A stretch of 64,000 nt of DNA from Thermoplasma acidophilum DSM 1728 (GTDB lineage Archaea > Thermoplasmatota > Thermoplasmata > Thermoplasmatales > Thermoplasmataceae): NCBI RefSeq assembly GCF_000195915.1, contig NC_002578.1, forward strand, positions 1,173,644 through 1,237,643, read 5' to 3'. Of the stretch, positions 1 through 64,000 are shown in pieces; position 1 is the stretch's first letter, and each line of letters opens with the position of its first letter. A program made the translations under genes and the position numbers. A model generated the notes under the pieces. That model worked only from the letters and a program-made list of their open reading frames with translations, had not been told where the DNA came from and ran no database searches.

Positions 1-1068
1 ATTGTAGTATTCGAATGTGCCGTATCCGATCATCTTCACATTTCGATTCTCAAGGGAGTATGCGTACGTTGTCGATTTATTGAACATGAAGATGTAGTCA
101 AAGGCAGCATACTCCCGGTATCCCGTGAGGTTCAGATGCACGTCTCCAATTTCAGCAACAGTAAGGGTGGAGAGGTTGACCGATACGATTTCGGTTTCGT
201 TTCCCGCAGCCTCCGCTGCGTAAAGCGTATTTCCGTACGCGGAGAACGTGGTAAAATCATCATGTAATATCCTGTACGTGCTCATGTTGAGATAGTTCGA
301 TACGTATATCCCGGTCTCATTGATGCCGATGATGGAATTTCTGGTATAATCTGGATAGTAATAGGTTCCGTTTTCGTACGGTAGATCCGTATAATACGTG
401 CTGTAAAGGCCTGAATCCTGCGTGAGATTGATTGGATAATTTCCGAGCGATATGTTGTAGAGGGTCATGTTGACGGCATTGGATCCTATCAGAAGGCTGG
501 TTTCACCGGCAGGTATGGAGGTGTTGAAGTCTATTGGCATGTTTAACCCATCGCTGCTTGTGTTCAGAAACACAAGAGTCTGATTGTGGAAAAATGCGAA
601 TTTCATTGTGTAAATGATGTTTGCAGAAACCGTAGTTCCTGTGTGTGCGGTGATAGGAGAATACTCCTCTAAATTCTGAGAGTTCGAGAAATCCATTGCG
701 ATGCCGGAGCCTTGCGATCTCAGTATGATGTCGTTGATATCGGCTCCGCCGATCCCATTTTCAGAATAGTTGAATACAAAGGCGAGATCCTGGCCGATCC
801 TCCTGTCAAACGATATATTGAGGTATGTACCATTTGAATCTAGGTCAAGCGAAAATATGTTCAGGCCAAGTCGTCCGTAAATGTCTTTTATTCCAATTTT
901 GGCCCCGCTCACGTCATTTATAACGCTGAAGGAGAAGTTGGTGCTATTCGCAGGAAATGATCCGGGGCTTTGTCCTGAGAAATTGTAATATTCATGCCCC
1001 GCACTGATGAGGGTGAACGACGGTATGGTAATTATTGCAACTATTACAGCAATTATAACTTTGTTCAT
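1..1068 (-). CDS. Exported surface protein, C-terminus beyond window
   Basis: An ATG at 1066-1068 (minus strand) opens a frame of 356 codons that runs off the window edge. The first about 20 residues (MNKVIIAVIVAIITIPSF) form a signal peptide or membrane anchor. The rest is rich in Asn, Ser, Thr and Tyr and carries many N-X-S/T sequons, as expected of an archaeal surface glycoprotein. Phrases such as TLYAAEA and IVSVNLSTL toward the truncated end recall beta-propeller blades, but I cannot assign a family. The gene is divergent from the GAPDH operon. Function unknown; that it is coding and exported is well supported. Confidence 0.8.
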   Translation of the reverse strand, partial: MNKVIIAVIVAIITIPSFTLISAGHEYYNFSGQSPGSFPANSTNFSFSVINDVSGAKIGIKDIYGRLGLNIFSLDLDSNGTYLNISFDRRIGQDLAFVFNYSENGIGGADINDIILRSQGSGIAMDFSNSQNLEEYSPITAHTGTTVSANIIYTMKFAFFHNQTLVFLNTSSDGLNMPIDFNTSIPAGETSLLIGSNAVNMTLYNISLGNYPINLTQDSGLYSTYYTDLPYENGTYYYPDYTRNSIIGINETGIYVSNYLNMSTYRILHDDFTTFSAYGNTLYAAEAAGNETEIVSVNLSTLTVAEIGDVHLNLTGYREYAAFDYIFMFNKSTTYAYSLENRNVKMIGYGTFEYYN

Positions 1069-1190
1069 ATGACCATAAATTTAACGAATATAAAAATTAT
1101 ATTTTTACCGTGAATGGTATCGACAAGTGAAAATGTAATACAAATTTCACGCTAAACCCGCATTAAAAGGCTGCGAATCACATGGATAGA

Positions 1191-1207
1191 TTTATATCAT
1201 TATATAA
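1191..1207 (+). promoter_or_regulatory. TATA box of the GAPDH-radA operon
   Basis: TTTATAT at 1191-1197 runs into TATATAA. It is centred about 26 nt before the ATG at 1221, the normal TATA-to-start distance for a leaderless archaeal transcript. This argues against the ATG at 1182, which lies upstream of the box. Confidence 0.55.
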
Positions 1208-1220
1208 CTTACAAACTCGA

Positions 1221-2237
1221 ATGATCAGAGTAGGCATTAACGGTTATGGAACCATAGGAAGGAGGGTTGCTCGGGCAGTATCTCTTCAGGATGACATGAT
1301 CGTAACGGGCATAGTGAAGACAAAACCCGACTACGTCAGCATGGTTGCATCCAGAGACTTCAAAATTTTTGTTCCCGATAAATCCTATGAGAAGGCATTT
1401 CAGGATGCAGGAATAAAGGTTGAAGGTACTGTTGAGAATCTGATCGATGATTCGGAGATCATAGTTGATGCGACTCCAGAGGGACAGGGAGAGAAGAACA
1501 AGGATCTGTACGTCAAGAGAAGGATAAAGGCCATATTTGAGGGGGGAGAGGAGCCAGAGATCGCGCAGGCCAGCTTCAATGCGTATTCAAACTTCGAAGA
1601 GGCCCGATCCAAGGATTACGTCAGGGTGGTGTCATGCAACACTACCGCGCTGGCCAGAACGCTCCATCCACTCAGAGAAAGATTTGGGATAAGGTATGTG
1701 GACGCAACGATAGTCAGGCGGGCAACCGATCCCAACGACAGCAAGAAGGGGCCGATAAACGCTGTGGAGCCAAGTCTCTCCATACCGTCCCATCATGCGC
1801 CTGACCTCAGGACAGTAATGAGCGGTCTGAATGTGAGCACCATTGCGATAAAGGCGCCGACGACCCTGATGCACGTTCATGCTGTCAGAGTTGAGCTGGA
1901 GAAGGATGCCTCAAAGAACGATGTAATTGAAGCATGGAGGTCCTACAGAAGGATAATGGAGATAGGAAAGAACAGCGGCATAACGTCCACGGGGCAGATG
2001 ATGGATCTTGCCAGGGAGTTCGGCAGGGATAGATCCGATCTGTACGAAATAGCCGTATGGAGCCAGAGCGTGTCTGTTCAGGGAAACCATGTCTCTTATA
2101 TTCAGGCGGTGCATCAGGAGAGTGACGTGGTTCCAGAGAATGTAGATGCCATAAGATCCATGTTCGATATAGCGGACAGGGACAGGTCCGTATCGATGAC
2201 AGACAGCAAACTGAAGATAGAGAAGAGGGTGTTTTGA
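1221..2237 (+). CDS. gap: Archaeal-type glyceraldehyde-3-phosphate dehydrogenase
   Basis: Catalyses NAD(P)-dependent oxidative phosphorylation of glyceraldehyde-3-phosphate to 1,3-bisphosphoglycerate (or the gluconeogenic reverse) in the cytosol. The 338-residue product starts [13 protein letters not shown], with a GxGxxG Rossmann motif at residues 8-13. The catalytic-cysteine motif [11 protein letters not shown] has its Cys at about residue 139. Length and motifs fit the archaeal class II family. In-frame ATGs exist at 1182 and 1221; I chose 1221 because of the TATA spacing and because homologues begin at this Rossmann strand. The stop TGA overlaps the radA start by one base, so the two genes are probably co-transcribed. 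Confidence 0.96.
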
Positions 2238-3205
2238 TGGAAAGTAACGAGGAGAATAGGGAGAAGAAAACCATTGAGGATTTACCGGGTGTCGGAGAAG
2301 CGACTGCAGAGAAGCTGAGGGAGAACGGATACGATGACATAATGGCCATCGCCGTGGCCTCTCCGAAGGATCTTTCCGATGTAACGGGCATTGGTGAGGG
2401 TGCAGCTGCAAAGATAATAGCGGCGGCACGAAAATTCGCGGATATAGGTAATTTCGAAACTGGTGAAGAGATACTTGAAAGGAGAAAGAGCATACAGAAG
2501 CTGACGACCGGGAGCAAGAATCTCGATGATCTCCTCGGTGGCGGCCTTGAAACGCAGGCAATAACGGAATTCTTCGGTGAGTTCGGTTCAGGGAAAACGC
2601 AGATAATGCACCAGCTTGCAGTCAACTGCACGCTTCCAAAGGAGAAGGGTGGTTTCGACAGCGATGTGATGATGATCGATACCGAGAACACATTCAGGCC
2701 GGAACGCATAATACAGATGGCAAAGAGCAAGGGCGCGGATCCGGACGAAACGCTGAAGAGGATACACGTTGCAAGGGCCTACAATTCCCACCACCAGATA
2801 CTGCTGGCGGAGAAGGCCCAGGACACCGCAAAGGAGTATAACATTAAGCTTCTGATAGTCGATTCGCTTACCGCTCACTTCAGATCAGAATACGTGGGCC
2901 GTGGATCTCTTGCGGAGAGACAGCAGCTTCTGAACAAGCATATGCACGACCTGCTCAGGTTTGGAACCATATACAATGCTGTCATCGCAGTAACAAACCA
3001 GGTTTCGGCAAGGCCGGACGTTTTCTTCGGCGATCCCATGGCACCCATCGGAGGAAACATAGTGGGGCACACTGCAACCTTCAGGATATACCTGAGGAAG
3101 AGCAAGGGTGGAAAGAGGATAGCCAGACTCATCGACTCACCTTATCTGCCGGAAGGGGAAACGGTGATACAGATAAGCGAGGAAGGCGTCAGCGACGGTA
3201 CATGA
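2237..3205 (+). CDS. radA: DNA repair and recombination protein RadA
   Basis: Archaeal RecA/Rad51-family recombinase that forms ATP-dependent filaments on ssDNA and promotes strand exchange. An N-terminal helix-hairpin-helix region (residues about 12-70, [12 protein letters not shown]) is followed by the ATPase core. Walker A is GEFGSGKTQ (about 114-122), Walker B is [15 protein letters not shown], and the L2-loop region [11 protein letters not shown] is present. The length of about 322 residues is typical. The ATG overlaps the GAPDH stop (TGATG); a TTG one codon earlier is less likely. The coupling to a glycolytic gene is notable, but I see no functional link. A strong hairpin follows the stop. 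Confidence 0.97.
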
Positions 3206-3207
3206 TC

Positions 3208-3240
3208 TCCGGTGATCTCTCACCGGACATCTCTATTTTT
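3208..3240. terminator. Hairpin terminator between convergent radA and macrodomain gene
   Basis: TCCGGTGA / TCTC loop / TCACCGGA is a perfect 8-bp stem (3208-3227), followed by CATCTCTATTTTT on the plus strand. It lies exactly between the radA stop and the stop of the convergent gene, so it may serve both. Confidence 0.6.
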
Positions 3241-3839
3241 CAAGTATTTTCCTGTACATCCCTGTTCCAGTTCACCGGAAGCCCAAGGTCAGAAAGGATA
3301 AACAGGAATCGTTTTCCCTGATCCTCTGTGTAGAATACGAACCTCACTGTATAACCTGCGCTTTCATCCTTAAGAAAGTCAATGACGGATCTTATCGCTA
3401 TTCTCTCCGCGCGATCGAATGGAAATCCATAAGCTCCTGTGCTTAGGGCCGGAAATGCAATATCGTGTATACCGAATTCTCTTGCCAGATCCAGGCAGCT
3501 CCTGTAGGATCGGTAGAGAACATCGTCTTCACCGTTACGTCCACCCATCCACACCGGCCCAACCGTATGTATGATGTGTGATGCTTTCAGTCTATACCCG
3601 CGGGTTATCACGGCCTCTCCTGGCGGCAGGCCATTCGGATACCGTTCCCGCCTTATCTTTACAAGCTCCCCGTTCAGTTCCGGGCCTGCCGCCGAATGTA
3701 TTGCGCCATCGACACCCCCGCCTCCCATAAGGGAGGAGTTGGCTGCATTCACGATTGCTTCGGCATCCGATTCCGTTATGTCCCCAACCTCGACAGCCAG
3801 CATGTGCACACCATAATGGAACTCTCGCATCCTCCTCAT
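3240..3839 (-). CDS. Macrodomain (ADP-ribose-binding/hydrolase) protein
   Basis: A stand-alone macrodomain protein of the Appr-1''-p-processing family, expected to bind ADP-ribose and hydrolyse ADP-ribose-1''-phosphate, O-acetyl-ADP-ribose or mono-ADP-ribosyl marks. Diagnostic blocks are VEVGDITESDAEAIVNAAN, the loop SLMGGGGVDGAIHSAAG, the HIIHTVGPVW strand, and the second loop ALSTGAYGFPFDRA. A longer frame reaches an ATG at 3881. I prefer the ATG at 3839 because an AT-rich box (3863-3870) is centred about 26 nt upstream; the ATG at 3803 (MLAVEV) is also possible. The partner substrate is not indicated by the neighbours. Confidence 0.9.
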   Translation of the reverse strand: MRRMREFHYGVHMLAVEVGDITESDAEAIVNAANSSLMGGGGVDGAIHSAAGPELNGELVKIRRERYPNGLPPGEAVITRGYRLKASHIIHTVGPVWMGGRNGEDDVLYRSYRSCLDLAREFGIHDIAFPALSTGAYGFPFDRAERIAIRSVIDFLKDESAGYTVRFVFYTEDQGKRFLFILSDLGLPVNWNRDVQENT

Positions 3840-3972
3840 GACCTGCCATGGGCATTCGCATTCAAAATACCTTCGAAGCATGATGCCACGATAGGAGGAT
3901 ACTGGATATCATGCGCACCATTGCATTCTTCGCATCATTGCGCACGCGTGCAGGTTTCCTGCGGAATCTGAA

Positions 3973-3982
3973 AAATTTAAGT
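3973..3982 (+). promoter_or_regulatory. TATA box of ACT-domain gene
   Basis: AAATTTAAGT is centred about 27 nt before the ATG at 4006, consistent with a leaderless transcript. Confidence 0.45.
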
Positions 3983-4005
3983 ATTGCAAGGGTATTTTAT
4001 TATGA

Positions 4006-4518
4006 ATGTGGTCTTATATCTACGATAAATTTTCCAGAAGCCCTTCACAGCTAAGGATCGTCAAGAAGATGTTCTCCATAGGCATACGTGTTACGAAGCT
4101 CTACGATGAGCCTGTACTGATGTGCGGAGACATAGAGATAAGACCGAACACGCTTGCTAAGGCCACAGGCACGGATCGCAGATCCGTGATGAGCGTGATA
4201 GAACGCATCATAAACGACGAAACTCTTTATCCCGTATTCTCTCAGCTTGAACCGGTGGCCAACCTCTGGAAGGTAAGTTCCAAGCTCGGCTACGGGGTCA
4301 TCGAGATACTGCCCGAAAGTGCCTCCAAGCCCGGGATCATAGCGGGCGTTTCAAGCATAATAGCAAAGAGAGGCATAAGCATAAGGCAGGTGATAGTTGA
4401 TGATCCGGAACTGGTCGAAGACCCGAAGGCTGTTGTCGTAACCGAGCAGAAGGTTCCGCCCGACATCATACCGGAACTGAAATCGGTTGAGGGCGTGCGT
4501 GCAATAACCATACTGTGA
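4006..4518 (+). CDS. ACT-domain regulatory protein with N-terminal HTH-like segment
   Basis: A 170-residue conserved archaeal protein. Residues about 15-85 look like a helical DNA-binding-type segment (NTLAKATGTDRRSVMSVIER resembles a helix-turn-helix). Residues about 95-170 form an ACT-like ligand-binding domain (PGIIAGVSSIIAKRGISIRQ, ending VEGVRAITIL). Proteins of this arrangement are usually annotated as amino-acid-binding regulators. The ligand is unknown and the neighbours do not identify it. It is a single gene between two minus-strand genes. Confidence 0.82.
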   Translation: MWSYIYDKFSRSPSQLRIVKKMFSIGIRVTKLYDEPVLMCGDIEIRPNTLAKATGTDRRSVMSVIERIINDETLYPVFSQLEPVANLWKVSSKLGYGVIEILPESASKPGIIAGVSSIIAKRGISIRQVIVDDPELVEDPKAVVVTEQKVPPDIIPELKSVEGVRAITIL

Positions 4519-4532
4519 TCGTGCGGTTTTTC

Positions 4533-5609
4533 TCAAATATAGTTTTGGACGCCGTCTGGGTACAGTATGTCCATCACCCTGGATATGCGATCATCCAGCC
4601 TGTCCCTCGTATAGCCTGTAAGGTTGACATGGCCCACCTTTCTCCTGCGCCTGATGCCCTCCTTTCCATACCAGTATATCTCAGCTTCCCCCAGTTCCAG
4701 TATCCTCTTCACCTTCTCCTGATCCAGGTCCTGGCCCAGTATATTCACGGATGAGGATGGCCTGTAAAGCACAGGCTTCGGCACAGGAAGGCCGCTTATC
4801 GCCCTCACGTGCTCCTCAAACTGCGACACTGACGAGCCGAGAAGCGTGTGATGGCCGGAATTGTGCACCCTTGGGGCATATTCATTTATGATCACCTTTC
4901 TTTTCCTTACGTAGAACTCAATGCCCATCACGCCATGGTAATCCAGCGCTTCCATGAGCTTCTTTGCGATAGCCGGCATTGTTAGCTCGTCTGTGGGTGC
5001 AACATTGTAGATGAAGATCGCCTCCCTGTTATAGTTGTATGTGGGATCAAAGTAGGTGAAGTTGCCGTCACGATCTCTAACGGCAATTATTGAGGCCTCG
5101 TAGTCGAAATCTATGAACTCTTCCACCACGAACCTGTCTCCCTGAAGCCTTTCGCTTACCCCGCCGTCGTAAACGATCTGCCCCTTGCCATCATAACCGC
5201 CATACGCATTCTTTATGACCGCCTTTCCCATGTCCCTGGCGTACCTCACAGCCTCGTCAAAGCTGCTGGCAACGTGGTATTCCGCGACAGGAAGGCCGTT
5301 GTCGGTAAGAAAATCCTTTTCCTTTGATCGATCCTTCTTCAATTCAACAGACTGTATGCCAGGAAACAGCTTTCCCTGGGACTGCGCATATTCAAGCGCC
5401 TCTTCCATTACATGCTCAAACTCGAATGTGACAACATCCGATTGATCTACAAACTTTCTGTATTCCTCGGGGCTGAAATGAGCGTCAGCTATCAGCGATG
5501 CCGGGCCAACGCCATTGGAATCCAGCACCAGATACCTGTTGCCCAGCCTGCGCCCCTCGTTTATCATCATGAAGCCAAGCTGTCCTGTGCCTATTATGCC
5601 TATGTTCAT
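4533..5609 (-). CDS. purK: N5-carboxyaminoimidazole ribonucleotide synthetase
   Basis: PurK uses ATP and bicarbonate to carboxylate aminoimidazole ribonucleotide in de novo purine synthesis. The product of about 358 residues opens MNIGIIGTGQLGFMMINEGR (the pre-ATP-grasp domain). It contains the ATP-grasp segments VIKNAYGGYDGKGQ and VVEEFIDFDYEASIIAVRD, and the metal/ATP signature INEYAPRVHNSGHHT. An ATG lies two codons upstream (5615). I chose 5609 because the AT-rich box near 5628-5637 is about 26 nt from it. PurE is not adjacent in this window. Confidence 0.95.
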   Translation of the reverse strand: MNIGIIGTGQLGFMMINEGRRLGNRYLVLDSNGVGPASLIADAHFSPEEYRKFVDQSDVVTFEFEHVMEEALEYAQSQGKLFPGIQSVELKKDRSKEKDFLTDNGLPVAEYHVASSFDEAVRYARDMGKAVIKNAYGGYDGKGQIVYDGGVSERLQGDRFVVEEFIDFDYEASIIAVRDRDGNFTYFDPTYNYNREAIFIYNVAPTDELTMPAIAKKLMEALDYHGVMGIEFYVRKRKVIINEYAPRVHNSGHHTLLGSSVSQFEEHVRAISGLPVPKPVLYRPSSSVNILGQDLDQEKVKRILELGEAEIYWYGKEGIRRRRKVGHVNLTGYTRDRLDDRISRVMDILYPDGVQNYI

Positions 5610-5640
5610 GCGCATCGTATGCCGTTAAAAAATAAATAAT

Positions 5641-6417
5641 TTAATGGAACATCATGGAAACGGAGTAGGCTGTCTTCACGGTTACGAACAGTATTATTAT
5701 TATGATGAGCAAGCGTACCTTCCTGCTGTCGAATCTGTGCATCAAGAATGAGCCGGTGAAGCCACCTGCGATGCCACCGATGAGTACAACGATCCAGAGG
5801 AGGTAATTAACGCCCCTGAGTATGGCCAGGTAGGAGAGAAAGCCCGAAGCTGAGGAAAACAGGGCGATGAACGCCGATGTGCCTGCTATCTTCTTGTAAT
5901 CGCTCTCCATGAAGGTGAGAACAGGAAGTATGATCATGCCCCCTCCAACACCGAGAAGCCCTCCGAGGAAGCCTGCAAGAGCGCCGATGAAAATCCCGGT
6001 TATGGCGCCGCTTATGCCGGTCAACACAGCATCCTTTTTGCCCTTCTTTCTGCCACTGATCAGGTTGAACAGCGTGTAGGACAGGAAAACGACAAATATG
6101 ATGAGGAGGTACTTTCTGGGTGTGTGCACGCCTACCATCGCTCCAACAGGGGCCATGGCGACCGCAGGTATCAGGAATATCACCCCTATCTTCCACAGTA
6201 TGAAGCTGTGCTTTGCGTTGTTCGCCGTTGCGCTGGACAGGGAGAATACATTGAGCAGCAATCCGGCTGCGGCAGCTATGGAAAACGGAATGCCAAATGA
6301 ATAGTAGATGGGTATGAGGGTATTGGCCGCCCCCACGCCTGATATGGCGAATACCGCTGATAGAATCCAGGTCAGAATGAGTATTATAATGTACAGGGCC
6401 CCGATCATAGGCATCAT
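5641..6417 (-). CDS. TauE/SafE-family membrane permease
   Basis: A 258-residue polytopic membrane protein with about eight hydrophobic segments. It has the two half-repeats typical of the TauE/SafE (sulfite exporter) family, including the glycine-rich motif [17 protein letters not shown]. Family members move sulfite, sulfoacetate or other sulfur-containing anions and sometimes organic acids; the substrate here is unknown. Its ATG overlaps the stop of the upstream FmdE-like gene by 4 nt (ATGA), so both are in one operon. An ArsR-type regulator is transcribed divergently from that operon. Confidence 0.88.
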
Positions 6418-7025
6418 TTCTTGCCGTAGTAATCAGGCTTGCACACAGGCTTTCCGTTCAGCAACTTGGCATCCGCTTCGTATGTGTATTCTCCGCAGAC
6501 ATCGCACCTGACCTTCGCACCGTTTTTCTTCACGGGTTCAAAGGTGAAACCGTCAATCTCCCGGTATTCGAATATCTCCTCATCCTCGAGCGATGAGATC
6601 CATTCAAGCACAGGATCTATTGCGCCTGCCGGTATCTCCGATGGTTCGTATCCCTGTTTCCTGTATCTGAAGAAATCTGAAGCCCTGGTGCTGAGTTCAT
6701 CCATGAAACTGTTGCGTACATGCACGCGGATCGCTTTCCTTCCTGGCCTGTAAAGTATCAATGCCAATTTTCCGTATCCCAGCAATGAGAACAGGCCCTT
6801 TCCATAGGTGCATCCGGTTGCAGCCTGTGCACCGTCATTGAAGCAGCCATTCATATCCTCAGGGGACATCTCAGAAAGAAGGTAGGTTCTGTGATCCTTC
6901 TCCTTTTCCAGGCCTGCGATCTTCAGAGCATAGGAACCGGCCCTGTAGCCCATGGGCATGTACGGACACTTGTGCCCATGAAACTCGAAAGCCCACTCTG
7001 GAATTCCGAAATTCAGTTTCTCCAT
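6414..7025 (-). CDS. FmdE-like protein with C-terminal zinc finger
   Basis: Resembles subunit E of formylmethanofuran dehydrogenase (FmdE family). It has the signature [18 protein letters not shown] near residues 14-31 and a conserved-cysteine segment [21 protein letters not shown] four-cysteine finger ([15 protein letters not shown]...[10 protein letters not shown]) ends the protein. Thermoplasma is not a methanogen, so a role in methanofuran chemistry is unlikely; stand-alone FmdE proteins are generally metal/cofactor-associated proteins of unknown function. A GGTGA site lies about 6 nt before the ATG. It is the first gene of an operon with a TauE-family permease and is divergent from an ArsR-type regulator. 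Confidence 0.88.
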
Positions 7026-7097
7026 GCGTTTTCACCGATTTCTAGCATCATATAGATATATTTCTATTTAACTATGCAATGCCATATCATGTTCAGA

Positions 7098-7107
7098 AAA
7101 TTATATG
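7098..7107 (+). promoter_or_regulatory. TATA box of ArsR-type regulator gene
   Basis: AAATTATATG is centred about 29 nt before the ATG at 7133, supporting that start over the upstream ATGs at 7079 and 7112. Confidence 0.45.
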
Positions 7108-7132
7108 TTTCATGAGCCATTATATTAGCATC

Positions 7133-7444
7133 ATGGAATCGTCCTGCAAGGTCATAAAACTGAGAAGCCCCGATCTGAGCGATTACGAGGATAGGGAAAA
7201 GATCGTGGAATCACTTGCGTCCAAGGTCAGGCTGGCAATACTGGACCTCATGGTGGAATACGGCGAGGTCTGTACATGCGAACTTGTGCCTGCCCTCGGC
7301 CTTTCGCAGCCAACCATCACGATCCATCTGAGCAAACTTTACGAAGCAGGGATTATAGAGAAACGTGAGGTGAAGAAGTTCACATTCTACCACATAAATC
7401 CGCGATACAGCGGCATCGTGGAGAGCGTACTCAGGCTAAGATAA
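7133..7444 (+). CDS. ArsR/SmtB-type winged-helix regulator with Cys-x-Cys motif
   Basis: A 103-residue winged-helix DNA-binding protein. SKVRLAILDLMVEYGE precedes the motif VCTCELVPALGLSQPTITIH, where the recognition helix follows. CxC just before the recognition helix matches the position of the CVC arsenic/metal-sensing motif of classical ArsR, and another Cys lies at residue 5. It likely represses its own promoter and the divergent FmdE-like/TauE operon; the two starts are only about 107 bp apart. The inducer (metal, metalloid or reactive sulfur species) is inference. The start at 7133 is preferred on promoter spacing. Confidence 0.87.
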   Translation: MESSCKVIKLRSPDLSDYEDREKIVESLASKVRLAILDLMVEYGEVCTCELVPALGLSQPTITIHLSKLYEAGIIEKREVKKFTFYHINPRYSGIVESVLRLR

Positions 7445-7469
7445 ATCATACCACGCCTGGTAAAATTGT

Positions 7470-7479
7470 TTTTATATTG
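7470..7479 (+). promoter_or_regulatory. TATA box of threonine dehydrogenase gene
   Basis: TTTTATATTG is centred about 23-26 nt before the ATG at 7497, consistent with leaderless initiation. Confidence 0.45.
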
Positions 7480-7496
7480 ATCTTCGATGCATACTT

Positions 7497-8450
7497 ATGA
7501 TACTTGTCACTGGATCTTCCGGTCAGATCGGCACTGAACTTGTTCCATACCTCAGGGAGAAATACGGGAAGGACTCCGTCATCTCTTCGGATATAATGGA
7601 ACCCACAGGGACACAGACAGGGTACATACGTCTTGACGTCACGGACAGGGATTCTCTTGATCGTGCGATCGAGAAGTACGGCATAACAGACATATTCCAC
7701 CTGGCAGGGATACTGTCGGCCAAGGGTGAGAAGGATCCTGATCTGGCTTACAGGGTGAACCTGAACGGAACATACAATGTGCTGGAGGCGGCAAGGCGCC
7801 ATTCTCTCGATAAGGTCATAATACCAAGCACCATAGGCGTCTTTGGCCCGGAAACCCCAAAGCGCAATGTGCCCAGCATAACTGTACTGCGCCCGAGGAC
7901 AATGTATGGCGTAACAAAGGTCGCTGCCGAACTCCTGGGCCAGTACTACTATGAGAAATTCAGACTGGATGTCAGATCGCTGCGCTATCCGGGCATAATA
8001 AGCTATATGGCTGAACCCACAGCCGGAACCACAGACTACGCCGTGGAGATATTCTATTATGCGGTGAGGATGAAGAAATACACATGCTATCTGCAGAAGA
8101 ACAGGAGGCTGCCAATGATGTACATGCCTGACGCTCTGCGCGCCCTTACTGATCTTTACGAAGCAGATTCGAATAAGATCAGCCTGAGGAACGGATACAA
8201 TGTTCAGGCTTACAGCTTCACGCCAGAGGAACTGTATGGAAAGATAGCGGAGAGAATAAACGGCTTCCAGATCGAGTACAAGCCAGATTACAGAGATGGT
8301 ATCGCGGCAACCTGGCCTGAGAGCATAGATTCATCAGATGCCATAAAGGAATGGGGTTTCAGGTATGACTACGACCTTGACAGAACCGTTGATGATATGA
8401 TAGATCATATATCTGAAAAATTGGGAGTGAGCAGAAAGCATCTGGTCTAA
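7497..8450 (+). CDS. tdh: L-threonine 3-dehydrogenase, short-chain (epimerase-like) type
   Basis: Extended short-chain dehydrogenase of 317 residues that oxidises L-threonine to 2-amino-3-ketobutyrate with NAD. Evidence: the N-terminal GSSGQIG dinucleotide motif, the catalytic YGVTK (YxxxK), and the block RYPGIIS...[11 protein letters not shown], which distinguishes threonine dehydrogenases of this family from UDP-galactose epimerases. Length and sequence style match the enzyme characterised from Thermoplasma volcanium (established knowledge, from memory). It is transcribed alone; its last codon lies 10 nt from the convergent aIF5B stop. Confidence 0.92.
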
Positions 8451-8459
8451 GCGAGGATT

Positions 8460-10229
8460 TCAGACCCTCGTTCCCCAGAATGGGTTATCCTTTCTCTTTA
8501 TCCTTATAATTTCTTCAAGCGTGTCCATTATTTCCTTTTCCATCGGAGCCCTGCGAAGCTCCTTCACGACGTTCTCGGTTATATCCACATACAGAACGTC
8601 GTCCGGGAATATCTGGCGGTTGAGCGTTACGTTGTCTATGGCCACGGCAACCTCAGCAGGTGCGTCCTGGTAGCGAACGCTGACATCTTCGTTCCTTATG
8701 CTCTTAATAGTACCGGCATACTTTCCGTCGCCCCTTATCAGATTATCCCCAACCTTGATCTGCCCGGTTTCCACCCTGACACCAACGATGACAGGCTTTG
8801 ATGCCCTGAATATATACTGCGGGAGTATCCTGATCCTGGATGGAACCGGCATGGACATCTTCCTTCCCTGCAGGAGCATCTTCTTCCTTTCGTCCATAAC
8901 CTTCTGTGTGTCCTCTACGATCTTGTAAATGATGTCACCGGTTACGATGCTCACATCGGATGAAGACATCGCATCTCTTGCCTCCGGCAGAACAGATACG
9001 TTGAAGCCTACGATGATCCTGTTGATAGGATCGGGTAGGGTGGATACATCCATTATGTCCCTCTTCGTGATGTCACCGACCTGGGCCTGCTTTATCTTTA
9101 TGCCCTGCTTGTTGAGCTCATAGCTTATGGCCTCGAGCGATCCGATTGCTTCAGCCTTTACGTATATGCCCTCCTCACTCAGGGGGATATCAACCTTGCT
9201 CTCCTCCTCAATCTCCTTCATGACCTGATCCAGGTTGTCCCTGACAACTATCATCGGTGAACCGGATATAACATCGATCTTATCGCTTATGAGCACCCTT
9301 ATACCTTCAGCTGCGGATACCTTCTTTACCTCCTTGAGTGCACGCTGCCCCTTTCCGGTGTTAACGAAGAGGGCCTTGACCTTGGTCACCGCTGGGCCGT
9401 TCTTCGTATTGACAGCTATCGAATCCCCGACTGAAATGGTTCCCTGATAGAGGACTGCATCAAGGGTGATACCTGCAGACTCCTCCTTTCTCACCTCTAT
9501 TATTGTGGCATGGCCGTTTATGTCCCTGTACTCTATCTCCCTTTCGAGGAAGCGCTGTGCAAGGCCAGCCAGAACCATGAGTATCTCCGGCACGCCTATA
9601 TTTTTCTTTGCGCTCACGGGTACTATGGCTATCGTCTTTGTGAAATCTGATATCCTGTCGAACCTGTCCGAGTTGAGGCCGAATTCATACAGCTTGTTCA
9701 TTATGCTGTAGATCCTGTTGTCCAGTTCGTTGACATATTCCTGCCTCTGTTTCCGTATGAATTCGGTGAACAGGTTGGTCTTAACGTCTGTGAAGAAAGG
9801 TATCAGATCGATCTTGTTCGCAGCTATTATGAATGGAGTCTTGAATTTCTTGAGTATATCGATGGACTCAACGGTCTGTGGCATTATGCCTTCATTTATA
9901 TCAATGACAAGGATGGCCAGATCCGCTAGGGCTCCGCCCCTCGCCCTCATATTCGAGAAGGCAACATGGCCAGGGGTATCAATGAACAGCAGCCCCGGTA
10001 TCTTCAGCCCCTTCGTGTTCAGTTTTTCCGTTTCCTTCAGGATTCTGGAAATATCAACGGTCGTTGCCGCTATCCTCTGCGTAATGCCGCCTGGTTCCTT
10101 ACTGGCAACAGAGGTACCCCTTATTAGATCTAGCAGTGTTGTCTTGCCATGATCTACATGGCCTAAAACGCAGACTATGGGCTGCCTCAGCTTGGAGACA
10201 GCCTGGCTAGTAGATGATTTCGTCGCCAT
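8460..10229 (-). CDS. infB: Translation initiation factor aIF5B
   Basis: Archaeal IF2/eIF5B GTPase that promotes subunit joining. The 589-residue product has the G-domain motifs GHVDHGKTT (23-31), DTPGH and NKID, followed by the beta-barrel, domain III and domain IV expected for the family. The start ATG overlaps the end of ndk by 23 nt. No other in-frame ATG, GTG or TTG lies before the P-loop, so the overlap seems real. It is the last gene of the L7Ae-S28e-L24e-NDK operon, a widely conserved archaeal gene order. Confidence 0.97.
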
Positions 10230-10653
10230 AGGACCATTCTACTATTTCACTCTCGTTGAAGAATATGGGCATCTCGTGCGAATAGGCTTCGGGGGAATCG
10301 GATGCATGTATTATGTTCTTCTCTATGCCCATTGAGAAATCTCCACGTATAGTCCCTGGCTGAGCCTTTGAACCGTCTGTGGATCCGGCTAAGATCCTTA
10401 CGACCTCTATGGCCTTTGGCCCTTCAAGCACCATCGCAACTATGGGGCCTGATGTTATGTAAGTTACCAGATCCTTGAAGAACGGCTTGGATCTGTGCAC
10501 CGAATAGTGATTCTCAGCCTGATCCTTCGTCATCTGCATGAATTTGAGTGCGACAACCTTCAGGCCCTTATCCTCCAGCCTGGAGATTATGCGCCCGATC
10601 AGCCTTCGCTTCACAGCGTCAGGCTTGAGAAGCACAAGCGTACGCTCCGTCAT
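10207..10653 (-). CDS. ndk: Nucleoside diphosphate kinase
   Basis: Transfers the gamma phosphate between NTPs and NDPs through a phosphohistidine. The 148-residue product has the N-terminal [11 protein letters not shown], the [10 protein letters not shown] segment and the catalytic motif [10 protein letters not shown] with the active His. It overlaps the upstream L24e gene by 4 nt and the downstream aIF5B gene by 23 nt, so translation is probably coupled. Confidence 0.97.
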
Positions 10654-10856
10654 GATTTTGCCCTCATCTTCTTGAGTTCGTGGTATTCATTTGTCCACTT
10701 CACATACCTGGGAACGCGGTTCAGCTCTATCATGTTTTTTCTGCATTTGTTTGAGCAGAAATAGAGTATCGCGCCGTCCTTTCTGACGTACATTATGCCT
10801 GTCCCCGGTTCTATTGCCTTGCCGCAGAAACTGCAATTCTTTGCCAATACCATCAC
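10650..10856 (-). CDS. rpl24e: Ribosomal protein L24e (eL24)
   Basis: Small zinc-finger protein of the large subunit, 67-68 residues. The [11 protein letters not shown] and [10 protein letters not shown] pairs give the expected four cysteines; the region [14 protein letters not shown] is typical of archaeal eL24. Its start overlaps the S28e stop by 4 nt. Either of two consecutive ATGs may be used. Confidence 0.96.
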
Positions 10857-11062
10857 CTTATTGAAAGCTTCTTGGCTTCCCTTGCGGTCTCCATGAGCAT
10901 CAGTATGTCACCTACTCTAACCGGACCCAGAACGTTCCTCGCTATGATCCTGCCCTGATCTCTACCTGCAAGTACCCTGACCTTAACCGTCGTTGCTTCC
11001 CCGGTCATTCCCGTTCTTCCTATTATCTCGACAACCTCAGCGGGTGTCGCCTCGTTGGGCAT
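10853..11062 (-). CDS. rps28e: Ribosomal protein S28e (eS28)
   Basis: Small-subunit OB-fold protein of 69 residues. [20 protein letters not shown] and the conserved [16 protein letters not shown]-terminal block identify it. It lies 11 nt downstream of L7Ae and is coupled to L24e in the same operon. Confidence 0.97.
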
Positions 11063-11073
11063 CTATTTCACCT

Positions 11074-11439
11074 TCACTTCTTTATCTGCTCCAGAGCAGA
11101 AACTATGGATTTGTAGAGTTCCTCATTCTTTCCATAGTCAACTATGGATACAGAAGCTGCAGAGGCTATGCCGACCTTTGAGCCAAGATCCGCCTTCTTC
11201 TTTACGTAGACGTACGGAACTTTCTTGTCCTCGCAGAGGGATGGCAGGTAGTACACAACCTCAGGCGGGTTAACGTCTTCGGCAATAACCACAAGCTTGC
11301 TTTCGCCCCTCTCTATAGACTTTATAACCTCGTTAGTACCCTTCTTGACCTTTCCAGTTCTGTATGAACTCTCCACAAGATCCAGTGCTTTCTGCGAAAC
11401 GTCTTCGGGAGTTTCAAACTTCACATAGCTCTTTTCCAT
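11074..11439 (-). CDS. rpl7ae: Ribosomal protein L7Ae (eL8), kink-turn RNA binder
   Basis: A 121-residue kink-turn-binding protein. In archaea it serves in the large ribosomal subunit and in box C/D and H/ACA RNPs, and often RNase P. Signature blocks are KKGTNEVIKSIERGESKLVV, AEDVNPPEVVYYLP and the ASAASVSIVD end. It heads the operon and, unlike most first genes here, has a leader with a good ribosome-binding site (GGAGGT, 11446-11451) and an upstream TATA-like box near 11490-11499. Homologues elsewhere can autoregulate via a leader kink-turn; I could not confirm one here. Confidence 0.97.
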   Translation of the reverse strand: MEKSYVKFETPEDVSQKALDLVESSYRTGKVKKGTNEVIKSIERGESKLVVIAEDVNPPEVVYYLPSLCEDKKVPYVYVKKKADLGSKVGIASAASVSIVDYGKNEELYKSIVSALEQIKK

Positions 11440-11445
11440 ATCATT

Positions 11446-11451
11446 ACCTCC
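11446..11451 (-). promoter_or_regulatory. Shine-Dalgarno site of the L7Ae operon
   Basis: GGAGGT on the minus strand ends 6 nt before the ATG at 11439. It marks this operon as leadered, unlike the many leaderless genes around it. Confidence 0.6.
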
Positions 11452-11655
11452 TTCATTTCAATATACGGGCTTTACCCATATGCCAAACGCATATATATTT
11501 TATTTCAAGCGTCATGCATCTGGTATCAAGACCTCGTATGATGCAACGAGATGATGATTTGCCGATATATAACTATTTAGAATGGAATTTTTCGCTGACG
11601 CTGGAAACTTTTATAAATTTAGCTTCCATAAGGGAAAACTGCTTGGCTATTTAAA

Positions 11656-11740
11656 GCTGGGATAGCCTAGCCCGGTAAGGCGCAGGTCTGGAAAACCTGT
11701 GCTCGTATAGAGCTCGGGAGTTCAAATCTCCCTCCCAGCG
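11656..11740 (+). tRNA. tRNA-Ser (anticodon GGA)
   Basis: Acceptor strands GCTGGGA (11656-11662) and TCCCAGC (11733-11739) pair perfectly, with discriminator G at 11740. The anticodon stem CAGGT/ACCTG encloses the loop CTGGAAA, giving anticodon GGA (serine UCC/UCU). The long variable arm (GCTC...GAGC region) is the class II feature of tRNA-Ser, and the T arm is GGGAG-TTCAAAT-CTCCC. No CCA is encoded and no intron is visible. An AT-rich TTTTATAAATTTA upstream (about 11609-11621) is the likely promoter. Confidence 0.96.
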
Positions 11741-11839
11741 CTTCTTTACTGATTTCTATGTTATGGCGTTATTACAGGCATGCGATCATAAAATGCATTT
11801 TCATGATCAATCGCATTATTATCTCGCACAATAACAATA

Positions 11840-11849
11840 TGTTAATTTA
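11840..11849 (+). promoter_or_regulatory. TATA box of LigB-type dioxygenase gene
   Basis: TGTTAATTTA is centred about 26 nt before the ATG at 11871, which supports that start over the in-frame GTG at 11850. Confidence 0.45.
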
Positions 11850-11870
11850 GTGTATGCACTGATTCACAGG

Positions 11871-12668
11871 ATGACTCTAAATGCGATGGTCTATGCACCC
11901 AACACTCCAACGCTCATCGGAGATCTTGGTGTTAAACACACCGAAACAGAGAGGGCCCTGAATGAGATTGGAAGATCATGCGCTGATAGAATAGATACCG
12001 TTATAGTTGTTTCACCTCATTTCATCACCTCTGGCGGTTTCGGCATAGTGGCCAGCGAAAGACCGAAGCAGCTTTACGATTTCTATGGCTTTCCAGATTC
12101 ATTCTATCTGGTGAAATATGATCCGCCCGGGAACCCGGAGATGGGCGAAATGCTCATACGTGAATTGCTGAAGCAAGGAATACCGGCTGGCAATGCGACC
12201 TCCTGGGGCCTGGACCATGGCGCCTGGTCTCCTCTTCGCCTGATGTTTCCTGATGCAGATAAGAGGGTTCTTCCCGTTTCAATTTCGCCAGCACTTGGAG
12301 CGGATAGCCACTTGAAGCTGGGAATGGCCATCAGGAAGGTCTCATCGGAGCACGATGCGATGCTTCTTGTAACCGGATCCATAATACACAGGCTCGATCT
12401 GTACTCAAAGGGGACTGGAGAGATGCCGGAGGAAGCTCTGAAATACCTGGAACTAGCGGCGAAATATATGGTTGCCGGATCATGGGAGGCTATTTGGAAC
12501 ATTTCCCATGATCTCTTCATCGCGGCCTCCCCGGAAGGCGGTGAATATCCATCCAGGGTACTCGCGGGTTCTGCCAGCAACAGAATGCGCGGCAGGATCA
12601 TGGCACAGGAACTAGAGTTCAACGCGGTTTCATTGACCACTATCCTGTTTTCTGAGGGTCTACGATGA
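11871..12668 (+). CDS. LigB/DODA-type extradiol ring-cleavage dioxygenase family protein
   Basis: A 265-residue member of the class III extradiol dioxygenase superfamily. Blocks typical of the DODA branch are VVVSPHFIT, LYDFYGFPDSFY, WGLDHGAWSPLRLMFPDAD and TGSIIHRLDLYS, which supply the usual His ligands. The N-terminal metal-ligand position, normally a His in HGSP or PHPP, reads APNTP here, so one expected His is absent. It may use a different ligand set or be a non-catalytic homologue. The substrate is unknown. It appears monocistronic. Confidence 0.82.
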   Translation: MTLNAMVYAPNTPTLIGDLGVKHTETERALNEIGRSCADRIDTVIVVSPHFITSGGFGIVASERPKQLYDFYGFPDSFYLVKYDPPGNPEMGEMLIRELLKQGIPAGNATSWGLDHGAWSPLRLMFPDADKRVLPVSISPALGADSHLKLGMAIRKVSSEHDAMLLVTGSIIHRLDLYSKGTGEMPEEALKYLELAAKYMVAGSWEAIWNISHDLFIAASPEGGEYPSRVLAGSASNRMRGRIMAQELEFNAVSLTTILFSEGLR

Positions 12669-12743
12669 TCAGAAATTGATGCTTAACCAGACATTTTTGC
12701 TGTCAAAATTATAGGTAAAAATTATCAGAATGGAGCATCAAAT

Positions 12744-12752
12744 TTTAAATAT
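12744..12752 (+). promoter_or_regulatory. TATA box of DUF4382 gene
   Basis: TTTAAATAT is centred about 26 nt before the GTG at 12773. Confidence 0.4.
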
Positions 12753-12772
12753 TGATTTTTAAATCGCGTTTT

Positions 12773-13273
12773 GTGAAGAGATCATCTGCCCTGGTGGCGG
12801 TCATACTTGCAGTCATAATAATAGCGGTTGGTGGGTACAGCTACTACGAATTCGCTAGCACTGGAAATATGGCAATATCCGTTTCAGATCTTCCGAGTTC
12901 CAATGTAACTGCCGTATACATAACATTCACAGATGTGGCACTGCACAGCAACACCAGTGGCTGGCAGAATTTCACAGTTGACAAGACCGTCAACATCTAT
13001 GGTTTAACAACGAGCAATGCCTCACTTCTCGCTAACATATCCCTGCACGCAGGAAAATACACCATGATACGGCTCTATATATCGAAGGTTGTGGTCACCA
13101 TCGCCGGACAGAACTATACATTCAGTACAAGTGCGCACTTTGCATTCATCAATCATCCATTTACAGTATCGGCACATTCAACAACCAGTGTAACGATTGA
13201 ATTCGACCTGAGGTCCGACCTCAATCTGCAGTCAAGGATATTCACGCCTTATGTTGGATTTACAACTGGCTGA
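12773..13273 (+). CDS. Membrane-anchored DUF4382-type exported protein
   Basis: A 166-residue protein with an N-terminal transmembrane anchor (KRSSALVAVILAVIIIAVGG). A beta-rich exported domain resembling DUF4382 follows: NMAISVSDLPSSNVTAVYIT, then HAGKYTMIRLYISKVVVTI. Several N-X-S/T sequons suggest glycosylation outside the cell. A TTG at 12752 could extend it by 7 codons, but that lies inside the TATA box, so the GTG at 12773 is favoured. The function of DUF4382 proteins is unknown. Confidence 0.75.
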   Translation: MKRSSALVAVILAVIIIAVGGYSYYEFASTGNMAISVSDLPSSNVTAVYITFTDVALHSNTSGWQNFTVDKTVNIYGLTTSNASLLANISLHAGKYTMIRLYISKVVVTIAGQNYTFSTSAHFAFINHPFTVSAHSTTSVTIEFDLRSDLNLQSRIFTPYVGFTTG

Positions 13274-13377
13274 AATATAGATCGAATGGAAATTTTTACT
13301 TTTCTTTCTATAAAAAGGATATTCAACATCATCAAAACTGTAATAGCTGAGGTAGGGAGCGTTATGGAAAGATCTTC

Positions 13378-13386
13378 CATATATAT
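13378..13386 (+). promoter_or_regulatory. TATA box of TtuA/Ncs6 gene
   Basis: CCATATATA-type run centred about 22-28 nt before the two candidate starts (ATG at 13404 and ATG at 13410). Confidence 0.45.
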
Positions 13387-13403
13387 CTGGTTCGCATAGG
13401 TGA

Positions 13404-14354
13404 ATGGAGATGAAATGCTCAAAATGCCAGGCTGAGGCCATCTACTTCGCCAAGTACAACGGCCTGTACCTATGCAGGGAACACTTCAATGACATGATAG
13501 AGAAACGTGTCAAGAGCGAAATAAGAAATCAGGTGGATCTCAAGAAACCCATGGTGAGGATATCTGTAGCAATTTCCGGGGGAAAGGATTCGTCCGTCAC
13601 GCTTTACCTGCTTCACAAGATTCTGTCAAAAAGGAGAAACGTGGAGCTTACGGCTTTCACTGTTGATGAGGGCATCAGTGGCTACAGGCCGGCCGGCCTG
13701 GAAAGCGCCATAAAGCTCACTAAAATGCTGGGTGTTGATCACAGCATAATCAGATTCCAGGATTCATTTGGAATGACCCTTGATTCGATAGTGGGCGCAG
13801 ATGCCTCAAGGATACCTTGCTCATACTGCGGCCCGCTCAGAAGAAAGCTGATAAACGAGATGGCCGAACGCCAGAACGCAGACTACGTTGCGCTGGGTTT
13901 GAATCTGGATGACTATAGCCAGTCCATACTTATGAACGTCGCAAAGGGCGATTATGACAGGCTTCTGAGAATGTCTCCTCAGAAGGAGGCCAAGGACGGG
14001 CTTGTGAGGAGGATCGCACCCCTGAGATCTGTCCTCGAAAAAGAGGTTGTTCTGTATGCGGTTATCAATGGAATACCCTTTGACAGCAGCTGGTGTCCAT
14101 ATTATTCACGCGCACAGCGCAATATATTCCGTGAGGTAGTCAACACCCTGTCCGAGTACAATCCGAGCACCAAATTCTCCATACTCAAATTCTTTGAGAG
14201 GGCCAGATCCGATGTGCAGAGAAATGATAAGGCGCTGGGTAGATGCAGGATCTGCGGGGCACCAACTGAAAACGATGTTTGTTCAGCATGCGCTGCTATG
14301 GAAAGCCTCAGAAACGAAAGAAAGGCTTCTGAGAGTGAATTGCATGCAAGATGA
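13404..14354 (+). CDS. tRNA 2-thiolation enzyme, TtuA/Ncs6 family
   Basis: PP-loop ATPase that adenylates and thiolates tRNA uridine (U34 in the Ncs6/Ctu1 role or U54 in the TtuA role). N-terminal zinc site: CSKCQAEAIY...LYLCREHF. PP-loop: AISGGKDSSVTLYLLHK (about residues 53-69). Catalytic and Fe-S cysteines are in RIPCSYCGPLRRK and SSWCPYYSRAQR, and a C-terminal zinc site is CRICGAPTENDVCSAC. At 316 residues it has the normal length. Which uridine it modifies cannot be read from the sequence alone. A second ATG two codons in (13410) is equally possible. Confidence 0.92.
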   Translation: MEMKCSKCQAEAIYFAKYNGLYLCREHFNDMIEKRVKSEIRNQVDLKKPMVRISVAISGGKDSSVTLYLLHKILSKRRNVELTAFTVDEGISGYRPAGLESAIKLTKMLGVDHSIIRFQDSFGMTLDSIVGADASRIPCSYCGPLRRKLINEMAERQNADYVALGLNLDDYSQSILMNVAKGDYDRLLRMSPQKEAKDGLVRRIAPLRSVLEKEVVLYAVINGIPFDSSWCPYYSRAQRNIFREVVNTLSEYNPSTKFSILKFFERARSDVQRNDKALGRCRICGAPTENDVCSACAAMESLRNERKASESELHAR

Positions 14355-14548
14355 ACTCAATTCCGCCTTCTTTAGGATTCCGGATCCATGAGCTTCGCTG
14401 TCTGCATTGAAAAGAGTCAGGGCAACTTCAAATGTGGTGCATGATAGGTGATTTTTCGTATCAGGCTATCATCATTCGTGCATCGCATTTGCTTGCCCTG
14501 GCTACTAATTTCACGACATTTTAATCTGCCCGAATGGAATTTCTAACC

Positions 14549-15958
14549 GTGGCTGGCACATTAAAAAAGGATGTCATAACATTCTGGGGGCTTGTGTTCT
14601 ATGCAATCATGGTTATCTCTCCAGCGGGGCCATTTGCCTTTACCGGTGCTTCCGCAATGGATTATGCAGGAAAAACTGCACCCCTGACCTTTTTGATTGG
14701 AGGGCTAACCCTATTCCTGGCCGTGATAGCTGTTTATGTCTACAGTGGCCGCATCAGCAATGCAGGCGGATATTACAAATTCGTGGAAGCCACATTCAAC
14801 AACAGGTATTTCAGCAAGAGTGTCGGATTCTACTATCTCTTCGTTGTTCTCAGCAGCATCATAGGTTCAAGCATACTGCTGGGTTGGTTCACATGGATCG
14901 GCCTTGAAACCATGATCGGATATTCCCTGCCTTTCGTCTATGTCATAGCGATTTCATTTGTCACTCCTATAATATATCTGATAGTGGGATATCTATCCCT
15001 CAACTACAGCCAGAAGATCGCAGTTACAGTTGGACTCATAGATCTGGCATTCTACCTTGCACTGTCCATCGCCATAATACTGAAATCGCCGTACAATGGA
15101 CTGCAGTATTTCAACATAATGAATTCAAATGACGGCCTTCACGGATTCTTTCTCGGTATGATAGTTGGTGGATTTGTTGCCTTCTCTGGCTACGGATCCA
15201 TCGTCGTCCTGGCGGAAGAGGCAAAAATGCCAGCTACGAGCATAAAAAAGGCGATAATTACCTCACTTATCATAATGATCTCCTATGATACATTCGTCAT
15301 ATATGCGAATGTGGCCGGAGCTGGCCCTCGTTTACCCGCTGCTCTTAAGTACTTTGCACCAGGCCTCTTCGTCACAAAGAGCTATTATGGAATGGATGTC
15401 ACACTGGCAGCATTCTTCGTATTCCTTGTTTCTGCGCTGATATCCACCGTTATATTCGGCAACAGTGCAGCCAGAGATCTTTTCTCACTGGCCAGAGACG
15501 GAATACTGCCGCCAGTTTTTGCGAGAGTTCACGATAAATACGGAAGCCCGTACATGGCTGTCATCACCGTGTTCGTGATAGCCATCATAGGCATAGGCTT
15601 CGGGCTGATTCCTCTGGTGCATTATTACGGCGAAAATTATGGAATGTATTATCTTCTCGTTATAAACGCAATAGTCGGATCAACCTTCACGCTGGTATAC
15701 CACATAATAATCAATGAAAGCCTTCCATTCTTCATGTACAGGTTGAGGCAGTTAAAGCCGCTAGTGCACATAGCAGGCCCAACAATAGCAAGCGGCATAA
15801 TAGGCATAGCCATGTATTATTCGCTGACAGGGCTATCATATCCATTATCGCTGGTATATGCGATAATTCCGATTCTCGTTATACTCTCGCTCTTCATAAT
15901 ATACATAATGCGTAACAGATCCATCAGGATGGATACCTTCACCAGCGTTAAGCAGTAG
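14549..15958 (+). CDS. APC-superfamily amino acid permease
   Basis: A polytopic membrane protein of about 469 residues with about 12 hydrophobic segments. The N-terminal FYAIMVISPAGPFAFTGASA and the ISNAGGYYKFVE motif are typical of amino acid/polyamine/organocation transporters. The loop GSIVVLAEEAKMP, followed by IKKAII, matches the TM6 region of the family. Substrate unknown. An ATG at 14534 would add five residues, but an AT-rich box (14517-14525) sits about 28 nt before the GTG at 14549, so I prefer that leaderless GTG start. A second APC permease occurs at 58097-59545. Confidence 0.88.
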   Translation: MAGTLKKDVITFWGLVFYAIMVISPAGPFAFTGASAMDYAGKTAPLTFLIGGLTLFLAVIAVYVYSGRISNAGGYYKFVEATFNNRYFSKSVGFYYLFVVLSSIIGSSILLGWFTWIGLETMIGYSLPFVYVIAISFVTPIIYLIVGYLSLNYSQKIAVTVGLIDLAFYLALSIAIILKSPYNGLQYFNIMNSNDGLHGFFLGMIVGGFVAFSGYGSIVVLAEEAKMPATSIKKAIITSLIIMISYDTFVIYANVAGAGPRLPAALKYFAPGLFVTKSYYGMDVTLAAFFVFLVSALISTVIFGNSAARDLFSLARDGILPPVFARVHDKYGSPYMAVITVFVIAIIGIGFGLIPLVHYYGENYGMYYLLVINAIVGSTFTLVYHIIINESLPFFMYRLRQLKPLVHIAGPTIASGIIGIAMYYSLTGLSYPLSLVYAIIPILVILSLFIIYIMRNRSIRMDTFTSVKQ

Positions 15959-16012
15959 AGATAAACACTCATCTCAAATTTAAACTGTTCTTCGCCTATC
16001 CATCCAGTGATA

Positions 16013-16022
16013 TCTATTATAT
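16013..16022 (+). promoter_or_regulatory. TATA box of cobA
   Basis: TCTATTATAT is centred about 25 nt before the ATG at 16042, consistent with a leaderless transcript. Confidence 0.45.
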
Positions 16023-16041
16023 CCCATTTCGATCTTGTATC

Positions 16042-16635
16042 ATGGAAGAGAACTCGAAGCTTGGCCTCATCGACGTTTTCACAGGTGACGGCAAGGGGAA
16101 GACCACGGCTGCATTTGGGCTCGCATTCAGAGCCCTTGGATGGGGTTACAGGGTCTACATACTCCAGTTCATGAAGACCGGCGTGTACGGGGAAAACAAA
16201 TCTGCAATAATGTTCGATAGAAATCTCAAGGTTGATTTTGTCGGAATGCCGTATTTCATCGCATGGGAAAACGAAATTCCCAAGGAGGATCTCGACAAGG
16301 TTAAAAACGTTGTCATCTGCAAGAAGGGGCATCCGCCGGATGACTACAGAAGGGCAGTAAAGGAGAGATTTGACAGATCCTTGGAGGAGCTGAAGAGCGG
16401 GAAGTGGGATATGTTCATATACGACGAGATCAACGTTGCACTCTATTATTATCTGCTGAGCATGGAAGAGGTCATGGAGATCTTCAAGGCCAAGCCAGAT
16501 CATACAGAACTTGTATTCACAGGAAGAAAGATGCCAAAGGAGATCATGGAGAGGGCCGATCTCATCACCGAAGTATCATCGCCCAGGCACCCGTACCAGA
16601 GGGGGATACTTGCAAGACGCGGTGTTGACTTCTAA
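16042..16635 (+). CDS. cobA: Cob(I)alamin adenosyltransferase, CobA/BtuR type
   Basis: Transfers the adenosyl group of ATP to Co(I) corrinoids. The 197-residue product has the P-loop FTGDGKGKTTAAFGLAFRA, the RVYILQFMKTG strand, the WDMFIYDEIN metal motif and HTELVFTGRKMP. Standard length for the CobA/BtuR family, which is unrelated to PduO-type enzymes. It is monocistronic and no other corrinoid gene is in the window. Confidence 0.95.
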   Translation: MEENSKLGLIDVFTGDGKGKTTAAFGLAFRALGWGYRVYILQFMKTGVYGENKSAIMFDRNLKVDFVGMPYFIAWENEIPKEDLDKVKNVVICKKGHPPDDYRRAVKERFDRSLEELKSGKWDMFIYDEINVALYYYLLSMEEVMEIFKAKPDHTELVFTGRKMPKEIMERADLITEVSSPRHPYQRGILARRGVDF

Positions 16636-16689
16636 ACTTCATCGAACGAAAGGACTGGTTTCCTCGTGGTGGAACGCAATGGCATAATC

Positions 16690-16704
16690 GAACACACTGT
16701 GTTC
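16690..16704. repeat. Short inverted repeat downstream of cobA
   Basis: GAACACA-C-TGTGTTC is a perfect 7-bp inverted repeat with a 1-nt centre, in the 173-bp gap between convergent cobA and the spherulin-like gene. It could be a transcription-factor site or part of a terminator; there is no T-run directly after it. Confidence 0.3.
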
Positions 16705-16808
16705 AATCGACAGCGTATGCCCTGTGGGTTCTGATATTTATTCTGACATGAAAAAGCCAGGTATTCAATCTCCGTTAATACTGTTTGATCTAAAATCCCG
16801 CTATATTT

Positions 16809-17603
16809 TCACCGATTTGAGAGTATACTTGCCTCTTGACAGAGGTACACCGGAAGACTCTCGTAAGGATCCGGCATGCCATAATTTGTGAAATAGACAT
16901 AGGAAAAATAATTCGAGATGTCCTCGACAGTTGATTCGTCGAGTGATTCGATATCATAGCATATGATGGCAGAACCGGATCTCGGAGTGCCATTAACTAT
17001 GTTGGAAATATTGGCAGCAGGAGGCACTCCGGGATTCTCGTACAGGACTGTTATGTTGAAGTATTTTGTTATGCCTGATGGGACGGAAGTACCTGGGTTT
17101 CCGGCAATGTATTCTGCACCAGTGGATCTGCACATATCTGTTATATTTTCATAATATTGCCCGTAGCTAGCATTGTCCGATACCTCATCCAGAAATATGC
17201 CGTTCACATGGTACCAGTCCAGATATTCCATGGTCTGGTTTTTCACAACGTCAATGGATCGGTTGCCGTATGAGGTGTAAATATAGCCAAGTACCAGGAT
17301 GCCGAGGCCTTCCATCTTCTGAGTCCAGTTGAGGTAATCAGAAGAAAAATTCTGTCCTGGGCCATTGTCCGGATTCATTATGACCATGATCGGAACTTTT
17401 GGGAATTGCTGGTGGATCTCTAACAGATAATCCCAGGATCCATTCGGATCAAAATAAAGCGGGATAATAAGACCCGTTGTTTCCGTATTTTTATTCGGAA
17501 TCGCTGAACCGCTGATCTCATAATAATGATAGCCGATTGCCGCACTGATCAAAATTGAAATTATCAGCAAAATGGAAATTTCTATCCTTCTATTGGCTGG
17601 CAT
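16809..17603 (-). CDS. Membrane-anchored spherulation-specific family 4 (spherulin-4-like) protein
   Basis: A 264-residue protein with an N-terminal transmembrane segment (ISILLIISILISAAIGYHYY) and an exported TIM-barrel-like domain of the spherulin-4 family. Diagnostic motifs are GLIIPLYFDPNGSWDYL, MVIMNPDNGPG, LVLGYIYTSYGNR and GIFLDEVSDN. The family lies near glycoside-hydrolase-like barrels and is probably polysaccharide-related, but the activity is unproven. Longer frames reach 17696; I chose the ATG at 17603, just before the membrane anchor. Many sequons are present. Confidence 0.85.
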   Translation of the reverse strand: MPANRRIEISILLIISILISAAIGYHYYEISGSAIPNKNTETTGLIIPLYFDPNGSWDYLLEIHQQFPKVPIMVIMNPDNGPGQNFSSDYLNWTQKMEGLGILVLGYIYTSYGNRSIDVVKNQTMEYLDWYHVNGIFLDEVSDNASYGQYYENITDMCRSTGAEYIAGNPGTSVPSGITKYFNITVLYENPGVPPAANISNIVNGTPRSGSAIICYDIESLDESTVEDISNYFSYVYFTNYGMPDPYESLPVYLCQEASILSNR

Positions 17604-17798
17604 GGTGCCAGCATTTAGATGGTAGTGAACAATACATATTTTCTGCTGATTCATTCCTCTTTTCGCAATTTTAAAATCCACGAACCTTTCATTCATGGAA
17701 CCGATGAAGAGATAGTATTTTCCAACACTATACGCAACTATCAGCAGAATACACGAAATGTAAATAGAAAAGAAGTCCGGTGGAGCTATGTAGAAACA

Positions 17799-18914
17799 TC
17801 ATCCCTTGATCTCATCCCTGTACATCTCCGAAACGAATTCGGCTATCGCGGGTGAAGCTGTCAGCCCCGGTGATTCTATTCCTATCAAATTGATAAAATT
17901 GGGCAGGCCATGATCTGCTTCGTTTCTTATTATGAAGTCTCTGTAGGAACCGGACTGTTCCTTGAGCTGTGGCCTGATGCCAGAGGAATCTTCGTGTATA
18001 TTATAGTCCGATATGGATGGGAGGAATCTCCTAACGGATGCTATGAAATCCATAACATCGGACTGTACGCGATAATCCAAACGAACGACATGATAGGCAT
18101 TTGGCCCTAGTCTAACCGAACCGGAAAGATCTGGCGTTAGATGTATTCCAAGGCCAGAAGCTTCCGGTATGGGATAGACAAGCATCCTCACAGGGGGCTT
18201 TCCGGATATCCTGAAGTAATCGCCCTTGACATAATTGAGACGGTAGCCAAGGGCATCTACATCAAGGCCAGCCATTTCTGCTATCCTGTCTGAATGAAGG
18301 CCTGCAGAATTTATTATTGTATTGCATGCCACAGAAAATTTCTGGCCGGCACTTATACCATCTATTATGTATCCCTCTTTTGACTGCCTAATTCCCGTCA
18401 CCTCTGTATTCAGAGCGACGATACCGCCATTTTTCGTGAAACCGGCATGAAAATAATTCATCAATTCAGTAGGCTCGATTATTCCAGTGGACGGAACATA
18501 GATCGCTGCTTCCGCTTTGATGGATGGTTCCATCCTTTTCACGCCATCACCGTCCAGCATCTCAAGGCCTTCTATTCCATTGTTATTCCCATTCCGCATT
18601 AGTCCTTCGAGTTCTCTCAATTCCCGGTCTCCATTGGCAACGATCAATTTTCCAAGCCGTTTACAAGGTATTCCATGTTCCCTGCACAGCTGATACAGCA
18701 TCGCGTTTCCTTTAATGGATAATTCTGCTTTCAGCGATCCCTTTGGATAATATATGCCGGAATGTACAACTCCGCTGTTATGGCTGCTGGTTTCAGCACC
18801 TATAATTTTGTTCTTTTCGAAGACGTATACGGAATCACTGTATTTTGATAATTCAAATGCTACGGCTAGGCCAACAACGCCGGCCCCGATGACCACAATG
18901 TTTGCCCGTTCCAT
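17799..18914 (-). CDS. FAD-dependent oxidoreductase, L-2-hydroxyglutarate oxidase (LhgO) family
   Basis: A DAO-superfamily flavoenzyme of about 371 residues. It has the N-terminal FAD motif IVVIGAGVVGLAVAFELSK and the family-diagnostic block SSHNSGVVHSGIYYPKGSLK of LhgO/L-2-hydroxyglutarate dehydrogenases. C-terminal blocks are SSGIRPQLK and NLIGIESPGLTASPAIA. It probably oxidises an L-2-hydroxyacid; glycerol-3-phosphate is a less likely alternative. The ATG at 18914 is favoured over 18932 because the box ATATAT at about 18942-18948 is 28-32 nt upstream. Confidence 0.86.
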   Translation of the reverse strand: MERANIVVIGAGVVGLAVAFELSKYSDSVYVFEKNKIIGAETSSHNSGVVHSGIYYPKGSLKAELSIKGNAMLYQLCREHGIPCKRLGKLIVANGDRELRELEGLMRNGNNNGIEGLEMLDGDGVKRMEPSIKAEAAIYVPSTGIIEPTELMNYFHAGFTKNGGIVALNTEVTGIRQSKEGYIIDGISAGQKFSVACNTIINSAGLHSDRIAEMAGLDVDALGYRLNYVKGDYFRISGKPPVRMLVYPIPEASGLGIHLTPDLSGSVRLGPNAYHVVRLDYRVQSDVMDFIASVRRFLPSISDYNIHEDSSGIRPQLKEQSGSYRDFIIRNEADHGLPNFINLIGIESPGLTASPAIAEFVSEMYRDEIKG

Positions 18915-19282
18915 CTTATGCAGGCAAATCATCGTGAGTAATATATCTTCTTACATCTGAAGGGCTTCTGTTTCCATTACCGAACATGAAGATGACGGTT
19001 TGGTGAAAATCAGATCCAGAGTTTTTATTTCCATTCTCCCTCACCTTCCATCTTCGATTAAATATCTAGTCTTCAAAATTCTTTGAATAATTTCGGGCAA
19101 GTTCCATCGTATCTTTCGAGTTCATCCATTTTCATTCCGGTCATAGGTTTGAGCCTTGCAACCTTCATAAGTGGTATGATTCAGAATTGCTTCAGGTTTC
19201 CATAACAACATCTAATGGAATCGCCGCTGGCAGTTTCTTATCATACAATTGACATCGAAAAATTTTGCATCAAAATTGGTAG
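18915..19282. other. Gene-poor gap before tRNA-Cys
   Basis: About 370 bp hold the promoter of the LhgO-type gene at the left and otherwise nothing I can assign. The only coding hint is a 31-codon minus-strand frame (19073-19168) starting MKVARLKPMTGMKMDELERY. It lacks a good promoter and is listed only as a weak possibility. Confidence 0.3.
19073..19168 (-). CDS. Possible 31-residue peptide (weak)
   Basis: Minus-strand frame from ATG at 19168 to TGA at 19073. The composition looks protein-like (MKVARLKPMTGMK...CPKLFKEF), but there is no clear TATA box or ribosome-binding site and I recognise no family. It could be a fragment of a decayed gene. Low confidence. Confidence 0.15.
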   Translation of the reverse strand: MKVARLKPMTGMKMDELERYDGTCPKLFKEF

Positions 19283-19354
19283 AGGATAGGTAGGGATTCG
19301 AACCCTAGTAGATGGGATCTGCAGTCCCACGCATGACCTCTCTGCCACCTATCC
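19283..19354 (-). tRNA. tRNA-Cys (anticodon GCA)
   Basis: On the minus strand GGATAGG (19354-19348) pairs with CCTATCC (19290-19284), with discriminator U at 19283, the base typical of tRNA-Cys. Anticodon arm: GTGGGA-CTGCAGA-TCCCAT gives GCA. T arm: CTAGGG-TTCGAAT-CCCTA. No encoded CCA and no intron. Confidence 0.96.
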
Positions 19355-19423
19355 GCATTAACGGCAATTGTTCAACGATATTTTACTCTTTCCACAGCGA
19401 AATAGTCCGGCGACTGCGTGGAT

Positions 19424-20092
19424 CTATGTCAGCCCTACAGCTCTCTCATAGTTAGCTACCATTTCATTGGCGACCGACCATATGGTCAGCTCCTGATCAA
19501 ATATTGCGTATCTTTCATTGATGAAAGAAGTATCGCTGATGAAATCTCCCTCAGAAAACCCACCAATCACGATGAGAATATTGGCGTTGCTTATAAATTC
19601 TGAAGGCTTTCTCATTTCACCCTTAGGGTGTAGAAGTATCGTTCTATCCCTTCTTATAGAATTTATAAGATCCCCCAAACTAGATTCTTCCATGGAAAGC
19701 AGCTCCTTTCCATTGTTTGTTATTATCCTTTTTTCAAACAGATCCTCGAAAAGCCCTATGAATCTGTTGTAAGATTTTGGCATCCTAGTTATAGGGCTTA
19801 TGCGTATCACCTGGTTATTTCTTGTATGAACATATGTTCTAAGCTGATTCTTATGGTTAAGGATCGATTCCTGTGTCATTTCCAGAAGCAGATAGATGAT
19901 ATCAGGTCTGCCCCGACGCTTTGATTCATTTGGAAAGTAGCGATCAATGGACGTATGCATATAGTTTGAGTCAAGTATCATCCTGTCCACGCGCTTGTTT
20001 CTCTTTTTTGCAAAACGCCTTATTGCTGGGTCAGCCTGCATCTCTTCAGGTATTGTCTCAAGCTCAGCGTCTGCTATTACCAGATGAAGCAT
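19424..20092 (-). CDS. nep1: Nep1/Emg1 rRNA pseudouridine N1-methyltransferase
   Basis: SPOUT-class methyltransferase that methylates a hypermodified pseudouridine of 16S rRNA and helps small-subunit assembly. The 222-residue protein opens MLHLVIADAELETIP. It contains RVDRMILDSNYMH, the RGRPDIIYLLLEMTQ segment and the SAM-binding C-terminal block NILIVIGGFSEGDF. All match the family in order and length. A TATA-like ATAATATC (minus strand, about 20112-20120) lies about 26 nt upstream of the ATG. Confidence 0.93.
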   Translation of the reverse strand: MLHLVIADAELETIPEEMQADPAIRRFAKKRNKRVDRMILDSNYMHTSIDRYFPNESKRRGRPDIIYLLLEMTQESILNHKNQLRTYVHTRNNQVIRISPITRMPKSYNRFIGLFEDLFEKRIITNNGKELLSMEESSLGDLINSIRRDRTILLHPKGEMRKPSEFISNANILIVIGGFSEGDFISDTSFINERYAIFDQELTIWSVANEMVANYERAVGLT

Positions 20093-20206
20093 GTCGATGG
20101 ATGTTTATCAGAGATATTATGTTTCTTATTCGCTCCGTGAAGTCGCTATTCATTCAGGAAATTCGATGATGGATGTTGGCTATTTCCTCAGAAACAAGGT
20201 TAATAT

Positions 20207-20218
20207 ATCAATTGATAC
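20207..20218. promoter_or_regulatory. 12-bp palindrome TATCAATTGATA, copy 1
   Basis: A perfect palindrome that directly abuts a TATA-like run (TTTATATATTA, 20220-20230) upstream of the first DUF1641 gene. The identical 12-mer recurs upstream of the SQR-DUF1641 operon (23791-23802). A position immediately upstream of the TATA box is typical of archaeal activator sites. Confidence 0.4.
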
Positions 20219-20301
20219 TTTATATATTATGATAACTGGTAAAGCTTATTCAGAAAGATCTCACATTTCGCATTCGGCTATCACTCAAAAGATTCTAGAA
20301 A

Positions 20302-20772
20302 ATGGAGGTAGATCTGTTGGAAAAATTGAATGAAGAAACCGGACAATCGTTCAACGATTCATCAATAAAGAAGCTGCTATTGATAATTGACGAACTGGAC
20401 AAAAGTGGTATTCTGGATATAATCTATAGGATGGCCAAAGACGAGGAGATCATCAGTTCAGTTAAAAGGATCCTTTCGAGCGGCTTTCTGATGAACATAA
20501 TTGACAATTCTGACATAATAATGAACTCGTTAACAACCATTGATCTAAGCATGTTTCCGCACTATACAAATGCTGTTAAATCAATTGAGACTGCAATAAA
20601 AACTGAAGATGTAAGGCCAGTTGGAGGCCTGACGGGTGTCCTTGATAAGATCAGGGATGAAGACACTCAAAAGGGAATAGGCATCGTATTCTCATTGTTA
20701 AGGAGCTTGGGAAGGACATGTTCCGAAGCAGAAGGCTGTCCATTTAAGGATGATAATGCACATCTGAAATAG
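20302..20772 (+). CDS. DUF1641 family protein, long paralogue
   Basis: A 156-residue helical protein resembling DUF1641 (KKLLLIIDELDKSGILDIIYR, then VKRILSSGFLMNIIDNSDIIMNSL). It ends in a small cysteine-containing tail (CSEAEGCPF). A shorter paralogue follows the SQR gene at 25113. DUF1641 proteins are often linked to sulfide:quinone oxidoreductase or formate dehydrogenase genes; the function is unknown. Start choice: ATG 20302 has no ribosome-binding site, but GGAGGT at 20304-20309 lies 7 nt before an in-frame TTG at 20317, which may be the real start of a leadered mRNA. Confidence 0.75.
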   Translation: MEVDLLEKLNEETGQSFNDSSIKKLLLIIDELDKSGILDIIYRMAKDEEIISSVKRILSSGFLMNIIDNSDIIMNSLTTIDLSMFPHYTNAVKSIETAIKTEDVRPVGGLTGVLDKIRDEDTQKGIGIVFSLLRSLGRTCSEAEGCPFKDDNAHLK

Positions 20773-21241
20773 ATCTTATTTCAGCGTATTAGTTCTTAGA
20801 TCCGGAATTCATGCCTTCGGAAGATCATGCAACTATGTCCTGATTGAGCGGAAATCAAACAATACACATTTTACATTGGTTTGGGACCTTTTACTTCAAA
20901 AGCTGAAATGAATTGCGAAAGGATAATAAATACGAGGATAATAATGAACGCATACCCATAGGCAGTGGGGAATCTAAGCCTGATAGGCCATCTGAAATGG
21001 ATGGCACGAGACGAAGCCGAGTCTTCGGGTGCCCGAAGCAGGAAACGTCGATGAAACAGGAACCTACCATAATAAAATATTGGTAGGATGCCAGCTTGTG
21101 GAACCGGGCTAACAAAATTGAGTAGGGTGGACTGCCCCGAATTTACGCCTGCTGTGGCTGAATTCTTATTATGGTTCCTCATGATGCATGGCAGGAACCT
21201 CTCAGATGAACAATGGGAGGAGTTGGATGCAAGGTGAAAAA
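20773..21241. other. Gap of 469 bp with dense hairpins
   Basis: No convincing gene occupies this gap. A 126-codon minus-strand frame (20871-21251) shows no domain logic. The stretch from about 20951 to 21199 is dominated by inverted repeats and is listed separately as a candidate structured RNA. The right end contains the leader of the TPR gene with GGTGA at 21234-21238. Confidence 0.5.
20951..21199 (+). ncRNA. Candidate structured RNA, family unidentified
   Basis: Inverted repeats: GCCT/AGGC (20978-20988); GCCATC/GATGGC (20987-21005); CTTCGGG/CCCGAAG (21023-21038); CCTACCA/TGGTAGG (21063-21087); GGTTCCT/AGGAACC (21173-21199). A long-range GGCAGT/ACTGCC pairing (20961-20966 with 21131-21136) could close a domain. 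CAGGAACCT occurs twice (21057-21065 and 21192-21200), so GGTTCCT has two alternative partners. I looked for the conserved cores of RNase P RNA and SRP RNA on both strands and did not find them. Strand is uncertain. Confidence 0.35.
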
Positions 21242-22777
21242 ATGATACCAAATAAAGATGATGCTGAGGAATTTGCGAATAAAGCTAAAAATGCCGTGAA
21301 TTCAGGAGATTATGATGGCGCAATAGCAGATATAGAGAGGGCCATAAAAGCGAGCCCGCGAAGCGTTCCTTACCATCTGATAAAGGCTGACGCTCTTTAC
21401 AGAAAGGGTGATTATGAAGATGCCCTCGATGTGTTGAACTTTGCGGAAACGATTGAAAAGAATAATCCTGAGCTGCTTTCGCTCAAAAGCATATGCTACG
21501 GGTCTCTGGGAAAGTTCAACGAATCCAAGATCGAGGCGACCAAGGCAATAAAGGCTGATCCAAACTATCCGTTCGCCTATTACAACAGGGCCAAGGCAGA
21601 ACAGTACCTTGAGGAGTACGATATCGCCAAGAAGGATCTGCAGAAATATCTTGAAATGCAACCCAACGATCCAGACGCCTACATGGATCTTGCCGATATG
21701 GAATATCACGAAGGTGACTACAAGAAGGCACTTCAGCACGTGAATACTGCAATAAAGAAAGATAAGGAGAGCACAGACGCACACGACCTTAAATTGAACA
21801 TACTTCTTGCGCAGAAGGATATAGAGAACTATCTTAAGGAGCTGCTGGAGGCTTTCAAGGATACAGAGGATTTCAAATACATAGGTACGCTCGTTGAGAC
21901 CCTTAAGAGCGTTGGATCTTTCGATACCGCAGAGGACATTTTGAAGGAATTCATAAAGATCTACAAGGATGAACCATTTCTTTATGATGCCCTTGCAAGG
22001 GTGTATTACGATCAGGATAGGAAGGATGATGCATACAGGACATACGAGGAACTTCTGAAATCCAATGATGATAGGGAGGCAAAGATATACTGGTTTGATT
22101 TCCTTCTGGACGACGGGTCATATGATCGTCTGATTGGTGAGATAGAGAAGAGCGGCCTAAAAGATGACGAGGTGCTGGAGATAAAGTACATTGCTGAGGA
22201 TCAGAAGGGCGATCACAAAGCTGCGCTTAGCACGGCAGATGATCTGTTGAAGCTGGATAGAACACCTTACAACACGAGCCTTTACGGTTCACAGCTTAGA
22301 AAGCTCGGACGCCTTGACGAGTCCATAAAGGCACTATCAGAATTCGATGACGATCCAGATGTTGCCTATGAGCTGTTTCTTGCATACATGGACAGGGGCG
22401 ATGTCCATTCTGCTTCGAAATATCTCAAGACGTCCATAGAGAATAGTGAAGATGACGATGACGTCATATCGAACGTACTGGAAGGAGTGTCGAAGATGAT
22501 GGATCATTCCGATTTCCAGAGCGTCAATGACTTCCTGGATGGACTTGGAAAGGAGAACGATAACCTCTATATACTGACGGAGGCAATGCATGCAATAAAT
22601 TCCGGTGTATTCGAAGGTTATGAGAAGGGTAAGGAAAAATTCCTCGGACTCGATGAACACAAGGAAGAGGTCTGTGAATTTGCGAACAATATAGTAGAGC
22701 TCACGGAGGGGAAGGCAAAAGCGTTCCTTGAAAAATTCATAGAGGATAACTGCGGAGAAAATGAAATGGAAGAGTAA
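21242..22777 (+). CDS. Tetratricopeptide-repeat protein
   Basis: A 511-residue acidic soluble protein. Residues about 1-190 contain clear TPR units (AKNAVNSGDYDGAIADIERA, YRKGDYEDALDVLNFAE, AEQYLEEYDIAKKDLQKYLE, MEYHEGDYKKALQHVNTAIK). More degenerate helical repeats continue to the C-terminus. It is probably a protein-protein interaction scaffold with no catalytic signature. The frame extends up to 21188, but the ATG at 21242 is preceded by GGTGA and starts the natural repeat region. No partner is evident from the neighbours. Confidence 0.88.
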   Translation: MIPNKDDAEEFANKAKNAVNSGDYDGAIADIERAIKASPRSVPYHLIKADALYRKGDYEDALDVLNFAETIEKNNPELLSLKSICYGSLGKFNESKIEATKAIKADPNYPFAYYNRAKAEQYLEEYDIAKKDLQKYLEMQPNDPDAYMDLADMEYHEGDYKKALQHVNTAIKKDKESTDAHDLKLNILLAQKDIENYLKELLEAFKDTEDFKYIGTLVETLKSVGSFDTAEDILKEFIKIYKDEPFLYDALARVYYDQDRKDDAYRTYEELLKSNDDREAKIYWFDFLLDDGSYDRLIGEIEKSGLKDDEVLEIKYIAEDQKGDHKAALSTADDLLKLDRTPYNTSLYGSQLRKLGRLDESIKALSEFDDDPDVAYELFLAYMDRGDVHSASKYLKTSIENSEDDDDVISNVLEGVSKMMDHSDFQSVNDFLDGLGKENDNLYILTEAMHAINSGVFEGYEKGKEKFLGLDEHKEEVCEFANNIVELTEGKAKAFLEKFIEDNCGENEMEE

Positions 22778-22806
22778 GAAGATACAAACGAATGTATCTA
22801 AAATAC

Positions 22807-22815
22807 CATTTATAT
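22807..22815 (+). promoter_or_regulatory. TATA box of acetyltransferase gene
   Basis: ATTTATATT is centred about 24-26 nt before the GTG at 22835. Confidence 0.4.
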
Positions 22816-22834
22816 TTCCAATGCATTCTGAAAC

Positions 22835-23623
22835 GTGGAAGTTAAGAGGATAGTTGATCCGGACCAGATCGATGGCTTTCTTGATGTTATAAAATCTGCA
22901 TGGAAGGCCGAATCAGTTGACGGTGCTTTTAGGGATACAATCGCTTCGATGAGGTATCACGGTGGTCTGCTTCTAGGTGCCTTCGATGATGATGGAAAGA
23001 TCATCGGCATGTCATTCGGTTATCCTGGGTTCAGAAATGGAAAATTATACCTGTATTCCCACATGGCCGGGGTCGTTGAGAACAAAAAATACTCAAACGT
23101 AGGATATTCTCTGAAGATGAAACAGAGGGATCTGGCCGCATCCATGGGCTATGATCTCATCGCATGGACATTTGATCCTTTCAACCCTCTCAATGCCTAT
23201 TTCAACATTTCAAAACTTGGGGCAATAACTCGCACATACATTAAAAATTTTTACGGCGTCATGAACGACGGAATAAATCGTGGAATGCGTACTGACAGGG
23301 TCGTGGCAGAATGGTGGATAAACCTTCAGATCGATAGAAACTGTGAAATTATAGACTTTTTAAACGATGTAGATAGATATTCTGAAATCAGTACTATACA
23401 TGAGAGTTCATGCCTTGGCTTCTACGTGCCACCAGATATATCCTATTTCCACAAATATCCAGACCTGGGATCTAAGTTGAAGGATGCTGCCTTTGAGGTT
23501 TTCAATGCCCTCTTCAGCAAAGGATATGCCATAGTTGCCTATAAAAGGGGGAAATCCAACTATTTTGTGTTTAAAAGAATTGAAAACTTAGGCAAGAGAA
23601 TTTTTGATCCAATAGTAAAATGA
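22835..23623 (+). CDS. GNAT-like predicted acetyltransferase
   Basis: A 262-residue protein with a leaderless GTG start. The region GLLLGAFDDDGKIIGMSFGY through LYSHMAGVVENKKYSNVGYSLKMKQR carries the GNAT beta4-alpha3 pattern with the acetyl-CoA loop. WTFDPFNPLNAYFNISKLGA is typical of the COG3375-like predicted acetyltransferases. The substrate is unknown. It lies between a TPR gene and the SQR operon with its own promoter. Confidence 0.78.
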   Translation: MEVKRIVDPDQIDGFLDVIKSAWKAESVDGAFRDTIASMRYHGGLLLGAFDDDGKIIGMSFGYPGFRNGKLYLYSHMAGVVENKKYSNVGYSLKMKQRDLAASMGYDLIAWTFDPFNPLNAYFNISKLGAITRTYIKNFYGVMNDGINRGMRTDRVVAEWWINLQIDRNCEIIDFLNDVDRYSEISTIHESSCLGFYVPPDISYFHKYPDLGSKLKDAAFEVFNALFSKGYAIVAYKRGKSNYFVFKRIENLGKRIFDPIVK

Positions 23624-23681
23624 ACATTCGAATCATTCAATAATTTCATATCCAGGTGGAATGGCCCAATTGCTATTAATA

Positions 23682-23784
23682 TTGCAACATCTGTTTTTAT
23701 CCTTTGTTTTTGTCCATGACCATGAATGTGATTTTTTTGAAATAGGGATCAGATAACAGCGCTCACTTAAATTTTGCAACATCT
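23682..23784. repeat. Direct repeats TTGCAACATCT upstream of SQR
   Basis: The 11-mer TTGCAACATCT occurs at 23682-23692 and 23774-23784, 92 bp apart, in the 252-bp gap before SQR. The second copy lies 6 bp before the palindrome at 23791. These may be regulator sites, but chance is not excluded. Confidence 0.3.
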
Positions 23785-23790
23785 AGGCGA

Positions 23791-23802
23791 TATCAATTGA
23801 TA
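23791..23802. promoter_or_regulatory. 12-bp palindrome TATCAATTGATA, copy 2
   Basis: Identical to the palindrome at 20207-20218, here followed by CTATTATATA (23810-23819) and then the TATA box at 23846-23855 of the SQR operon. It is a candidate shared operator for both DUF1641 transcription units. Confidence 0.4.
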
Positions 23803-23845
23803 ATTTGATCTATTATATATTCTGTTCAAAGTGATAATAAATCAT

Positions 23846-23855
23846 TTTTAAATAA
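23846..23855 (+). promoter_or_regulatory. TATA box of SQR operon
   Basis: TTTTTAAATA is centred about 26 nt before the ATG at 23876. Confidence 0.45.
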
Positions 23856-23875
23856 AAAAGATGAATAGTTAAATC

Positions 23876-25108
23876 ATGTCTGACGTGAAGATTCTGATCC
23901 TGGGCGGTAGGTTTGGAGGCCTGCAAACAGCCTACGACCTCAGGAGATATCTGAAGAACAAAGCAGATATCAAAATAATAGAAAAGAACAGGTACATCTA
24001 TTTCAGGCCGGCCCTTCCGCATGTCGGGATAGGCCTGGAGCGTGCGGAGGATCTGCGCATAGATCTTGCGCAGGTGCTGCCAGATAGAGGGATTGGGTAT
24101 ATACAGGGAACAGTGACAAAGATAGACCCAGAGAGAAGCCTTGTGGAGTATTCCAGAGAGGGATCTGGTGGTTACAAGGAAAAATATGACTTTCTTGTGA
24201 TCGCCCTGGGCGCGCATCTCGCAAGCGAACTGATAGCTGGCTTTGATAAATATGGGTCAAGTGTGTGTGAGGCTGATCTGGCGGAAAATATGTGGAAGAA
24301 GCTAAGAGATTTCAAAGGAGGAAATATAACACTTGGTTCTGCTAAATTCATCCAAGATACAAAGAACAGACCAACCAATACGCCAGACAGATATGCACCG
24401 ATAGCGGATTCTGCCTGTGAAGGCCCTGTTTTTGAGATGTCAATAATGCTCTATGATTACTTCAAGGCAAGGAATATGCTGGACAAGGTCAAAATGACCG
24501 TATACTCTCCCGGCGAATATCTTAGCGATCTTTCGAGAACAAGCAGGTCTACTGTAGCGGCCATGTACAAAGGCATGAACATTGAGTTGGTCGACAACTT
24601 CGTTGTGAAGGAGGTAACAGAGAAGGAGGTAATAAGCGAGGATGGAAGGCGGCTTCCGTCGGATATAAGCTTCATCCTGCCACCATACACCGGGCAGAAA
24701 CTTGTCAAGGATGCGGGCCTTGGCGACGATGTTGGCTTCGTACTGACAGGTACGGATATGAAGTCCGTGAAGTACGATAACGTCTATGCTGTGGGCGATG
24801 TGAATGCGCTCATAGTACCAAAGATGGCGTTTCTTGCCGTTAAGACCGCACGGATAGTTGCCGCAAACATAGCAAACAGGCTGGGCATGTCGATCCCTGT
24901 GGAGGTATATGATCCCAAGATAGTTTGCGTTGCGGACAGCCCTTATGGGAATTATGCCGTGGCCGTGACGGATTCTACATTTTATGGCGGAAACGTCTCG
25001 GAAGCAATACCATCTCCGGCTAACCATCTGAAGAAAACCCTGTTCACAAGGTACTTCCTCTGGAGCAAGGGCGACCTTGCCATGGATAAATATCTGACAA
25101 GCTGGTGA
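23876..25108 (+). CDS. sqr: Sulfide:quinone oxidoreductase-like flavoprotein
   Basis: A 410-residue two-dinucleotide-binding-domain flavoprotein at the membrane face that passes electrons from sulfide (or a related donor) to quinone. N-terminal FAD motif ILILGGRFGGLQTAYDLRR, then YDFLVIALGAHLAS and the C-terminal FAD block NVYAVGDVNALIVPKMAF. Cys in SACEGPVFEMS and in KIVCVADSPYGNYAV occupy the places of the redox cysteines that separate SQR from type II NADH dehydrogenases. The downstream DUF1641 gene, 4 nt away, also fits SQR loci. It is probably part of sulfur respiration or detoxification. Confidence 0.86.
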   Translation: MSDVKILILGGRFGGLQTAYDLRRYLKNKADIKIIEKNRYIYFRPALPHVGIGLERAEDLRIDLAQVLPDRGIGYIQGTVTKIDPERSLVEYSREGSGGYKEKYDFLVIALGAHLASELIAGFDKYGSSVCEADLAENMWKKLRDFKGGNITLGSAKFIQDTKNRPTNTPDRYAPIADSACEGPVFEMSIMLYDYFKARNMLDKVKMTVYSPGEYLSDLSRTSRSTVAAMYKGMNIELVDNFVVKEVTEKEVISEDGRRLPSDISFILPPYTGQKLVKDAGLGDDVGFVLTGTDMKSVKYDNVYAVGDVNALIVPKMAFLAVKTARIVAANIANRLGMSIPVEVYDPKIVCVADSPYGNYAVAVTDSTFYGGNVSEAIPSPANHLKKTLFTRYFLWSKGDLAMDKYLTSW

Positions 25109-25112
25109 TAAT

Positions 25113-25403
25113 ATGTCGTTGTTGAGTCAATTGGATAATTTGAGCAAGATTACCCCTGAAGATATCGAGATAATGCAGAAGCTATCCAGGATTGCGCAAA
25201 AACTTCAGAAACTTGGATTGCTGGATGTACTGGAAGGAGTTCTGGATGATGATCGGACTATCAGCGCCATAACATCATTCCTGACAAGCGACACGATGCT
25301 GGAAATACTGGTTAACCGTGATAACCTTGTAAAACTGGTTGCGCTGCTTTCCAAGAATGAAACATATTCGAACTTATCGGCAATACTGGAGAAGCTGAGC
25401 TGA
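25113..25403 (+). CDS. DUF1641 family protein, short paralogue
   Basis: A 96-residue helical protein with the DUF1641 pattern (LSRIAQKLQKLGLLDVLEGV, then TSFLTSDTMLEILVNRDNL). It starts 4 nt after the SQR stop, so it is co-transcribed with it. It is related to the 156-residue protein at 20302-20772 but lacks the cysteine tail. It may be a soluble or peripheral partner of SQR. Function inferred from context only. Confidence 0.82.
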   Translation: MSLLSQLDNLSKITPEDIEIMQKLSRIAQKLQKLGLLDVLEGVLDDDRTISAITSFLTSDTMLEILVNRDNLVKLVALLSKNETYSNLSAILEKLS

Positions 25404-25503
25404 TCGAGCATTTTCAATATCTTATTTTACTCTTTTTCAGACCCAGAGAGAAAGGAAAAAGTAAATAAATGGGTTATAGATTGCGTTAAAATCAGGTGTA
25501 AGA

Positions 25504-25941
25504 ATGGCACGAATGCACACAAGAAAGAGAGGAAGATCAGGTTCAAAAAAAGTTTACGGCGTTCAACCTTCATGGATACAGTACAGCAAAGATGAGGTTA
25601 TAAACACCATAGTTAATCTTAAGAAATCTGGTGTACCTCCCTCCGTCATAGGTATAAAACTCAGGGATCAGTATGGAATACCCACCGTCAAGGCGGTTCT
25701 CGGAATGAAACTCGGAAAGGTTCTCTCAGAGAAAGGGCTTAAGGATGACGTGCCAGAAGATCTCGGGAACCTCATAAAGAGATACAACAACGTTGCCAAA
25801 CACGTGGAATTGAATCCCAAGGATCAAGCCAACAAGAGGGGAAGGGATCTCATCATGGCCAAAATGCTCCGCCTCGTGAAATATTACAAGAGGACAGGAG
25901 TACTTGACGAGAAATGGAACCTAAGTAAGGTTCTGAGATGA
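25504..25941 (+). CDS. rpsO: Ribosomal protein S15 (uS15, archaeal type)
   Basis: A 145-residue archaeal/eukaryal-type S15: [19 protein letters not shown], then [20 protein letters not shown] and [25 protein letters not shown] box about 27 nt upstream suggests a leaderless start. The last 4 nt overlap the following RecJ-like gene, a gene pair common in euryarchaea. Confidence 0.97.
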
Positions 25942-27277
25942 TCGAAGATCTCATACCAAAGGATCTTTATGATAAATACGCTGAGGCCAAGGATCTGATC
26001 CTTGGATCAGATTTTTTAAGGGTAATAGTGCATTATGATGGTGACGGCACAAGTTCCGCGATAATACTCACCAACATGCTGAAGCGCCTCAACAAGAGGT
26101 TTCATCTTAGCTATATCAAGGAACTAAACGAAACTGGATTCCGATCACTTATAACAGATGACACAACTATAGTCGCCGACGCCGGATCCGATCAGCTGAG
26201 ATTTGTACCGGAGAAGAAGAACATAATCGTTCTGGATCACCATTTTTATACAAAGGCCGACTGGAAGGGCATGAATATAAATGCCAGGGATTATGGAATA
26301 GACGGCACACATGAAGCATGCGGTTCCACCATGTCGTACATGATGGCGCTGGTTATGGACGAGAAGAATTCTGATCTCTTTCCCTTCTTCATGAGCGGAT
26401 TGATAGCCGATAAGCAGGATCTGGGCGGCATATCAGGGATGAACCTGAAACTCGTCGATTCCTACGGGGAAAAATTCAGAAAGGATCACGCCTCAATCTT
26501 GAAGGTACGACACTCAAAGATTCACTTACATACTCCACCGATCCATTCTTCAAGGATATAACAGGATTCCCGGACAGGGCAGAATCTTTCCTCAGAACTG
26601 TTGGAATAGACCCCGATAAAAAACAGCAGGATCTTTCGGAAGACGAAAAGCGGCTTCTTGCAAACGCCCTCGGACTGAAGTTGCTTGAGCAGAAGGCCGG
26701 TTTCGAGGCTCTATCATACATTGAAGCTGATCTTTACTATTTCGATTTCGGTTATTCATCCAAGATGCTTTCTTCGATCATTGATGGAAATGGAAAGATG
26801 GGCAAGAATTCGGTTCCTGTGGCATATTTTCTTGGATTTGAGAACTTAAAGCAGGAGATGGAGACAAACTGGAAGCTATTCAAGACCAAGATAATCGATT
26901 ATACCTACAGATCATTGGGAGAGATGTTTTCCACTCCCCATATATCTTATTTTTATGCGCCAGAATCAGAGATGGCTGGTGCCATATCGGGCATTCTCAT
27001 GTTATATCTGGCAGATCAGACAAAACCGGTCATAGGCTTCAGCGTCGGTAAGGACGAGACAAAGGTGTCTTCACGCGGAACGAGGAAGCTTGTCAGCAGA
27101 GGCCTTAACCTTTCACTGGTTATGCGTGATGCCAGCGCAGCTGTAGGCGGATCAGGTGGTGGGCATGACATCGCTGCTGGAGCCGTGATTCCAAAGGGGA
27201 AGGAGATACAGTTCCTGGAAACCGCAGAGAAGATCATTGAAACGCAGATAGGCAAGGTGCAAGCGAAAGCAAGGTAG
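25938..27277 (+). pseudogene. RecJ-like DHH phosphoesterase, interrupted by an apparent -1 frameshift
   Basis: Single-strand nuclease or phosphoesterase of the archaeal RecJ/GAN-type family. Frame 1 (25938-about 26474) carries the DHH core: VHYDGDGTSSAIIL, VADAGSDQ, IVLDHHFY and GTHEACGSTMSY. It then runs into stop-bound junk ending at 26561. The homologous sequence continues in the -1 frame as RLNLEGTTLKDSLTYSTDPF through to the DHHA1 motif GGSGGGHDIAAGAVIP, ending at 27277. Reading the 5-A run at 26470-26474 as six A restores one frame of about 447 codons. Possibilities are a sequence error, a real mutation, or slippage (GAA AAA TTC). Adjacent to rpsO as usual. The protein may well be functional. 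Confidence 0.85.
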
Positions 27278-27291
27278 AAATATTATTGTTA

Positions 27292-27311
27292 AAAATTTAT
27301 ATATAAATTTT
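27292..27311. repeat. AT-only perfect 20-bp palindrome
   Basis: AAAATTTATATATAAATTTT is its own reverse complement. It lies 15 nt after the RecJ-like stop and just upstream of the next gene's TATA box (AATTTAAATG near 27320-27330). It could be a weak terminator or a binding site; AT-rich chance palindromes are common. Confidence 0.3.
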
Positions 27312-27350
27312 ACCGAAAAAAATTTAAATGATGATTCGATAATTATATGA

Positions 27351-28037
27351 ATGCCAAGGGTTGGTATAATAACGTCAGATTTCAAATTCTACCATGATGT
27401 TATAAAGCAACTTAGGTTATGGAAGATCCCTTTCGTAAGCCTCGATCTCAAGGGAAACATTCCTGATGACGTTGTTGTCATCCTGAGCTCAATCAGGGAC
27501 GATATTGATCTTCCAGATCAGGTTAAGGCACAGGATGGTTTAGACGGGATTAGACGCGCCATCCCACGCCTTCTCAACAAGACCATGTTCAAGGATCTGA
27601 CCATCGGCATAGATCCTGGGCCGAAGCCCGGAATTGCAGTTTTTGGTGACGACGTCCTTCTTGAAGCATTTGAATGCCCGACAGTGTTCTCTGTAAGAAA
27701 ATTCGTAGATTCAATAAGCATGAGTTACAGCTACGAGAACATCACGATAAAGATAGGAAACGGAGATAGACCGAATCGTGATATAATAATGAACAGGCTG
27801 TCAGATGTTGATATTTCGATAGAGGTCGTGAACGAGAAAAATACCAGTACTCCGCATAAGATACACGACAATGCCCTCTCAGCGGCCAGAATAGCTCAGA
27901 TAAATGGGCTCTACCCCATCAAGAGGATACCGGTCAAATTCAGCAGAAAGAACGTTTATGAGAAGGAATTTGTGACCTTGAAGAATGTCATAGAAAACGC
28001 AGCCGGAACAGAAGGGAGAAGCTCAAACAGCACATGA
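27351..28037 (+). CDS. Conserved archaeal protein with RNase H/RuvC-like motif
   Basis: A 228-residue protein. The central block DLTIGIDPGPKPGIAVFGD resembles the first beta strand and catalytic Asp of RuvC/YqgF/RNase H folds. A later NITIKIGNGDRPNRDIIMNR and the segment HKIHDNALSAARIAQINGL could supply further acidic residues. It may be a nuclease or a structure-specific nucleic-acid protein. The neighbouring RecJ-like gene weakly supports a nucleic-acid role. The leaderless ATG at 27351 is supported by the AT-rich box about 26 nt upstream. No precise family assigned. Confidence 0.78.
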   Translation: MPRVGIITSDFKFYHDVIKQLRLWKIPFVSLDLKGNIPDDVVVILSSIRDDIDLPDQVKAQDGLDGIRRAIPRLLNKTMFKDLTIGIDPGPKPGIAVFGDDVLLEAFECPTVFSVRKFVDSISMSYSYENITIKIGNGDRPNRDIIMNRLSDVDISIEVVNEKNTSTPHKIHDNALSAARIAQINGLYPIKRIPVKFSRKNVYEKEFVTLKNVIENAAGTEGRSSNST

Positions 28038-28146
28038 ACGTACCTGTTGCAGGAATATAAACAACCAACAGGACTCGCGTATCCAACTGTTTTGAGAAAT
28101 CTATATTTTTAAAAATGATCGCTTGTTTGATGGGTATTAAAAATGG

Positions 28147-28920
28147 TCACTTCTTCGCTTTTTTCCATTTTGGTTGGTTCCTGCCCCTGTTGGAACCGAG
28201 TACCATGATCACCATGAAGACCAGTACCACGGCAAATACGTAGTATATCCAGTTATAGTTTGGAGGAGTTCCATAGTAGAATTTTGTGCTTATTGAATTT
28301 GCGTTTCCGTCTATCTTTATATTGGCATTGTTAATGGTTACGGTCAGAGTGTGCGATCCATGACCGAGGTTTGGATTGATATAGGTTGCATTGACCTCGA
28401 CGGTAGAACCAGGCATTATCTTGGGTACTGTTTTCTGCAAAACCGGTGTTCCGTCTACGTAAAATGTGGCTGTAACGTCATACACAGGGTATGATGTCGG
28501 GTTGCTGAGAAAAACATGGAAGTATATTGGAGAAATTACCGAGACCGTTATCATCTCCGAATAGTTATACTGGACACCATCAAAATAGGCGGAAGTTACT
28601 ATGTAGAGATAGAGCGTTTGCGGTGTTTCAGGGGCGGTTATAGTTGCGGTATAGTTATATTTGCTTGCATAGTACTGGTGTATCGTATTTGTAGGGCTCA
28701 ATCCCGTGAGATTGGTACCTGCAATGTATATGGTGAAATTGTAATTGCTGAAACCGGCACTGCTTGTTATGGTTATGTTAAACTGCTGCCCTGTGCCCAC
28801 ATCTGATGGGTAACTTACCTGGGATGAATAAAAAGGAGCCGTCTGTGCATTCGCAATTGGGCCCGCCAGTAAGATCGCCGCCAATGCGAACAGAATGGGT
28901 ATGGTAAAGTATTTGTTCAT
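28147..28920 (-). CDS. Exported CARDB/Ig-like surface protein overlapping STT3 gene
   Basis: A 257-residue protein with an N-terminal signal peptide (FTIPILFALAAILLAGPIANA). Two beta-sandwich regions follow: one around residues 30-125, and a CARDB-like one with SNPTSYPVYDVTATFYVDG and MPGSTVEVNATYINPNLGHG. A C-terminal transmembrane helix (YYVFAVVLVFMVIMVL) with a basic tail (NRGRNQPKWKKAKK) ends it. Its ATG overlaps the stop of the giant STT3 gene by 4 nt, so it is translated from the same mRNA. It may be an accessory subunit or a glycoprotein substrate of STT3; this is inference from linkage. Confidence 0.85.
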   Translation of the reverse strand: MNKYFTIPILFALAAILLAGPIANAQTAPFYSSQVSYPSDVGTGQQFNITITSSAGFSNYNFTIYIAGTNLTGLSPTNTIHQYYASKYNYTATITAPETPQTLYLYIVTSAYFDGVQYNYSEMITVSVISPIYFHVFLSNPTSYPVYDVTATFYVDGTPVLQKTVPKIMPGSTVEVNATYINPNLGHGSHTLTVTINNANIKIDGNANSISTKFYYGTPPNYNWIYYVFAVVLVFMVIMVLGSNRGRNQPKWKKAKK

Positions 28921-31900
28921 CTCCTGCGCCTCCCTCTGTATGCCGATACACTTAATCCGACCACGATGGTGACTGCTATCAGTATCAGGCCTATGATCAG
29001 GCTCAGATATGGATTCGCTGTGTAATCATTTATAACGCCATTTCCACTTGCTACCACGCTTGCCTTGGATAGCTGCGGATACGCACCAGTCAGTGTGATA
29101 CTGTAAGACGATCCGTATCCTGTAACGTTCACGCTGACGGACACCTGTGGAGCAGGGGTGGTGGTTGTGGGTATCAGGGTTATGTTAACGACCTTAGAAG
29201 AGAACGCCGGGACGAACACTGCCGATGGATAGCTGACATTGTAGTCCAGAAGCGATATGTTGCCAATTTCCGATTTCGATATGATCAGATTCACGGTTAT
29301 ATTTGAATTTCCGGTATTGTTTATTATTACAGGAAGCTCAAGATAAGTACCGTTTATAGAGCTGATTCCTGCTGTTGCAGTGAATGACGTAACCGCCGGG
29401 AAGTTTGCGTACAGATACTTTGTTGTATTGCCACCATTATAACTTATATTGACGGGAATCGCAACCTGACCTGAGTTCATAGTCTTCAACGGCGTTATGT
29501 TGACGGATATGTTTTCCTCCTGGCCAGGCATGAGTTCGATCTTTCCATTGGTCATGTCCTTTCCAGCAAATATCATGAGGAAACTTGTGGAATTTCCAGA
29601 TAGCAAAGTTATGTTCACCTCCGAGTTTCCGGTGTTCATTATAGTAAAGTTATAGGTAAGCGGATAGTATTTCACGGTACCATTATCAACACTGTATTCG
29701 AACGTTTCAACCTTAGATATCTGTGTCATTGAAAATGAATATACCTTTTCCTTCTGAAGGTTCAGATTCACATACGAAAGTGCATTCACGTATATCGTCG
29801 ATGAGCTAGCAAACGTTATGCTCACGCTTTCAGTTGGAAAGATTTCGGTGCTTGTTATCTGCGAAGAGAACGTGTAATTCCCTATCGGCAGGTAAACATA
29901 TGAAGCAGAGCTGTTGACTATAATGTATGCATTGCCAGACGTTATGGTAACATTCAGGTATTTCTGAACTCCATCCACGGCGGTCATCATGTAGACCCTG
30001 TAAGTGCCGGTCATGCTGGCATTGTATTCCTTATAAGTGGCAAACGGAGCGATTGATATGTATCCAAAATATCCATTGGAATGAGTCCTGCTCAAGGCGT
30101 ACACAGTGTAATCTCTAATTGGAACTATGAATTTAGCCACGCCTGTACCGTTTGCATTTGAAACTTTATAGACTGATCCGTTATAATAAAGATATACTGT
30201 GGAATACGGGGTACCTGTGTTCACCTTAAGATCCGCAAATGCCTGTGTGACCGTAAGATTCAGGGTTTCGTTGAGATTTGAACTGAGCGTCACATTGGCA
30301 GCGCCGTTTGAATAGAAGGAACCGGTGGAATTTGAGAAGCTACCGTTGAAGGATATCTCATACCGTCCTGCCGGCAACACATAGTGCGCCAGCCCCGAGA
30401 GCATGTACCCATTTCCCTCTATTCTGTATATCCCGGATATGCCCATGTTATTGGTGAGATTGAGCTGGTATCCGTGCTCTGTTGATATGTTTGTTATTTC
30501 CATGTTTCTGGATATATTGATGGCTGAGAGTGAGTAGTTTGATCCGCTATAGTAATACAACTCGTATGTCCCAACAGGGATGACACCAAATTTCAACATT
30601 GAACCGCTGGCTGTGAAGAGGTACACATTAGAAATAGAGCTAGAAACGTTGGCATATATTCCCACAGGGAGTGATATCGACTTCGAGGCAAGTATCGGGT
30701 AATTTCCATACTTAATGATGTTCGTGGAGTTTTGGAAAACCACGCCATATACTCCCGGAAGTACAGAACCAACTATGATCCCATTCGACATGGAAAGCTT
30801 GTAATCGTATGTGCCCTGAAGAACCGCATAACCACTGAAAACCGCTAGACGAGATGAATTATAGAGCGTTATCGTCACGGGCACATTCATGGGAGTTAAG
30901 CCTATCGTCATTGCGGATGATATATTGGTCAAAGTATAATTATAAAAGTCTGGTGAGATTATTTCAATCTTCGGGCTTCCTATGTTTGGAGCATATACTA
31001 TGTCAGTATAACCGGAAGGATTGATCGGGACAGCCTCAACAGGAATACCATACGAATATAGCATTATATAACCGTCCTTTACTGAATAGTTGCTGCTGTA
31101 CGATGAACTTATCCCTGCATTATAGAGTACAAATCCAGACATGGTTGAATTCACCAGATGCATCTGATATGAAACGCTCTTCGTCAATGGCAATTTGAGG
31201 ATGGAAGAGTAACTTCTTCCTGCTATTGTACTAGCTGAATATATTGTGTAATAGCCTGATGGCAGGCTCAGGCTGAACTGGGAACTGCCGCTGTATGTAT
31301 AGTAAATAAATGAGCTTCCTGAAACTATGGAATAATAGCCAGAGCTTACCGAGATATTTGTTATATTGGACTCCAGTGAAACCGTTGCCGCTGGAACGCC
31401 TGATATATTAATATCAGTATTGGAAGTCAGAGTATAGGTTTTGAGGAACGCATATCCCTGGCCCACGCCATATACTGTATAGGTGCCTGCAGGCACTATT
31501 ACGCTAAAAACACCTCCCGTGGTATTTACAGACGCTGTCACATTGCCATAATTCCCTTCAGATAGGAACTTTATCATGGATATGTTAGATGCTGTGCCTG
31601 AAACTCTTACTGCTTTATAAACGGGTAAAGAGACATTGACGAAGGAATTCCAGCCAGGCAGATACTCGTCAATGCTATCCGTGGTTGCGTTTGATGATCT
31701 AGCGGATATGGTATAGTTTCCAGATGGTAAATAGATCAAATAATGCCCATTTTTATAAGAGGTATTGCTATAAGCGGTGCCGTTAACATATATCGAGAAG
31801 CCGCTCAGATTAACCTGACCAAGTGACAATGCTAGATTGATTGTGTTCATTGGTACGTAGGCATTGTAAACGTAAGAACCACCTATGGAAGTGTTGGCCG

Positions 31901-34900
31901 TGAGAATGTTTCTATAATAATGGCCATTTATTATAGCCGATAAAGAGTAATCATATGGAGGTAAGCTTGCAAAGTCATAGTAACCATTAACCACATTTGT
32001 GCTTACCGTGTAATTGTATGTGGAATTATAAAGTATAACAGTTCCGCTATTGACCTGAACTGTGGAAGTGGTGTTGTACGATGTTCTGTATTTATATCCA
32101 AGATTACCGCTTATACTTGTATTCTTGATAACAAAATTGTGACTTAAATAATAATCCGGCAGACCAGTAGTGAGATTAAACGAAGTAGATATGTGCTCTG
32201 CCTGAGCCTGTGAAATGTCAACTTTCCAGTAAGATATGACATTCGAGCCTATCAGGGTAAGTGGATCTATTTCGCCTGTACTTATCACCACGGTATCATT
32301 ACCCGGTAAACCTATCAGATTGAAGTAACCGGATGAGTTGGTTAGAACCTGCTGGTGCGGTATTCCATACTGGTCAAAAATGGTGACGTAAACACCACCA
32401 ACGCCGTTACCAGATTCTGTAGTAACCCTTCCGCTTATGTATGCGCCGGGATAATAGGCCACTATGGGATCTGCACCGCTGTATATTTCAGATAATGGAG
32501 GAAGAAGCTGGGCCTTTCCCTTTCCCTCAGACGTCAGCGTATATGCCTCCTGTATAGGGACTATCTTCCATGCGCTTGGATGCGCAGTAGTGTTGTTATA
32601 CGGATTGTATGGAACGCCGAGGTAAACGAGCTCAAAATTGCTCATATTCCAGGCAGGCATTATTTCATACTGTCCAACACCATACGAGATACCCGGAATT
32701 CCGTTTGTCTGACCCACTGCAGAAGGCGGATATCCTACAAGGAATCTGTATATCGATGTGTTGTAAAATGCCGGTGTGTATGTGATATTGAATCCAACAG
32801 GGGTAACGTCCGTTGGGAGCTGATTAAGGGGATATGTTCCCTGATCTGTGGATGCGTAGATCTGGTAATAAGTGTAAGGAACTATCTCGCCATCATAGGT
32901 ATACGTGGCCTGATCTGTAAGATAAGCTGGTGCGTAGAATATGCCAGGATTGTCTCCAGAAAATGGGAACAGATTGTGATCTATCTGTATGTACTGTATG
33001 GAATAACCCGTAACATCTTCCAGCGCAGTGTATAGGCTATTGAGCGTACTGAGACTGAAAGAACTTGCAAGGTAACCCCTCAGAAATCCATAGTAGATGT
33101 TGTCTGCTGTAGAGGAATTTATAAAATTACCGTAGATCGTTGTGTTTGAAAGAACAGTTGAGGTGAACGATGCCGGATCCGTATAGGCGCGATATATAGT
33201 GCTGGCAGCCTGAGGCCCTAGATACTGGGTCAGAGTGCTATTAATAGGAACAAATGTATGGTAGTTAACCTCATAACCCTTTATCAATCTGGCTATCATC
33301 ACACCGAGTATCTGGCTCTGGTTTCCCGCAAGCAGGATCTGACCTGCAGGAACATAACCCTGCTGGAAGTCATCGGCAACTGTTGGGTGCTGACCTTCGA
33401 GCACCTCCTGAAAACCGTAGTCCCACCAGTCAACATATGCTGGCCGCTCATCTATTGGCACGTTAGTGTTCTGTGTTGCCAGCCAGGCAAAAGATTGCGC
33501 TATGGGCTGAGATGAATTGGCTATGTAAAAACCTGATGAACCGAAATACTCGGCATTGCTCGAGTTGTTGGCCCTAAGGAATGCAGGAAGCTCGTGGTAT
33601 ATCTGTGCGTTCACAGTGGAAGCGCTGTTCTCTGGAATGGCGGCATTAACCATTCCTATACCAGACGGGATAACAAGGACCAGGACAAGTATAACCGCAA
33701 AGCTTGCATGAACCCAGTTGATATTTCCTTTGAGGGTTTTCTTGAGAGTAGCGCTGCCAAGGTTTCTCTTTCTGACCTCTGTCAGCTTTGCCATATCAAT
33801 GAAGTATATCAACACAGCTCCGCCAAGAATACCGTATGCGGGGGCCGCAGTTATGTTGAACCTTGCGGCTTCGAAGCTCATATATATCGAAACTATAGAG
33901 AAGACGAGAATAAACATCAGGGTTTCGCTTCTCTCTTTTACGTATTTGTATAAAACGTATACAATTCCGCTCATCCCAAGCACGAACTGCGCAACACCGA
34001 AGCTACTTATATACTCGCCGAGAGGTAGCGGTGCAGCCTCCGCAATAGTGGTGTATACTCTGGTCTTTATGAAGTAGCCCTCTCCTGAAATGAGGGTATG
34101 CATGGTAGATGGCTCAAGCTTCAGCAGCACAAAGAAGCCAGCCAGGGAGACCACAATCGTCAGCGGGACCGTTATTATCCATGGCTTTCTCCCTATTATG
34201 TTTATTAGAAGCAGGAAAGCAATACCCAGAACTGCCATTTCGGCTTCTGGTGCGAACCAGCCTGGGAGAAGGCCAGATCCATAATAGTAATAGGCACCCA
34301 TTAGGAAACCAAGTAACATAGACAGTGTGGTTAGGTATGTTAAATAGCCAGTGGGTCTTCTCGTTAGAAGGTTAATTACCGCCTGTACAACCACGTATAT
34401 TAGCACAATCACCTGTATGTAGGCGTATCCCTGCCATGACAGCATCAGACCACCAAGGGATGCGCCCGCAAGAAGAGCATATATCGTGGCCTTTCTATTC
34501 CTTGAATAATAAGAAAGGATGGATGGAATATAGGATTTTACATTAGCTAGCCTGCTGATAAACAGGTCTTTCTTTGCATTCTTCAACGCCATCTCGAAGA
34601 AGTATATGGTCAGAAAGGCAAATAGAAGTTCAGGAGTGTGCATTCTTCCGTCCGTCAGAATGCCCGCAGATAGATTCCCGGGCATGAGTGCATACAGGAA
34701 TGCTGCCAGTATACCCGCCTTCTTGCCGAATGCCTCCTTTGCCATCAGGTAAACTGGGATTATCAGTAGGGCCCCGAATACCGCATCAAATTCTGCAAAT
34801 GCGTAGTATGCAGCCTTGTACACACCGAATATTGGGGAGAGTATAGTCGCCACGAACGCAATCATCCAGTGGAAAAATGGCGGTCTTGGGTTACCGGAGC

Positions 34901-35162
34901 CAACTGGATAATTAAGGAACAGCTCATGCAGGAGCTGAGTGTGATATGTCAATATGTATTGTATTATATAATAATTGAAATACGGATCACTGCCACCCGA
35001 GTTATTAAGAAACGGGTATGCAAAAGCCTGCGACCAGGAGAAGAAGTTAGCCATGAAGAGATAAAAGACAAAGATAATTCCCAGTATCACCTCTGTCTCA
35101 TACCTCTTGAAAATCGCTGTAAGGTCAAATTTGTTCTCGTTTCTTTCCACAGTTTCAAACAT
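28917..35162 (-). CDS. aglB: Giant STT3/AglB oligosaccharyltransferase with about 1,170-residue exported repeat tail
   Basis: Catalytic subunit of N-glycosylation, transferring lipid-linked glycan to Asn in N-X-S/T. Residues 1-505 are multi-spanning membrane segments with GGSDPYFNYY (Asp59) and the EL5 motif TIAE (372-375). The catalytic-pocket motif WWDYG is at 579-583. Typical archaeal AglB ends near 850-970 residues; this protein continues to 2081. From about 905 a carboxypeptidase-regulatory-like domain begins (ISGRVTTESGNGVGGVYVTI). Many beta-sandwich units follow with recurring LPxGxYT phrases (LPSGNYTIS, VPAGTYTVY, LPSGYYTIY, LPAGRYEIS, LPIGNYTFS). A final transmembrane helix and RGRRRR tail end it. 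The tail holds roughly forty sequons by eye. A TATA box near 35187-35196 supports the ATG at 35162. Confidence 0.93.
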   Translation of the reverse strand: MFETVERNENKFDLTAIFKRYETEVILGIIFVFYLFMANFFSWSQAFAYPFLNNSGGSDPYFNYYIIQYILTYHTQLLHELFLNYPVGSGNPRPPFFHWMIAFVATILSPIFGVYKAAYYAFAEFDAVFGALLIIPVYLMAKEAFGKKAGILAAFLYALMPGNLSAGILTDGRMHTPELLFAFLTIYFFEMALKNAKKDLFISRLANVKSYIPSILSYYSRNRKATIYALLAGASLGGLMLSWQGYAYIQVIVLIYVVVQAVINLLTRRPTGYLTYLTTLSMLLGFLMGAYYYYGSGLLPGWFAPEAEMAVLGIAFLLLINIIGRKPWIITVPLTIVVSLAGFFVLLKLEPSTMHTLISGEGYFIKTRVYTTIAEAAPLPLGEYISSFGVAQFVLGMSGIVYVLYKYVKERSETLMFILVFSIVSIYMSFEAARFNITAAPAYGILGGAVLIYFIDMAKLTEVRKRNLGSATLKKTLKGNINWVHASFAVILVLVLVIPSGIGMVNAAIPENSASTVNAQIYHELPAFLRANNSSNAEYFGSSGFYIANSSQPIAQSFAWLATQNTNVPIDERPAYVDWWDYGFQEVLEGQHPTVADDFQQGYVPAGQILLAGNQSQILGVMIARLIKGYEVNYHTFVPINSTLTQYLGPQAASTIYRAYTDPASFTSTVLSNTTIYGNFINSSTADNIYYGFLRGYLASSFSLSTLNSLYTALEDVTGYSIQYIQIDHNLFPFSGDNPGIFYAPAYLTDQATYTYDGEIVPYTYYQIYASTDQGTYPLNQLPTDVTPVGFNITYTPAFYNTSIYRFLVGYPPSAVGQTNGIPGISYGVGQYEIMPAWNMSNFELVYLGVPYNPYNNTTAHPSAWKIVPIQEAYTLTSEGKGKAQLLPPLSEIYSGADPIVAYYPGAYISGRVTTESGNGVGGVYVTIFDQYGIPHQQVLTNSSGYFNLIGLPGNDTVVISTGEIDPLTLIGSNVISYWKVDISQAQAEHISTSFNLTTGLPDYYLSHNFVIKNTSISGNLGYKYRTSYNTTSTVQVNSGTVILYNSTYNYTVSTNVVNGYYDFASLPPYDYSLSAIINGHYYRNILTANTSIGGSYVYNAYVPMNTINLALSLGQVNLSGFSIYVNGTAYSNTSYKNGHYLIYLPSGNYTISARSSNATTDSIDEYLPGWNSFVNVSLPVYKAVRVSGTASNISMIKFLSEGNYGNVTASVNTTGGVFSVIVPAGTYTVYGVGQGYAFLKTYTLTSNTDINISGVPAATVSLESNITNISVSSGYYSIVSGSSFIYYTYSGSSQFSLSLPSGYYTIYSASTIAGRSYSSILKLPLTKSVSYQMHLVNSTMSGFVLYNAGISSSYSSNYSVKDGYIMLYSYGIPVEAVPINPSGYTDIVYAPNIGSPKIEIISPDFYNYTLTNISSAMTIGLTPMNVPVTITLYNSSRLAVFSGYAVLQGTYDYKLSMSNGIIVGSVLPGVYGVVFQNSTNIIKYGNYPILASKSISLPVGIYANVSSSISNVYLFTASGSMLKFGVIPVGTYELYYYSGSNYSLSAINISRNMEITNISTEHGYQLNLTNNMGISGIYRIEGNGYMLSGLAHYVLPAGRYEISFNGSFSNSTGSFYSNGAANVTLSSNLNETLNLTVTQAFADLKVNTGTPYSTVYLYYNGSVYKVSNANGTGVAKFIVPIRDYTVYALSRTHSNGYFGYISIAPFATYKEYNASMTGTYRVYMMTAVDGVQKYLNVTITSGNAYIIVNSSASYVYLPIGNYTFSSQITSTEIFPTESVSITFASSSTIYVNALSYVNLNLQKEKVYSFSMTQISKVETFEYSVDNGTVKYYPLTYNFTIMNTGNSEVNITLLSGNSTSFLMIFAGKDMTNGKIELMPGQEENISVNITPLKTMNSGQVAIPVNISYNGGNTTKYLYANFPAVTSFTATAGISSINGTYLELPVIINNTGNSNITVNLIISKSEIGNISLLDYNVSYPSAVFVPAFSSKVVNITLIPTTTTPAPQVSVSVNVTGYGSSYSITLTGAYPQLSKASVVASGNGVINDYTANPYLSLIIGLILIAVTIVVGLSVSAYRGRRRR

Positions 35163-35331
35163 ATAGCGAAACCTCTAATCAAATCTCCATATAAAAAACT
35201 GATCGGTTGCGATATTCTGCATCCCCGCACAAATGAATGATGGATTAATCAGTGCTAGGAATAAAGAAGGCCAGATTGGACCTGATTTAAATTTGCAAAC
35301 GTAGGCTTATTTGCCTGACATAATATAAATA

Positions 35332-35577
35332 ATGAAGTTCACCATTCAATGCCTGTTGATAAGGGCGAAATTGTATCTGGATGAATATCAATACAGGATA
35401 CTGAAACCAGACGCTGAGGGATATTATGGGAAAGCTGAGGTTTCGCTGATACACGGCAATGATGGTTTTTACATTTATATAGAAGCACCTGATACAGGAT
35501 CGCTGAGAACTTCACTGTCCTCAATCGCTAGATTAATTCATGTAATATATGGTGTGGAGGGATTGATCAATGGTTGA
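35332..35577 (+). CDS. pcc1: KEOPS complex subunit Pcc1
   Basis: An 81-residue protein of the CTAG/Pcc1 family, the dimerisation subunit of the KEOPS complex that makes tRNA t6A. The pattern is KAEVSLIHGNDGFYIYIEAP followed by the helix SLRTSLSSIARLIHVI. It overlaps the prefoldin beta gene by 8 nt. Pcc1 beside prefoldin beta is a conserved archaeal gene pair, which strengthens the call for such a short protein. The usual upstream neighbours (L37Ae, RpoP) are not here. Confidence 0.85.
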   Translation: MKFTIQCLLIRAKLYLDEYQYRILKPDAEGYYGKAEVSLIHGNDGFYIYIEAPDTGSLRTSLSSIARLIHVIYGVEGLING

Positions 35578-35944
35578 ACCAAACATAAGCGCTTATCTGC
35601 AGAATCAGCTGCGACAGGCGCAGGAATTGGAGGAGAATATAGAAAAATTGGCCACTCAGAGATACCAGCTTGATCTTAGCCTTAAGGAGATGCAGAAAAC
35701 GCTGGATGAACTGAACAAACTTGATGATAATACGCCGATATACCGTACAGTTGGATCCATTCTCTATAGGGTTCAGGACAAGAAAAAGCTCGTTGATGAA
35801 CTGGATGAACAGATAGAACTGACCAAAATAAGATTATCCACCCTGGAGAAACAACAGAAGTCACTTGAGGAAAAGTACAAGGAACTTCAAAACGCAATAC
35901 GCGACCGTTATAATCAGGAAAATAAGAAAGGTGCCACCAGTTGA
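35570..35944 (+). CDS. pfdB: Prefoldin beta subunit
   Basis: A 124-residue coiled-coil chaperone subunit: an N-terminal helix (LQNQLRQAQELEENIEKLAT), a beta-hairpin core (LDDNTPIYRTVGSILYRVQD), and a C-terminal helix (LSTLEKQQKSLEEKYKELQN). With the alpha subunit it forms the hexameric prefoldin that passes unfolded proteins to the thermosome. It overlaps both neighbours (pcc1 by 8 nt, mptA by 4 nt). Confidence 0.95.
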   Translation: MVEPNISAYLQNQLRQAQELEENIEKLATQRYQLDLSLKEMQKTLDELNKLDDNTPIYRTVGSILYRVQDKKKLVDELDEQIELTKIRLSTLEKQQKSLEEKYKELQNAIRDRYNQENKKGATS

Positions 35945-36801
35945 TAGACTTCCTGGATGTCCAGAAAGAAACCCCGAGGATCAGGATAGCTATAGATAGA
36001 GTCGGGGTTAAAAATATAAAATTTCCATTAAAAATTCACGATGATTTTGCTTTTCTCACACTGAATCTCTTTGTTGATGTACCCGCAGACAGAAAGGGCG
36101 CCGATATGTCTAGGGCCGTGGAATCCATACAGAAGGTTATCAATGCCGGATCGTACGGTGAAAGAATTGGGGACATAGGGATAGCAATATGTGATGAGGC
36201 GCTTTCAAGGTTCAATTATTCTGAAAAAGCCCAGTGTGAGGTTAACATCCAATATTACAGAAGATCTGGAGAACGCTATCTTGAATATCGGATGTACGTT
36301 GAAACAGCAAAGGATCGCAAGCAGATAATGAAAAACGAGATAGGCATTTCATACGTGACCATGACCGCATGCCCATGTGCAATGGAAACTACCAGGGCGC
36401 TGATAAGCATGGATAATCCGGATATATCCGATGCCATATCCGCCATACCTACGATAACGCATAATCAGAGGAATGTGACGAAGTTAACCGTTGATAACAG
36501 AAGCAAGATGATAACGGTCTGGGATCTTGCCGATGTCATGGAGAGAGTTCAGGGGAAGCCTCTTGATTCTCTACTTAAGAGGGTAGAAGAAGGGCGCCTG
36601 GTCTATAGTGCGCACAGGAATCCAAAGTTCGTTGAGGACGTGGTGAGAGAAATAGCCTATGAGGCGGCACGTGTTCTTGGAGTTCCTGACGAAGCAACGA
36701 TAAAGGTTTCATCCGAGAGCGATGAAAGCATACATCCTCACAACGCCTATGCAGAGATAGATACAACTGCAGGTGAACTTAGAAAACTTCACCTGCATTG
36801 A
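35941..36801 (+). CDS. mptA: GTP cyclohydrolase MptA (FolE2 type IB)
   Basis: The first enzyme of archaeal pterin synthesis (tetrahydromethanopterin-type or modified folate). The 286-residue product has the FolE2 blocks RIRIAIDRVGVKNIKFP, VTMTACPCAMETTRAL with the metal-binding Cys, TITHNQRN and SDESIHPHNAYAE. Its start is a TTG overlapping the prefoldin stop by 4 nt; no ATG fits the conserved N-terminus better. It belongs to the Pcc1-prefoldin operon. Confidence 0.93.
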   Translation: MIDFLDVQKETPRIRIAIDRVGVKNIKFPLKIHDDFAFLTLNLFVDVPADRKGADMSRAVESIQKVINAGSYGERIGDIGIAICDEALSRFNYSEKAQCEVNIQYYRRSGERYLEYRMYVETAKDRKQIMKNEIGISYVTMTACPCAMETTRALISMDNPDISDAISAIPTITHNQRNVTKLTVDNRSKMITVWDLADVMERVQGKPLDSLLKRVEEGRLVYSAHRNPKFVEDVVREIAYEAARVLGVPDEATIKVSSESDESIHPHNAYAEIDTTAGELRKLHLH

Positions 36802-36819
36802 TATTTAACGGTGTTTCTG

Positions 36820-37248
36820 CTAAAATCTTTCTCCAATTAGCTCCATTATCTTTTTTCTCACCATGGATGAGCTGTTCAGATTGCCATCGTATTTTGATAT
36901 TCTGACTATACGTGAATTCACGCCTATCTGATCAAGCTTTCTTTTCAGGTCTGCCTCATCGAACTTCTGATCGTAACCCAATGTTATTATGTCTGGCATA
37001 ACTTCAACCACGGTCTTCATCATATCATCCTCATGGCCCAGTATAGCACGATCAACAGGCTTCAGTTCAGAGACAAGTTTCAACCTTGAGTTTTCATCAA
37101 ATATTGGTACCTTGCCATTCTTCCTAGCTGTGGAATCCCTAGCAACTACCACAACCAATTCATCCCCCAGCTTTTTAGATTCTCTGAGATAATGAATATG
37201 ACCAAGATGAATGATATCGAAGACGCCCGTGGCCATTACCCTAACCAT
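36820..37248 (-). CDS. ribL: Archaeal FAD synthase (FMN adenylyltransferase) RibL
   Basis: A nucleotidyltransferase that makes FAD from FMN and ATP. The 142-residue protein has ATGVFDIIHLGHIHYLRESK with the HxGH motif, LVVVVARDSTARKNGK, and the C-terminal SSSMVRKKI (ISSS-like) motif. Short glycerol-3-phosphate cytidylyltransferase-like enzymes are the alternative, but this length and these motifs fit archaeal RibL. It is convergent with mptA. Confidence 0.9.
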   Translation of the reverse strand: MVRVMATGVFDIIHLGHIHYLRESKKLGDELVVVVARDSTARKNGKVPIFDENSRLKLVSELKPVDRAILGHEDDMMKTVVEVMPDIITLGYDQKFDEADLKRKLDQIGVNSRIVRISKYDGNLNSSSMVRKKIMELIGERF

Positions 37249-37373
37249 CAGGGCGCTATTTTAAGATTCTAGATAAACGTTTCACCACTGCTTTTCCCAT
37301 AATCAACCAAAGGAGAGATTAGATAGCTTTACCTGAAATACGCCTATATGCCAATTCGCCATCCCATAGAAGA

Positions 37374-37823
37374 ATGATACTAAGAAGGTACAGGAGTACG
37401 GATCTTGACAGCATAGCTGATCTGGAGAAAAGGGCTTTCACAGTTGGCCCCTATTCCAGGCGATATTTGAAACGCGTGCTGGAAGATGCTGAGGCCATAA
37501 GCATCGTTGCGCAGATCGATTCCAAAATAGCAGGCTATTTGGTTGCCCTGCCAGCAGAAGGACATTCAATAGATATAGAGAGCATCGCAACAGATCCTGA
37601 ATTCAGGAGATCCGGAATCGCAACCAGGATGATCGTGATGCTCAAACAGATAGCGTGCGAAAGATATGAGAGCATCATACTCGAAGTCAGGGAAAAAAAT
37701 GATGACGCAATATCACTCTATCGCAAGATGGGGTTTGAGATCACGGAATTCCTGAATGGATACTACCAGGAATCATATCTCGGATCCAGGAATGCCTATA
37801 GAATGAGGTTGATGTGCAGATGA
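37374..37823 (+). CDS. rimI: RimI/Ard1-type protein N-terminal acetyltransferase
   Basis: A 149-residue GNAT enzyme, probably acetylating protein N-termini. IESIATDPEFRRSGIATRM contains the Q/RxxGxG/A acetyl-CoA loop. LEVREKNDDAISLYRKMGFE is the classic RimI/Ard1 C-terminal block. A GCCTATATGC box is centred about 27 nt before the ATG. Archaeal homologues acetylate a range of N-termini; specificity cannot be judged here. Confidence 0.92.
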   Translation: MILRRYRSTDLDSIADLEKRAFTVGPYSRRYLKRVLEDAEAISIVAQIDSKIAGYLVALPAEGHSIDIESIATDPEFRRSGIATRMIVMLKQIACERYESIILEVREKNDDAISLYRKMGFEITEFLNGYYQESYLGSRNAYRMRLMCR

Positions 37824-37840
37824 AAAATATGAAATTGCCT

Positions 37841-38284
37841 TTACTCAAAATCGCCATTTTTTTCCATTTCATTGTAAACCTTGGCAATTTTTCTGGCCGT
37901 TTCTGATAGATCGTCAAAAGAGACATTTAGCCTTCCCCACTTGAAGGGTTTATCGCACCATCTTGGGATCACATGCACATGGAAGTGCATCACCCTCTGG
38001 TTGGCGCACCATCCGTTGTTCTGGCCTATATTGATTCCGTCCGCACCCATTGCTTTCATAACCGCTTTCGCGACCCTTTTTGCCATGAGCTGGACCTCAA
38101 TGTAGTACCTGCTGTCGATATCGAATATGTTTTCAAAATGTTCCTTCGGTATGACCAGGATATGCCCTGGTTCAACTGGAGCATTATCCATGAATGAAAT
38201 GACCATATCATTTTCAGCCACTATCGCCGCATTCCTCTTTGTTATTATCTCATTGCAGAAAACACATGAACTATCCAATACCAT
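37841..38284 (-). CDS. HIT-family nucleotide hydrolase
   Basis: A 147-residue histidine-triad protein with the N-terminal zinc-type pair CVFCNEI, PVEPGHILVIPKEHFENIF, and the catalytic HFHVHVIPRW. It is likely an AMP-lysine-type or dinucleoside polyphosphate hydrolase. The frame stays open upstream to an ATG at 38458, but those 58 residues look non-homologous and basic-rich. I therefore use the ATG at 38284, with an unexplained leader of 100 nt or more, since the nearest TATA-like CATATTAAAA is at about 38430-38440. Confidence 0.88.
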   Translation of the reverse strand: MVLDSSCVFCNEIITKRNAAIVAENDMVISFMDNAPVEPGHILVIPKEHFENIFDIDSRYYIEVQLMAKRVAKAVMKAMGADGINIGQNNGWCANQRVMHFHVHVIPRWCDKPFKWGRLNVSFDDLSETARKIAKVYNEMEKNGDFE

Positions 38285-38458
38285 CCTGAAATCCCTCCGA
38301 TCTCTCTTTCTTCCTTGCCTATGACTGCCAATGCAACTTTTTGCCCCTGCAGCATTCACTATATGCGAATACTGTTTTTCGACCTTTGATTCCCGAATGA
38401 CCCGTGCAACGTCAATGGATTTGTCTTTTAATATGTTTGCTGTTGCGCAAGAATACAT

Positions 38459-38472
38459 CCCTTAACTATAGC
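38459..38472 (+). promoter_or_regulatory. TATA-like box before small basic gene
   Basis: CCTTAACTATAGCC is centred about 27-29 nt before the ATG at 38495. It is the main evidence that this small frame is expressed. Confidence 0.35.
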
Positions 38473-38494
38473 CAAGCAGCAGCGGGCGTTTCAG

Positions 38495-38683
38495 ATGGAT
38501 ATAACTAAGCTGCTGAGAACAGCGTTAAAGCATAGAGTGAAGAACATGGCAAAATATAGGCCTGCAAAGCACCCGCATAGATCCATGCGCCATGGGATGA
38601 CCCTGATTAAAATGCAACGAAGATCGTACAGGCCAGTTCTTTGGCGCAAACATACGGATTCACTAAAGGTTAAAATAGAATAA
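38495..38683 (+). CDS. Small basic protein upstream of AOR (hypothetical)
   Basis: A 62-residue, strongly basic frame (LLRTALKHRVKNMAKYRPAK, MQRRSYRPVLWRKHTD) between the HIT gene and the aldehyde oxidoreductase. The TATA spacing and the tight position 16 nt before the next ATG favour a real gene. The AOR gene, however, has its own TATA box within the end of this frame (38668-38677). No family recognised; it could bind nucleic acid by charge alone. Confidence 0.45.
   Translation: MDITKLLRTALKHRVKNMAKYRPAKHPHRSMRHGMTLIKMQRRSYRPVLWRKHTDSLKVKIE
38668..38677 (+). promoter_or_regulatory. TATA box of AOR gene
   Basis: GTTAAAATAG is centred about 27 nt before the ATG at 38700. Confidence 0.4.
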
Positions 38684-38699
38684 ATAACTATATTGAGAC

Positions 38700-40571
38700 A
38701 TGTACGGATTCAATGGGAAAATCCTATGGGCTGATCTCACCAATGAAAAAATGTGGGTTGAAGAAATTCCTGAGGATATCTATAAGAAGTATCTTGGCGG
38801 AGTTGGCCTTGGAGCATACATTCTGAACAGGGAAATAAAGGGCAATATAGATGCTCTTGGCCCTGATAACATTCTTGGTTTCATAACGGGCCTGTTCAAC
38901 AGCCACAACGCACCGCTGGGTGGCAGGCTTGAGGTTGTTGCAAAATCGCCCATGACAGGTACCTGGGGAGACTCAAACTGCGGCGGAAAATTTGCACCTG
39001 AGCTAAAGAACACAGGCTTCGACGCGCTGTTCGTCAAGGGCATAGCGAAGCGCCCGGTTTACATCAAGATCGTGGATGATAAGTATTCGATAGAGGACGC
39101 CAGCAATCTCTGGGGAAAAGACGCTTATGAAACTGAAACGGAGCTAAAGAAGATAGATCCGAAGGGCCAAGCTATGGTGATCGGGGTTCCCGGAGAAAAG
39201 ATGCTCTACGCTGCGGCCATAATGAATGAATATGGCCGTGCCGCTGGGAGATCCGGCCTTGCCGCGGTCATGGGGTCGAAGAAGCTCAAGGGTATATTTG
39301 CCCGCGGGACGAAGAAGATACCGGTATATGATGAAAAGATGCTCATGGAAACCATCAAGAAGGCACAGATACAGTTCAGAAACTCCATGAATCTCGTTAA
39401 CCCCTGGCACATGTTCGGAACAACCCAGATAACTGAATCATCGCATCTGAATGGTGATACTCCGATAAAGAACTGGGCCGGAGTTGGCATAGTCGACTTC
39501 GGAGAGGAGAATGCAAAGAAGATAAGCGGAGAGGAGATAAGGAAGGATGTCCTGAAATCGTATGGCTGCGCCCAGTGTACGCTTGCCTGTGGTGGCCATG
39601 TTAAGAGGGAGACAAGGTACGGCACGGTTGAAGGCCACCGCCTTGAATACGAAGGTACCGGTGCCTTTGGGGGCCTCAACCTAATAGCAGATCTGGACGC
39701 CATGTCCATGTCATTTGAACTCTGTAACAGGTACGGCCTTGATATAATAACGACCGGTGCTGTCATAGCCTTTGCAAACGAGCTCTACGAACGCGGCATA
39801 TTGACGGAAAAGGATATAGGCTTCAAGATAGGCTTCGGAAATCCCGATGCAGAGGTGAAACTCACAGAGCTCATAGGAAAGGGAGAGGGCATAGGCAGGA
39901 TACTGGGAATGGGACAGAGATACGCTGCAAAGGTAATAGGAAAGGGTGCCGAAGAATCGGCCATGGAAATCGGCGGGCAGGATCTTCCGATGCATGACCC
40001 AAGGCTGATGCCCAGCCTGGGAAACACGTACATATCCGATGCGACTCCCGGCAGGCATACTGCAGGTGGCATCGGATTCAATGAGGGTTTCGAACTCGTG
40101 CTTCCGTTCAAGCACAAGGACAGCTGGACAAAGATACCTAGATATGAGTACCATGGGAAGGCGTACTGGCAGCTCCTCTCTGTGGCTGGCCAGGAAATTC
40201 TCAATTCAACAGGGATGTGCCTGTTCTCCACCAACATATGGCCCAACAGCTATCCATACACCGAACTCATAAAGGCCATAACCGGATGGGATATGACCGA
40301 AGACGACCTTGTTAACATAGGATGGAGGATACAGATCGCCAGGCATGTTTTCAGCGCAAAGCAGGGCATAAACCAGTACGAAATAAAACCACCTGGCAGA
40401 GTCATGGGCTATCCCCCACTTAAGGCTGGTCCCACGGCTGGCGTATCGATAGACTATGAGACGCTGAGGAACGAATACCTTTCTCAGCTCGGCCTTGCCA
40501 GGGATGGCAAACCTAATCCAGAAGTTATCAAAAAATTAGGCATAGAACCTGAATTAGTTGCGGGGATCTGA
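38700..40571 (+). CDS. Aldehyde:ferredoxin oxidoreductase, tungstopterin family
   Basis: A 623-residue AOR-family enzyme that oxidises aldehydes with ferredoxin, using a tungsten or molybdenum bispterin and a [4Fe-4S] cluster. The N-terminal KILWADLTNEK is the usual opening. GGRLEVVAKSPMTGTWGDSN, EYGRAAGRSGLAAVMGSKKL and DLPMHDPR are pterin-contact blocks. Cluster cysteines are YGCAQCTLACGG (CxxCxxxC) with a distal Cys in STGMCLFSTN. Its aldehyde substrate is unknown. It ends 3 bp before the convergent copper-ATPase stop. Confidence 0.95.
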   Translation: MYGFNGKILWADLTNEKMWVEEIPEDIYKKYLGGVGLGAYILNREIKGNIDALGPDNILGFITGLFNSHNAPLGGRLEVVAKSPMTGTWGDSNCGGKFAPELKNTGFDALFVKGIAKRPVYIKIVDDKYSIEDASNLWGKDAYETETELKKIDPKGQAMVIGVPGEKMLYAAAIMNEYGRAAGRSGLAAVMGSKKLKGIFARGTKKIPVYDEKMLMETIKKAQIQFRNSMNLVNPWHMFGTTQITESSHLNGDTPIKNWAGVGIVDFGEENAKKISGEEIRKDVLKSYGCAQCTLACGGHVKRETRYGTVEGHRLEYEGTGAFGGLNLIADLDAMSMSFELCNRYGLDIITTGAVIAFANELYERGILTEKDIGFKIGFGNPDAEVKLTELIGKGEGIGRILGMGQRYAAKVIGKGAEESAMEIGGQDLPMHDPRLMPSLGNTYISDATPGRHTAGGIGFNEGFELVLPFKHKDSWTKIPRYEYHGKAYWQLLSVAGQEILNSTGMCLFSTNIWPNSYPYTELIKAITGWDMTEDDLVNIGWRIQIARHVFSAKQGINQYEIKPPGRVMGYPPLKAGPTAGVSIDYETLRNEYLSQLGLARDGKPNPEVIKKLGIEPELVAGI

Positions 40572-40573
40572 TT

Positions 40574-42592
40574 TCAGGTCCACGCATAATTAACATTTCT
40601 TCCGATTTTTCCTCTCAGCCTGATTGAATTAAGAACAACGGTGCTGGAGCTCATACCCATCGCAAACGCGGCAAGCATCGGTAAGAAAGAGTATATTCCT
40701 GCACCAAAGATCGGAACAAGAACACCAGCGGCCACCGGTATCAGTGCAGAGTTGTAGGAAATCGCCCAGATTATGTTCTGCTTGACCTTGGATATGGTTT
40801 TAGAGGAGATGTCGAATATGGACAATATTGCCCTGAGGTCATTTCTCAGGAGAACAAAGTCACCCTGGCTCCTCGTTATGTCAGATCCTGATCCCATTGC
40901 CACGCCCACGTCTGCCTGATCTATAGCCATTACATCGTTTATGCCATCGCCCACAAACATCACATAATCCCCGGCCTCCTGGTATTTCCGTATTATGGCT
41001 GCCTTGTCTTCCGGACTGAGCCCGGTCAGCACCTCGTCAACACCGATCGATTCAACAGCAGATGCGGAATCCCTGCTCCTGTCTCCTGTAAGCACGGATA
41101 TCTTCATGCCCTTCTCTTTCATTTCTGCAATCGTTTCCTCAGCCTCAGGGCGTATTTTGCTGCCAATTTTGAGAACACCGCGTACGGTACCATCTACCGT
41201 GATCCTGAGATCTCCGTTTTCTCCGGATATCACCGATATCTTATGGCCACAGCACATTCCTTCGATGCCTGATCCTGGCATCTCCTTTACCTGATCAGCG
41301 TCTTTATGAGAGATGTTTCCAGCATATTGCACTATGGCACGCGCAACAGGATGGTTTGAATGCGATTCGATCGCGGCAGCCATCATCAGGGCTTCGGTAT
41401 CTCCGGAATAGTTTAGGACGTACATCTCGGGCAGGGTGAGCGTTCCTGTCTTATCGAATACGACCCTGTTCACCTTGGTGACCCTGTCCATAGCGCCAGC
41501 ATTCTTGACAAGTATACCTGCCTCGAATGACCCCTCGGAGGCTATGAGCAAAGTTATTGGACCGGCAAGCCCTATCGCACATGGGCATGCTATTACTATT
41601 ACGGAAACAAACGAAAGTATTGCAGTCTCTATGAAGTAAGGATCCCCTATAGATCTCAGATAGAAGAACCAGAACAGGAACGAGGCGGTAGCAGCAGCAA
41701 GCACCACCGGAACGAAGTATGATGAGAAAACGTCTGCTATCCTCTGAATCTTGGTTCTGCCGGATGAGGCCATCTTTATGAAGGAGTATATCTTGCCGAC
41801 AGTGGAATTTGGACCAACGGCCTGTACCCTCACGACTATGGTGCCGTTGAGATCCTTCATACCGGATGATACTTTACTGCCGGGGTTAACTGTGATAGGA
41901 AGAGATTCGCCCGTTATCATCGAACTGTCAACATCCGCTGACCCGCGTTCCACGATACCGTCGACCGGCACCGTTTCACCCGGGCGCACTTCCACGAGAT
42001 TCTCCGGGGAAATCTTCGATGATTCTATATCCACGATGCCGCCGTCAGAAACAAGGTGCACTGTTTCCGGAATGAGGGAAAGCAGCCTGTTGCCTGCATC
42101 GCTGGCTTTGGCCTTGACCAAGCTCTCAACGTATGACCCGGTGAGTATCAGCGAAACGATGAAGTCCGACGAATCAAAATATACCATCGAATGTGGAATT
42201 GCATGCGGAAAGAACGAGACAAACACAGAGAAGAAAAACGCTGTGAGAATTCCAAGAGACACCAGCAGATCCATGTTGCCGCTCCTTGTACGTATTGCGC
42301 TTATTGCCCCCGGATAGAACTGTGTACCGGAATAAAAAACTACAGGCAACGACAAAACAAGAAGTATAATATCACGAAGGGCACCAGTATAGATGTATGT
42401 TAGTACGAGTACTGGGAGTGAAAACGTCCATGCAATCACAAGTTTCCTGGCCAGGTTTTTACCCTCCTTTTCAGGTTCTAGGAATTTGTCCATGCATCCC
42501 TTGGAGCAGAAGTAATACCTTGTGCCGTCCCTGTCAACGTAAAGATCTGAGGTCTCCGGGACATACATGCCGCACACTGGATCGGTTGCCAT
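40574..42592 (-). CDS. copA: Copper-type P1B ATPase with N-terminal YHS/TRASH domain
   Basis: A heavy-metal exporting P-type ATPase of about 672 residues. The N-terminal YHS-type metal domain is TDPVCGMYVPE...YYFCSKGCMDKF, replacing the usual HMA domain. The CPC channel motif is IACPCAIGLAGPI, the phosphorylation site VVFDKTGTLTLPE, the HP locus SHSNHPVARAIV, and the hinge VGDGINDVMAIDQADVGVAM. CPC with YHS suggests Cu(I) or Cu(II)/Ag(I) export. A GTG two codons upstream is possible; the ATG at 42592 is about 24 nt from the TATA-like TTAACTTTA (42611-42619). Divergent from a 45-residue YHS protein. Confidence 0.94.
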   Translation of the reverse strand: MATDPVCGMYVPETSDLYVDRDGTRYYFCSKGCMDKFLEPEKEGKNLARKLVIAWTFSLPVLVLTYIYTGALRDIILLVLSLPVVFYSGTQFYPGAISAIRTRSGNMDLLVSLGILTAFFFSVFVSFFPHAIPHSMVYFDSSDFIVSLILTGSYVESLVKAKASDAGNRLLSLIPETVHLVSDGGIVDIESSKISPENLVEVRPGETVPVDGIVERGSADVDSSMITGESLPITVNPGSKVSSGMKDLNGTIVVRVQAVGPNSTVGKIYSFIKMASSGRTKIQRIADVFSSYFVPVVLAAATASFLFWFFYLRSIGDPYFIETAILSFVSVIVIACPCAIGLAGPITLLIASEGSFEAGILVKNAGAMDRVTKVNRVVFDKTGTLTLPEMYVLNYSGDTEALMMAAAIESHSNHPVARAIVQYAGNISHKDADQVKEMPGSGIEGMCCGHKISVISGENGDLRITVDGTVRGVLKIGSKIRPEAEETIAEMKEKGMKISVLTGDRSRDSASAVESIGVDEVLTGLSPEDKAAIIRKYQEAGDYVMFVGDGINDVMAIDQADVGVAMGSGSDITRSQGDFVLLRNDLRAILSIFDISSKTISKVKQNIIWAISYNSALIPVAAGVLVPIFGAGIYSFLPMLAAFAMGMSSSTVVLNSIRLRGKIGRNVNYAWT

Positions 42593-42610
42593 GTCCACGA
42601 ATCATGCCGG

Positions 42611-42619
42611 TAAAGTTAA
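42611..42619 (-). promoter_or_regulatory. TATA box of copper ATPase gene
   Basis: TTAACTTTA on the minus strand, 19-27 nt upstream of the ATG at 42592. Confidence 0.4.
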
Positions 42620-42648
42620 GGCTATTCTGTGCATTTTGCAAAGGATAT

Positions 42649-42658
42649 TTTTAAACGT
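42649..42658 (+). promoter_or_regulatory. TATA box of YHS protein gene
   Basis: ATTTTTAAAC-type run centred about 26 nt before the ATG at 42678. It is divergent from the copper ATPase promoter, leaving about 30 bp for shared regulation. Confidence 0.4.
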
Positions 42659-42677
42659 GCGTCTTGCATGATCATCT

Positions 42678-42815
42678 ATGATAGATCCGGTCTGTGGAAT
42701 GAAGGTTGATAAGAACGCGAAATTCAAATCGACGTACAACGGCAAGGAATATTATTTCTGCAGTGAGCACTGCAAGGTGGAATTTGACAGAAATCCGATA
42801 AAGTATACAAGATGA
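42678..42815 (+). CDS. Small stand-alone YHS-domain protein (45 aa)
   Basis: The frame encodes MIDPVCGMKVDKNAKFKSTY followed by NGKEYYFCSEHCKVEFDRN and a short tail. It is a complete YHS domain with the CxxC-like and FCxxHC metal ligands. It closely resembles the N-terminal domain of the divergent copper ATPase (DPVCGM, YYFCS, C, F). It probably binds the same metal and may act as a copper chaperone or buffer. At 45 residues it is easily missed by gene finders. The TATA spacing supports a leaderless start. Confidence 0.88.
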   Translation: MIDPVCGMKVDKNAKFKSTYNGKEYYFCSEHCKVEFDRNPIKYTR

Positions 42816-42848
42816 GAAAGTTTATTAACATATACGGATTATAATTTT

Positions 42849-43034
42849 ATGGCAAAATATGTTTTCAAATGTGCGGATATTGGAATGAACTGTGGCTTTG
42901 AGGCCTCTGCAAAGAGCATCGACGAATTAATGCCCAAGATCGTAGAACACGCCAAGAATGCCCACAATATAACGGAGATCAATGAAGATCTTAAGAATAA
43001 AGTAACGGCTGCAATAAAGAAAAAGATGTTCTGA
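42849..43034 (+). CDS. DUF1059 family small protein
   Basis: A 61-residue protein with the DUF1059 pattern: MAKYVFKCADIGMNCGFEAS, then the helical IVEHAKNAHNITEINEDLKN and a lysine-rich end. Two conserved cysteines may bind metal. It follows the YHS gene by 33 nt but has AT-rich sequence (TTTATTAAC near 42822-42831) suitable for its own promoter. Function unknown. Confidence 0.85.
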   Translation: MAKYVFKCADIGMNCGFEASAKSIDELMPKIVEHAKNAHNITEINEDLKNKVTAAIKKKMF

Positions 43035-43087
43035 GGGAATTTTTGAGAAGTACAGAACATGCCAACTTTTTGTATTATAGCATACCG

Positions 43088-43176
43088 TGCATCCGATTTC
43101 TGACTGTGATGCGGTTAGCCCGATCGCAATGATCCGCGGGCCGAAGGCTCGCAGTTTGGATGCAGGATCATTTTTT
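43088..43176 (+). ncRNA. Compact structured element, possible pseudoknot ending in U-run
   Basis: Three helices can form: A, TGCATCC (43088-43094) with GGATGCA (43158-43164); B, ATGATCC (43129-43135) with GGATCAT (43165-43171); C, GCGGGCC-GAA-GGCTCGC (43136-43152). A and B interleave, giving a pseudoknot, while B and C nest directly. T residues at 43171-43176 end the element. It lies between DUF1059 and the convergent pncB stop, so a complex terminator is the simplest reading; a small RNA is possible. Strand + is inferred from the U-run. Confidence 0.4.
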
Positions 43177-43184
43177 AGTTAATG

Positions 43185-44363
43185 TTATGAAATATCTTTG
43201 AAATATTCCAGCTCCTTCATGGACCTGGATCTTATCTCCTTTGGCCTTGGGTACTCGGATGTTCTCTTACCATGAGATAGATACTTCACGAGCAGATTCT
43301 GCATACTACCGCCGCAGATGCATGTCTTTTCCTGAACGTTGGCAGGCACGACCTCAATCCTGTGGCAGGATGTGCACCTCAGGACGTTCTTCCTGCCCGA
43401 CATCTTCCCGCGCTTCGTCTCGGGCTTTCCATTCACCTCAACTATGTCCATGGCGAAGTCGAAAGGCTTTGCCGATGATATGGAAGTACCGACTCCAAAG
43501 GCTTCTGCTCCGGCTTCTCTTAGCTTCTTGACGGTATTCTCATCGAGACCGCCAGAGACCATAATCTTTATGTCGCTCCTTCCACGCAGGGCCAGTTCCC
43601 ACCTGACCTCTCTTATGAGTGCTTCGAAGTTTCCCCTTCTGGATGAGGGCGTGTCCAATCTTATATAATCAACCTTATCGAACATTTCAGCGATCTTTAT
43701 GGCTGCGAACTTTTCGTCCATGTACGTATCGATAAGAAGTACCGATTTCTGTCCATTCTTTGTGTTTTCAAGGGTGAGCTTCCACGCTTCCTCATCGCCA
43801 AGCATTATGGATAGCGCGTGCGGCATGGTACCGACCGGATCCTGATCTATCAGCTTTGCACCAAGGATGCCGGAAACACCGTCTGCTCCCCCGATATATG
43901 CGGATCGATCGATCATCGGCGATATGGCCGGATGCATTCTCCTTATTCCGAAGGAGAAGAACGGCGAATCTCCTGCAGCCAGCCTCACCTTGGAAGCCTT
44001 TGTGGATATTCCAGAAGCCTGGCATATGAATCCGAGTATGGCCGTCTCGTACATACCGAAGTCGCAGTACCTTCCTTCTACCCTGATGAAGGGAACCGGC
44101 AGCCCGTTTGCATCTCTGGGGAATAGAATTGTGCCCTCCGGGATTGCGTACAGATCCACATCAAGCCCTTCCAGAAGCTTCAGGACCTCGTCCAGACCGG
44201 TGAAATTTATCCATGTATCCAATGGCCCGGAAACGGTGGCCTCCATGGCGACCCTCAGATCATTGCATTTATCGCCTATAGCCGATATTGTCCTCTCAAA
44301 ATAGACATCCGAAGCCAGCCCCTTTTTTATATCTTCATCACTTGCTGTGTTGAACACATTCAT
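43185..44363 (-). CDS. pncB: Nicotinate phosphoribosyltransferase with C-terminal zinc finger
   Basis: Salvages nicotinic acid with PRPP to nicotinate mononucleotide in NAD synthesis. The 392-residue product shows [52 protein letters not shown] and the PRPP/phosphate block [22 protein letters not shown]-terminal rubredoxin-like finger ([13 protein letters not shown]...KTCICGG) has four cysteines. This matches the archaeal enzyme, and I recall a T. acidophilum structure with this finger. Monocistronic. Confidence 0.94.
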
Positions 44364-44868
44364 TATCCCAACCTCATCCAGATGCTGTGATTATCATCCC
44401 ATCCTAAATTATATCATCCTATTTATTGTACGTTCAAGGTATTGATGAACACCGTCAACCACCATATTGCCGTCAGATACGGCTTGCCATGATCGAGGAT
44501 ACCTTTAGAGCTGATGTATCACCGTGCCTGCTTCTGATATCGCATCACGATGAATTTAGCGATCTACACCTCTGCTCAAGCGCCGGACTTCACGGATTCA
44601 CTTTTTGCCTACTGTCCGCGCATAGCTTCACCATGGCCGCTGTAAGCATTGTTATCGACAGCGGAATTGTAATCATAGACTTTTCTGTTGAAGGAAATCC
44701 ATTTACTTCCCTGAAGATCGGAGTTTTAATGCTTACCCTAAATTATTCGTGTCTTCCATGACTTTCATACGATCGATGACATTATGTTTTTCCGGATCGA
44801 CGCTTTATTTTCATTAAAATATTAATATTCCATTAGATCCTCTGATGCCACATATGCCTGGCCTGCGT
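44364..44868. other. Orphan 505-bp gap
   Basis: No gene supported. A plus-strand frame of 111 codons (44426-44761) begins with a TTG, has no domain logic and a poor composition. A TATA-like AAATTATATC (44406-44415) leads only to a 15-codon ATG frame at 44444. The minus strand shows short peptides broken by stops (for example ITIPLSITMLTAAMVKL), which could be debris of a decayed membrane-protein gene. No tRNA or clear hairpin terminator seen. Confidence 0.4.
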
Positions 44869-46227
44869 TCACCACCAGATAGTTTCATCACCCCTATCCT
44901 CAACATGAATACCGTTCTTCAGCAGTAGGTCTCTTATTCGATCAGCTTCCTGGAATTTCCTCTCTGTCCTGAGATTCTTTCTCAGATCCAATAGATCATC
45001 TATTATGCCGGAGAGGCGGGCAGTTTCCGGCAACAGTATACCGGCGAAGCTGTCAACCCATCTGAAAACATCAATCGCTTTCTGCGCGGCTGGCCGAGAT
45101 ATGCTTTCTATGTTCTTGTTGAGATCCCCTGCAAAATCGATAAGGTCTCTGAATACCGACCTGAAATCGAAGTCGTTTGTTGCTTCGTCCACCATTCTTT
45201 TGATAACGGCAGATGGATCTGCAGAAAGATCCGAATTACCTGAAGCATTAACAAGCTTCCTGAACGTGCTATTTAGGTATTCCACCTGCTTTCTGGATTC
45301 CTCTAGCAGCCCCTTTGAGAAATCCAGCTGCGTCCTGTAATTCGCATTCAAAAGAGCGTACCGGAGATCCTCTGGCCTGTATTCCTTCAGCACCTCCCTT
45401 ATTGTCACGAAATTCTTCAGCGATTTTGACATCTTCTCATTGTTCACGTTGATCATACCTGTGTGTATCCAGTAATGCGATAGGTATTTTCTACCACTTA
45501 TGGCCCTCATCTGTGCTATCTCTGCCTCGTGATGCGGGAAGATCAGATCCGATCCTCCGCCATGTATGTCGTATTCTGGCCCGAAATATGTCTCTGTTAT
45601 AGCCGTATCTTCTATATGCCAGCCAGGCCTTCCCGGCCCCCATGGCGAATCCCAGTAAGGTTCTCCTGGCTTTCTCTTTTTCCAGAGAACAAAGTCTTCA
45701 GGATTCCTCTTATTTTCGTTCACTGCCACCCTGTATCCGTGTATTATCTGATCAAGGCTCTGGTTTGATAGCTGGCCATAATCCGCAAACTTGCTCACCT
45801 CGAAATAAACGCCGTCGCTTGTCTCATAGGCATATCCCTTTTCAATCAATCTGCTTATCTGGGAGATTATCTCATTTATGTAAAGTGTGGATTTGGCGAA
45901 ATAATTCACCGACGTCACCTTCAGCGCAGACATGTCCTCAAGAAATTCTCTCAGATACATGTCCGCTACATCCTGTGGCTGAATGTTCATTTCCCTGGCT
46001 TTGTTGATTATCTTGTCATCTATATCAGTTATATTCTGCAGATAAAAGACGGAATAACCCAGATTCCTGAGAAGCTTGGCAACAGCGTCGAAGAATATGT
46101 AAGTCCTTGCGTGCCCGATATGAAAATGATCCTGCACGGTTGGGCCGCATACGAACATGTTAATGCGCCCGCTGTTCATCTCCTTAAACTCATCCACATC
46201 ACGGGTAAGGGTATTGTAGAACCGCAT
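44869..46227 (-). CDS. cysS: Cysteinyl-tRNA synthetase
   Basis: Class I synthetase of 452 residues that charges tRNA-Cys. MFVCGPTVQDHFHIGHARTY contains the HIGH-type motif and the zinc Cys; the KMSKS motif is NEKMSKSLKNF. The zinc/His block GGGSDLIFPHHEAEIAQM and the editing-free Cys pocket are typical. TATA-like ATATTAACAG lies near 46251-46260, about 27 nt upstream of the ATG. Its cognate tRNA-Cys is also in the window (19283-19354). Confidence 0.97.
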   Translation of the reverse strand: MRFYNTLTRDVDEFKEMNSGRINMFVCGPTVQDHFHIGHARTYIFFDAVAKLLRNLGYSVFYLQNITDIDDKIINKAREMNIQPQDVADMYLREFLEDMSALKVTSVNYFAKSTLYINEIISQISRLIEKGYAYETSDGVYFEVSKFADYGQLSNQSLDQIIHGYRVAVNENKRNPEDFVLWKKRKPGEPYWDSPWGPGRPGWHIEDTAITETYFGPEYDIHGGGSDLIFPHHEAEIAQMRAISGRKYLSHYWIHTGMINVNNEKMSKSLKNFVTIREVLKEYRPEDLRYALLNANYRTQLDFSKGLLEESRKQVEYLNSTFRKLVNASGNSDLSADPSAVIKRMVDEATNDFDFRSVFRDLIDFAGDLNKNIESISRPAAQKAIDVFRWVDSFAGILLPETARLSGIIDDLLDLRKNLRTERKFQEADRIRDLLLKNGIHVEDRGDETIWW

Positions 46228-46373
46228 TCAAGATCGTTCCATAATCTGTCCTGTTAATATATATGCATTGATCCTCCATTGGCATGGATAATCCGATACC
46301 GTTTGAATCACATTTAACCATTGGTGAAGATCCGGCAACACAAAAAGACGGATTGCTTTGCTGATGCATATAG

Positions 46374-46383
46374 CTTATATATT
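46374..46383 (+). promoter_or_regulatory. TATA box of DNA ligase gene
   Basis: CTTATATATT is centred about 26 nt before the ATG at 46405. Confidence 0.5.
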
Positions 46384-46404
46384 CACACGAGCATATCATG
46401 ATGT

Positions 46405-48171
46405 ATGTTATTTTCCGTAGTTGCAGATGCCTTTGAAAAGATGGAAAGCACCACTAAGCGGCTGGAATTGACCGATCTTCTTGTTAACCTGCTAAAGGAG
46501 GCAGATGACGATCTTCCCCTTCTTATTTATCTGCTGGAGGGGAAGCTTGGCCCGGACTACCTGGGCATCGAGACGCAGATGTCAGATAAGCTCATTATAA
46601 AGGCCCTGTCAGTTGCCTCAAATATAAGTGAGGATGAAATAGCGAAGGAATACGCAAAAGCAGGCGATATAGGAACAATCGCGAAGGAGATTGCGGAGAA
46701 GAGGAGCCTTAGGTCACTCGTGCAGGAAGAGATGACGGTGAAATACATTCATGATACGCTCATGAAGATGGCACGAACTACAGGATCAGGAAGCACAAAG
46801 GCCAGGGTGGATGCATACATGGATCTATTTCTCAACAGCACGCCCAAGGAGATCATGTACATAACTAGAATAATCACCGGAAAGCTCAGGATCGGAATAT
46901 CAGATGCGACGATACTGGACGCTATTGTGAAGGCCTTTGCAGATGAAAAATATTCAGAGGACATTGAAAATGCCTTCAACTTTCATCCAGATCTCGGTTA
47001 TATCGCCTCAGAGCTCCGCAAGGGCAATATTGATGCCATACTAAAACTGGGCCCAACACCGATGATTCCCTTTAAGGTCATGCTTGCGGAACGCCTTAGA
47101 TCCGTAGAAGAAATCCTGGAAAAGATGGGCGGAAGGTGTGCATTTGAATACAAGTACGATGGGATGAGGACGGAGACCCATATCGAAAGGGGAAAGGTGA
47201 GGCTTTTCTCAAGAGGAAACGAAGAAACCACGAACCAGTTTCCAGATATAACGAAGGCTGCATCCGAGACCTTCAAGGTCGATTCGGCAATACTCGACGG
47301 AGAGGCTGTGCCATATGATCCGGATACTGGGGAACTCTATCCATTCCAGGTGATATCCCATAGGAGGGGGAGGAAGTATGATCTCGATAAGGTATCATCA
47401 GAGATACCCATAACGGTCTTCCTCTTCGACATAGTGTATCTGAATGGAAGGGATCTATCCAAAACTCCATATACCGAGAGGAGAAAGATACTGGAATCAA
47501 TATTTACGGAGAGCGATAGCTTCAGGCTTGCGAAGAGGATAGAATCCGGAGATCCTGCTGAGGTTCACCGGTTCTTCAACAGCGCGATCGAGGATGGATG
47601 TGAGGGGCTGGTGGCAAAGAGTACATCTCCTGATTCGTTCTACAAGGCCGGAGCCCGTGGGTGGCTCTGGATAAAGCTGAAGAGGGATTATCAGGCACAG
47701 CTCTGGGATACTCTCGATCTAACCGTCGTGGGCGCCTTTTACGGCCATGGAAGGAGGAAGGGAACCTATGGAGCTCTGCTTCTTGCCACTTACAACGACA
47801 AGAACGATACTTTTGAAACGGTCTGCAAGCTGGGATCAGGATTCTCCGACGACGTTCTGTTTTCGCTTCCGAAGAAGTTTGAGCAGTATGTATCTAAAGA
47901 AAAGCCTGCACGGGTTATAAGCAACCTGGAACCAGACGTGTGGTTCTATCCTGCTGTTGTCATGGAGGTAATAGGGGCAGAAATCACCGTAAGCCCCATA
48001 CACACCTGTGCCTACGGGGAAATAGAAAAGGACTCTGGACTTTCAGTGAGGTTTCCAAGGTTCACAGGAAAATGGCGCGAGGACAAGAAACCTGAAGATT
48101 CAACAACATCTAGAGAAATACTCGAAATGTACAAGGAACAAAAAAAGACTATAACGGAGGAGAAGAGTTAA
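46405..48171 (+). CDS. lig: ATP-dependent DNA ligase
   Basis: Seals nicks in replication and repair. The 588-residue product has an N-terminal DNA-binding domain (about 1-215), then the adenylation motif [12 protein letters not shown] with the active Lys. [31 protein letters not shown] and WIKLKRDY are the nucleotidyltransferase motifs, and a C-terminal OB fold follows. Length and order are standard for archaeal Lig I-type enzymes. It is convergent with an SSB gene, with 3 bp between the stops. Confidence 0.97.
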
Positions 48172-48174
48172 AAA

Positions 48175-48618
48175 TCACTCTTCTTCTTCGTCTCTGTTTG
48201 ACCTGCCGCCGTATCCGCCACGCCTGAAGTTGTCCCTGCGCGGTCCGGAGCGGTGGAAATTGTTTTCGTATTCCTTTTCGCTTGCGTCAAAATCCTCGTT
48301 TACCTCAGTCACTTCTTCATCAGAAACACTCAATGAACCGTATTTGCCCACGTTGAGCCTTATGTGACCCCTAACAAGGGAAACGTATCCATTTCCGATT
48401 GCCAGCGTCTCACCGGCTCTCGCCTGGCTTGCCTGGTCACCCCAAAGGGACAGTATAACCTTTCCCGTATCGTCTCCGATGGTTACTTCTGTTACAGATC
48501 TCTGGTCTCCAAACTTCGTTTGTATTGTTTTTGGTTCTCCAACAGACAAAACTTTTCCAACAACATTCACTCTCCTTGAGGAGGGTGTTAGATCCTTTAT
48601 CTTCGTTATATCTTCCAT
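48175..48618 (-). CDS. ssb: Single OB-fold ssDNA-binding protein
   Basis: A 147-residue SSB of the crenarchaeal/Thermoplasma single-OB type: IKDLTPSSRRVNVVGKVLSV, then EVTIGDDTGKVILSLWGDQA and GNGYVSLVRGHIRLNVGKYG. The flexible C-terminal tail has Arg/Gly repeats (RRDNFRRGGYGGRSN) and an acidic end (RDEEEE), parallel to bacterial SSB tails that bind partners. A TATA-like box at 48681-48690 implies a leader of about 40 nt with two copies of TTCTAGAGAC. Confidence 0.92.
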   Translation of the reverse strand: MEDITKIKDLTPSSRRVNVVGKVLSVGEPKTIQTKFGDQRSVTEVTIGDDTGKVILSLWGDQASQARAGETLAIGNGYVSLVRGHIRLNVGKYGSLSVSDEEVTEVNEDFDASEKEYENNFHRSGPRRDNFRRGGYGGRSNRDEEEE

Positions 48619-48633
48619 ACTACTTACTATCCT

Positions 48634-48654
48634 GTCTCTAGAACGTCTCTAGAA
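48634..48654 (-). repeat. Two tandem 10-mers in ssb leader
   Basis: GTCTCTAGAA occurs at 48634-48643 and 48645-48654 (TTCTAGAGAC on the ssb strand), with an 11-bp period. They sit between the predicted transcription start (about 48659) and the ssb ATG, so they would be in the mRNA leader or overlap the start site. They are candidates for autoregulatory binding. Confidence 0.4.
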
Positions 48655-48680
48655 AGACCATCCACTTATTTCATATCGCT

Positions 48681-48690
48681 ATTTAAAAGT
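48681..48690 (-). promoter_or_regulatory. TATA box of ssb
   Basis: ACTTTTAAAT on the minus strand, about 26 nt before a predicted start near 48659. It would give a leader of about 40 nt, unlike the leaderless neighbours. Confidence 0.35.
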
Positions 48691-48856
48691 TCTGATCGGG
48701 TATATTCGAGCATAGAAGCCAGATCTCCAGGCCTCCCGCCCTCATGCGGTATTTGCTTGCGCTCAATGCAAAGATGCTTTGATGTTCACGAACCAGAAAC
48801 ATCCGTGGATTGTAATCTTTTAGCCGTAACGCTTTTGGGTCTCAATTTTCAGGAAC

Positions 48857-49246
48857 TCAGGCCTGCAGTTCCTTCTCATACTGCCGTTCGTATTCCGAAG
48901 GTAACTCCTCAACGGTCTTCACTGGAACGTTCTTCCTCAGGAAATTCCATAGATATAGATCAATATCCACGCCTATCCCTGTCAGATATTGATTCATCCT
49001 TTTTTCAAGATCACATCCCTTTGCATCGAAGTCGGTCAGAAGAATTACTCTCCGGTATTTCCTTGCCAGTGTATCTGAGAACTCGATCAGTGATATGCCT
49101 CGATTAAGTATAATTATCTCGCCACCGAACTTCAGCCTTCTGAGAGACCGGAGATCATTGCGACCCTCCACAACTATGGGTGTATCAATATTCTTGAGGC
49201 GATATTTCTCTATGAGCTCGAGAAATCTGTTTCTGGCAGACGTGAC
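48857..49246 (-). CDS. Toprim-domain protein (small primase/RNase M5-like), start unclear
   Basis: A small Toprim protein. IVVEGRNDLRSLRRLKFGG holds the catalytic Glu, and VILLTDFDAKGCDLEKRM holds the DxD. Toprim proteins of this size in archaea are of unknown nucleic-acid function. The first ordinary in-frame start is GTG at 49171, inside the conserved IVVEG strand, so it is too late. A protein-like sequence (ARNRFLELIEKYRLKNIDTP) continues upstream with no ATG, GTG or TTG. The TATA-like TTTAAATA (about 49264-49271) predicts a start near 49243. An ATG at 49253 is one base out of frame. The left boundary given is approximate. Confidence 0.75.
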   Translation of the reverse strand, partial: VTSARNRFLELIEKYRLKNIDTPIVVEGRNDLRSLRRLKFGGEIIILNRGISLIEFSDTLARKYRRVILLTDFDAKGCDLEKRMNQYLTGIGVDIDLYLWNFLRKNVPVKTVEELPSEYERQYEKELQA

Positions 49247-49300
49247 TGACCATCTCCCGTTCTTATTTAAAGATTGTGATCATTGCTAATCATTAACATT

Positions 49301-49310
49301 TATATATGAA
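49301..49310 (+). promoter_or_regulatory. TATA box of the frameshifted unknown gene
   Basis: TTTATATATG is centred about 26 nt before the GTG at 49331. Confidence 0.45.
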
Positions 49311-49330
49311 TATTCGTTATATTCAGTAAG

Positions 49331-50029
49331 GTGAGTATGCAGTATATGAATACATGCATTTTTGAGCTGTCTGAAGTCAGAATAGAGGTGCGCGAGGGGC
49401 GTATGCACGTGCTTGTCTAGGAGGTGTTTGAAGACGTCCATAGACAGGTATGATTATTACCTGAAGTTGATACTTAACAGCCCTGCAAGTGAATACCCGT
49501 ATATAATGGACGAATATCAGAATGACAGGGATATCAGCGAATCAGAGGCAGAATCCCTGGACAGGATAGTGATAAAGTACATGGGTTCCTATAGAAAGAT
49601 CGATGTCAAGATAATAAACGTGGAGACAGGTATGGAGGAAACGGCGCCGCTTACAATGATCGATGATTTCGGTGGCAATGCCATATACGGGGGCGAGATC
49701 TCGATGTTCGGATTGCAGTGGAAGATATATTCACCGCCCCAGTACTATGAAAGACCCGTGGTCAACAAATGGTACTACAATGAAAAAGTTGCATCGATAT
49801 TGAATGAAACACTCCGCGAGGCAGTTCCGGGAAAGATAAAGAACTATTTTGACATCCCCCATGGGTGTTCAGCACAAGGTATCAGAATATATCGAAATAC
49901 GTACCAATCTATGAAATAATAATGGACGCTATAAACAGATCCATAATTCCAGGCTGGTACTATCTTTCAAAGGCTGGATTGAATCAGGAATTCATTGAAG
50001 CCATAAGGAATAGAACATTTCAGCTTTAA
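49331..50029 (+). pseudogene. Unknown gene with apparent frameshifts
   Basis: Three frames line up on one promoter. Piece 1: GTG 49331 (or ATG 49337) to TAG 49420, ending EVRIEVREGRMHVLV. Piece 2: about 49413-49919 in the +1 frame, with IDRYDYYLKLILNSPASEYP and FGLQWKIYSPPQYYERP, ending in junk. Piece 3: the -1 frame from the C-run at 49856-49860 to TAA 50029, containing TRYQNISKYVPIYEIIMDAI and IPGWYYLSKAGLNQEF. Adding one C to the five-C run joins pieces 2 and 3 smoothly (...FDIPPWVFSTRYQN). Piece 2 alone could instead begin at TTG 49428 after AGGAGG, but the spacing is poor. I recognise no family. It may be a decaying gene or a sequence-error case. Confidence 0.6.
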
Positions 50030-50110
50030 CACTGACAACTAATATCTATCAATGAAAATATCTCCATTTAAATACATATTTTCGTATTTAAATTCAAATC
50101 TGCTATATTG

Positions 50111-50129
50111 GACTTTATCAGATAAAGTC
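50111..50129. promoter_or_regulatory. 9+1+9 inverted repeat upstream of acyl-CoA synthetase
   Basis: GACTTTATC-A-GATAAAGTC is perfectly symmetric, lies about 97-115 nt upstream of the ATG at 50226, and looks like a dimeric regulator site. Downstream, 50157-50168 reads TATCAATTAATA, 11 of 12 identical to the DUF1641/SQR palindrome. Confidence 0.4.
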
Positions 50130-50225
50130 AAGGTTTAATATTTGTTTTCTAATAAATATCAATTAATATGATAAATTTAAATATTAAAGATAAAAACATT
50201 TTTCCAGAAGTTGCGATTATCATGT

Positions 50226-52307
50226 ATGGATCTAAAAAGTTTGTTCTATCCAGAATCGGTGGCCGTAATCGGTGCTTCTGCAGATAAGACGAAGATAGGA
50301 TATCAGATCGTGAGGAATCTAAAGGAGGGAGGATATCAGGGGAAGGTGTATCCGGTCAACCGGAAAGGCGGGAATATCCTGGGTTATACTGTGTATCCAA
50401 GTATCGGAGACGTACCGGATAAAGTTGATCTGGCAATAATATCAGTACCGGCTGAGCACACACCTGAGGCAGCTGAAGAATGCGGAAAAAAGGGAGTATT
50501 CGGGATAATAGTTGTCGCATCAGGCTTCTCAGAGGTTGGAAGGAAAGATCTGGAGGATCAGCTGGTTGAGGTATGCAGGAAGTATAACATGCGCTTGCTG
50601 GGTCCAAATGTGGTTGGCCTGATGAACAATGTTTTGAAACTGAATGCATCATTTGCTCCATATCTTCCATATCCAGGAACAATAGGTATGGTTTCCCAGA
50701 GCGGCGCGCTTATAGTCGGCCTTGATGCGATGACGTGGAGCAACAAAACCGGCACGAGTTTCCTCATAAGTATTGGAAACATGGCGGATCTGGACTTTTC
50801 AGACCTAGTATCGTTTTTGGCAGAGGACAACAACGTTTCCTGCATATCGCTTTACACAGAAGGCCTCAAGGCTGGACGTAGATTCATCGATACTGCAAGA
50901 TCCATAAAGAAGCCAATTGTAATGCTGAAGTCGGGCATATCGAAGCACGGTTCTGTAGCGGCGGCGTCACACACCGGATCGCTTGCAGGTTCGCACAGAG
51001 TATACGATGGCGCGCTGAAGCAGGCCGGTGTCGTACGCGCAAACTCCATTGAAGAATTGTTCGATCTATCCCTCACGCTTTCTCTTCAGCCGCCCATGGG
51101 AGGGGACAACCTGATGGTGGTTACAAATGGCGGCGGTATAGGCGTTCTGGCCACGGACCAGGCCGAACTCTCAGGCATACCTCTGCAGACGCCATCTGAC
51201 GACCTCCAGGCAAAGATACGGCAGGTCATACCATCGTTCGGCAGCACGAAGAACCCCATAGATATGAGCGCAATGGCCACACCCGAAATCTACGCAGATA
51301 CCATAAAAACTGTAATGGAAGATGATAGTGTTGACGGCCTTGTCGTTCTCTACTGCGAGGTTGCCAATCTTGATCCATCTGATGCCGCGAAGGGCATCAT
51401 TAATGGAGTGCTGTCTTCCAACAGGAAGATACCGGTGGTGGCTGGTTTTGTCGGTGGAGAACATTCCAAGAACGCGTCGCTGTACCTGATAAAGAACGGC
51501 ATACCGACCTTCGACTCACCTGACAAGGCTGTAAAGGCCATGGCTGCACTGCGCAACCACAAGAGGATGAACGACCTCATATGCCTTGGCCCGGCAAGAC
51601 CCAAGGACCTGAAGCGTGACGGTGTCGGTGACAAGCTAAAGAAATACGCACAGGCCGGCGTTAAAAGCCTGAACGAACTCGAATCCAAGGAGATCTTCGA
51701 AGCCTATGGGATAAAGGTCAATAAGACAGAACTCGCAAAAAGCAGAGATGAATTGAAATCGCTTCTGAAGGATTTCAAGTATCCAGTGGTTTTGAAGATT
51801 CAGAGCCCTGACATAGTGCACAAGACGGATGTTGGTGGAGTTATAGTTAACGTCAAGGATCAGGACGAAGCGCTGAAGGCATACGATACGATAATATCAA
51901 ACGTAAAGGCCAATGCACCGCAGGCCAGGATCGATGGTGTGGTTGTGGAGGAGATGTTCAGGGGTGATCTTGAGACCATAATAGGTACGGTAAATGATCC
52001 AACATTCGGTCCGACTGTTATGTTCGGACTGGGTGGCACGGCCGTTGAAGTACTTGAAGATGTGTCATTCAGGGTTGCGCCTGTGTGCGAAAAGGAAGCC
52101 TACGACATGATCAGGGATACCGTGGCCGGGAAGATGATGCAGAAGTTCAGGGGCAGGGGCCCGCTCAATGTAGATGCAGTGGTGGATCAGATAATCAGGT
52201 TCTCATGGCTTGCATACGATCACCCTGAGATAAAGGGCATAGATGCCAACCCGATGATAGTGAGTGAGGACGGCGCAATAGTTGTGGATGCCAGGATTAT
52301 GCTCTGA
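50226..52307 (+). CDS. Acyl-CoA/acetyl-CoA synthetase (ADP-forming), fused alpha-beta type
   Basis: NDP-forming acyl-CoA synthetase of 693 residues that makes ATP from acyl-CoA in peptide and sugar breakdown. The N-terminal CoA-binding domain is SVAVIGASADKTKIGYQIVR. The succinyl-CoA-ligase-like domains contain GMVSQSGALIVG and the phosphohistidine-type AASHTGSLAGSHRVY. The C-terminal ATP-grasp is YPVVLKIQSPDIVHKTDVGG and GTAVEVLEDVSFRVAP. Alpha and beta parts are in one chain. The ATG at 50226 is preferred; a TTG at 50211 is the only upstream start. AT-rich promoter region with an inverted repeat. Confidence 0.93.
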   Translation: MDLKSLFYPESVAVIGASADKTKIGYQIVRNLKEGGYQGKVYPVNRKGGNILGYTVYPSIGDVPDKVDLAIISVPAEHTPEAAEECGKKGVFGIIVVASGFSEVGRKDLEDQLVEVCRKYNMRLLGPNVVGLMNNVLKLNASFAPYLPYPGTIGMVSQSGALIVGLDAMTWSNKTGTSFLISIGNMADLDFSDLVSFLAEDNNVSCISLYTEGLKAGRRFIDTARSIKKPIVMLKSGISKHGSVAAASHTGSLAGSHRVYDGALKQAGVVRANSIEELFDLSLTLSLQPPMGGDNLMVVTNGGGIGVLATDQAELSGIPLQTPSDDLQAKIRQVIPSFGSTKNPIDMSAMATPEIYADTIKTVMEDDSVDGLVVLYCEVANLDPSDAAKGIINGVLSSNRKIPVVAGFVGGEHSKNASLYLIKNGIPTFDSPDKAVKAMAALRNHKRMNDLICLGPARPKDLKRDGVGDKLKKYAQAGVKSLNELESKEIFEAYGIKVNKTELAKSRDELKSLLKDFKYPVVLKIQSPDIVHKTDVGGVIVNVKDQDEALKAYDTIISNVKANAPQARIDGVVVEEMFRGDLETIIGTVNDPTFGPTVMFGLGGTAVEVLEDVSFRVAPVCEKEAYDMIRDTVAGKMMQKFRGRGPLNVDAVVDQIIRFSWLAYDHPEIKGIDANPMIVSEDGAIVVDARIML

Positions 52308-52316
52308 AGGCAAAAA

Positions 52317-52339
52317 CGATCAGCAAATTCTGCTGATCG
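52317..52339. terminator. Hairpin terminator between convergent genes
   Basis: CGATCAGCA-AATTC-TGCTGATCG is a perfect 9-bp stem with a 5-nt loop, 10 nt after the acyl-CoA synthetase stop and 14 nt from the stop of the convergent FAH-family gene. A-run on the left (CAAAAA) and pyrimidines on the right suit bidirectional termination. Confidence 0.6.
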
Positions 52340-52352
52340 CTTTCACTTGCAT

Positions 52353-53174
52353 TCAGCGGATTTTTTCATCCTCTATCCTGTGGACAAGTTCCCCTATGCC
52401 GCTGACACTTATGGATACAGTATCACCATCTGAAAGGTATTTCGCTTCGGTGAATGCAGCAACTCCTGCCGGCGTACCTGTTGTTATGAGATCGCCAGGT
52501 TCCAGCGTTATTGTCTGAGACACAGTGGATATCAACTGTTCCACGCTGAATACCATATCTTCGGTTGTTCCTGACTGGCGAAGTTCACCGTTGACCCTGG
52601 TCTCGATCTTCAATGGAAACCTGATCTCATCCCTTGTGACTATGTAGGGACCCACCGGGAGGGCTTCATCGAACGCCTTTCCCTGCACCCAGTTGTAACC
52701 ATAGGGGTGCATCTCCGGAAACTGATAATCACGTGCGCTGACATCGTCGACTATGGTGAACCCAAATATGTAATTCTGGGCTTCTTCAACACCGATCCTC
52801 TTACCTCTCTTACCGATGACTATCCCTATTTCCCCTTCATAGTCCAGTTTTTCTATCTCTCTTGGTCTGTGAGCTGTGCCATTATGGCCCACAAGCGCGT
52901 TTGAAAACTTCGTGAAGAAATATGGCTTTGGCGGAAACTTCGTATCCGATTCCTGCGAATGCGATCGGAAATTTACCGCGGGCAGGAATATCTTGCCCGG
53001 ATTCACAGCCGGCAGATAGTTCAATTCTCCTTCATAGCGTCTGGAAGATACGCTATCGTGCTGAGACGCTATGAATTCGTTTATGCTGAAATCGCCCTCT
53101 ATCAACCTGACCTCATTTCCTGAAACAGTGAACAGGCGTTCCCTGCCATCCACCATGCATCTACCTATCTTCAT
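52353..53174 (-). CDS. Fumarylacetoacetate hydrolase-family protein
   Basis: A 273-residue FAH-superfamily enzyme acting on acylpyruvate or 2-keto-3-deoxy acid type substrates. The metal-binding core is KLDYEGEIGIVIGKRGKRI (ExE) with the Asp of GFTIVDDVSARDYQ. The C-terminal block is LEPGDLITTGTPAGVA. Candidate activities are hydrolase, hydratase or decarboxylase; archaeal members also act in sugar-acid pathways (2-keto-3-deoxy-arabonate or -xylonate). The specific substrate cannot be read here. Confidence 0.9.
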   Translation of the reverse strand: MKIGRCMVDGRERLFTVSGNEVRLIEGDFSINEFIASQHDSVSSRRYEGELNYLPAVNPGKIFLPAVNFRSHSQESDTKFPPKPYFFTKFSNALVGHNGTAHRPREIEKLDYEGEIGIVIGKRGKRIGVEEAQNYIFGFTIVDDVSARDYQFPEMHPYGYNWVQGKAFDEALPVGPYIVTRDEIRFPLKIETRVNGELRQSGTTEDMVFSVEQLISTVSQTITLEPGDLITTGTPAGVAAFTEAKYLSDGDTVSISVSGIGELVHRIEDEKIR

Positions 53175-53255
53175 ACATCTGCATGCACACTCTGGATAAT
53201 TTCTTATCGATTCTGGAATGGAAAAATAATAGTAGAATTCTGAAATGGGTGATTG

Positions 53256-54179
53256 ATGGCTTCGAATATAAGGATCATCTTCTATGGTACGGGTGGCAGC
53301 TGGCCCACTCCGCTCCGTGCTATGCCAGGTGTGGGCGTCAAGATAGACGATGTTCTGAATCTGTTTGACTGCGGGGAGGGCACCCAGAAGCAGATAATGA
53401 AGAGTTCGACATCATTCATGGATATAGACAACATATTCATAACGCACTTCCACGGGGATCATTTCCTCGGTCTGCTGGGCCTGGTTCAGAGCATGTCCTT
53501 CAACAACAGGACAAAGCAGCTGAACATTTTTGGCCCCCATGGGGCAATAAAAATACTCTCGAATGCGCTCAACGTTGGTTATTATACACTTCACTTTCCG
53601 CTAAAGATTTACGAGCTGGAACCGGACAGGACGTACGATCTTGGAAAATTTCTGATCAGGACCATGCTAAACGACCACCCTGTACCGGCACTCTCCTACA
53701 GCATAGAGGAGAGGGATCTGGTGAGGATAGATCCGGAAAAGGCAAGAGAGAAAAACATACCATCGCGCATAATCGAAAAGATCCGTGAAAATGGATCGTA
53801 TGTCTATAAGGGTAACGAATACAGAATTGATGATATAGCTGGAGGGGTGCGAAAGGGCAGGAGAATAGTTTACACTGGTGATACAAGGCCGATGGATCGC
53901 ATGATAGAGTTTGCAAGAAATGCCGACGTCCTGATACACGATACAACCACCGATTCCAGCTTTGAACCAATGGTCAATGAATTCGGGCATTCCTCTTCGA
54001 GGCAGGCTGCAAGGATAGCCAGGCAGGCCAGAGTCGGAAGACTGTATCTTTATCATTACAGCCCCCGCATTACAGATACTTCCGTTCTTCTGGAGGATGC
54101 GAGGAAAGAGTTCCAGGAAACATATGAAAGCAAGGACCTGATGGAATACGAAGTAAAGGTAAGAAGAGACGTTGATTGA
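53256..54179 (+). CDS. rnz: tRNase Z (RNase Z), short form
   Basis: An endonuclease that removes 3' trailers from tRNA precursors, needed here because both tRNAs in the window lack encoded CCA. The 307-residue metallo-beta-lactamase protein has IFYGTGGSWPTPLR, the zinc motif FITHFHGDHFLGLLGL, the exosite-type insertion region and VYTGDTRPM. The C-terminal NEFGHSSSRQAARIARQA and LYHYSPRI complete it. The TATA-like AAAAATAATA (53222-53231) supports the ATG at 53256. N-terminal GG-S-W-P variation replaces the usual GTSAAVP of other groups. Confidence 0.94.
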   Translation: MASNIRIIFYGTGGSWPTPLRAMPGVGVKIDDVLNLFDCGEGTQKQIMKSSTSFMDIDNIFITHFHGDHFLGLLGLVQSMSFNNRTKQLNIFGPHGAIKILSNALNVGYYTLHFPLKIYELEPDRTYDLGKFLIRTMLNDHPVPALSYSIEERDLVRIDPEKAREKNIPSRIIEKIRENGSYVYKGNEYRIDDIAGGVRKGRRIVYTGDTRPMDRMIEFARNADVLIHDTTTDSSFEPMVNEFGHSSSRQAARIARQARVGRLYLYHYSPRITDTSVLLEDARKEFQETYESKDLMEYEVKVRRDVD

Positions 54180-54276
54180 TATTCCCCGTATCGTTAATGT
54201 TTAGTAAGCTGTTAACACTTCTACCATATGAAAACTATATTAATAAGATTTAAATATTTTAGTATAATACTAAATT

Positions 54277-55257
54277 ATGATTATAAACCTGTGGAACCCA
54301 ACCTATGAGGGAATTTACGCTGCAATACTCATTTCATACCTTCTCGGCCTTGTCCATGGCATAACGCCGGATGAACATACATGGCCAATTACATTCTCCT
54401 ATGCAGTTGGTAGTTATTCAACGAAGGGCGGTGCAAAGGCTGGTCTTCTGTTTTCATCCGGGTTCACGCTGGAAAGGGCGGTCATGTCAGAGATCGCGAC
54501 TCTGGCCCTTGCCGGTTTCATGCTCTACCCGTACTTTAACAGCATAGTTTACATAGTGGTCGGTCTGGTCATGGCTCTCTCTGGGTTCTACATAGCGAAC
54601 AAGCTCAGATATCCACACATACATGTGCTAGAGGAATCGCTATATCGCGTCTTCAGGATACACAGGGGCCATGAGGATAAGGAGAAGCTGGAGCTGGAAC
54701 ACATGGAGAACCCGATAATGACAAAGGTGGATGGCGAGTACAGGCCGATACCGCTGAGACTTGCCTTCGTTCACGGTCTGATAGCCGGTTTTGGATTCGG
54801 TGCCTTTGCACTGATCATCTACTTTGTCATAGCACCGAATATGCCGGTATACCTGGGCTTTGTACCCGGGCTCATGTTCGGGCTAGGAACGATGACCATG
54901 CAGGTTCTCGCAGGCACCGCATTCGGCCTGTGGCTCACAAACAAGAAGAATCTGACAGTTAAGGGCATCGCCTACGTTGCCAGAGGAATCAGCCACTTCG
55001 TGCTCTCATACGGCGGCATCGCCTTTGTGATAGCTGGAATAGCGACGCTTGTATTTCCAGCACTCTGGGATTACCAGATAATAACTGGAATCAAGATACA
55101 CAACCTGCATGCCATCGGCCTGCCCTTCTTCCTGGTAGTCATATCGGTGGTCGTACTTGGATATATAGGATACCGGATAAACTTAAAAAAAGCCATACAG
55201 CTTGATTATGTAGTAAAGAGAGATCAAGGGGAAAACGCCACGAAAATGGGTTCCTGA
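54277..55257 (+). CDS. Polytopic membrane protein, NicO-like metal transporter (tentative)
   Basis: A 326-residue protein with about eight hydrophobic segments. LLGLVHGITPDEHTWPITFS in the first segments resembles the HAxDADH/HG-type histidine-aspartate motif of nickel-cobalt (NicO/RcnA) transporters. A second half starts LRLAFVHGLIAGFGFGAFAL. A His-rich cytoplasmic-type loop lies between (YRVFRIHRGHEDKEK). Metal transport is plausible but not proven; TauE-like anion transport is an alternative. The TATA-like GATTTAAATA lies about 26 nt upstream. A hairpin overlaps the stop codon. Confidence 0.75.
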   Translation: MIINLWNPTYEGIYAAILISYLLGLVHGITPDEHTWPITFSYAVGSYSTKGGAKAGLLFSSGFTLERAVMSEIATLALAGFMLYPYFNSIVYIVVGLVMALSGFYIANKLRYPHIHVLEESLYRVFRIHRGHEDKEKLELEHMENPIMTKVDGEYRPIPLRLAFVHGLIAGFGFGAFALIIYFVIAPNMPVYLGFVPGLMFGLGTMTMQVLAGTAFGLWLTNKKNLTVKGIAYVARGISHFVLSYGGIAFVIAGIATLVFPALWDYQIITGIKIHNLHAIGLPFFLVVISVVVLGYIGYRINLKKAIQLDYVVKRDQGENATKMGS

Positions 55258-55270
55258 AAATTCGGGAACC
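55249..55270 (+). terminator. Hairpin overlapping stop codon, followed by next promoter
   Basis: GGTTCC...GGAACC (55249-55254 with 55265-55270) encloses the TGA stop. The following TTTAACTAC is also the TATA-like box of the next gene (about 26 nt before 55299). Terminator and promoter are therefore stacked within 25 bp. Confidence 0.45.
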
Positions 55271-55298
55271 TTTAACTACTTTCCGGCAATTTCCATTT

Positions 55299-56177
55299 AT
55301 GTACAAGGGTATCGTAACGCCCATGATAACACCCATGGGCCAAAATGGAGAAATAGATTACAGGGCCACTGAAATTTTGATAGATAATCTCGCAGACTTT
55401 GGCGTTGATGGATTGTTCCCAATGGGATCTACCGGACTGTTTCCAATGTTCAGTACCGATGAAAAGAAAAAATTCCTGGGTTTTGTCAGGGATCATTCGA
55501 AGAAGATCGAGGTATACGCCGGTGTTGGATCCTCTTCAACGCAGGAATCTGTCGAACTTTCGAAGTATACAGAGGATATAGGAATAAAGGTAAGGGTTCT
55601 CATGCCCACATACTACATCAAGCCGGATGAAGACTGGATGTACAGGCATTTTTCAACGGTAATATCCGCGGCGTCGAATGATCTCTTCATTTACAATATA
55701 CCGCAGCTGTCTGGATCCTGGATAAGCGAAAGCCTGATTGAGAAACTGACCAGGGAGTTCTCCAACGTCAAGGGCATAAAGGATAGCTCCGGCGATATGC
55801 GATTCTTCAGCAGAATAATAAGGCACAAGAACGAAAAATTCGATATATTTCAGGGGCAGGACGATCTACTGTTTCTCTCACTATCAATAGGAGCAAGCGG
55901 CGGTGTCTGCGGCCTCTCCAACATATCACCATACATAACGAACCTGTATCATGAGTTCAGCGCCGGAAACCTGGAAAAGGCAAGAAAAATACAGATCGAT
56001 GAGGTCAATCCCCTGATGTACGCGATCAACGAGGCAACCTTCCCTGCAGGATATTATTATGCCTTCTACAAGATGAACGGCATAAAAGGCGGATACAGGG
56101 CACCAATGGTTGAGCCTACCACCGATCAGAAGAAAAAGATCGATCAGGAACTCACCAAAATCCCGAAGAAGCAATAA
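55299..56177 (+). CDS. 2-keto-3-deoxy-gluconate aldolase-like (DapA superfamily) protein
   Basis: A 292-residue class I aldolase of the DHDPS/NAL family. The N-terminal YKGIVTPMITPMGQNGEIDY and DGLFPMGSTGLFPM give the phosphate-carboxylate binding loop. The catalytic pair is the Tyr in FIYNIPQLSG and the Schiff-base Lys in VKGIKDSSGDM. In Thermoplasma the non-phosphorylating Entner-Doudoroff route uses 2-keto-3-deoxygluconate aldolase, so this may be that enzyme or a paralogue for another keto-deoxy acid. Lysine biosynthesis is less likely with no other lysine gene nearby. Confidence 0.86.
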   Translation: MYKGIVTPMITPMGQNGEIDYRATEILIDNLADFGVDGLFPMGSTGLFPMFSTDEKKKFLGFVRDHSKKIEVYAGVGSSSTQESVELSKYTEDIGIKVRVLMPTYYIKPDEDWMYRHFSTVISAASNDLFIYNIPQLSGSWISESLIEKLTREFSNVKGIKDSSGDMRFFSRIIRHKNEKFDIFQGQDDLLFLSLSIGASGGVCGLSNISPYITNLYHEFSAGNLEKARKIQIDEVNPLMYAINEATFPAGYYYAFYKMNGIKGGYRAPMVEPTTDQKKKIDQELTKIPKKQ

Positions 56178-56248
56178 AGATTTTACGTATTTCTTATTAA
56201 TTTTACTATTTTCGTAATGAAACTTATGCCTGTACTTTGCAGTGAAAG

Positions 56249-56258
56249 ATTTATATCC
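56249..56258 (+). promoter_or_regulatory. TATA box of egsA
   Basis: ATTTATATCC is centred about 26 nt before the ATG at 56279. Confidence 0.5.
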
Positions 56259-56278
56259 CCTGATAGTTTGTTCTTTCG

Positions 56279-57337
56279 ATGGAATTCCAGAAGTTCAGGA
56301 CGATGCACTTCCCCAGGGATGTGTACATAGGGCATGATGTGCTTGAACACATCGTAGACGTTGTGGGGGAAAACAGCAGAAACAAAAATGCGATTATCGT
56401 ATCCGGAGATTTAACTTACGAACTTGCTGGAAGGAAGGTGCACGACCTGTTATCAACGTATGGTTATGAAGTGCACGTCTTTTTAGCCGGTAATGCCAAT
56501 TACGACACACTTGAAAGAATAGAATACGAATCGCTTGACATTCAGGCGGGGATAGTAATAGGCGTTGGAGGTGGAGCGAAGATAGATCTCGCAAAGAAAC
56601 TCGCTTTCGACAGGAAGCTTCCGTTCGTGAGCGTACCTACTGCACCCAGCCACGATGGCATAGCCTCTCCAAGGGCATCCCTCAGAAGGAACGGTATCTC
56701 ATATTCTGAAGAGGGCGCAATGCCCATAGGCGTCATAGCCGATACTGCCATTATGATAAAGGCTCCTTACAGGTACCTTGCTGCCGGTGCAGCTGATGTC
56801 ATATCGAATCTCAGCGCCGTTAAGGACTGGAAACTGGCACACAGGCTAAAGGGTGAGGAGTTCAGCTCCAGCGCTGCAGCGATGTCCGAATACTCGGCGC
56901 AGGAGGTCCTGTCACAGATAAATGAGATCAAAAAATATGAAGAATCATCCGTGTGGCTGGTCACAAAGAACATACTGGCATCCGGAACGGCCATGGCCAT
57001 TGCAGGAAACTCCAGGCCAGGTAGCGGCAGCGAGCATCTCTTCGCCCACGCCCTCGAGGCAGCTGGAGTGGAGAACATGCTGCATGGAGAGATGTGCGCA
57101 ATGGGAACTGTGATCTCAATGTACCTTCACGACGAGAACTGGCAGCAGATAAAGGAGGCGTTTGACAACCTTGGCATATCGATAAGATCAAGAGATTACG
57201 GAATAGAGGACGAGATCGTAATTAATGCACTGAGAACCGCCCACGCCATAAGACCGGAAAGATATACTATCCTCGGAGAGAGCGATATGTCCTATGATGC
57301 GGCCGTAAAAGCCCTGGAACTTACTGGAATAATATGA
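56279..57337 (+). CDS. egsA: sn-Glycerol-1-phosphate dehydrogenase
   Basis: Makes the sn-glycerol-1-phosphate backbone of archaeal ether lipids from DHAP. The 352-residue product shows the AraM/EgsA blocks: AGIVIGVGGGAKIDLAKKLA (NAD-binding), VPTAPSHDGIASPRASL, the metal-binding Asp in AAGAADVISNLSA, and the His residues in GSGSEHLFAHALE and MLHGEMCAMGT. It is strong proof of an archaeal source. It is followed one base later by UPF0179, so the genes form an operon. Confidence 0.96.
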   Translation: MEFQKFRTMHFPRDVYIGHDVLEHIVDVVGENSRNKNAIIVSGDLTYELAGRKVHDLLSTYGYEVHVFLAGNANYDTLERIEYESLDIQAGIVIGVGGGAKIDLAKKLAFDRKLPFVSVPTAPSHDGIASPRASLRRNGISYSEEGAMPIGVIADTAIMIKAPYRYLAAGAADVISNLSAVKDWKLAHRLKGEEFSSSAAAMSEYSAQEVLSQINEIKKYEESSVWLVTKNILASGTAMAIAGNSRPGSGSEHLFAHALEAAGVENMLHGEMCAMGTVISMYLHDENWQQIKEAFDNLGISIRSRDYGIEDEIVINALRTAHAIRPERYTILGESDMSYDAAVKALELTGII

Positions 57338-57338
57338 G

Positions 57339-57785
57339 GTGATAACTCTGCCAAAGATCAGCCTTATAGGTAGCAACATTGCCAAGGAAGGCCTTGAATT
57401 TGTTTTCGCCGGTCCTCTTGCCGCCTGCTCTGACTGCAGGGTGAAGAATGTGTGCTTCAATCTAGAACAGGGGCATCGATACAGGGTGACCAAGGTCAGG
57501 GAGCAGGTTAACCCGTGCATAATATTCAACGGCGATAAGGTCAATACGGTTGAGGTTGAGGAGCTTGAGGACTACGTAAACGTCCAAGAGAGCAAGCGTA
57601 TTCAGGAAGGCGCAATAATAACCCTGAAATCCATGAACTGCGACTACATCACATGTCCCAACATTGAAAAATGCAACCTTTACTACTTCAAGCCGGATTC
57701 AAAGGTTATGGTTAAATCAATAGGGAAGGAGATCAAGTGCCCGAAGGGATACAAGATGAAGCAGGTGGCAATAACGTATAAATGA
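57339..57785 (+). CDS. UPF0179 family cysteine-rich protein
   Basis: A 148-residue archaeal protein of unknown function (UPF0179). Eight cysteines occur in pairs: AACSDCRVKNVCFNL, NPCIIF, MNCDYITCPNIEKCNLY and IKCPKGYK. They suggest zinc or an iron-sulfur cluster. The GTG start used here lies inside GAGGTGAT, just after the egsA stop. That purine run would also be a good ribosome-binding site for a CTG at 57348 (LPKISLIG), so the exact start is uncertain. Confidence 0.9.
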   Translation: MITLPKISLIGSNIAKEGLEFVFAGPLAACSDCRVKNVCFNLEQGHRYRVTKVREQVNPCIIFNGDKVNTVEVEELEDYVNVQESKRIQEGAIITLKSMNCDYITCPNIEKCNLYYFKPDSKVMVKSIGKEIKCPKGYKMKQVAITYK

Positions 57786-57886
57786 ATGACGGAAATTTTA
57801 TGTTTTTCTTTTGAAATGATCGCTTTAATTTCACCCGATGCGTCTGATATTATGTCCGGTTCATGATAGTAAAGCTATTATAGGGG

Positions 57887-57894
57887 TTTTTAAT
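57887..57894 (+). promoter_or_regulatory. TATA box of rpoK
   Basis: TTTTTAAT-type run centred about 25 nt before the ATG at 57915. Confidence 0.4.
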
Positions 57895-57914
57895 GTAGTT
57901 TTTACCAGATTTCT

Positions 57915-58100
57915 ATGAAGTATACAAAATTTGAGAAGGCTAGGATTATTGGAGCACGGGCACTTCAGATCGCCATGGGTGCCCCAGTCATAATTGATGT
58001 CCCTAAAAATATCATAGATCCCGTCGACATAGCAATGCTGGAATTTGAGAACAACGTCATACCCATAACCATCAAAAAAGCTTCAAAAATTTTAAATTAA
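57915..58100 (+). CDS. rpoK: DNA-directed RNA polymerase subunit K (Rpo6/omega)
   Basis: The omega/RPB6-type assembly subunit of archaeal RNA polymerase, 61 residues. [20 protein letters not shown] followed by APVIIDVP is the family signature; the end [10 protein letters not shown] is also typical. It is monocistronic, away from the usual ribosomal cluster, and its last four bases overlap the end of a convergent permease gene. Confidence 0.95.
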
Positions 58101-59545
58101 ACTTTTAGGTTTTCCACATCGAATTCGCCCGCGCTTTTAAGGACTTCCGGCTTCTTTCTGGAATAGTACAGCGTCACTATGAATCCCCCGACCACAACCC
58201 AAAGTATGGTTATGATGAATGAGGCAAAATACGCGTCGTTAACGGGATCCGGATCTGTTATCCATTTTGTCCATATATTCGATACCGTGAAGTATATAAC
58301 TATCAGGCCGATGACCGTGGCTACAGCCGGCGCAAGTGCGTGTTTCAAAAATTGGAATTTCTCAATACGCCTGGTGTAGTATGTCAGTGATGTATTTGCC
58401 ATTATATGCACTATGATTATGGATATACCGGTGCCGGCTTCCAGTATGAATGCCGCTATCTTTGGGCCAAAGTACAGCCCCATGAGAACATCCAGTACAA
58501 ATGAGGTTAGGCTCCATACTATTATCGCCATGTATGGAGATCTGTACTTCGGATGTATCCTGGCTATGGACTTCGGGAATATCACGTTATCACTGGCCGC
58601 GGAATACCACCATCTTCCCACAGCCGTGGCCTTGGACACACCGTTGGTAAGGTAGCTGTTCACGGTGAATATTATCAGAAGAATAACACCGATGGGGCCA
58701 AGATACTTTCCAAATACAATTATGCCAGCATCAGGAGCGCTTGCAAAGGAGCCTATATTGCTTACGCCCCAACCAACGGTAAGGGCATACGTGGCCGGGA
58801 TTATGGCTATTGCAGTCAGTATCATGGCGTAGAGTATGGACCTTCCGATATTCCTCTTCGGGTCCTTTATCTCCTCGGATACGGTTGTGACAATGCCAGT
58901 ACCCGTGAAATCCAGTATGGAAAACACTGCTCCGAACATTATGGCGGAAAAGCCAACCCCAAGATTGCTTGGAAGCGTGAATGGGACTATGGAATTATGC
59001 GGGCCAACCCCGAGTATTATTATCACCGCGCCTATGACGAGGAACAGCACCTCGGCAAGGCCAGCTACGGCATTGTAGCCAAGCGACGGCTTTATGCCTA
59101 TGTACGTCACTATGGTTATGTAGGCCGTAAAAGCCCCTGCAAAGAGTATCCATATGTACGGAATTGCGGTTATTCTCGGGGATATCAGGAATATGAAGGA
59201 CGACAGGCCGAGTATTCCAAATGCTGCACCGGTTATATCATAATACATGAAACTCAATGCTGTCACTGGCCCTAGTTTACCGCTCTCGGTTGATCCGGCG
59301 GCAAATGCATAATAGCTGCCGGCATTGGACTTGTACTTTGAGAACTGGTACGGCGTTACCATGAATATGGCGTAAACGAGCCACCCAAAGATCACAGAAA
59401 GTATTGTTCTGGAACCTGCGATCGAGAACGTGGCCACGAGCAGTATGGCAATATCAGCTGCAGGAGCTACCTGCCCCATCGACTGGAAGATCCCATGCAT
59501 TATTCCAATGGAATTTCTTTTCAACCCACTTCTTCTACGTACCAT
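58097..59545 (-). CDS. APC-superfamily amino acid permease
   Basis: A 482-residue transporter with about 12 membrane segments. [57 protein letters not shown] and DPKRNIGRS give the TM1, TM2 and TM6-7 landmarks of the family. Substrate unknown. It is a distant paralogue of the permease at 14549-15958 and is convergent with rpoK. Confidence 0.88.
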
Positions 59546-59683
59546 CTCTTAACCTCTCATAAACGGATGGACGAAAAAATATGATTAATCGCCATCCCAC
59601 TTCTATATTGTATACATGTTATATAAAGATAACTGAAATATTACTAGATACTGGATTTTTCTATTAAAATACAAAATAAGCTA

Positions 59684-61327
59684 TTAATTATTTAATTTAG
59701 ATACCAGGGATTCAAGGTCGATCTTCTCGAATGGAATCGCCCCCCTGTGAACCGAAAATGCGTGCATCTCATAGAGATGCCGGTACGATTGCCCGATCGC
59801 AAACGGTATGCCGAGCATGTTCCATATCTTTTCCGCGGAGGATGGTATATAGGGATAGACCATCACTGTCAGAACCTCTGTTATCTTTAATGATAGATAC
59901 AGATCATGGTTCAGCTTTTGCCTGTCGTTCTTGATCGTCTTCCACGGTTCGGATCTGTTGAAGAAGCCATTTGCATATATTGCCAGATCGAGCCATCTTA
60001 ATAATCCGCGTTTCACGTGTACTCCTGACAGATCCTCGGACCACAGCTCAAATGATCTCTGTGCATACTTGAATTCCTCATCCCCACTTACATCAACAGG
60101 ATCGGGGTTTATGCTGTACCTGTCCATGAACGATAATATGCGATAGACTAAGTTTCCATATTTATCTATCAGATCGGAGTTGACCGTATTTACCAGTTCC
60201 TCAAGGGAAAAATCCGAATCGCCTGTCTCTGGAAGTATGGATGCGACGTAATATCTAAGGTAGTCCGCTGGAACAGCCTTTAGCAGGTCATCGACGCTGT
60301 AACCTATCCCTCTGCTCTTGGAGAATTGCTGGCCTTTGAACGTCAGGTATTCGTTAGCAGGAATGTCGTATGGCAGGTTGAAACCACCATAGCCCATCAG
60401 CATTGCCGGCCATATTATGGCGTGGAACGGTATGTTATCCTTGCCTATGAAGTAGTAATTCCTGACCTCGGGATCCATATAGTATTCTTTCCAAAGGTCA
60501 GGATTGCCCGTTCTCTTTGAGTACTCTTTTGCCCCAGTTATATAGCCGATGAGCGCTTCGAACCACACATATATTCTCTTTGAATCGTATCCGTCCAGAG
60601 GTATCTTGACACCCCAGTCGATATCCCTGGTGATTGGACGCTTCTTCAGTCCGCCAGATATGAAGTTCTGCGTGTACGCAAGGACGTTTGGCTTCCAGAA
60701 ATTCTTTGATGATATCCAGCTCTTAAGCCTGTCTTCCAGGAGATCCAGCCTCAGGAAGAAGTGTTCTGTTTCCCTGAATTCCGGCGTCTCACCGCTCAGT
60801 ATGCATTTTGGATCTATCAGGTCCTGCGGATCCAGCGTTCTGCCGCAGTTATCGCACTGATCTCCCCTTGCCTTTGGATAATGGCAGTAGGGGCATGTAC
60901 CCTCTATGTATCGATCGGGCATGAATCTCCCAATCTTCCTGCAGAATGGGGCTATCATCGTCCCCTTCTCTATGTAACCCTCATTCAGCAATTTGATGAA
61001 GAAATCCTGAGCGTTCTCTGAGTGCTCCGGCCATGTTGTCCTCATGAAAATATCGAAGCTTATGCCGAGATTCTCAAAGGTCCTGAGGTGTTCCTCGTAG
61101 TAGATATCAGCGATCTCTTTTGGGGATCTCCCCTCCTTTTCAGCCCTGACTGTGATGGGCGTTCCGTATTCATCGCTTCCGGACACATACAGAACCTGAT
61201 TGCCCATTAGCCTATTGTATCTCACGAAAACATCAGCGCCGAGGTAAGCACCCGCTATGTGGCCTATGTGAAGGGGCCCATTGGCGTATGGAAGCGCACA
61301 GTTAACAAGTATCTTGATCTGAACCAC
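59684..61327 (-). CDS. metG: Methionyl-tRNA synthetase
   Basis: Class I synthetase of 547 residues: VNCALPYANGPLHIGHIAGA has the HIGH motif and FKGQQFSKSRGIGYS the KMSKS variant. One zinc knuckle is complete (CPYCHYPKARGDQCDNC). The first knuckle is reduced to FCRKIGRFMPDR, so probably a single zinc is bound. There is no C-terminal EMAP/Trbp111 domain. The start is a GTG within TGAGGTGGTT; no ATG lies before the HIGH motif in frame. Upstream on the same strand is the LysRS gene, 75 bp away. Confidence 0.95.
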   Translation of the reverse strand: MVQIKILVNCALPYANGPLHIGHIAGAYLGADVFVRYNRLMGNQVLYVSGSDEYGTPITVRAEKEGRSPKEIADIYYEEHLRTFENLGISFDIFMRTTWPEHSENAQDFFIKLLNEGYIEKGTMIAPFCRKIGRFMPDRYIEGTCPYCHYPKARGDQCDNCGRTLDPQDLIDPKCILSGETPEFRETEHFFLRLDLLEDRLKSWISSKNFWKPNVLAYTQNFISGGLKKRPITRDIDWGVKIPLDGYDSKRIYVWFEALIGYITGAKEYSKRTGNPDLWKEYYMDPEVRNYYFIGKDNIPFHAIIWPAMLMGYGGFNLPYDIPANEYLTFKGQQFSKSRGIGYSVDDLLKAVPADYLRYYVASILPETGDSDFSLEELVNTVNSDLIDKYGNLVYRILSFMDRYSINPDPVDVSGDEEFKYAQRSFELWSEDLSGVHVKRGLLRWLDLAIYANGFFNRSEPWKTIKNDRQKLNHDLYLSLKITEVLTVMVYPYIPSSAEKIWNMLGIPFAIGQSYRHLYEMHAFSVHRGAIPFEKIDLESLVSKLNN

Positions 61328-61402
61328 CTCACACTTAATTTATTTCTAATATTATTGATTTTCTAATTTCTGCCGTAAATAATGTGTGGTGGATCAGAAA
61401 TA

Positions 61403-62926
61403 TCAGTGATCCCGGATCACGTTTCTGATCCTTTCTCTTACGAAATCCTTGCCAAGATTGAATAGGAAGTAGCCAAGCCTTGGGCCTCTGTCCTTGCCGA
61501 TGAATACCCTGTAAAAGAGGGTGAAAACAGACTCTGGATTCGTCTTGAATTTCTGTGATATTTCGTAAATTCTGTCGTGTATTGATTCTGAATTCCATGG
61601 CATATCTTCGATACCATTAAGGAAATCGCTCAGAATAGCAAGATCGCTGTCGCTCAATTCAATCTTCTGATCCACCGGCAGTATCCTGAATTTAACCGAT
61701 TCAGGTGCATATCTCTCAAGCCACCTTCTGGCATATTCGATTTCCTTTCTGAAATCCGCCTCGATGAAATCAGAGGGTTGCCCCTTCTTTACCGCCCTCA
61801 GTATCTCATCCTCAGTCCTGTATATCTGCACGAGGGTTACCAGATGCCTGAAGTCGACTGGATACGGCTTCCTGTCCTTATTGACCAGCGAGTATTCCAC
61901 CATTGCGGCCTGGTCTTCATCAAGACTGGCCCTGTTCTCGAAGTATGCGTCCTGAAGTTTTTCCAGCTCGTCAGAGAGTGCGAGTATGCCCATGCCTGGA
62001 TCGAAATCTATGTGCCGGCCGGGATTGACGCGCGCGATCATGTATCTGAGAAGATCTGGGGGTATGACCTCCATTATCTCGGAAGCTGCAATGGCCAGCC
62101 CCGTGGAGGAATGCATGGCACCCTTTCCCTTGAGAATTATGCGCTCATACATAAGTGGAACTGGCGGCTCAATACCGAAAACTTCCCTGGCAATTCTCCT
62201 TCCGGTATCGTATGATCCTCCCGGCGCACCGTGGTCCTTGCCGAAAGGTTCAACCGTGACCTTGAGCGCAAACCATTTAGCAGGCCATTCTACCCTCCAC
62301 GGCATCTTTCCCTCAGCTTTTCTTATATCGGCAAATCCATGATGCCCGCACTTGCAGGCATACTCGGCATATGGATAGCTGTATGATATCACATGGGTCG
62401 TGCTTATCCTGCCACATTTTTCGCACAGCGGCTCATACGGATAGAAATCCCCCTCAATCTTCCTGCCAGATACCGTCTCCAGAATGTCCTTTATCTTTTC
62501 CCTGTTGTTTATTGCAATATCGCACGCCTGAGCCAGCATACCGCTCTCATAGAGATCGGACGTTTTTATCACACGCGCAGGAATGTTTGCCTCCTTCATG
62601 ACGCGTACGAATGGTTCAAGATAGTAATCTGAATATTTACCAGCCCCCTGTGGAGCGGGAATGTTCTTGAGTGGCTGCCCAACATATCTTTCGTAATCCT
62701 TGCTGAGAAAAGGATAGACCTTGCGGAGAGGATCCATATCATCACAGAGATATATGAAATCTGATTCAAGACCCCTCTTTGTTATGGCTTTAAACAGGAT
62801 GTCACCGGTGAGTATCTCACGCATATTTCCAACGTGAATAGGCCCGGATGGCGATATACCGGTCGATACACGCTGGGGTCCGGATAGATCCTTGACCAAA
62901 GCATCTGCCCAGAACAAACTTATCAC
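61403..62926 (-). CDS. lysS: Class I lysyl-tRNA synthetase
   Basis: The archaeal class I enzyme that charges tRNA-Lys, unrelated to bacterial class II LysRS. The 507-residue protein has TGISPSGPIHVGNMREILTG (HIGH-like HVGN) and the KMSKS equivalent KGKGAMHSSTGL. Zinc-type cysteines are CEKCGR and CKCGHHG. The start is a GTG about 26 nt from the TATA-like ATAAATAATATT (62947-62958). MetRS follows downstream and may share the transcript. Confidence 0.95.
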   Translation of the reverse strand: MISLFWADALVKDLSGPQRVSTGISPSGPIHVGNMREILTGDILFKAITKRGLESDFIYLCDDMDPLRKVYPFLSKDYERYVGQPLKNIPAPQGAGKYSDYYLEPFVRVMKEANIPARVIKTSDLYESGMLAQACDIAINNREKIKDILETVSGRKIEGDFYPYEPLCEKCGRISTTHVISYSYPYAEYACKCGHHGFADIRKAEGKMPWRVEWPAKWFALKVTVEPFGKDHGAPGGSYDTGRRIAREVFGIEPPVPLMYERIILKGKGAMHSSTGLAIAASEIMEVIPPDLLRYMIARVNPGRHIDFDPGMGILALSDELEKLQDAYFENRASLDEDQAAMVEYSLVNKDRKPYPVDFRHLVTLVQIYRTEDEILRAVKKGQPSDFIEADFRKEIEYARRWLERYAPESVKFRILPVDQKIELSDSDLAILSDFLNGIEDMPWNSESIHDRIYEISQKFKTNPESVFTLFYRVFIGKDRGPRLGYFLFNLGKDFVRERIRNVIRDH

Positions 62927-63055
62927 TGGCAGTGAATGGGGATGTCATAAATAATATTTTCATGCGCTTTTAGGCGCACTATACGGAAAGCTTACAGTTG
63001 TATCGGAATAAATAAAAATGAAATTTTTTAATGCTTCGCGCAACGCCTTAAGACG

Positions 63056-63652
63056 TCAGGACCCGCCAATTACCTGCGTCCTTATGAGTGATCTGACTGG
63101 CACGCCGTTGAGGTCGTTCACGCTCATCTTTGATGCCAGAAGGACACAGAGCACCGGTTTTCCGCCCTCCTTTGTTACATCGGTTATTGTGCGTCTCATG
63201 GTCTCACCTGTACTGGCGACATCGTCTATTATAACGACCCTCTTGCCCTCAACAGATGCAAAGTTGGAGCTGAAAACTCCCTCCTTTCTGGCCGGATGAG
63301 GCCTGTAAACTATCAGTTCCTTATCCATCAGATAAGATACCAGCGTAGCATATGGTATCCCGTTGATTGCAATCCCGAGAATCGAATCCACTTCAAATGA
63401 GTTCTTATTCATTTCTTCCCTTATTATATCACTCATGATCTCAGCTATGCTTATGATCCTGGAACCAAATACGCCAACGCTCCTCCATCCGATCTTAACA
63501 TCCTGAACTGCACCCTCCTTAAGAAATTCCTTGCTGAGAAGCCATGTGACAGTGTTTACCGAAAGGTGAAGTTCAGTTGAGATCTCCTTATCGCTCATGC
63601 CCTTGTTTTTCAGCTCAAGGGCCCTCTTATAGAGTTCCTCGATACTCTTCAT
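63056..63652 (-). CDS. gfcR: GfcR-like transcriptional regulator (HTH + orotate PRTase-like domain)
   Basis: A 198-residue protein. The N-terminal helix-turn-helix ([20 protein letters not shown], followed by SVNTVTWLL) is joined to a phosphoribosyltransferase domain whose PRPP loop is [18 protein letters not shown]. This architecture matches the PyrE-like regulator GfcR of haloarchaea, which controls sugar catabolism, rather than a biosynthetic orotate PRTase. Here a sugar-transporter-like MFS gene is next to it. DNA targets and ligand are unknown for Thermoplasma. Confidence 0.85.
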
Positions 63653-63721
63653 ATCTATACCTCATACCATTGCAGTATTCTAATATAGTTATTTAATTCT
63701 ATTCTACCTATGAACTTTTCT

Positions 63722-64000
63722 TCATCTGGTAAAATCCATGCTAATGTTCTTCGTCTCTATGCCATAGATTGCCCAGAATACTGTGGCAATGAAACCGACT
63801 CCCCAGAGTATCAGGTTGAAAATTATGTACTGATTAAGTGTAAATGATGATGTGGTGTATATGGAGGCGATGTATGCCAGAATGGGAAAGATACGCACCA
63901 GCCCTATTGAGTAGGATCTGTGGCCTGTCCCGAAAAGTTCCGGTTCAAGTGTCGTCCTGGAAGCCCACGCAAACTCAGAAAACATCATGTTCAGGAAGAG
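63722..64000 (-). CDS. MFS-type transporter, C-terminal end only
   Basis: The frame enters from the right edge and ends at 63722 after 92 codons. It has two to three membrane segments: IGLVRIFPILAYIASIY and NQYIIFNLILWGVGFIATVF, ending IETKNISMDF. The preceding FAWASRTTLEPELFGTGHRS is the typical loop between the last membrane helices of MFS sugar/metabolite transporters. The N-terminal part lies outside the window, so the substrate cannot be judged. Confidence 0.8.
   Translation of the reverse strand, partial: LFLNMMFSEFAWASRTTLEPELFGTGHRSYSIGLVRIFPILAYIASIYTTSSFTLNQYIIFNLILWGVGFIATVFWAIYGIETKNISMDFTR

Follow-up and report, generated by a model that had tools for sequence, protein, structure and literature searches.

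A giant AglB/STT3 protein with an anchored external arm in the Thermoplasmata: an oligosaccharyltransferase with a possible scaffold function

Archaeal oligosaccharyltransferases (OSTs) are regarded as single enzymes with some 600 to 1,000 residues. Among the described systems that bear on the locus presented here, AglB-Long of Archaeoglobus fulgidus (AF_0380, PDB 3waj) has a multi-span membrane body, a first motif of the SGGSD type, and the motifs TIAE and WWDYG, and it carries out catalysis on one chain. On the eukaryotic side, the multipass translocon contains NOMO, a protein built as a chain of beads (PMC11169918), and the OST subunit OST1 has been reported in eukaryotes and in TACK and Asgard archaea (PMC11417166).

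In this work a window of 64,000 nucleotides from the thermoacidophilic archaeon Thermoplasma acidophilum DSM 1728 was analysed (NC_002578.1, positions 1,173,644 to 1,237,643), which is part of a single contig of 1,564,906 bases. This organism has been reported to make N-glycoproteins (Vinogradov 2012, as cited in PMC12448462), and a search of its genome revealed only one STT3. The encoded protein shares with AglB-Long the body and the motifs listed above and would likewise carry out catalysis on one chain; however, it has 2,081 residues versus 868 (PMC3703281), and AglB-Long has neither the bead-chain arm nor the second membrane anchor. An earlier note on this DNA had already pointed out that the protein is much larger than known AglB, and this size difference stands. 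No open-access paper on a giant AglB or on this particular gene was found.

Anatomy of the giant protein and its companion gene

The features of the locus are the following, with the basis of each assignment in brackets:

28917-35162, minus strand: giant AglB/STT3, 2,081 residues in one frame from an ATG start (open reading frame list, profile matches, relatives)
33618-35162, minus strand: membrane body, residues 1-515, multi-span GT-C fold (profile match to AfAglB 3waj, E 1.6e-39, and hydrophobic segments)
34968-35000, minus strand: first DxD motif, SGGSDPYFNYY, with D59 (motif in sequence and alignment)
34638-34652, minus strand: second DxD position, residues 171-175, reading DGRMH instead of the ADHD of most other families of the class (alignment only)
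34038-34049, minus strand: TIAE motif, residues 372-375 (motif in sequence and alignment)
32523-33617, minus strand: external globular part of the enzyme, residues 516-880 (profile and alignment; blocks DxxLFPFSG..GIFYAPAxL conserved)
33414-33428, minus strand: WWDYG motif, residues 579-583 (alignment and codon pattern)
29592-32465, minus strand: external arm of about twelve transthyretin-like or carboxypeptidase-regulatory-like beta-sandwich units, residues 900-1857 (PF13620 at 909-964, repeat model, AlphaFold)
29043-29591, minus strand: two CARDB/Ig-like domains, residues 1858-2040 (sequence matches and AlphaFold model)
28923-29012, minus strand: second membrane anchor, a hydrophobic helix, residues 2051-2080 (hydrophobic segments and AlphaFold model)
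28147-28920, minus strand: companion gene, 257 residues, with an ATGA overlap with the giant gene (open reading frame and conserved adjacency)

By sequence profile, the membrane body is an AglB/STT3 protein (GT66). PF02516 matches it with 43.8 bits, above its cut-off of 24.5, and the archaeal STT3 profile TIGR04154 matches residues 28-625 (E 2e-54) with 185 bits, which is below its curated cut-off of 450. The match to AfAglB (3waj) has an E value of 2e-12 from the single sequence and of 1.6e-39 from a profile, and the latter stops near residue 619. The first DxD, TIAE and WWDYG motifs are all present, in agreement with the earlier note, which had read DPYFNYY, TIAE and WWDYG as the landmarks of a normal enzyme. 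The second DxD position also departs from ADHD in several other orders (GLFD, FGNY, FANY), in which TIAE and WWDYG are kept. The region where the DK motif is expected (residues 728-749; nucleotides 32916-32981, minus strand) contains the conserved block DxxLFPFSG..GIFYAPAxL, and the signature lysine is not obvious in it.

In AglB-Long the chain ends after the globular domain (at about 850-1,000 residues, with no second anchor); here the arm and the anchor extend it to residue 2081. About twelve arm units span residues 901-1857, and ten of them score positive with the repeat model in this protein; the earlier note had counted at least nine units. The LPxGxYT phrases that it described recur as seven strict copies of the LPxGxY type, and the second membrane anchor that it proposed corresponds to the helix at residues 2051-2080. 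The structure prediction that it recommended for residues 900-2081 yielded beta-sandwich units, with a mean pLDDT of 86 and a pTM of 0.50, indicating that the units are modelled well and that their relative placement is not.

The overlapping gene downstream (28147-28920) had been missed by that note. The layout of its product includes a signal helix, two beta-sandwich domains, the second of which is a CARDB domain, one membrane helix and a basic end, PKWKKAKK. Across the class this companion is an exported protein of approx. 240-290 residues; it lies downstream of the giant gene in 66 of 69 loci, with a 4-base overlap in 46, and PKW is found within the last 35 residues in 66 of 67 companions. 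Its fold matches are generic Ig pairs, which gave no support to an identification as OST48 or TRAP. In the families with a short AglB no clear companion was found. The other neighbours, i.e., S15, a RecJ-like gene, Pcc1, prefoldin and GTP cyclohydrolase, revealed no functional link to the giant gene. The RecJ-like DHH/DHHA1 gene (25938-27277, plus strand) is divided in T. acidophilum into two open reading frames in different frames, of 207 and 198 residues, and its counterparts in two close Thermoplasma relatives (L121 and L122) are each read in a single frame of about 449 codons; this split is a frameshift or a sequence error.

Distribution and integrity of the fusion

The giant frame is intact in four other Thermoplasma genomes, with 62-84% identity, which excludes an assembly artefact as the source of the fusion; the intact frames in these genomes and across the class likewise rule out an artefact of the reading frame. 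Enzyme and tail on one chain, the central claim of the earlier note, were found here and across the whole of the class Thermoplasmata. The comparison of length and domains that it had suggested for the Thermoplasmatales gave a match to the query in 109 of the 117 genomes of the order, and nearly all the complete genes encode 2,030-2,130 residues. At the level of the class, in a set that includes many metagenome assemblies, STT3 was detected in 188 of 192 good genomes; the frames listed are mostly of 2,050-2,420 residues, the complete giant genes nearly all of 2,030-2,400, and the length of the tail is nearly constant (1,160-1,391 residues). Since an alignment of 28 tails contained no stretch conserved enough for a genome-wide profile scan, the scan profile was built from residues 715-965 instead. 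In the phylum, a tail profile matches 192 of 194 genomes, some of these matches being CARDB parts of other proteins, as is the case for those in families f49 and f57, which were rejected as giant OSTs. Outside the class the length of AglB is graded, from about 1,130 residues in f47, through 1,160-1,180 in f37 and f60, to 1,390 in f48; proteins of 2,350-2,740 residues with a C-terminal helix are present in f38, f39, f43, f50 and f58, which are also outside the class.

A tail encoded as a separate gene in close relatives, which according to the earlier note would speak against its proposal, did not turn up; the only exceptions are a frameshifted metagenome contig and a few genes broken by frameshifts or contig ends. 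The apparent split in E-plasma (L031/L138) was judged to be a frameshift; there is an overlap of 38 bases between its two frames, and the end of the first one has the look of out-of-frame sequence. Those in G034, G081, G085 and G110 correspond to contig ends. In Acidiplasma and its genus (L038-L040; G041/L158) the proteins have 1,425-1,442 residues, with about 640 residues missing from the middle of the arm, and the anchor and the companion are kept, which implies that much of the arm is dispensable there.

Additional copies were also observed. A Cuniculiplasma genome (G058) has two giant genes (L045 and L046), one of them of 1,589 residues and with a different neighbour, and in several genomes of family f15 (e.g., G125, G175, G182 and G218) two WWDYG codon sites are located on different contigs, suggesting a second STT3 gene.

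Sequons and loss of the catalytic motifs

The tail (residues 900-2081) contains 57 N-X-S/T sequons, a larger number than the roughly forty given in the earlier note. Shuffling of the residues gives 24.1 +/- 4.1, and none of 2,000 shuffles reached 57; the enrichment over composition is 2.4-fold. As a background, approx. 264 kb of the T. acidophilum genome were used (the window and ten 20-kb stretches); with expected counts that assume independent residues and proteins sorted by a crude hydropathy rule, the observed/expected ratio is 1.00 for soluble proteins and 2.09 (about 2.1-fold) for simple surface proteins, so that the enrichment of the tail is ordinary. The density of sequons looks like a trait of the exported proteome of the host and not of the fusion. 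Across the class the tails carry from 7 to 80 sequons at near-constant length, and in several members with equally long arms the sequons are few or not enriched; in Ferroplasma the whole protein contains up to 102. Among the Thermoplasma tails, which are 49% identical, the asparagines of sequons are kept in 77% of the cases versus 44% for other asparagines (Fisher p 0.0009). This difference suggests that in this genus the tail is probably glycosylated, as is usual for its exported proteins.

The giant architecture is also present in gut and peat methanogens, and is thus not to be seen as an adaptation to life as a wall-less acidophile. One of these groups is family f11, taken as Methanomethylophilaceae, in which the body, the arm and the anchor are kept and the catalytic motifs are lost. 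In 28 aligned f11 genes, whose products are 20-27% identical to the body of the T. acidophilum protein (L247 and L250 were left out as misread or incomplete), neither the glutamate of TIAE nor the WWDYG motif is left in any, and three retain the first aspartate. The WWDYG codon pattern was detected in only 1 of 36 f11 genomes, the one from genus g84, versus 111 of 115 other genomes of the class; G254 is likewise devoid of the catalytic motifs. In a tree of the body, all the f11 losses are in one clade with the active g84 branching beside it, and one further loss is in f32, which on this topology is independent of that in f11. No second STT3 was detected in f11.

These genes nevertheless have intact frames. 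The dN/dS values, obtained by the Nei-Gojobori method from usable pairs that share species and in some cases have a dS near 1, are 0.08-0.16 in the body, the globular part and the arm, and about 0.13 for body and arm alike. To judge from the sequences, the f11 reading frame is under purifying selection, arm and anchor included. The companion adjoins the giant gene in most of the f11 loci checked, and the sequon enrichment of the tail goes down to 1.27. We infer that the f11 members are catalytically inactive; in host-associated Methanomassiliicoccales few glycosyltransferases have been reported (PMC9723798). The retention of the arm and the membrane part without the catalytic residues indicates that the arm probably serves a purpose of its own instead of being a sugar-coated shield.

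Possible functions and comparison with known systems

The reading that we prefer, to which we give an even chance, is that an OST has been fused with a conserved extracytoplasmic scaffold, that the function of this scaffold can be separated from catalysis, and that a small single-span partner belongs to the system. A standard archaeal AglB and an ancient, class-conserved external arm with its own membrane anchor would make up a two-function membrane protein, and the companion would be the partner, co-translated with it and presumably binding to it. The arm would be a scaffold rather than a substrate, and would hold the enzyme and the partner, probably together with exported chains or the export machinery, at the outer face of the membrane; its action could be in export or in membrane-protein handling. 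A possible role of the tail in guiding acceptor proteins, as the earlier note also considered, would be closer to this proposal. The body, the partner and the arm are all retained, and a scaffold that joins the first two to something outside fits this pattern best. The shortened arm of Acidiplasma counts against it, and so do the generic nature of the domains on which the similarity to NOMO rests and the absence of NOMO from the top 50 fold matches. A more specific version is tentative, namely that the protein is first of all a scaffold for export or membrane-protein assembly, similar to a NOMO tether, and that it was kept with its partner as a pseudo-oligosaccharyltransferase in those gut methanogens in which N-glycosylation was abandoned.

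Persistence in the absence of catalysis is compatible as well with a surface protein of purely structural role, in which the two-anchored arm would be a spacer or pillar and the enzyme only its historical carrier. The constant length, the two membrane anchors, and the conservation in lineages without catalytic motifs and without a visible S-layer or wall are in favour of this idea; however, we consider it unlikely, since it leaves the eroded membrane body unneeded, although in f11 this multi-span part is conserved as strongly as the arm, and the companion is retained too. That the tail serves the enzyme as a dense substrate of its own and forms a glycan shield around a wall-less acidophile seems quite improbable to us. 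The excess of tail sequons over the 24 expected, their preferential conservation within Thermoplasma, the high count of Ferroplasma and the unidentified disordered surface protein layer seen in Thermoplasmatales (PMC12448462) would agree with such a coat; nevertheless, ordinary surface proteins are equally enriched, equally long arms can be poor in sequons, the architecture occurs in neutral gut and peat methanogens and outlives the motifs, and an OST would not be expected to be abundant enough to cover the cell. The arm tracks neither sequons nor catalysis, as it should if it served only as substrate or coat, and such a role explains the class as a whole poorly. From the earlier note's suggestion of a self-glycosylated coat, the glycosylation of the tail in Thermoplasma probably holds, but neither this nor the surface coat is supported as its main function. 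Finally, the finished chain could be cleaved to release an anchored surface protein from an enzyme of about 900 residues; the low model confidence between enzyme and arm (residues 882-900) could point to such processing, but it is very improbable, because the residues of this junction (YYxGA...YGIPH) are among the best conserved of the protein and, outside damaged or broken contigs, no lineage encodes the halves apart.

A whole class uses an OST more than twice the usual size with a fixed companion gene, and in one family or more it seems to have been retained although catalysis was lost. The latter sets the scaffold apart from the enzyme, and the old question of whether archaeal OSTs are coupled to export in the way known from eukaryotes becomes one that truncation of the gene can address. 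A further suggestion is that the Methanomethylophilaceae, which are important gut methanogens, are without N-glycosylation of the STT3 type.

With respect to known systems, NOMO2 (PDB 9c7v; eukaryotic BOS complex of the multipass translocon) resembles the arm in its chain of beta-sandwiches outside the membrane (about twelve, transthyretin-like or Ig-like) and in its single membrane helix at the C-terminus, and it is the best PDB sequence match of the arm units (E 9.4e-10; best single stretch, i-Evalue 1.8e-4). In contrast with the giant protein, NOMO2 is a separate protein without an enzyme, and the likeness is possibly generic to the domain family. The matches are partial and limited to domains, without similarity over the whole length or the same fold arrangement, and NOMO is not among the top 50 fold matches; since the fold search does not single it out, the likeness is one of analogy and not of membership. 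None of the searches carried out here detected homology of the giant protein or its companion to OST1, OST3/6 or TRAP subunits; the ribophorin I (OST1) profile PF04597 had no match in 16 genomes, the control genomes being silent as well. The accessory subunits OST1, OST3/6 and TRAP of eukaryotes, Asgard and TACK archaea nevertheless place external beta domains with membrane helices beside STT3, as the giant protein does, and the parallel is an analogy of working only.
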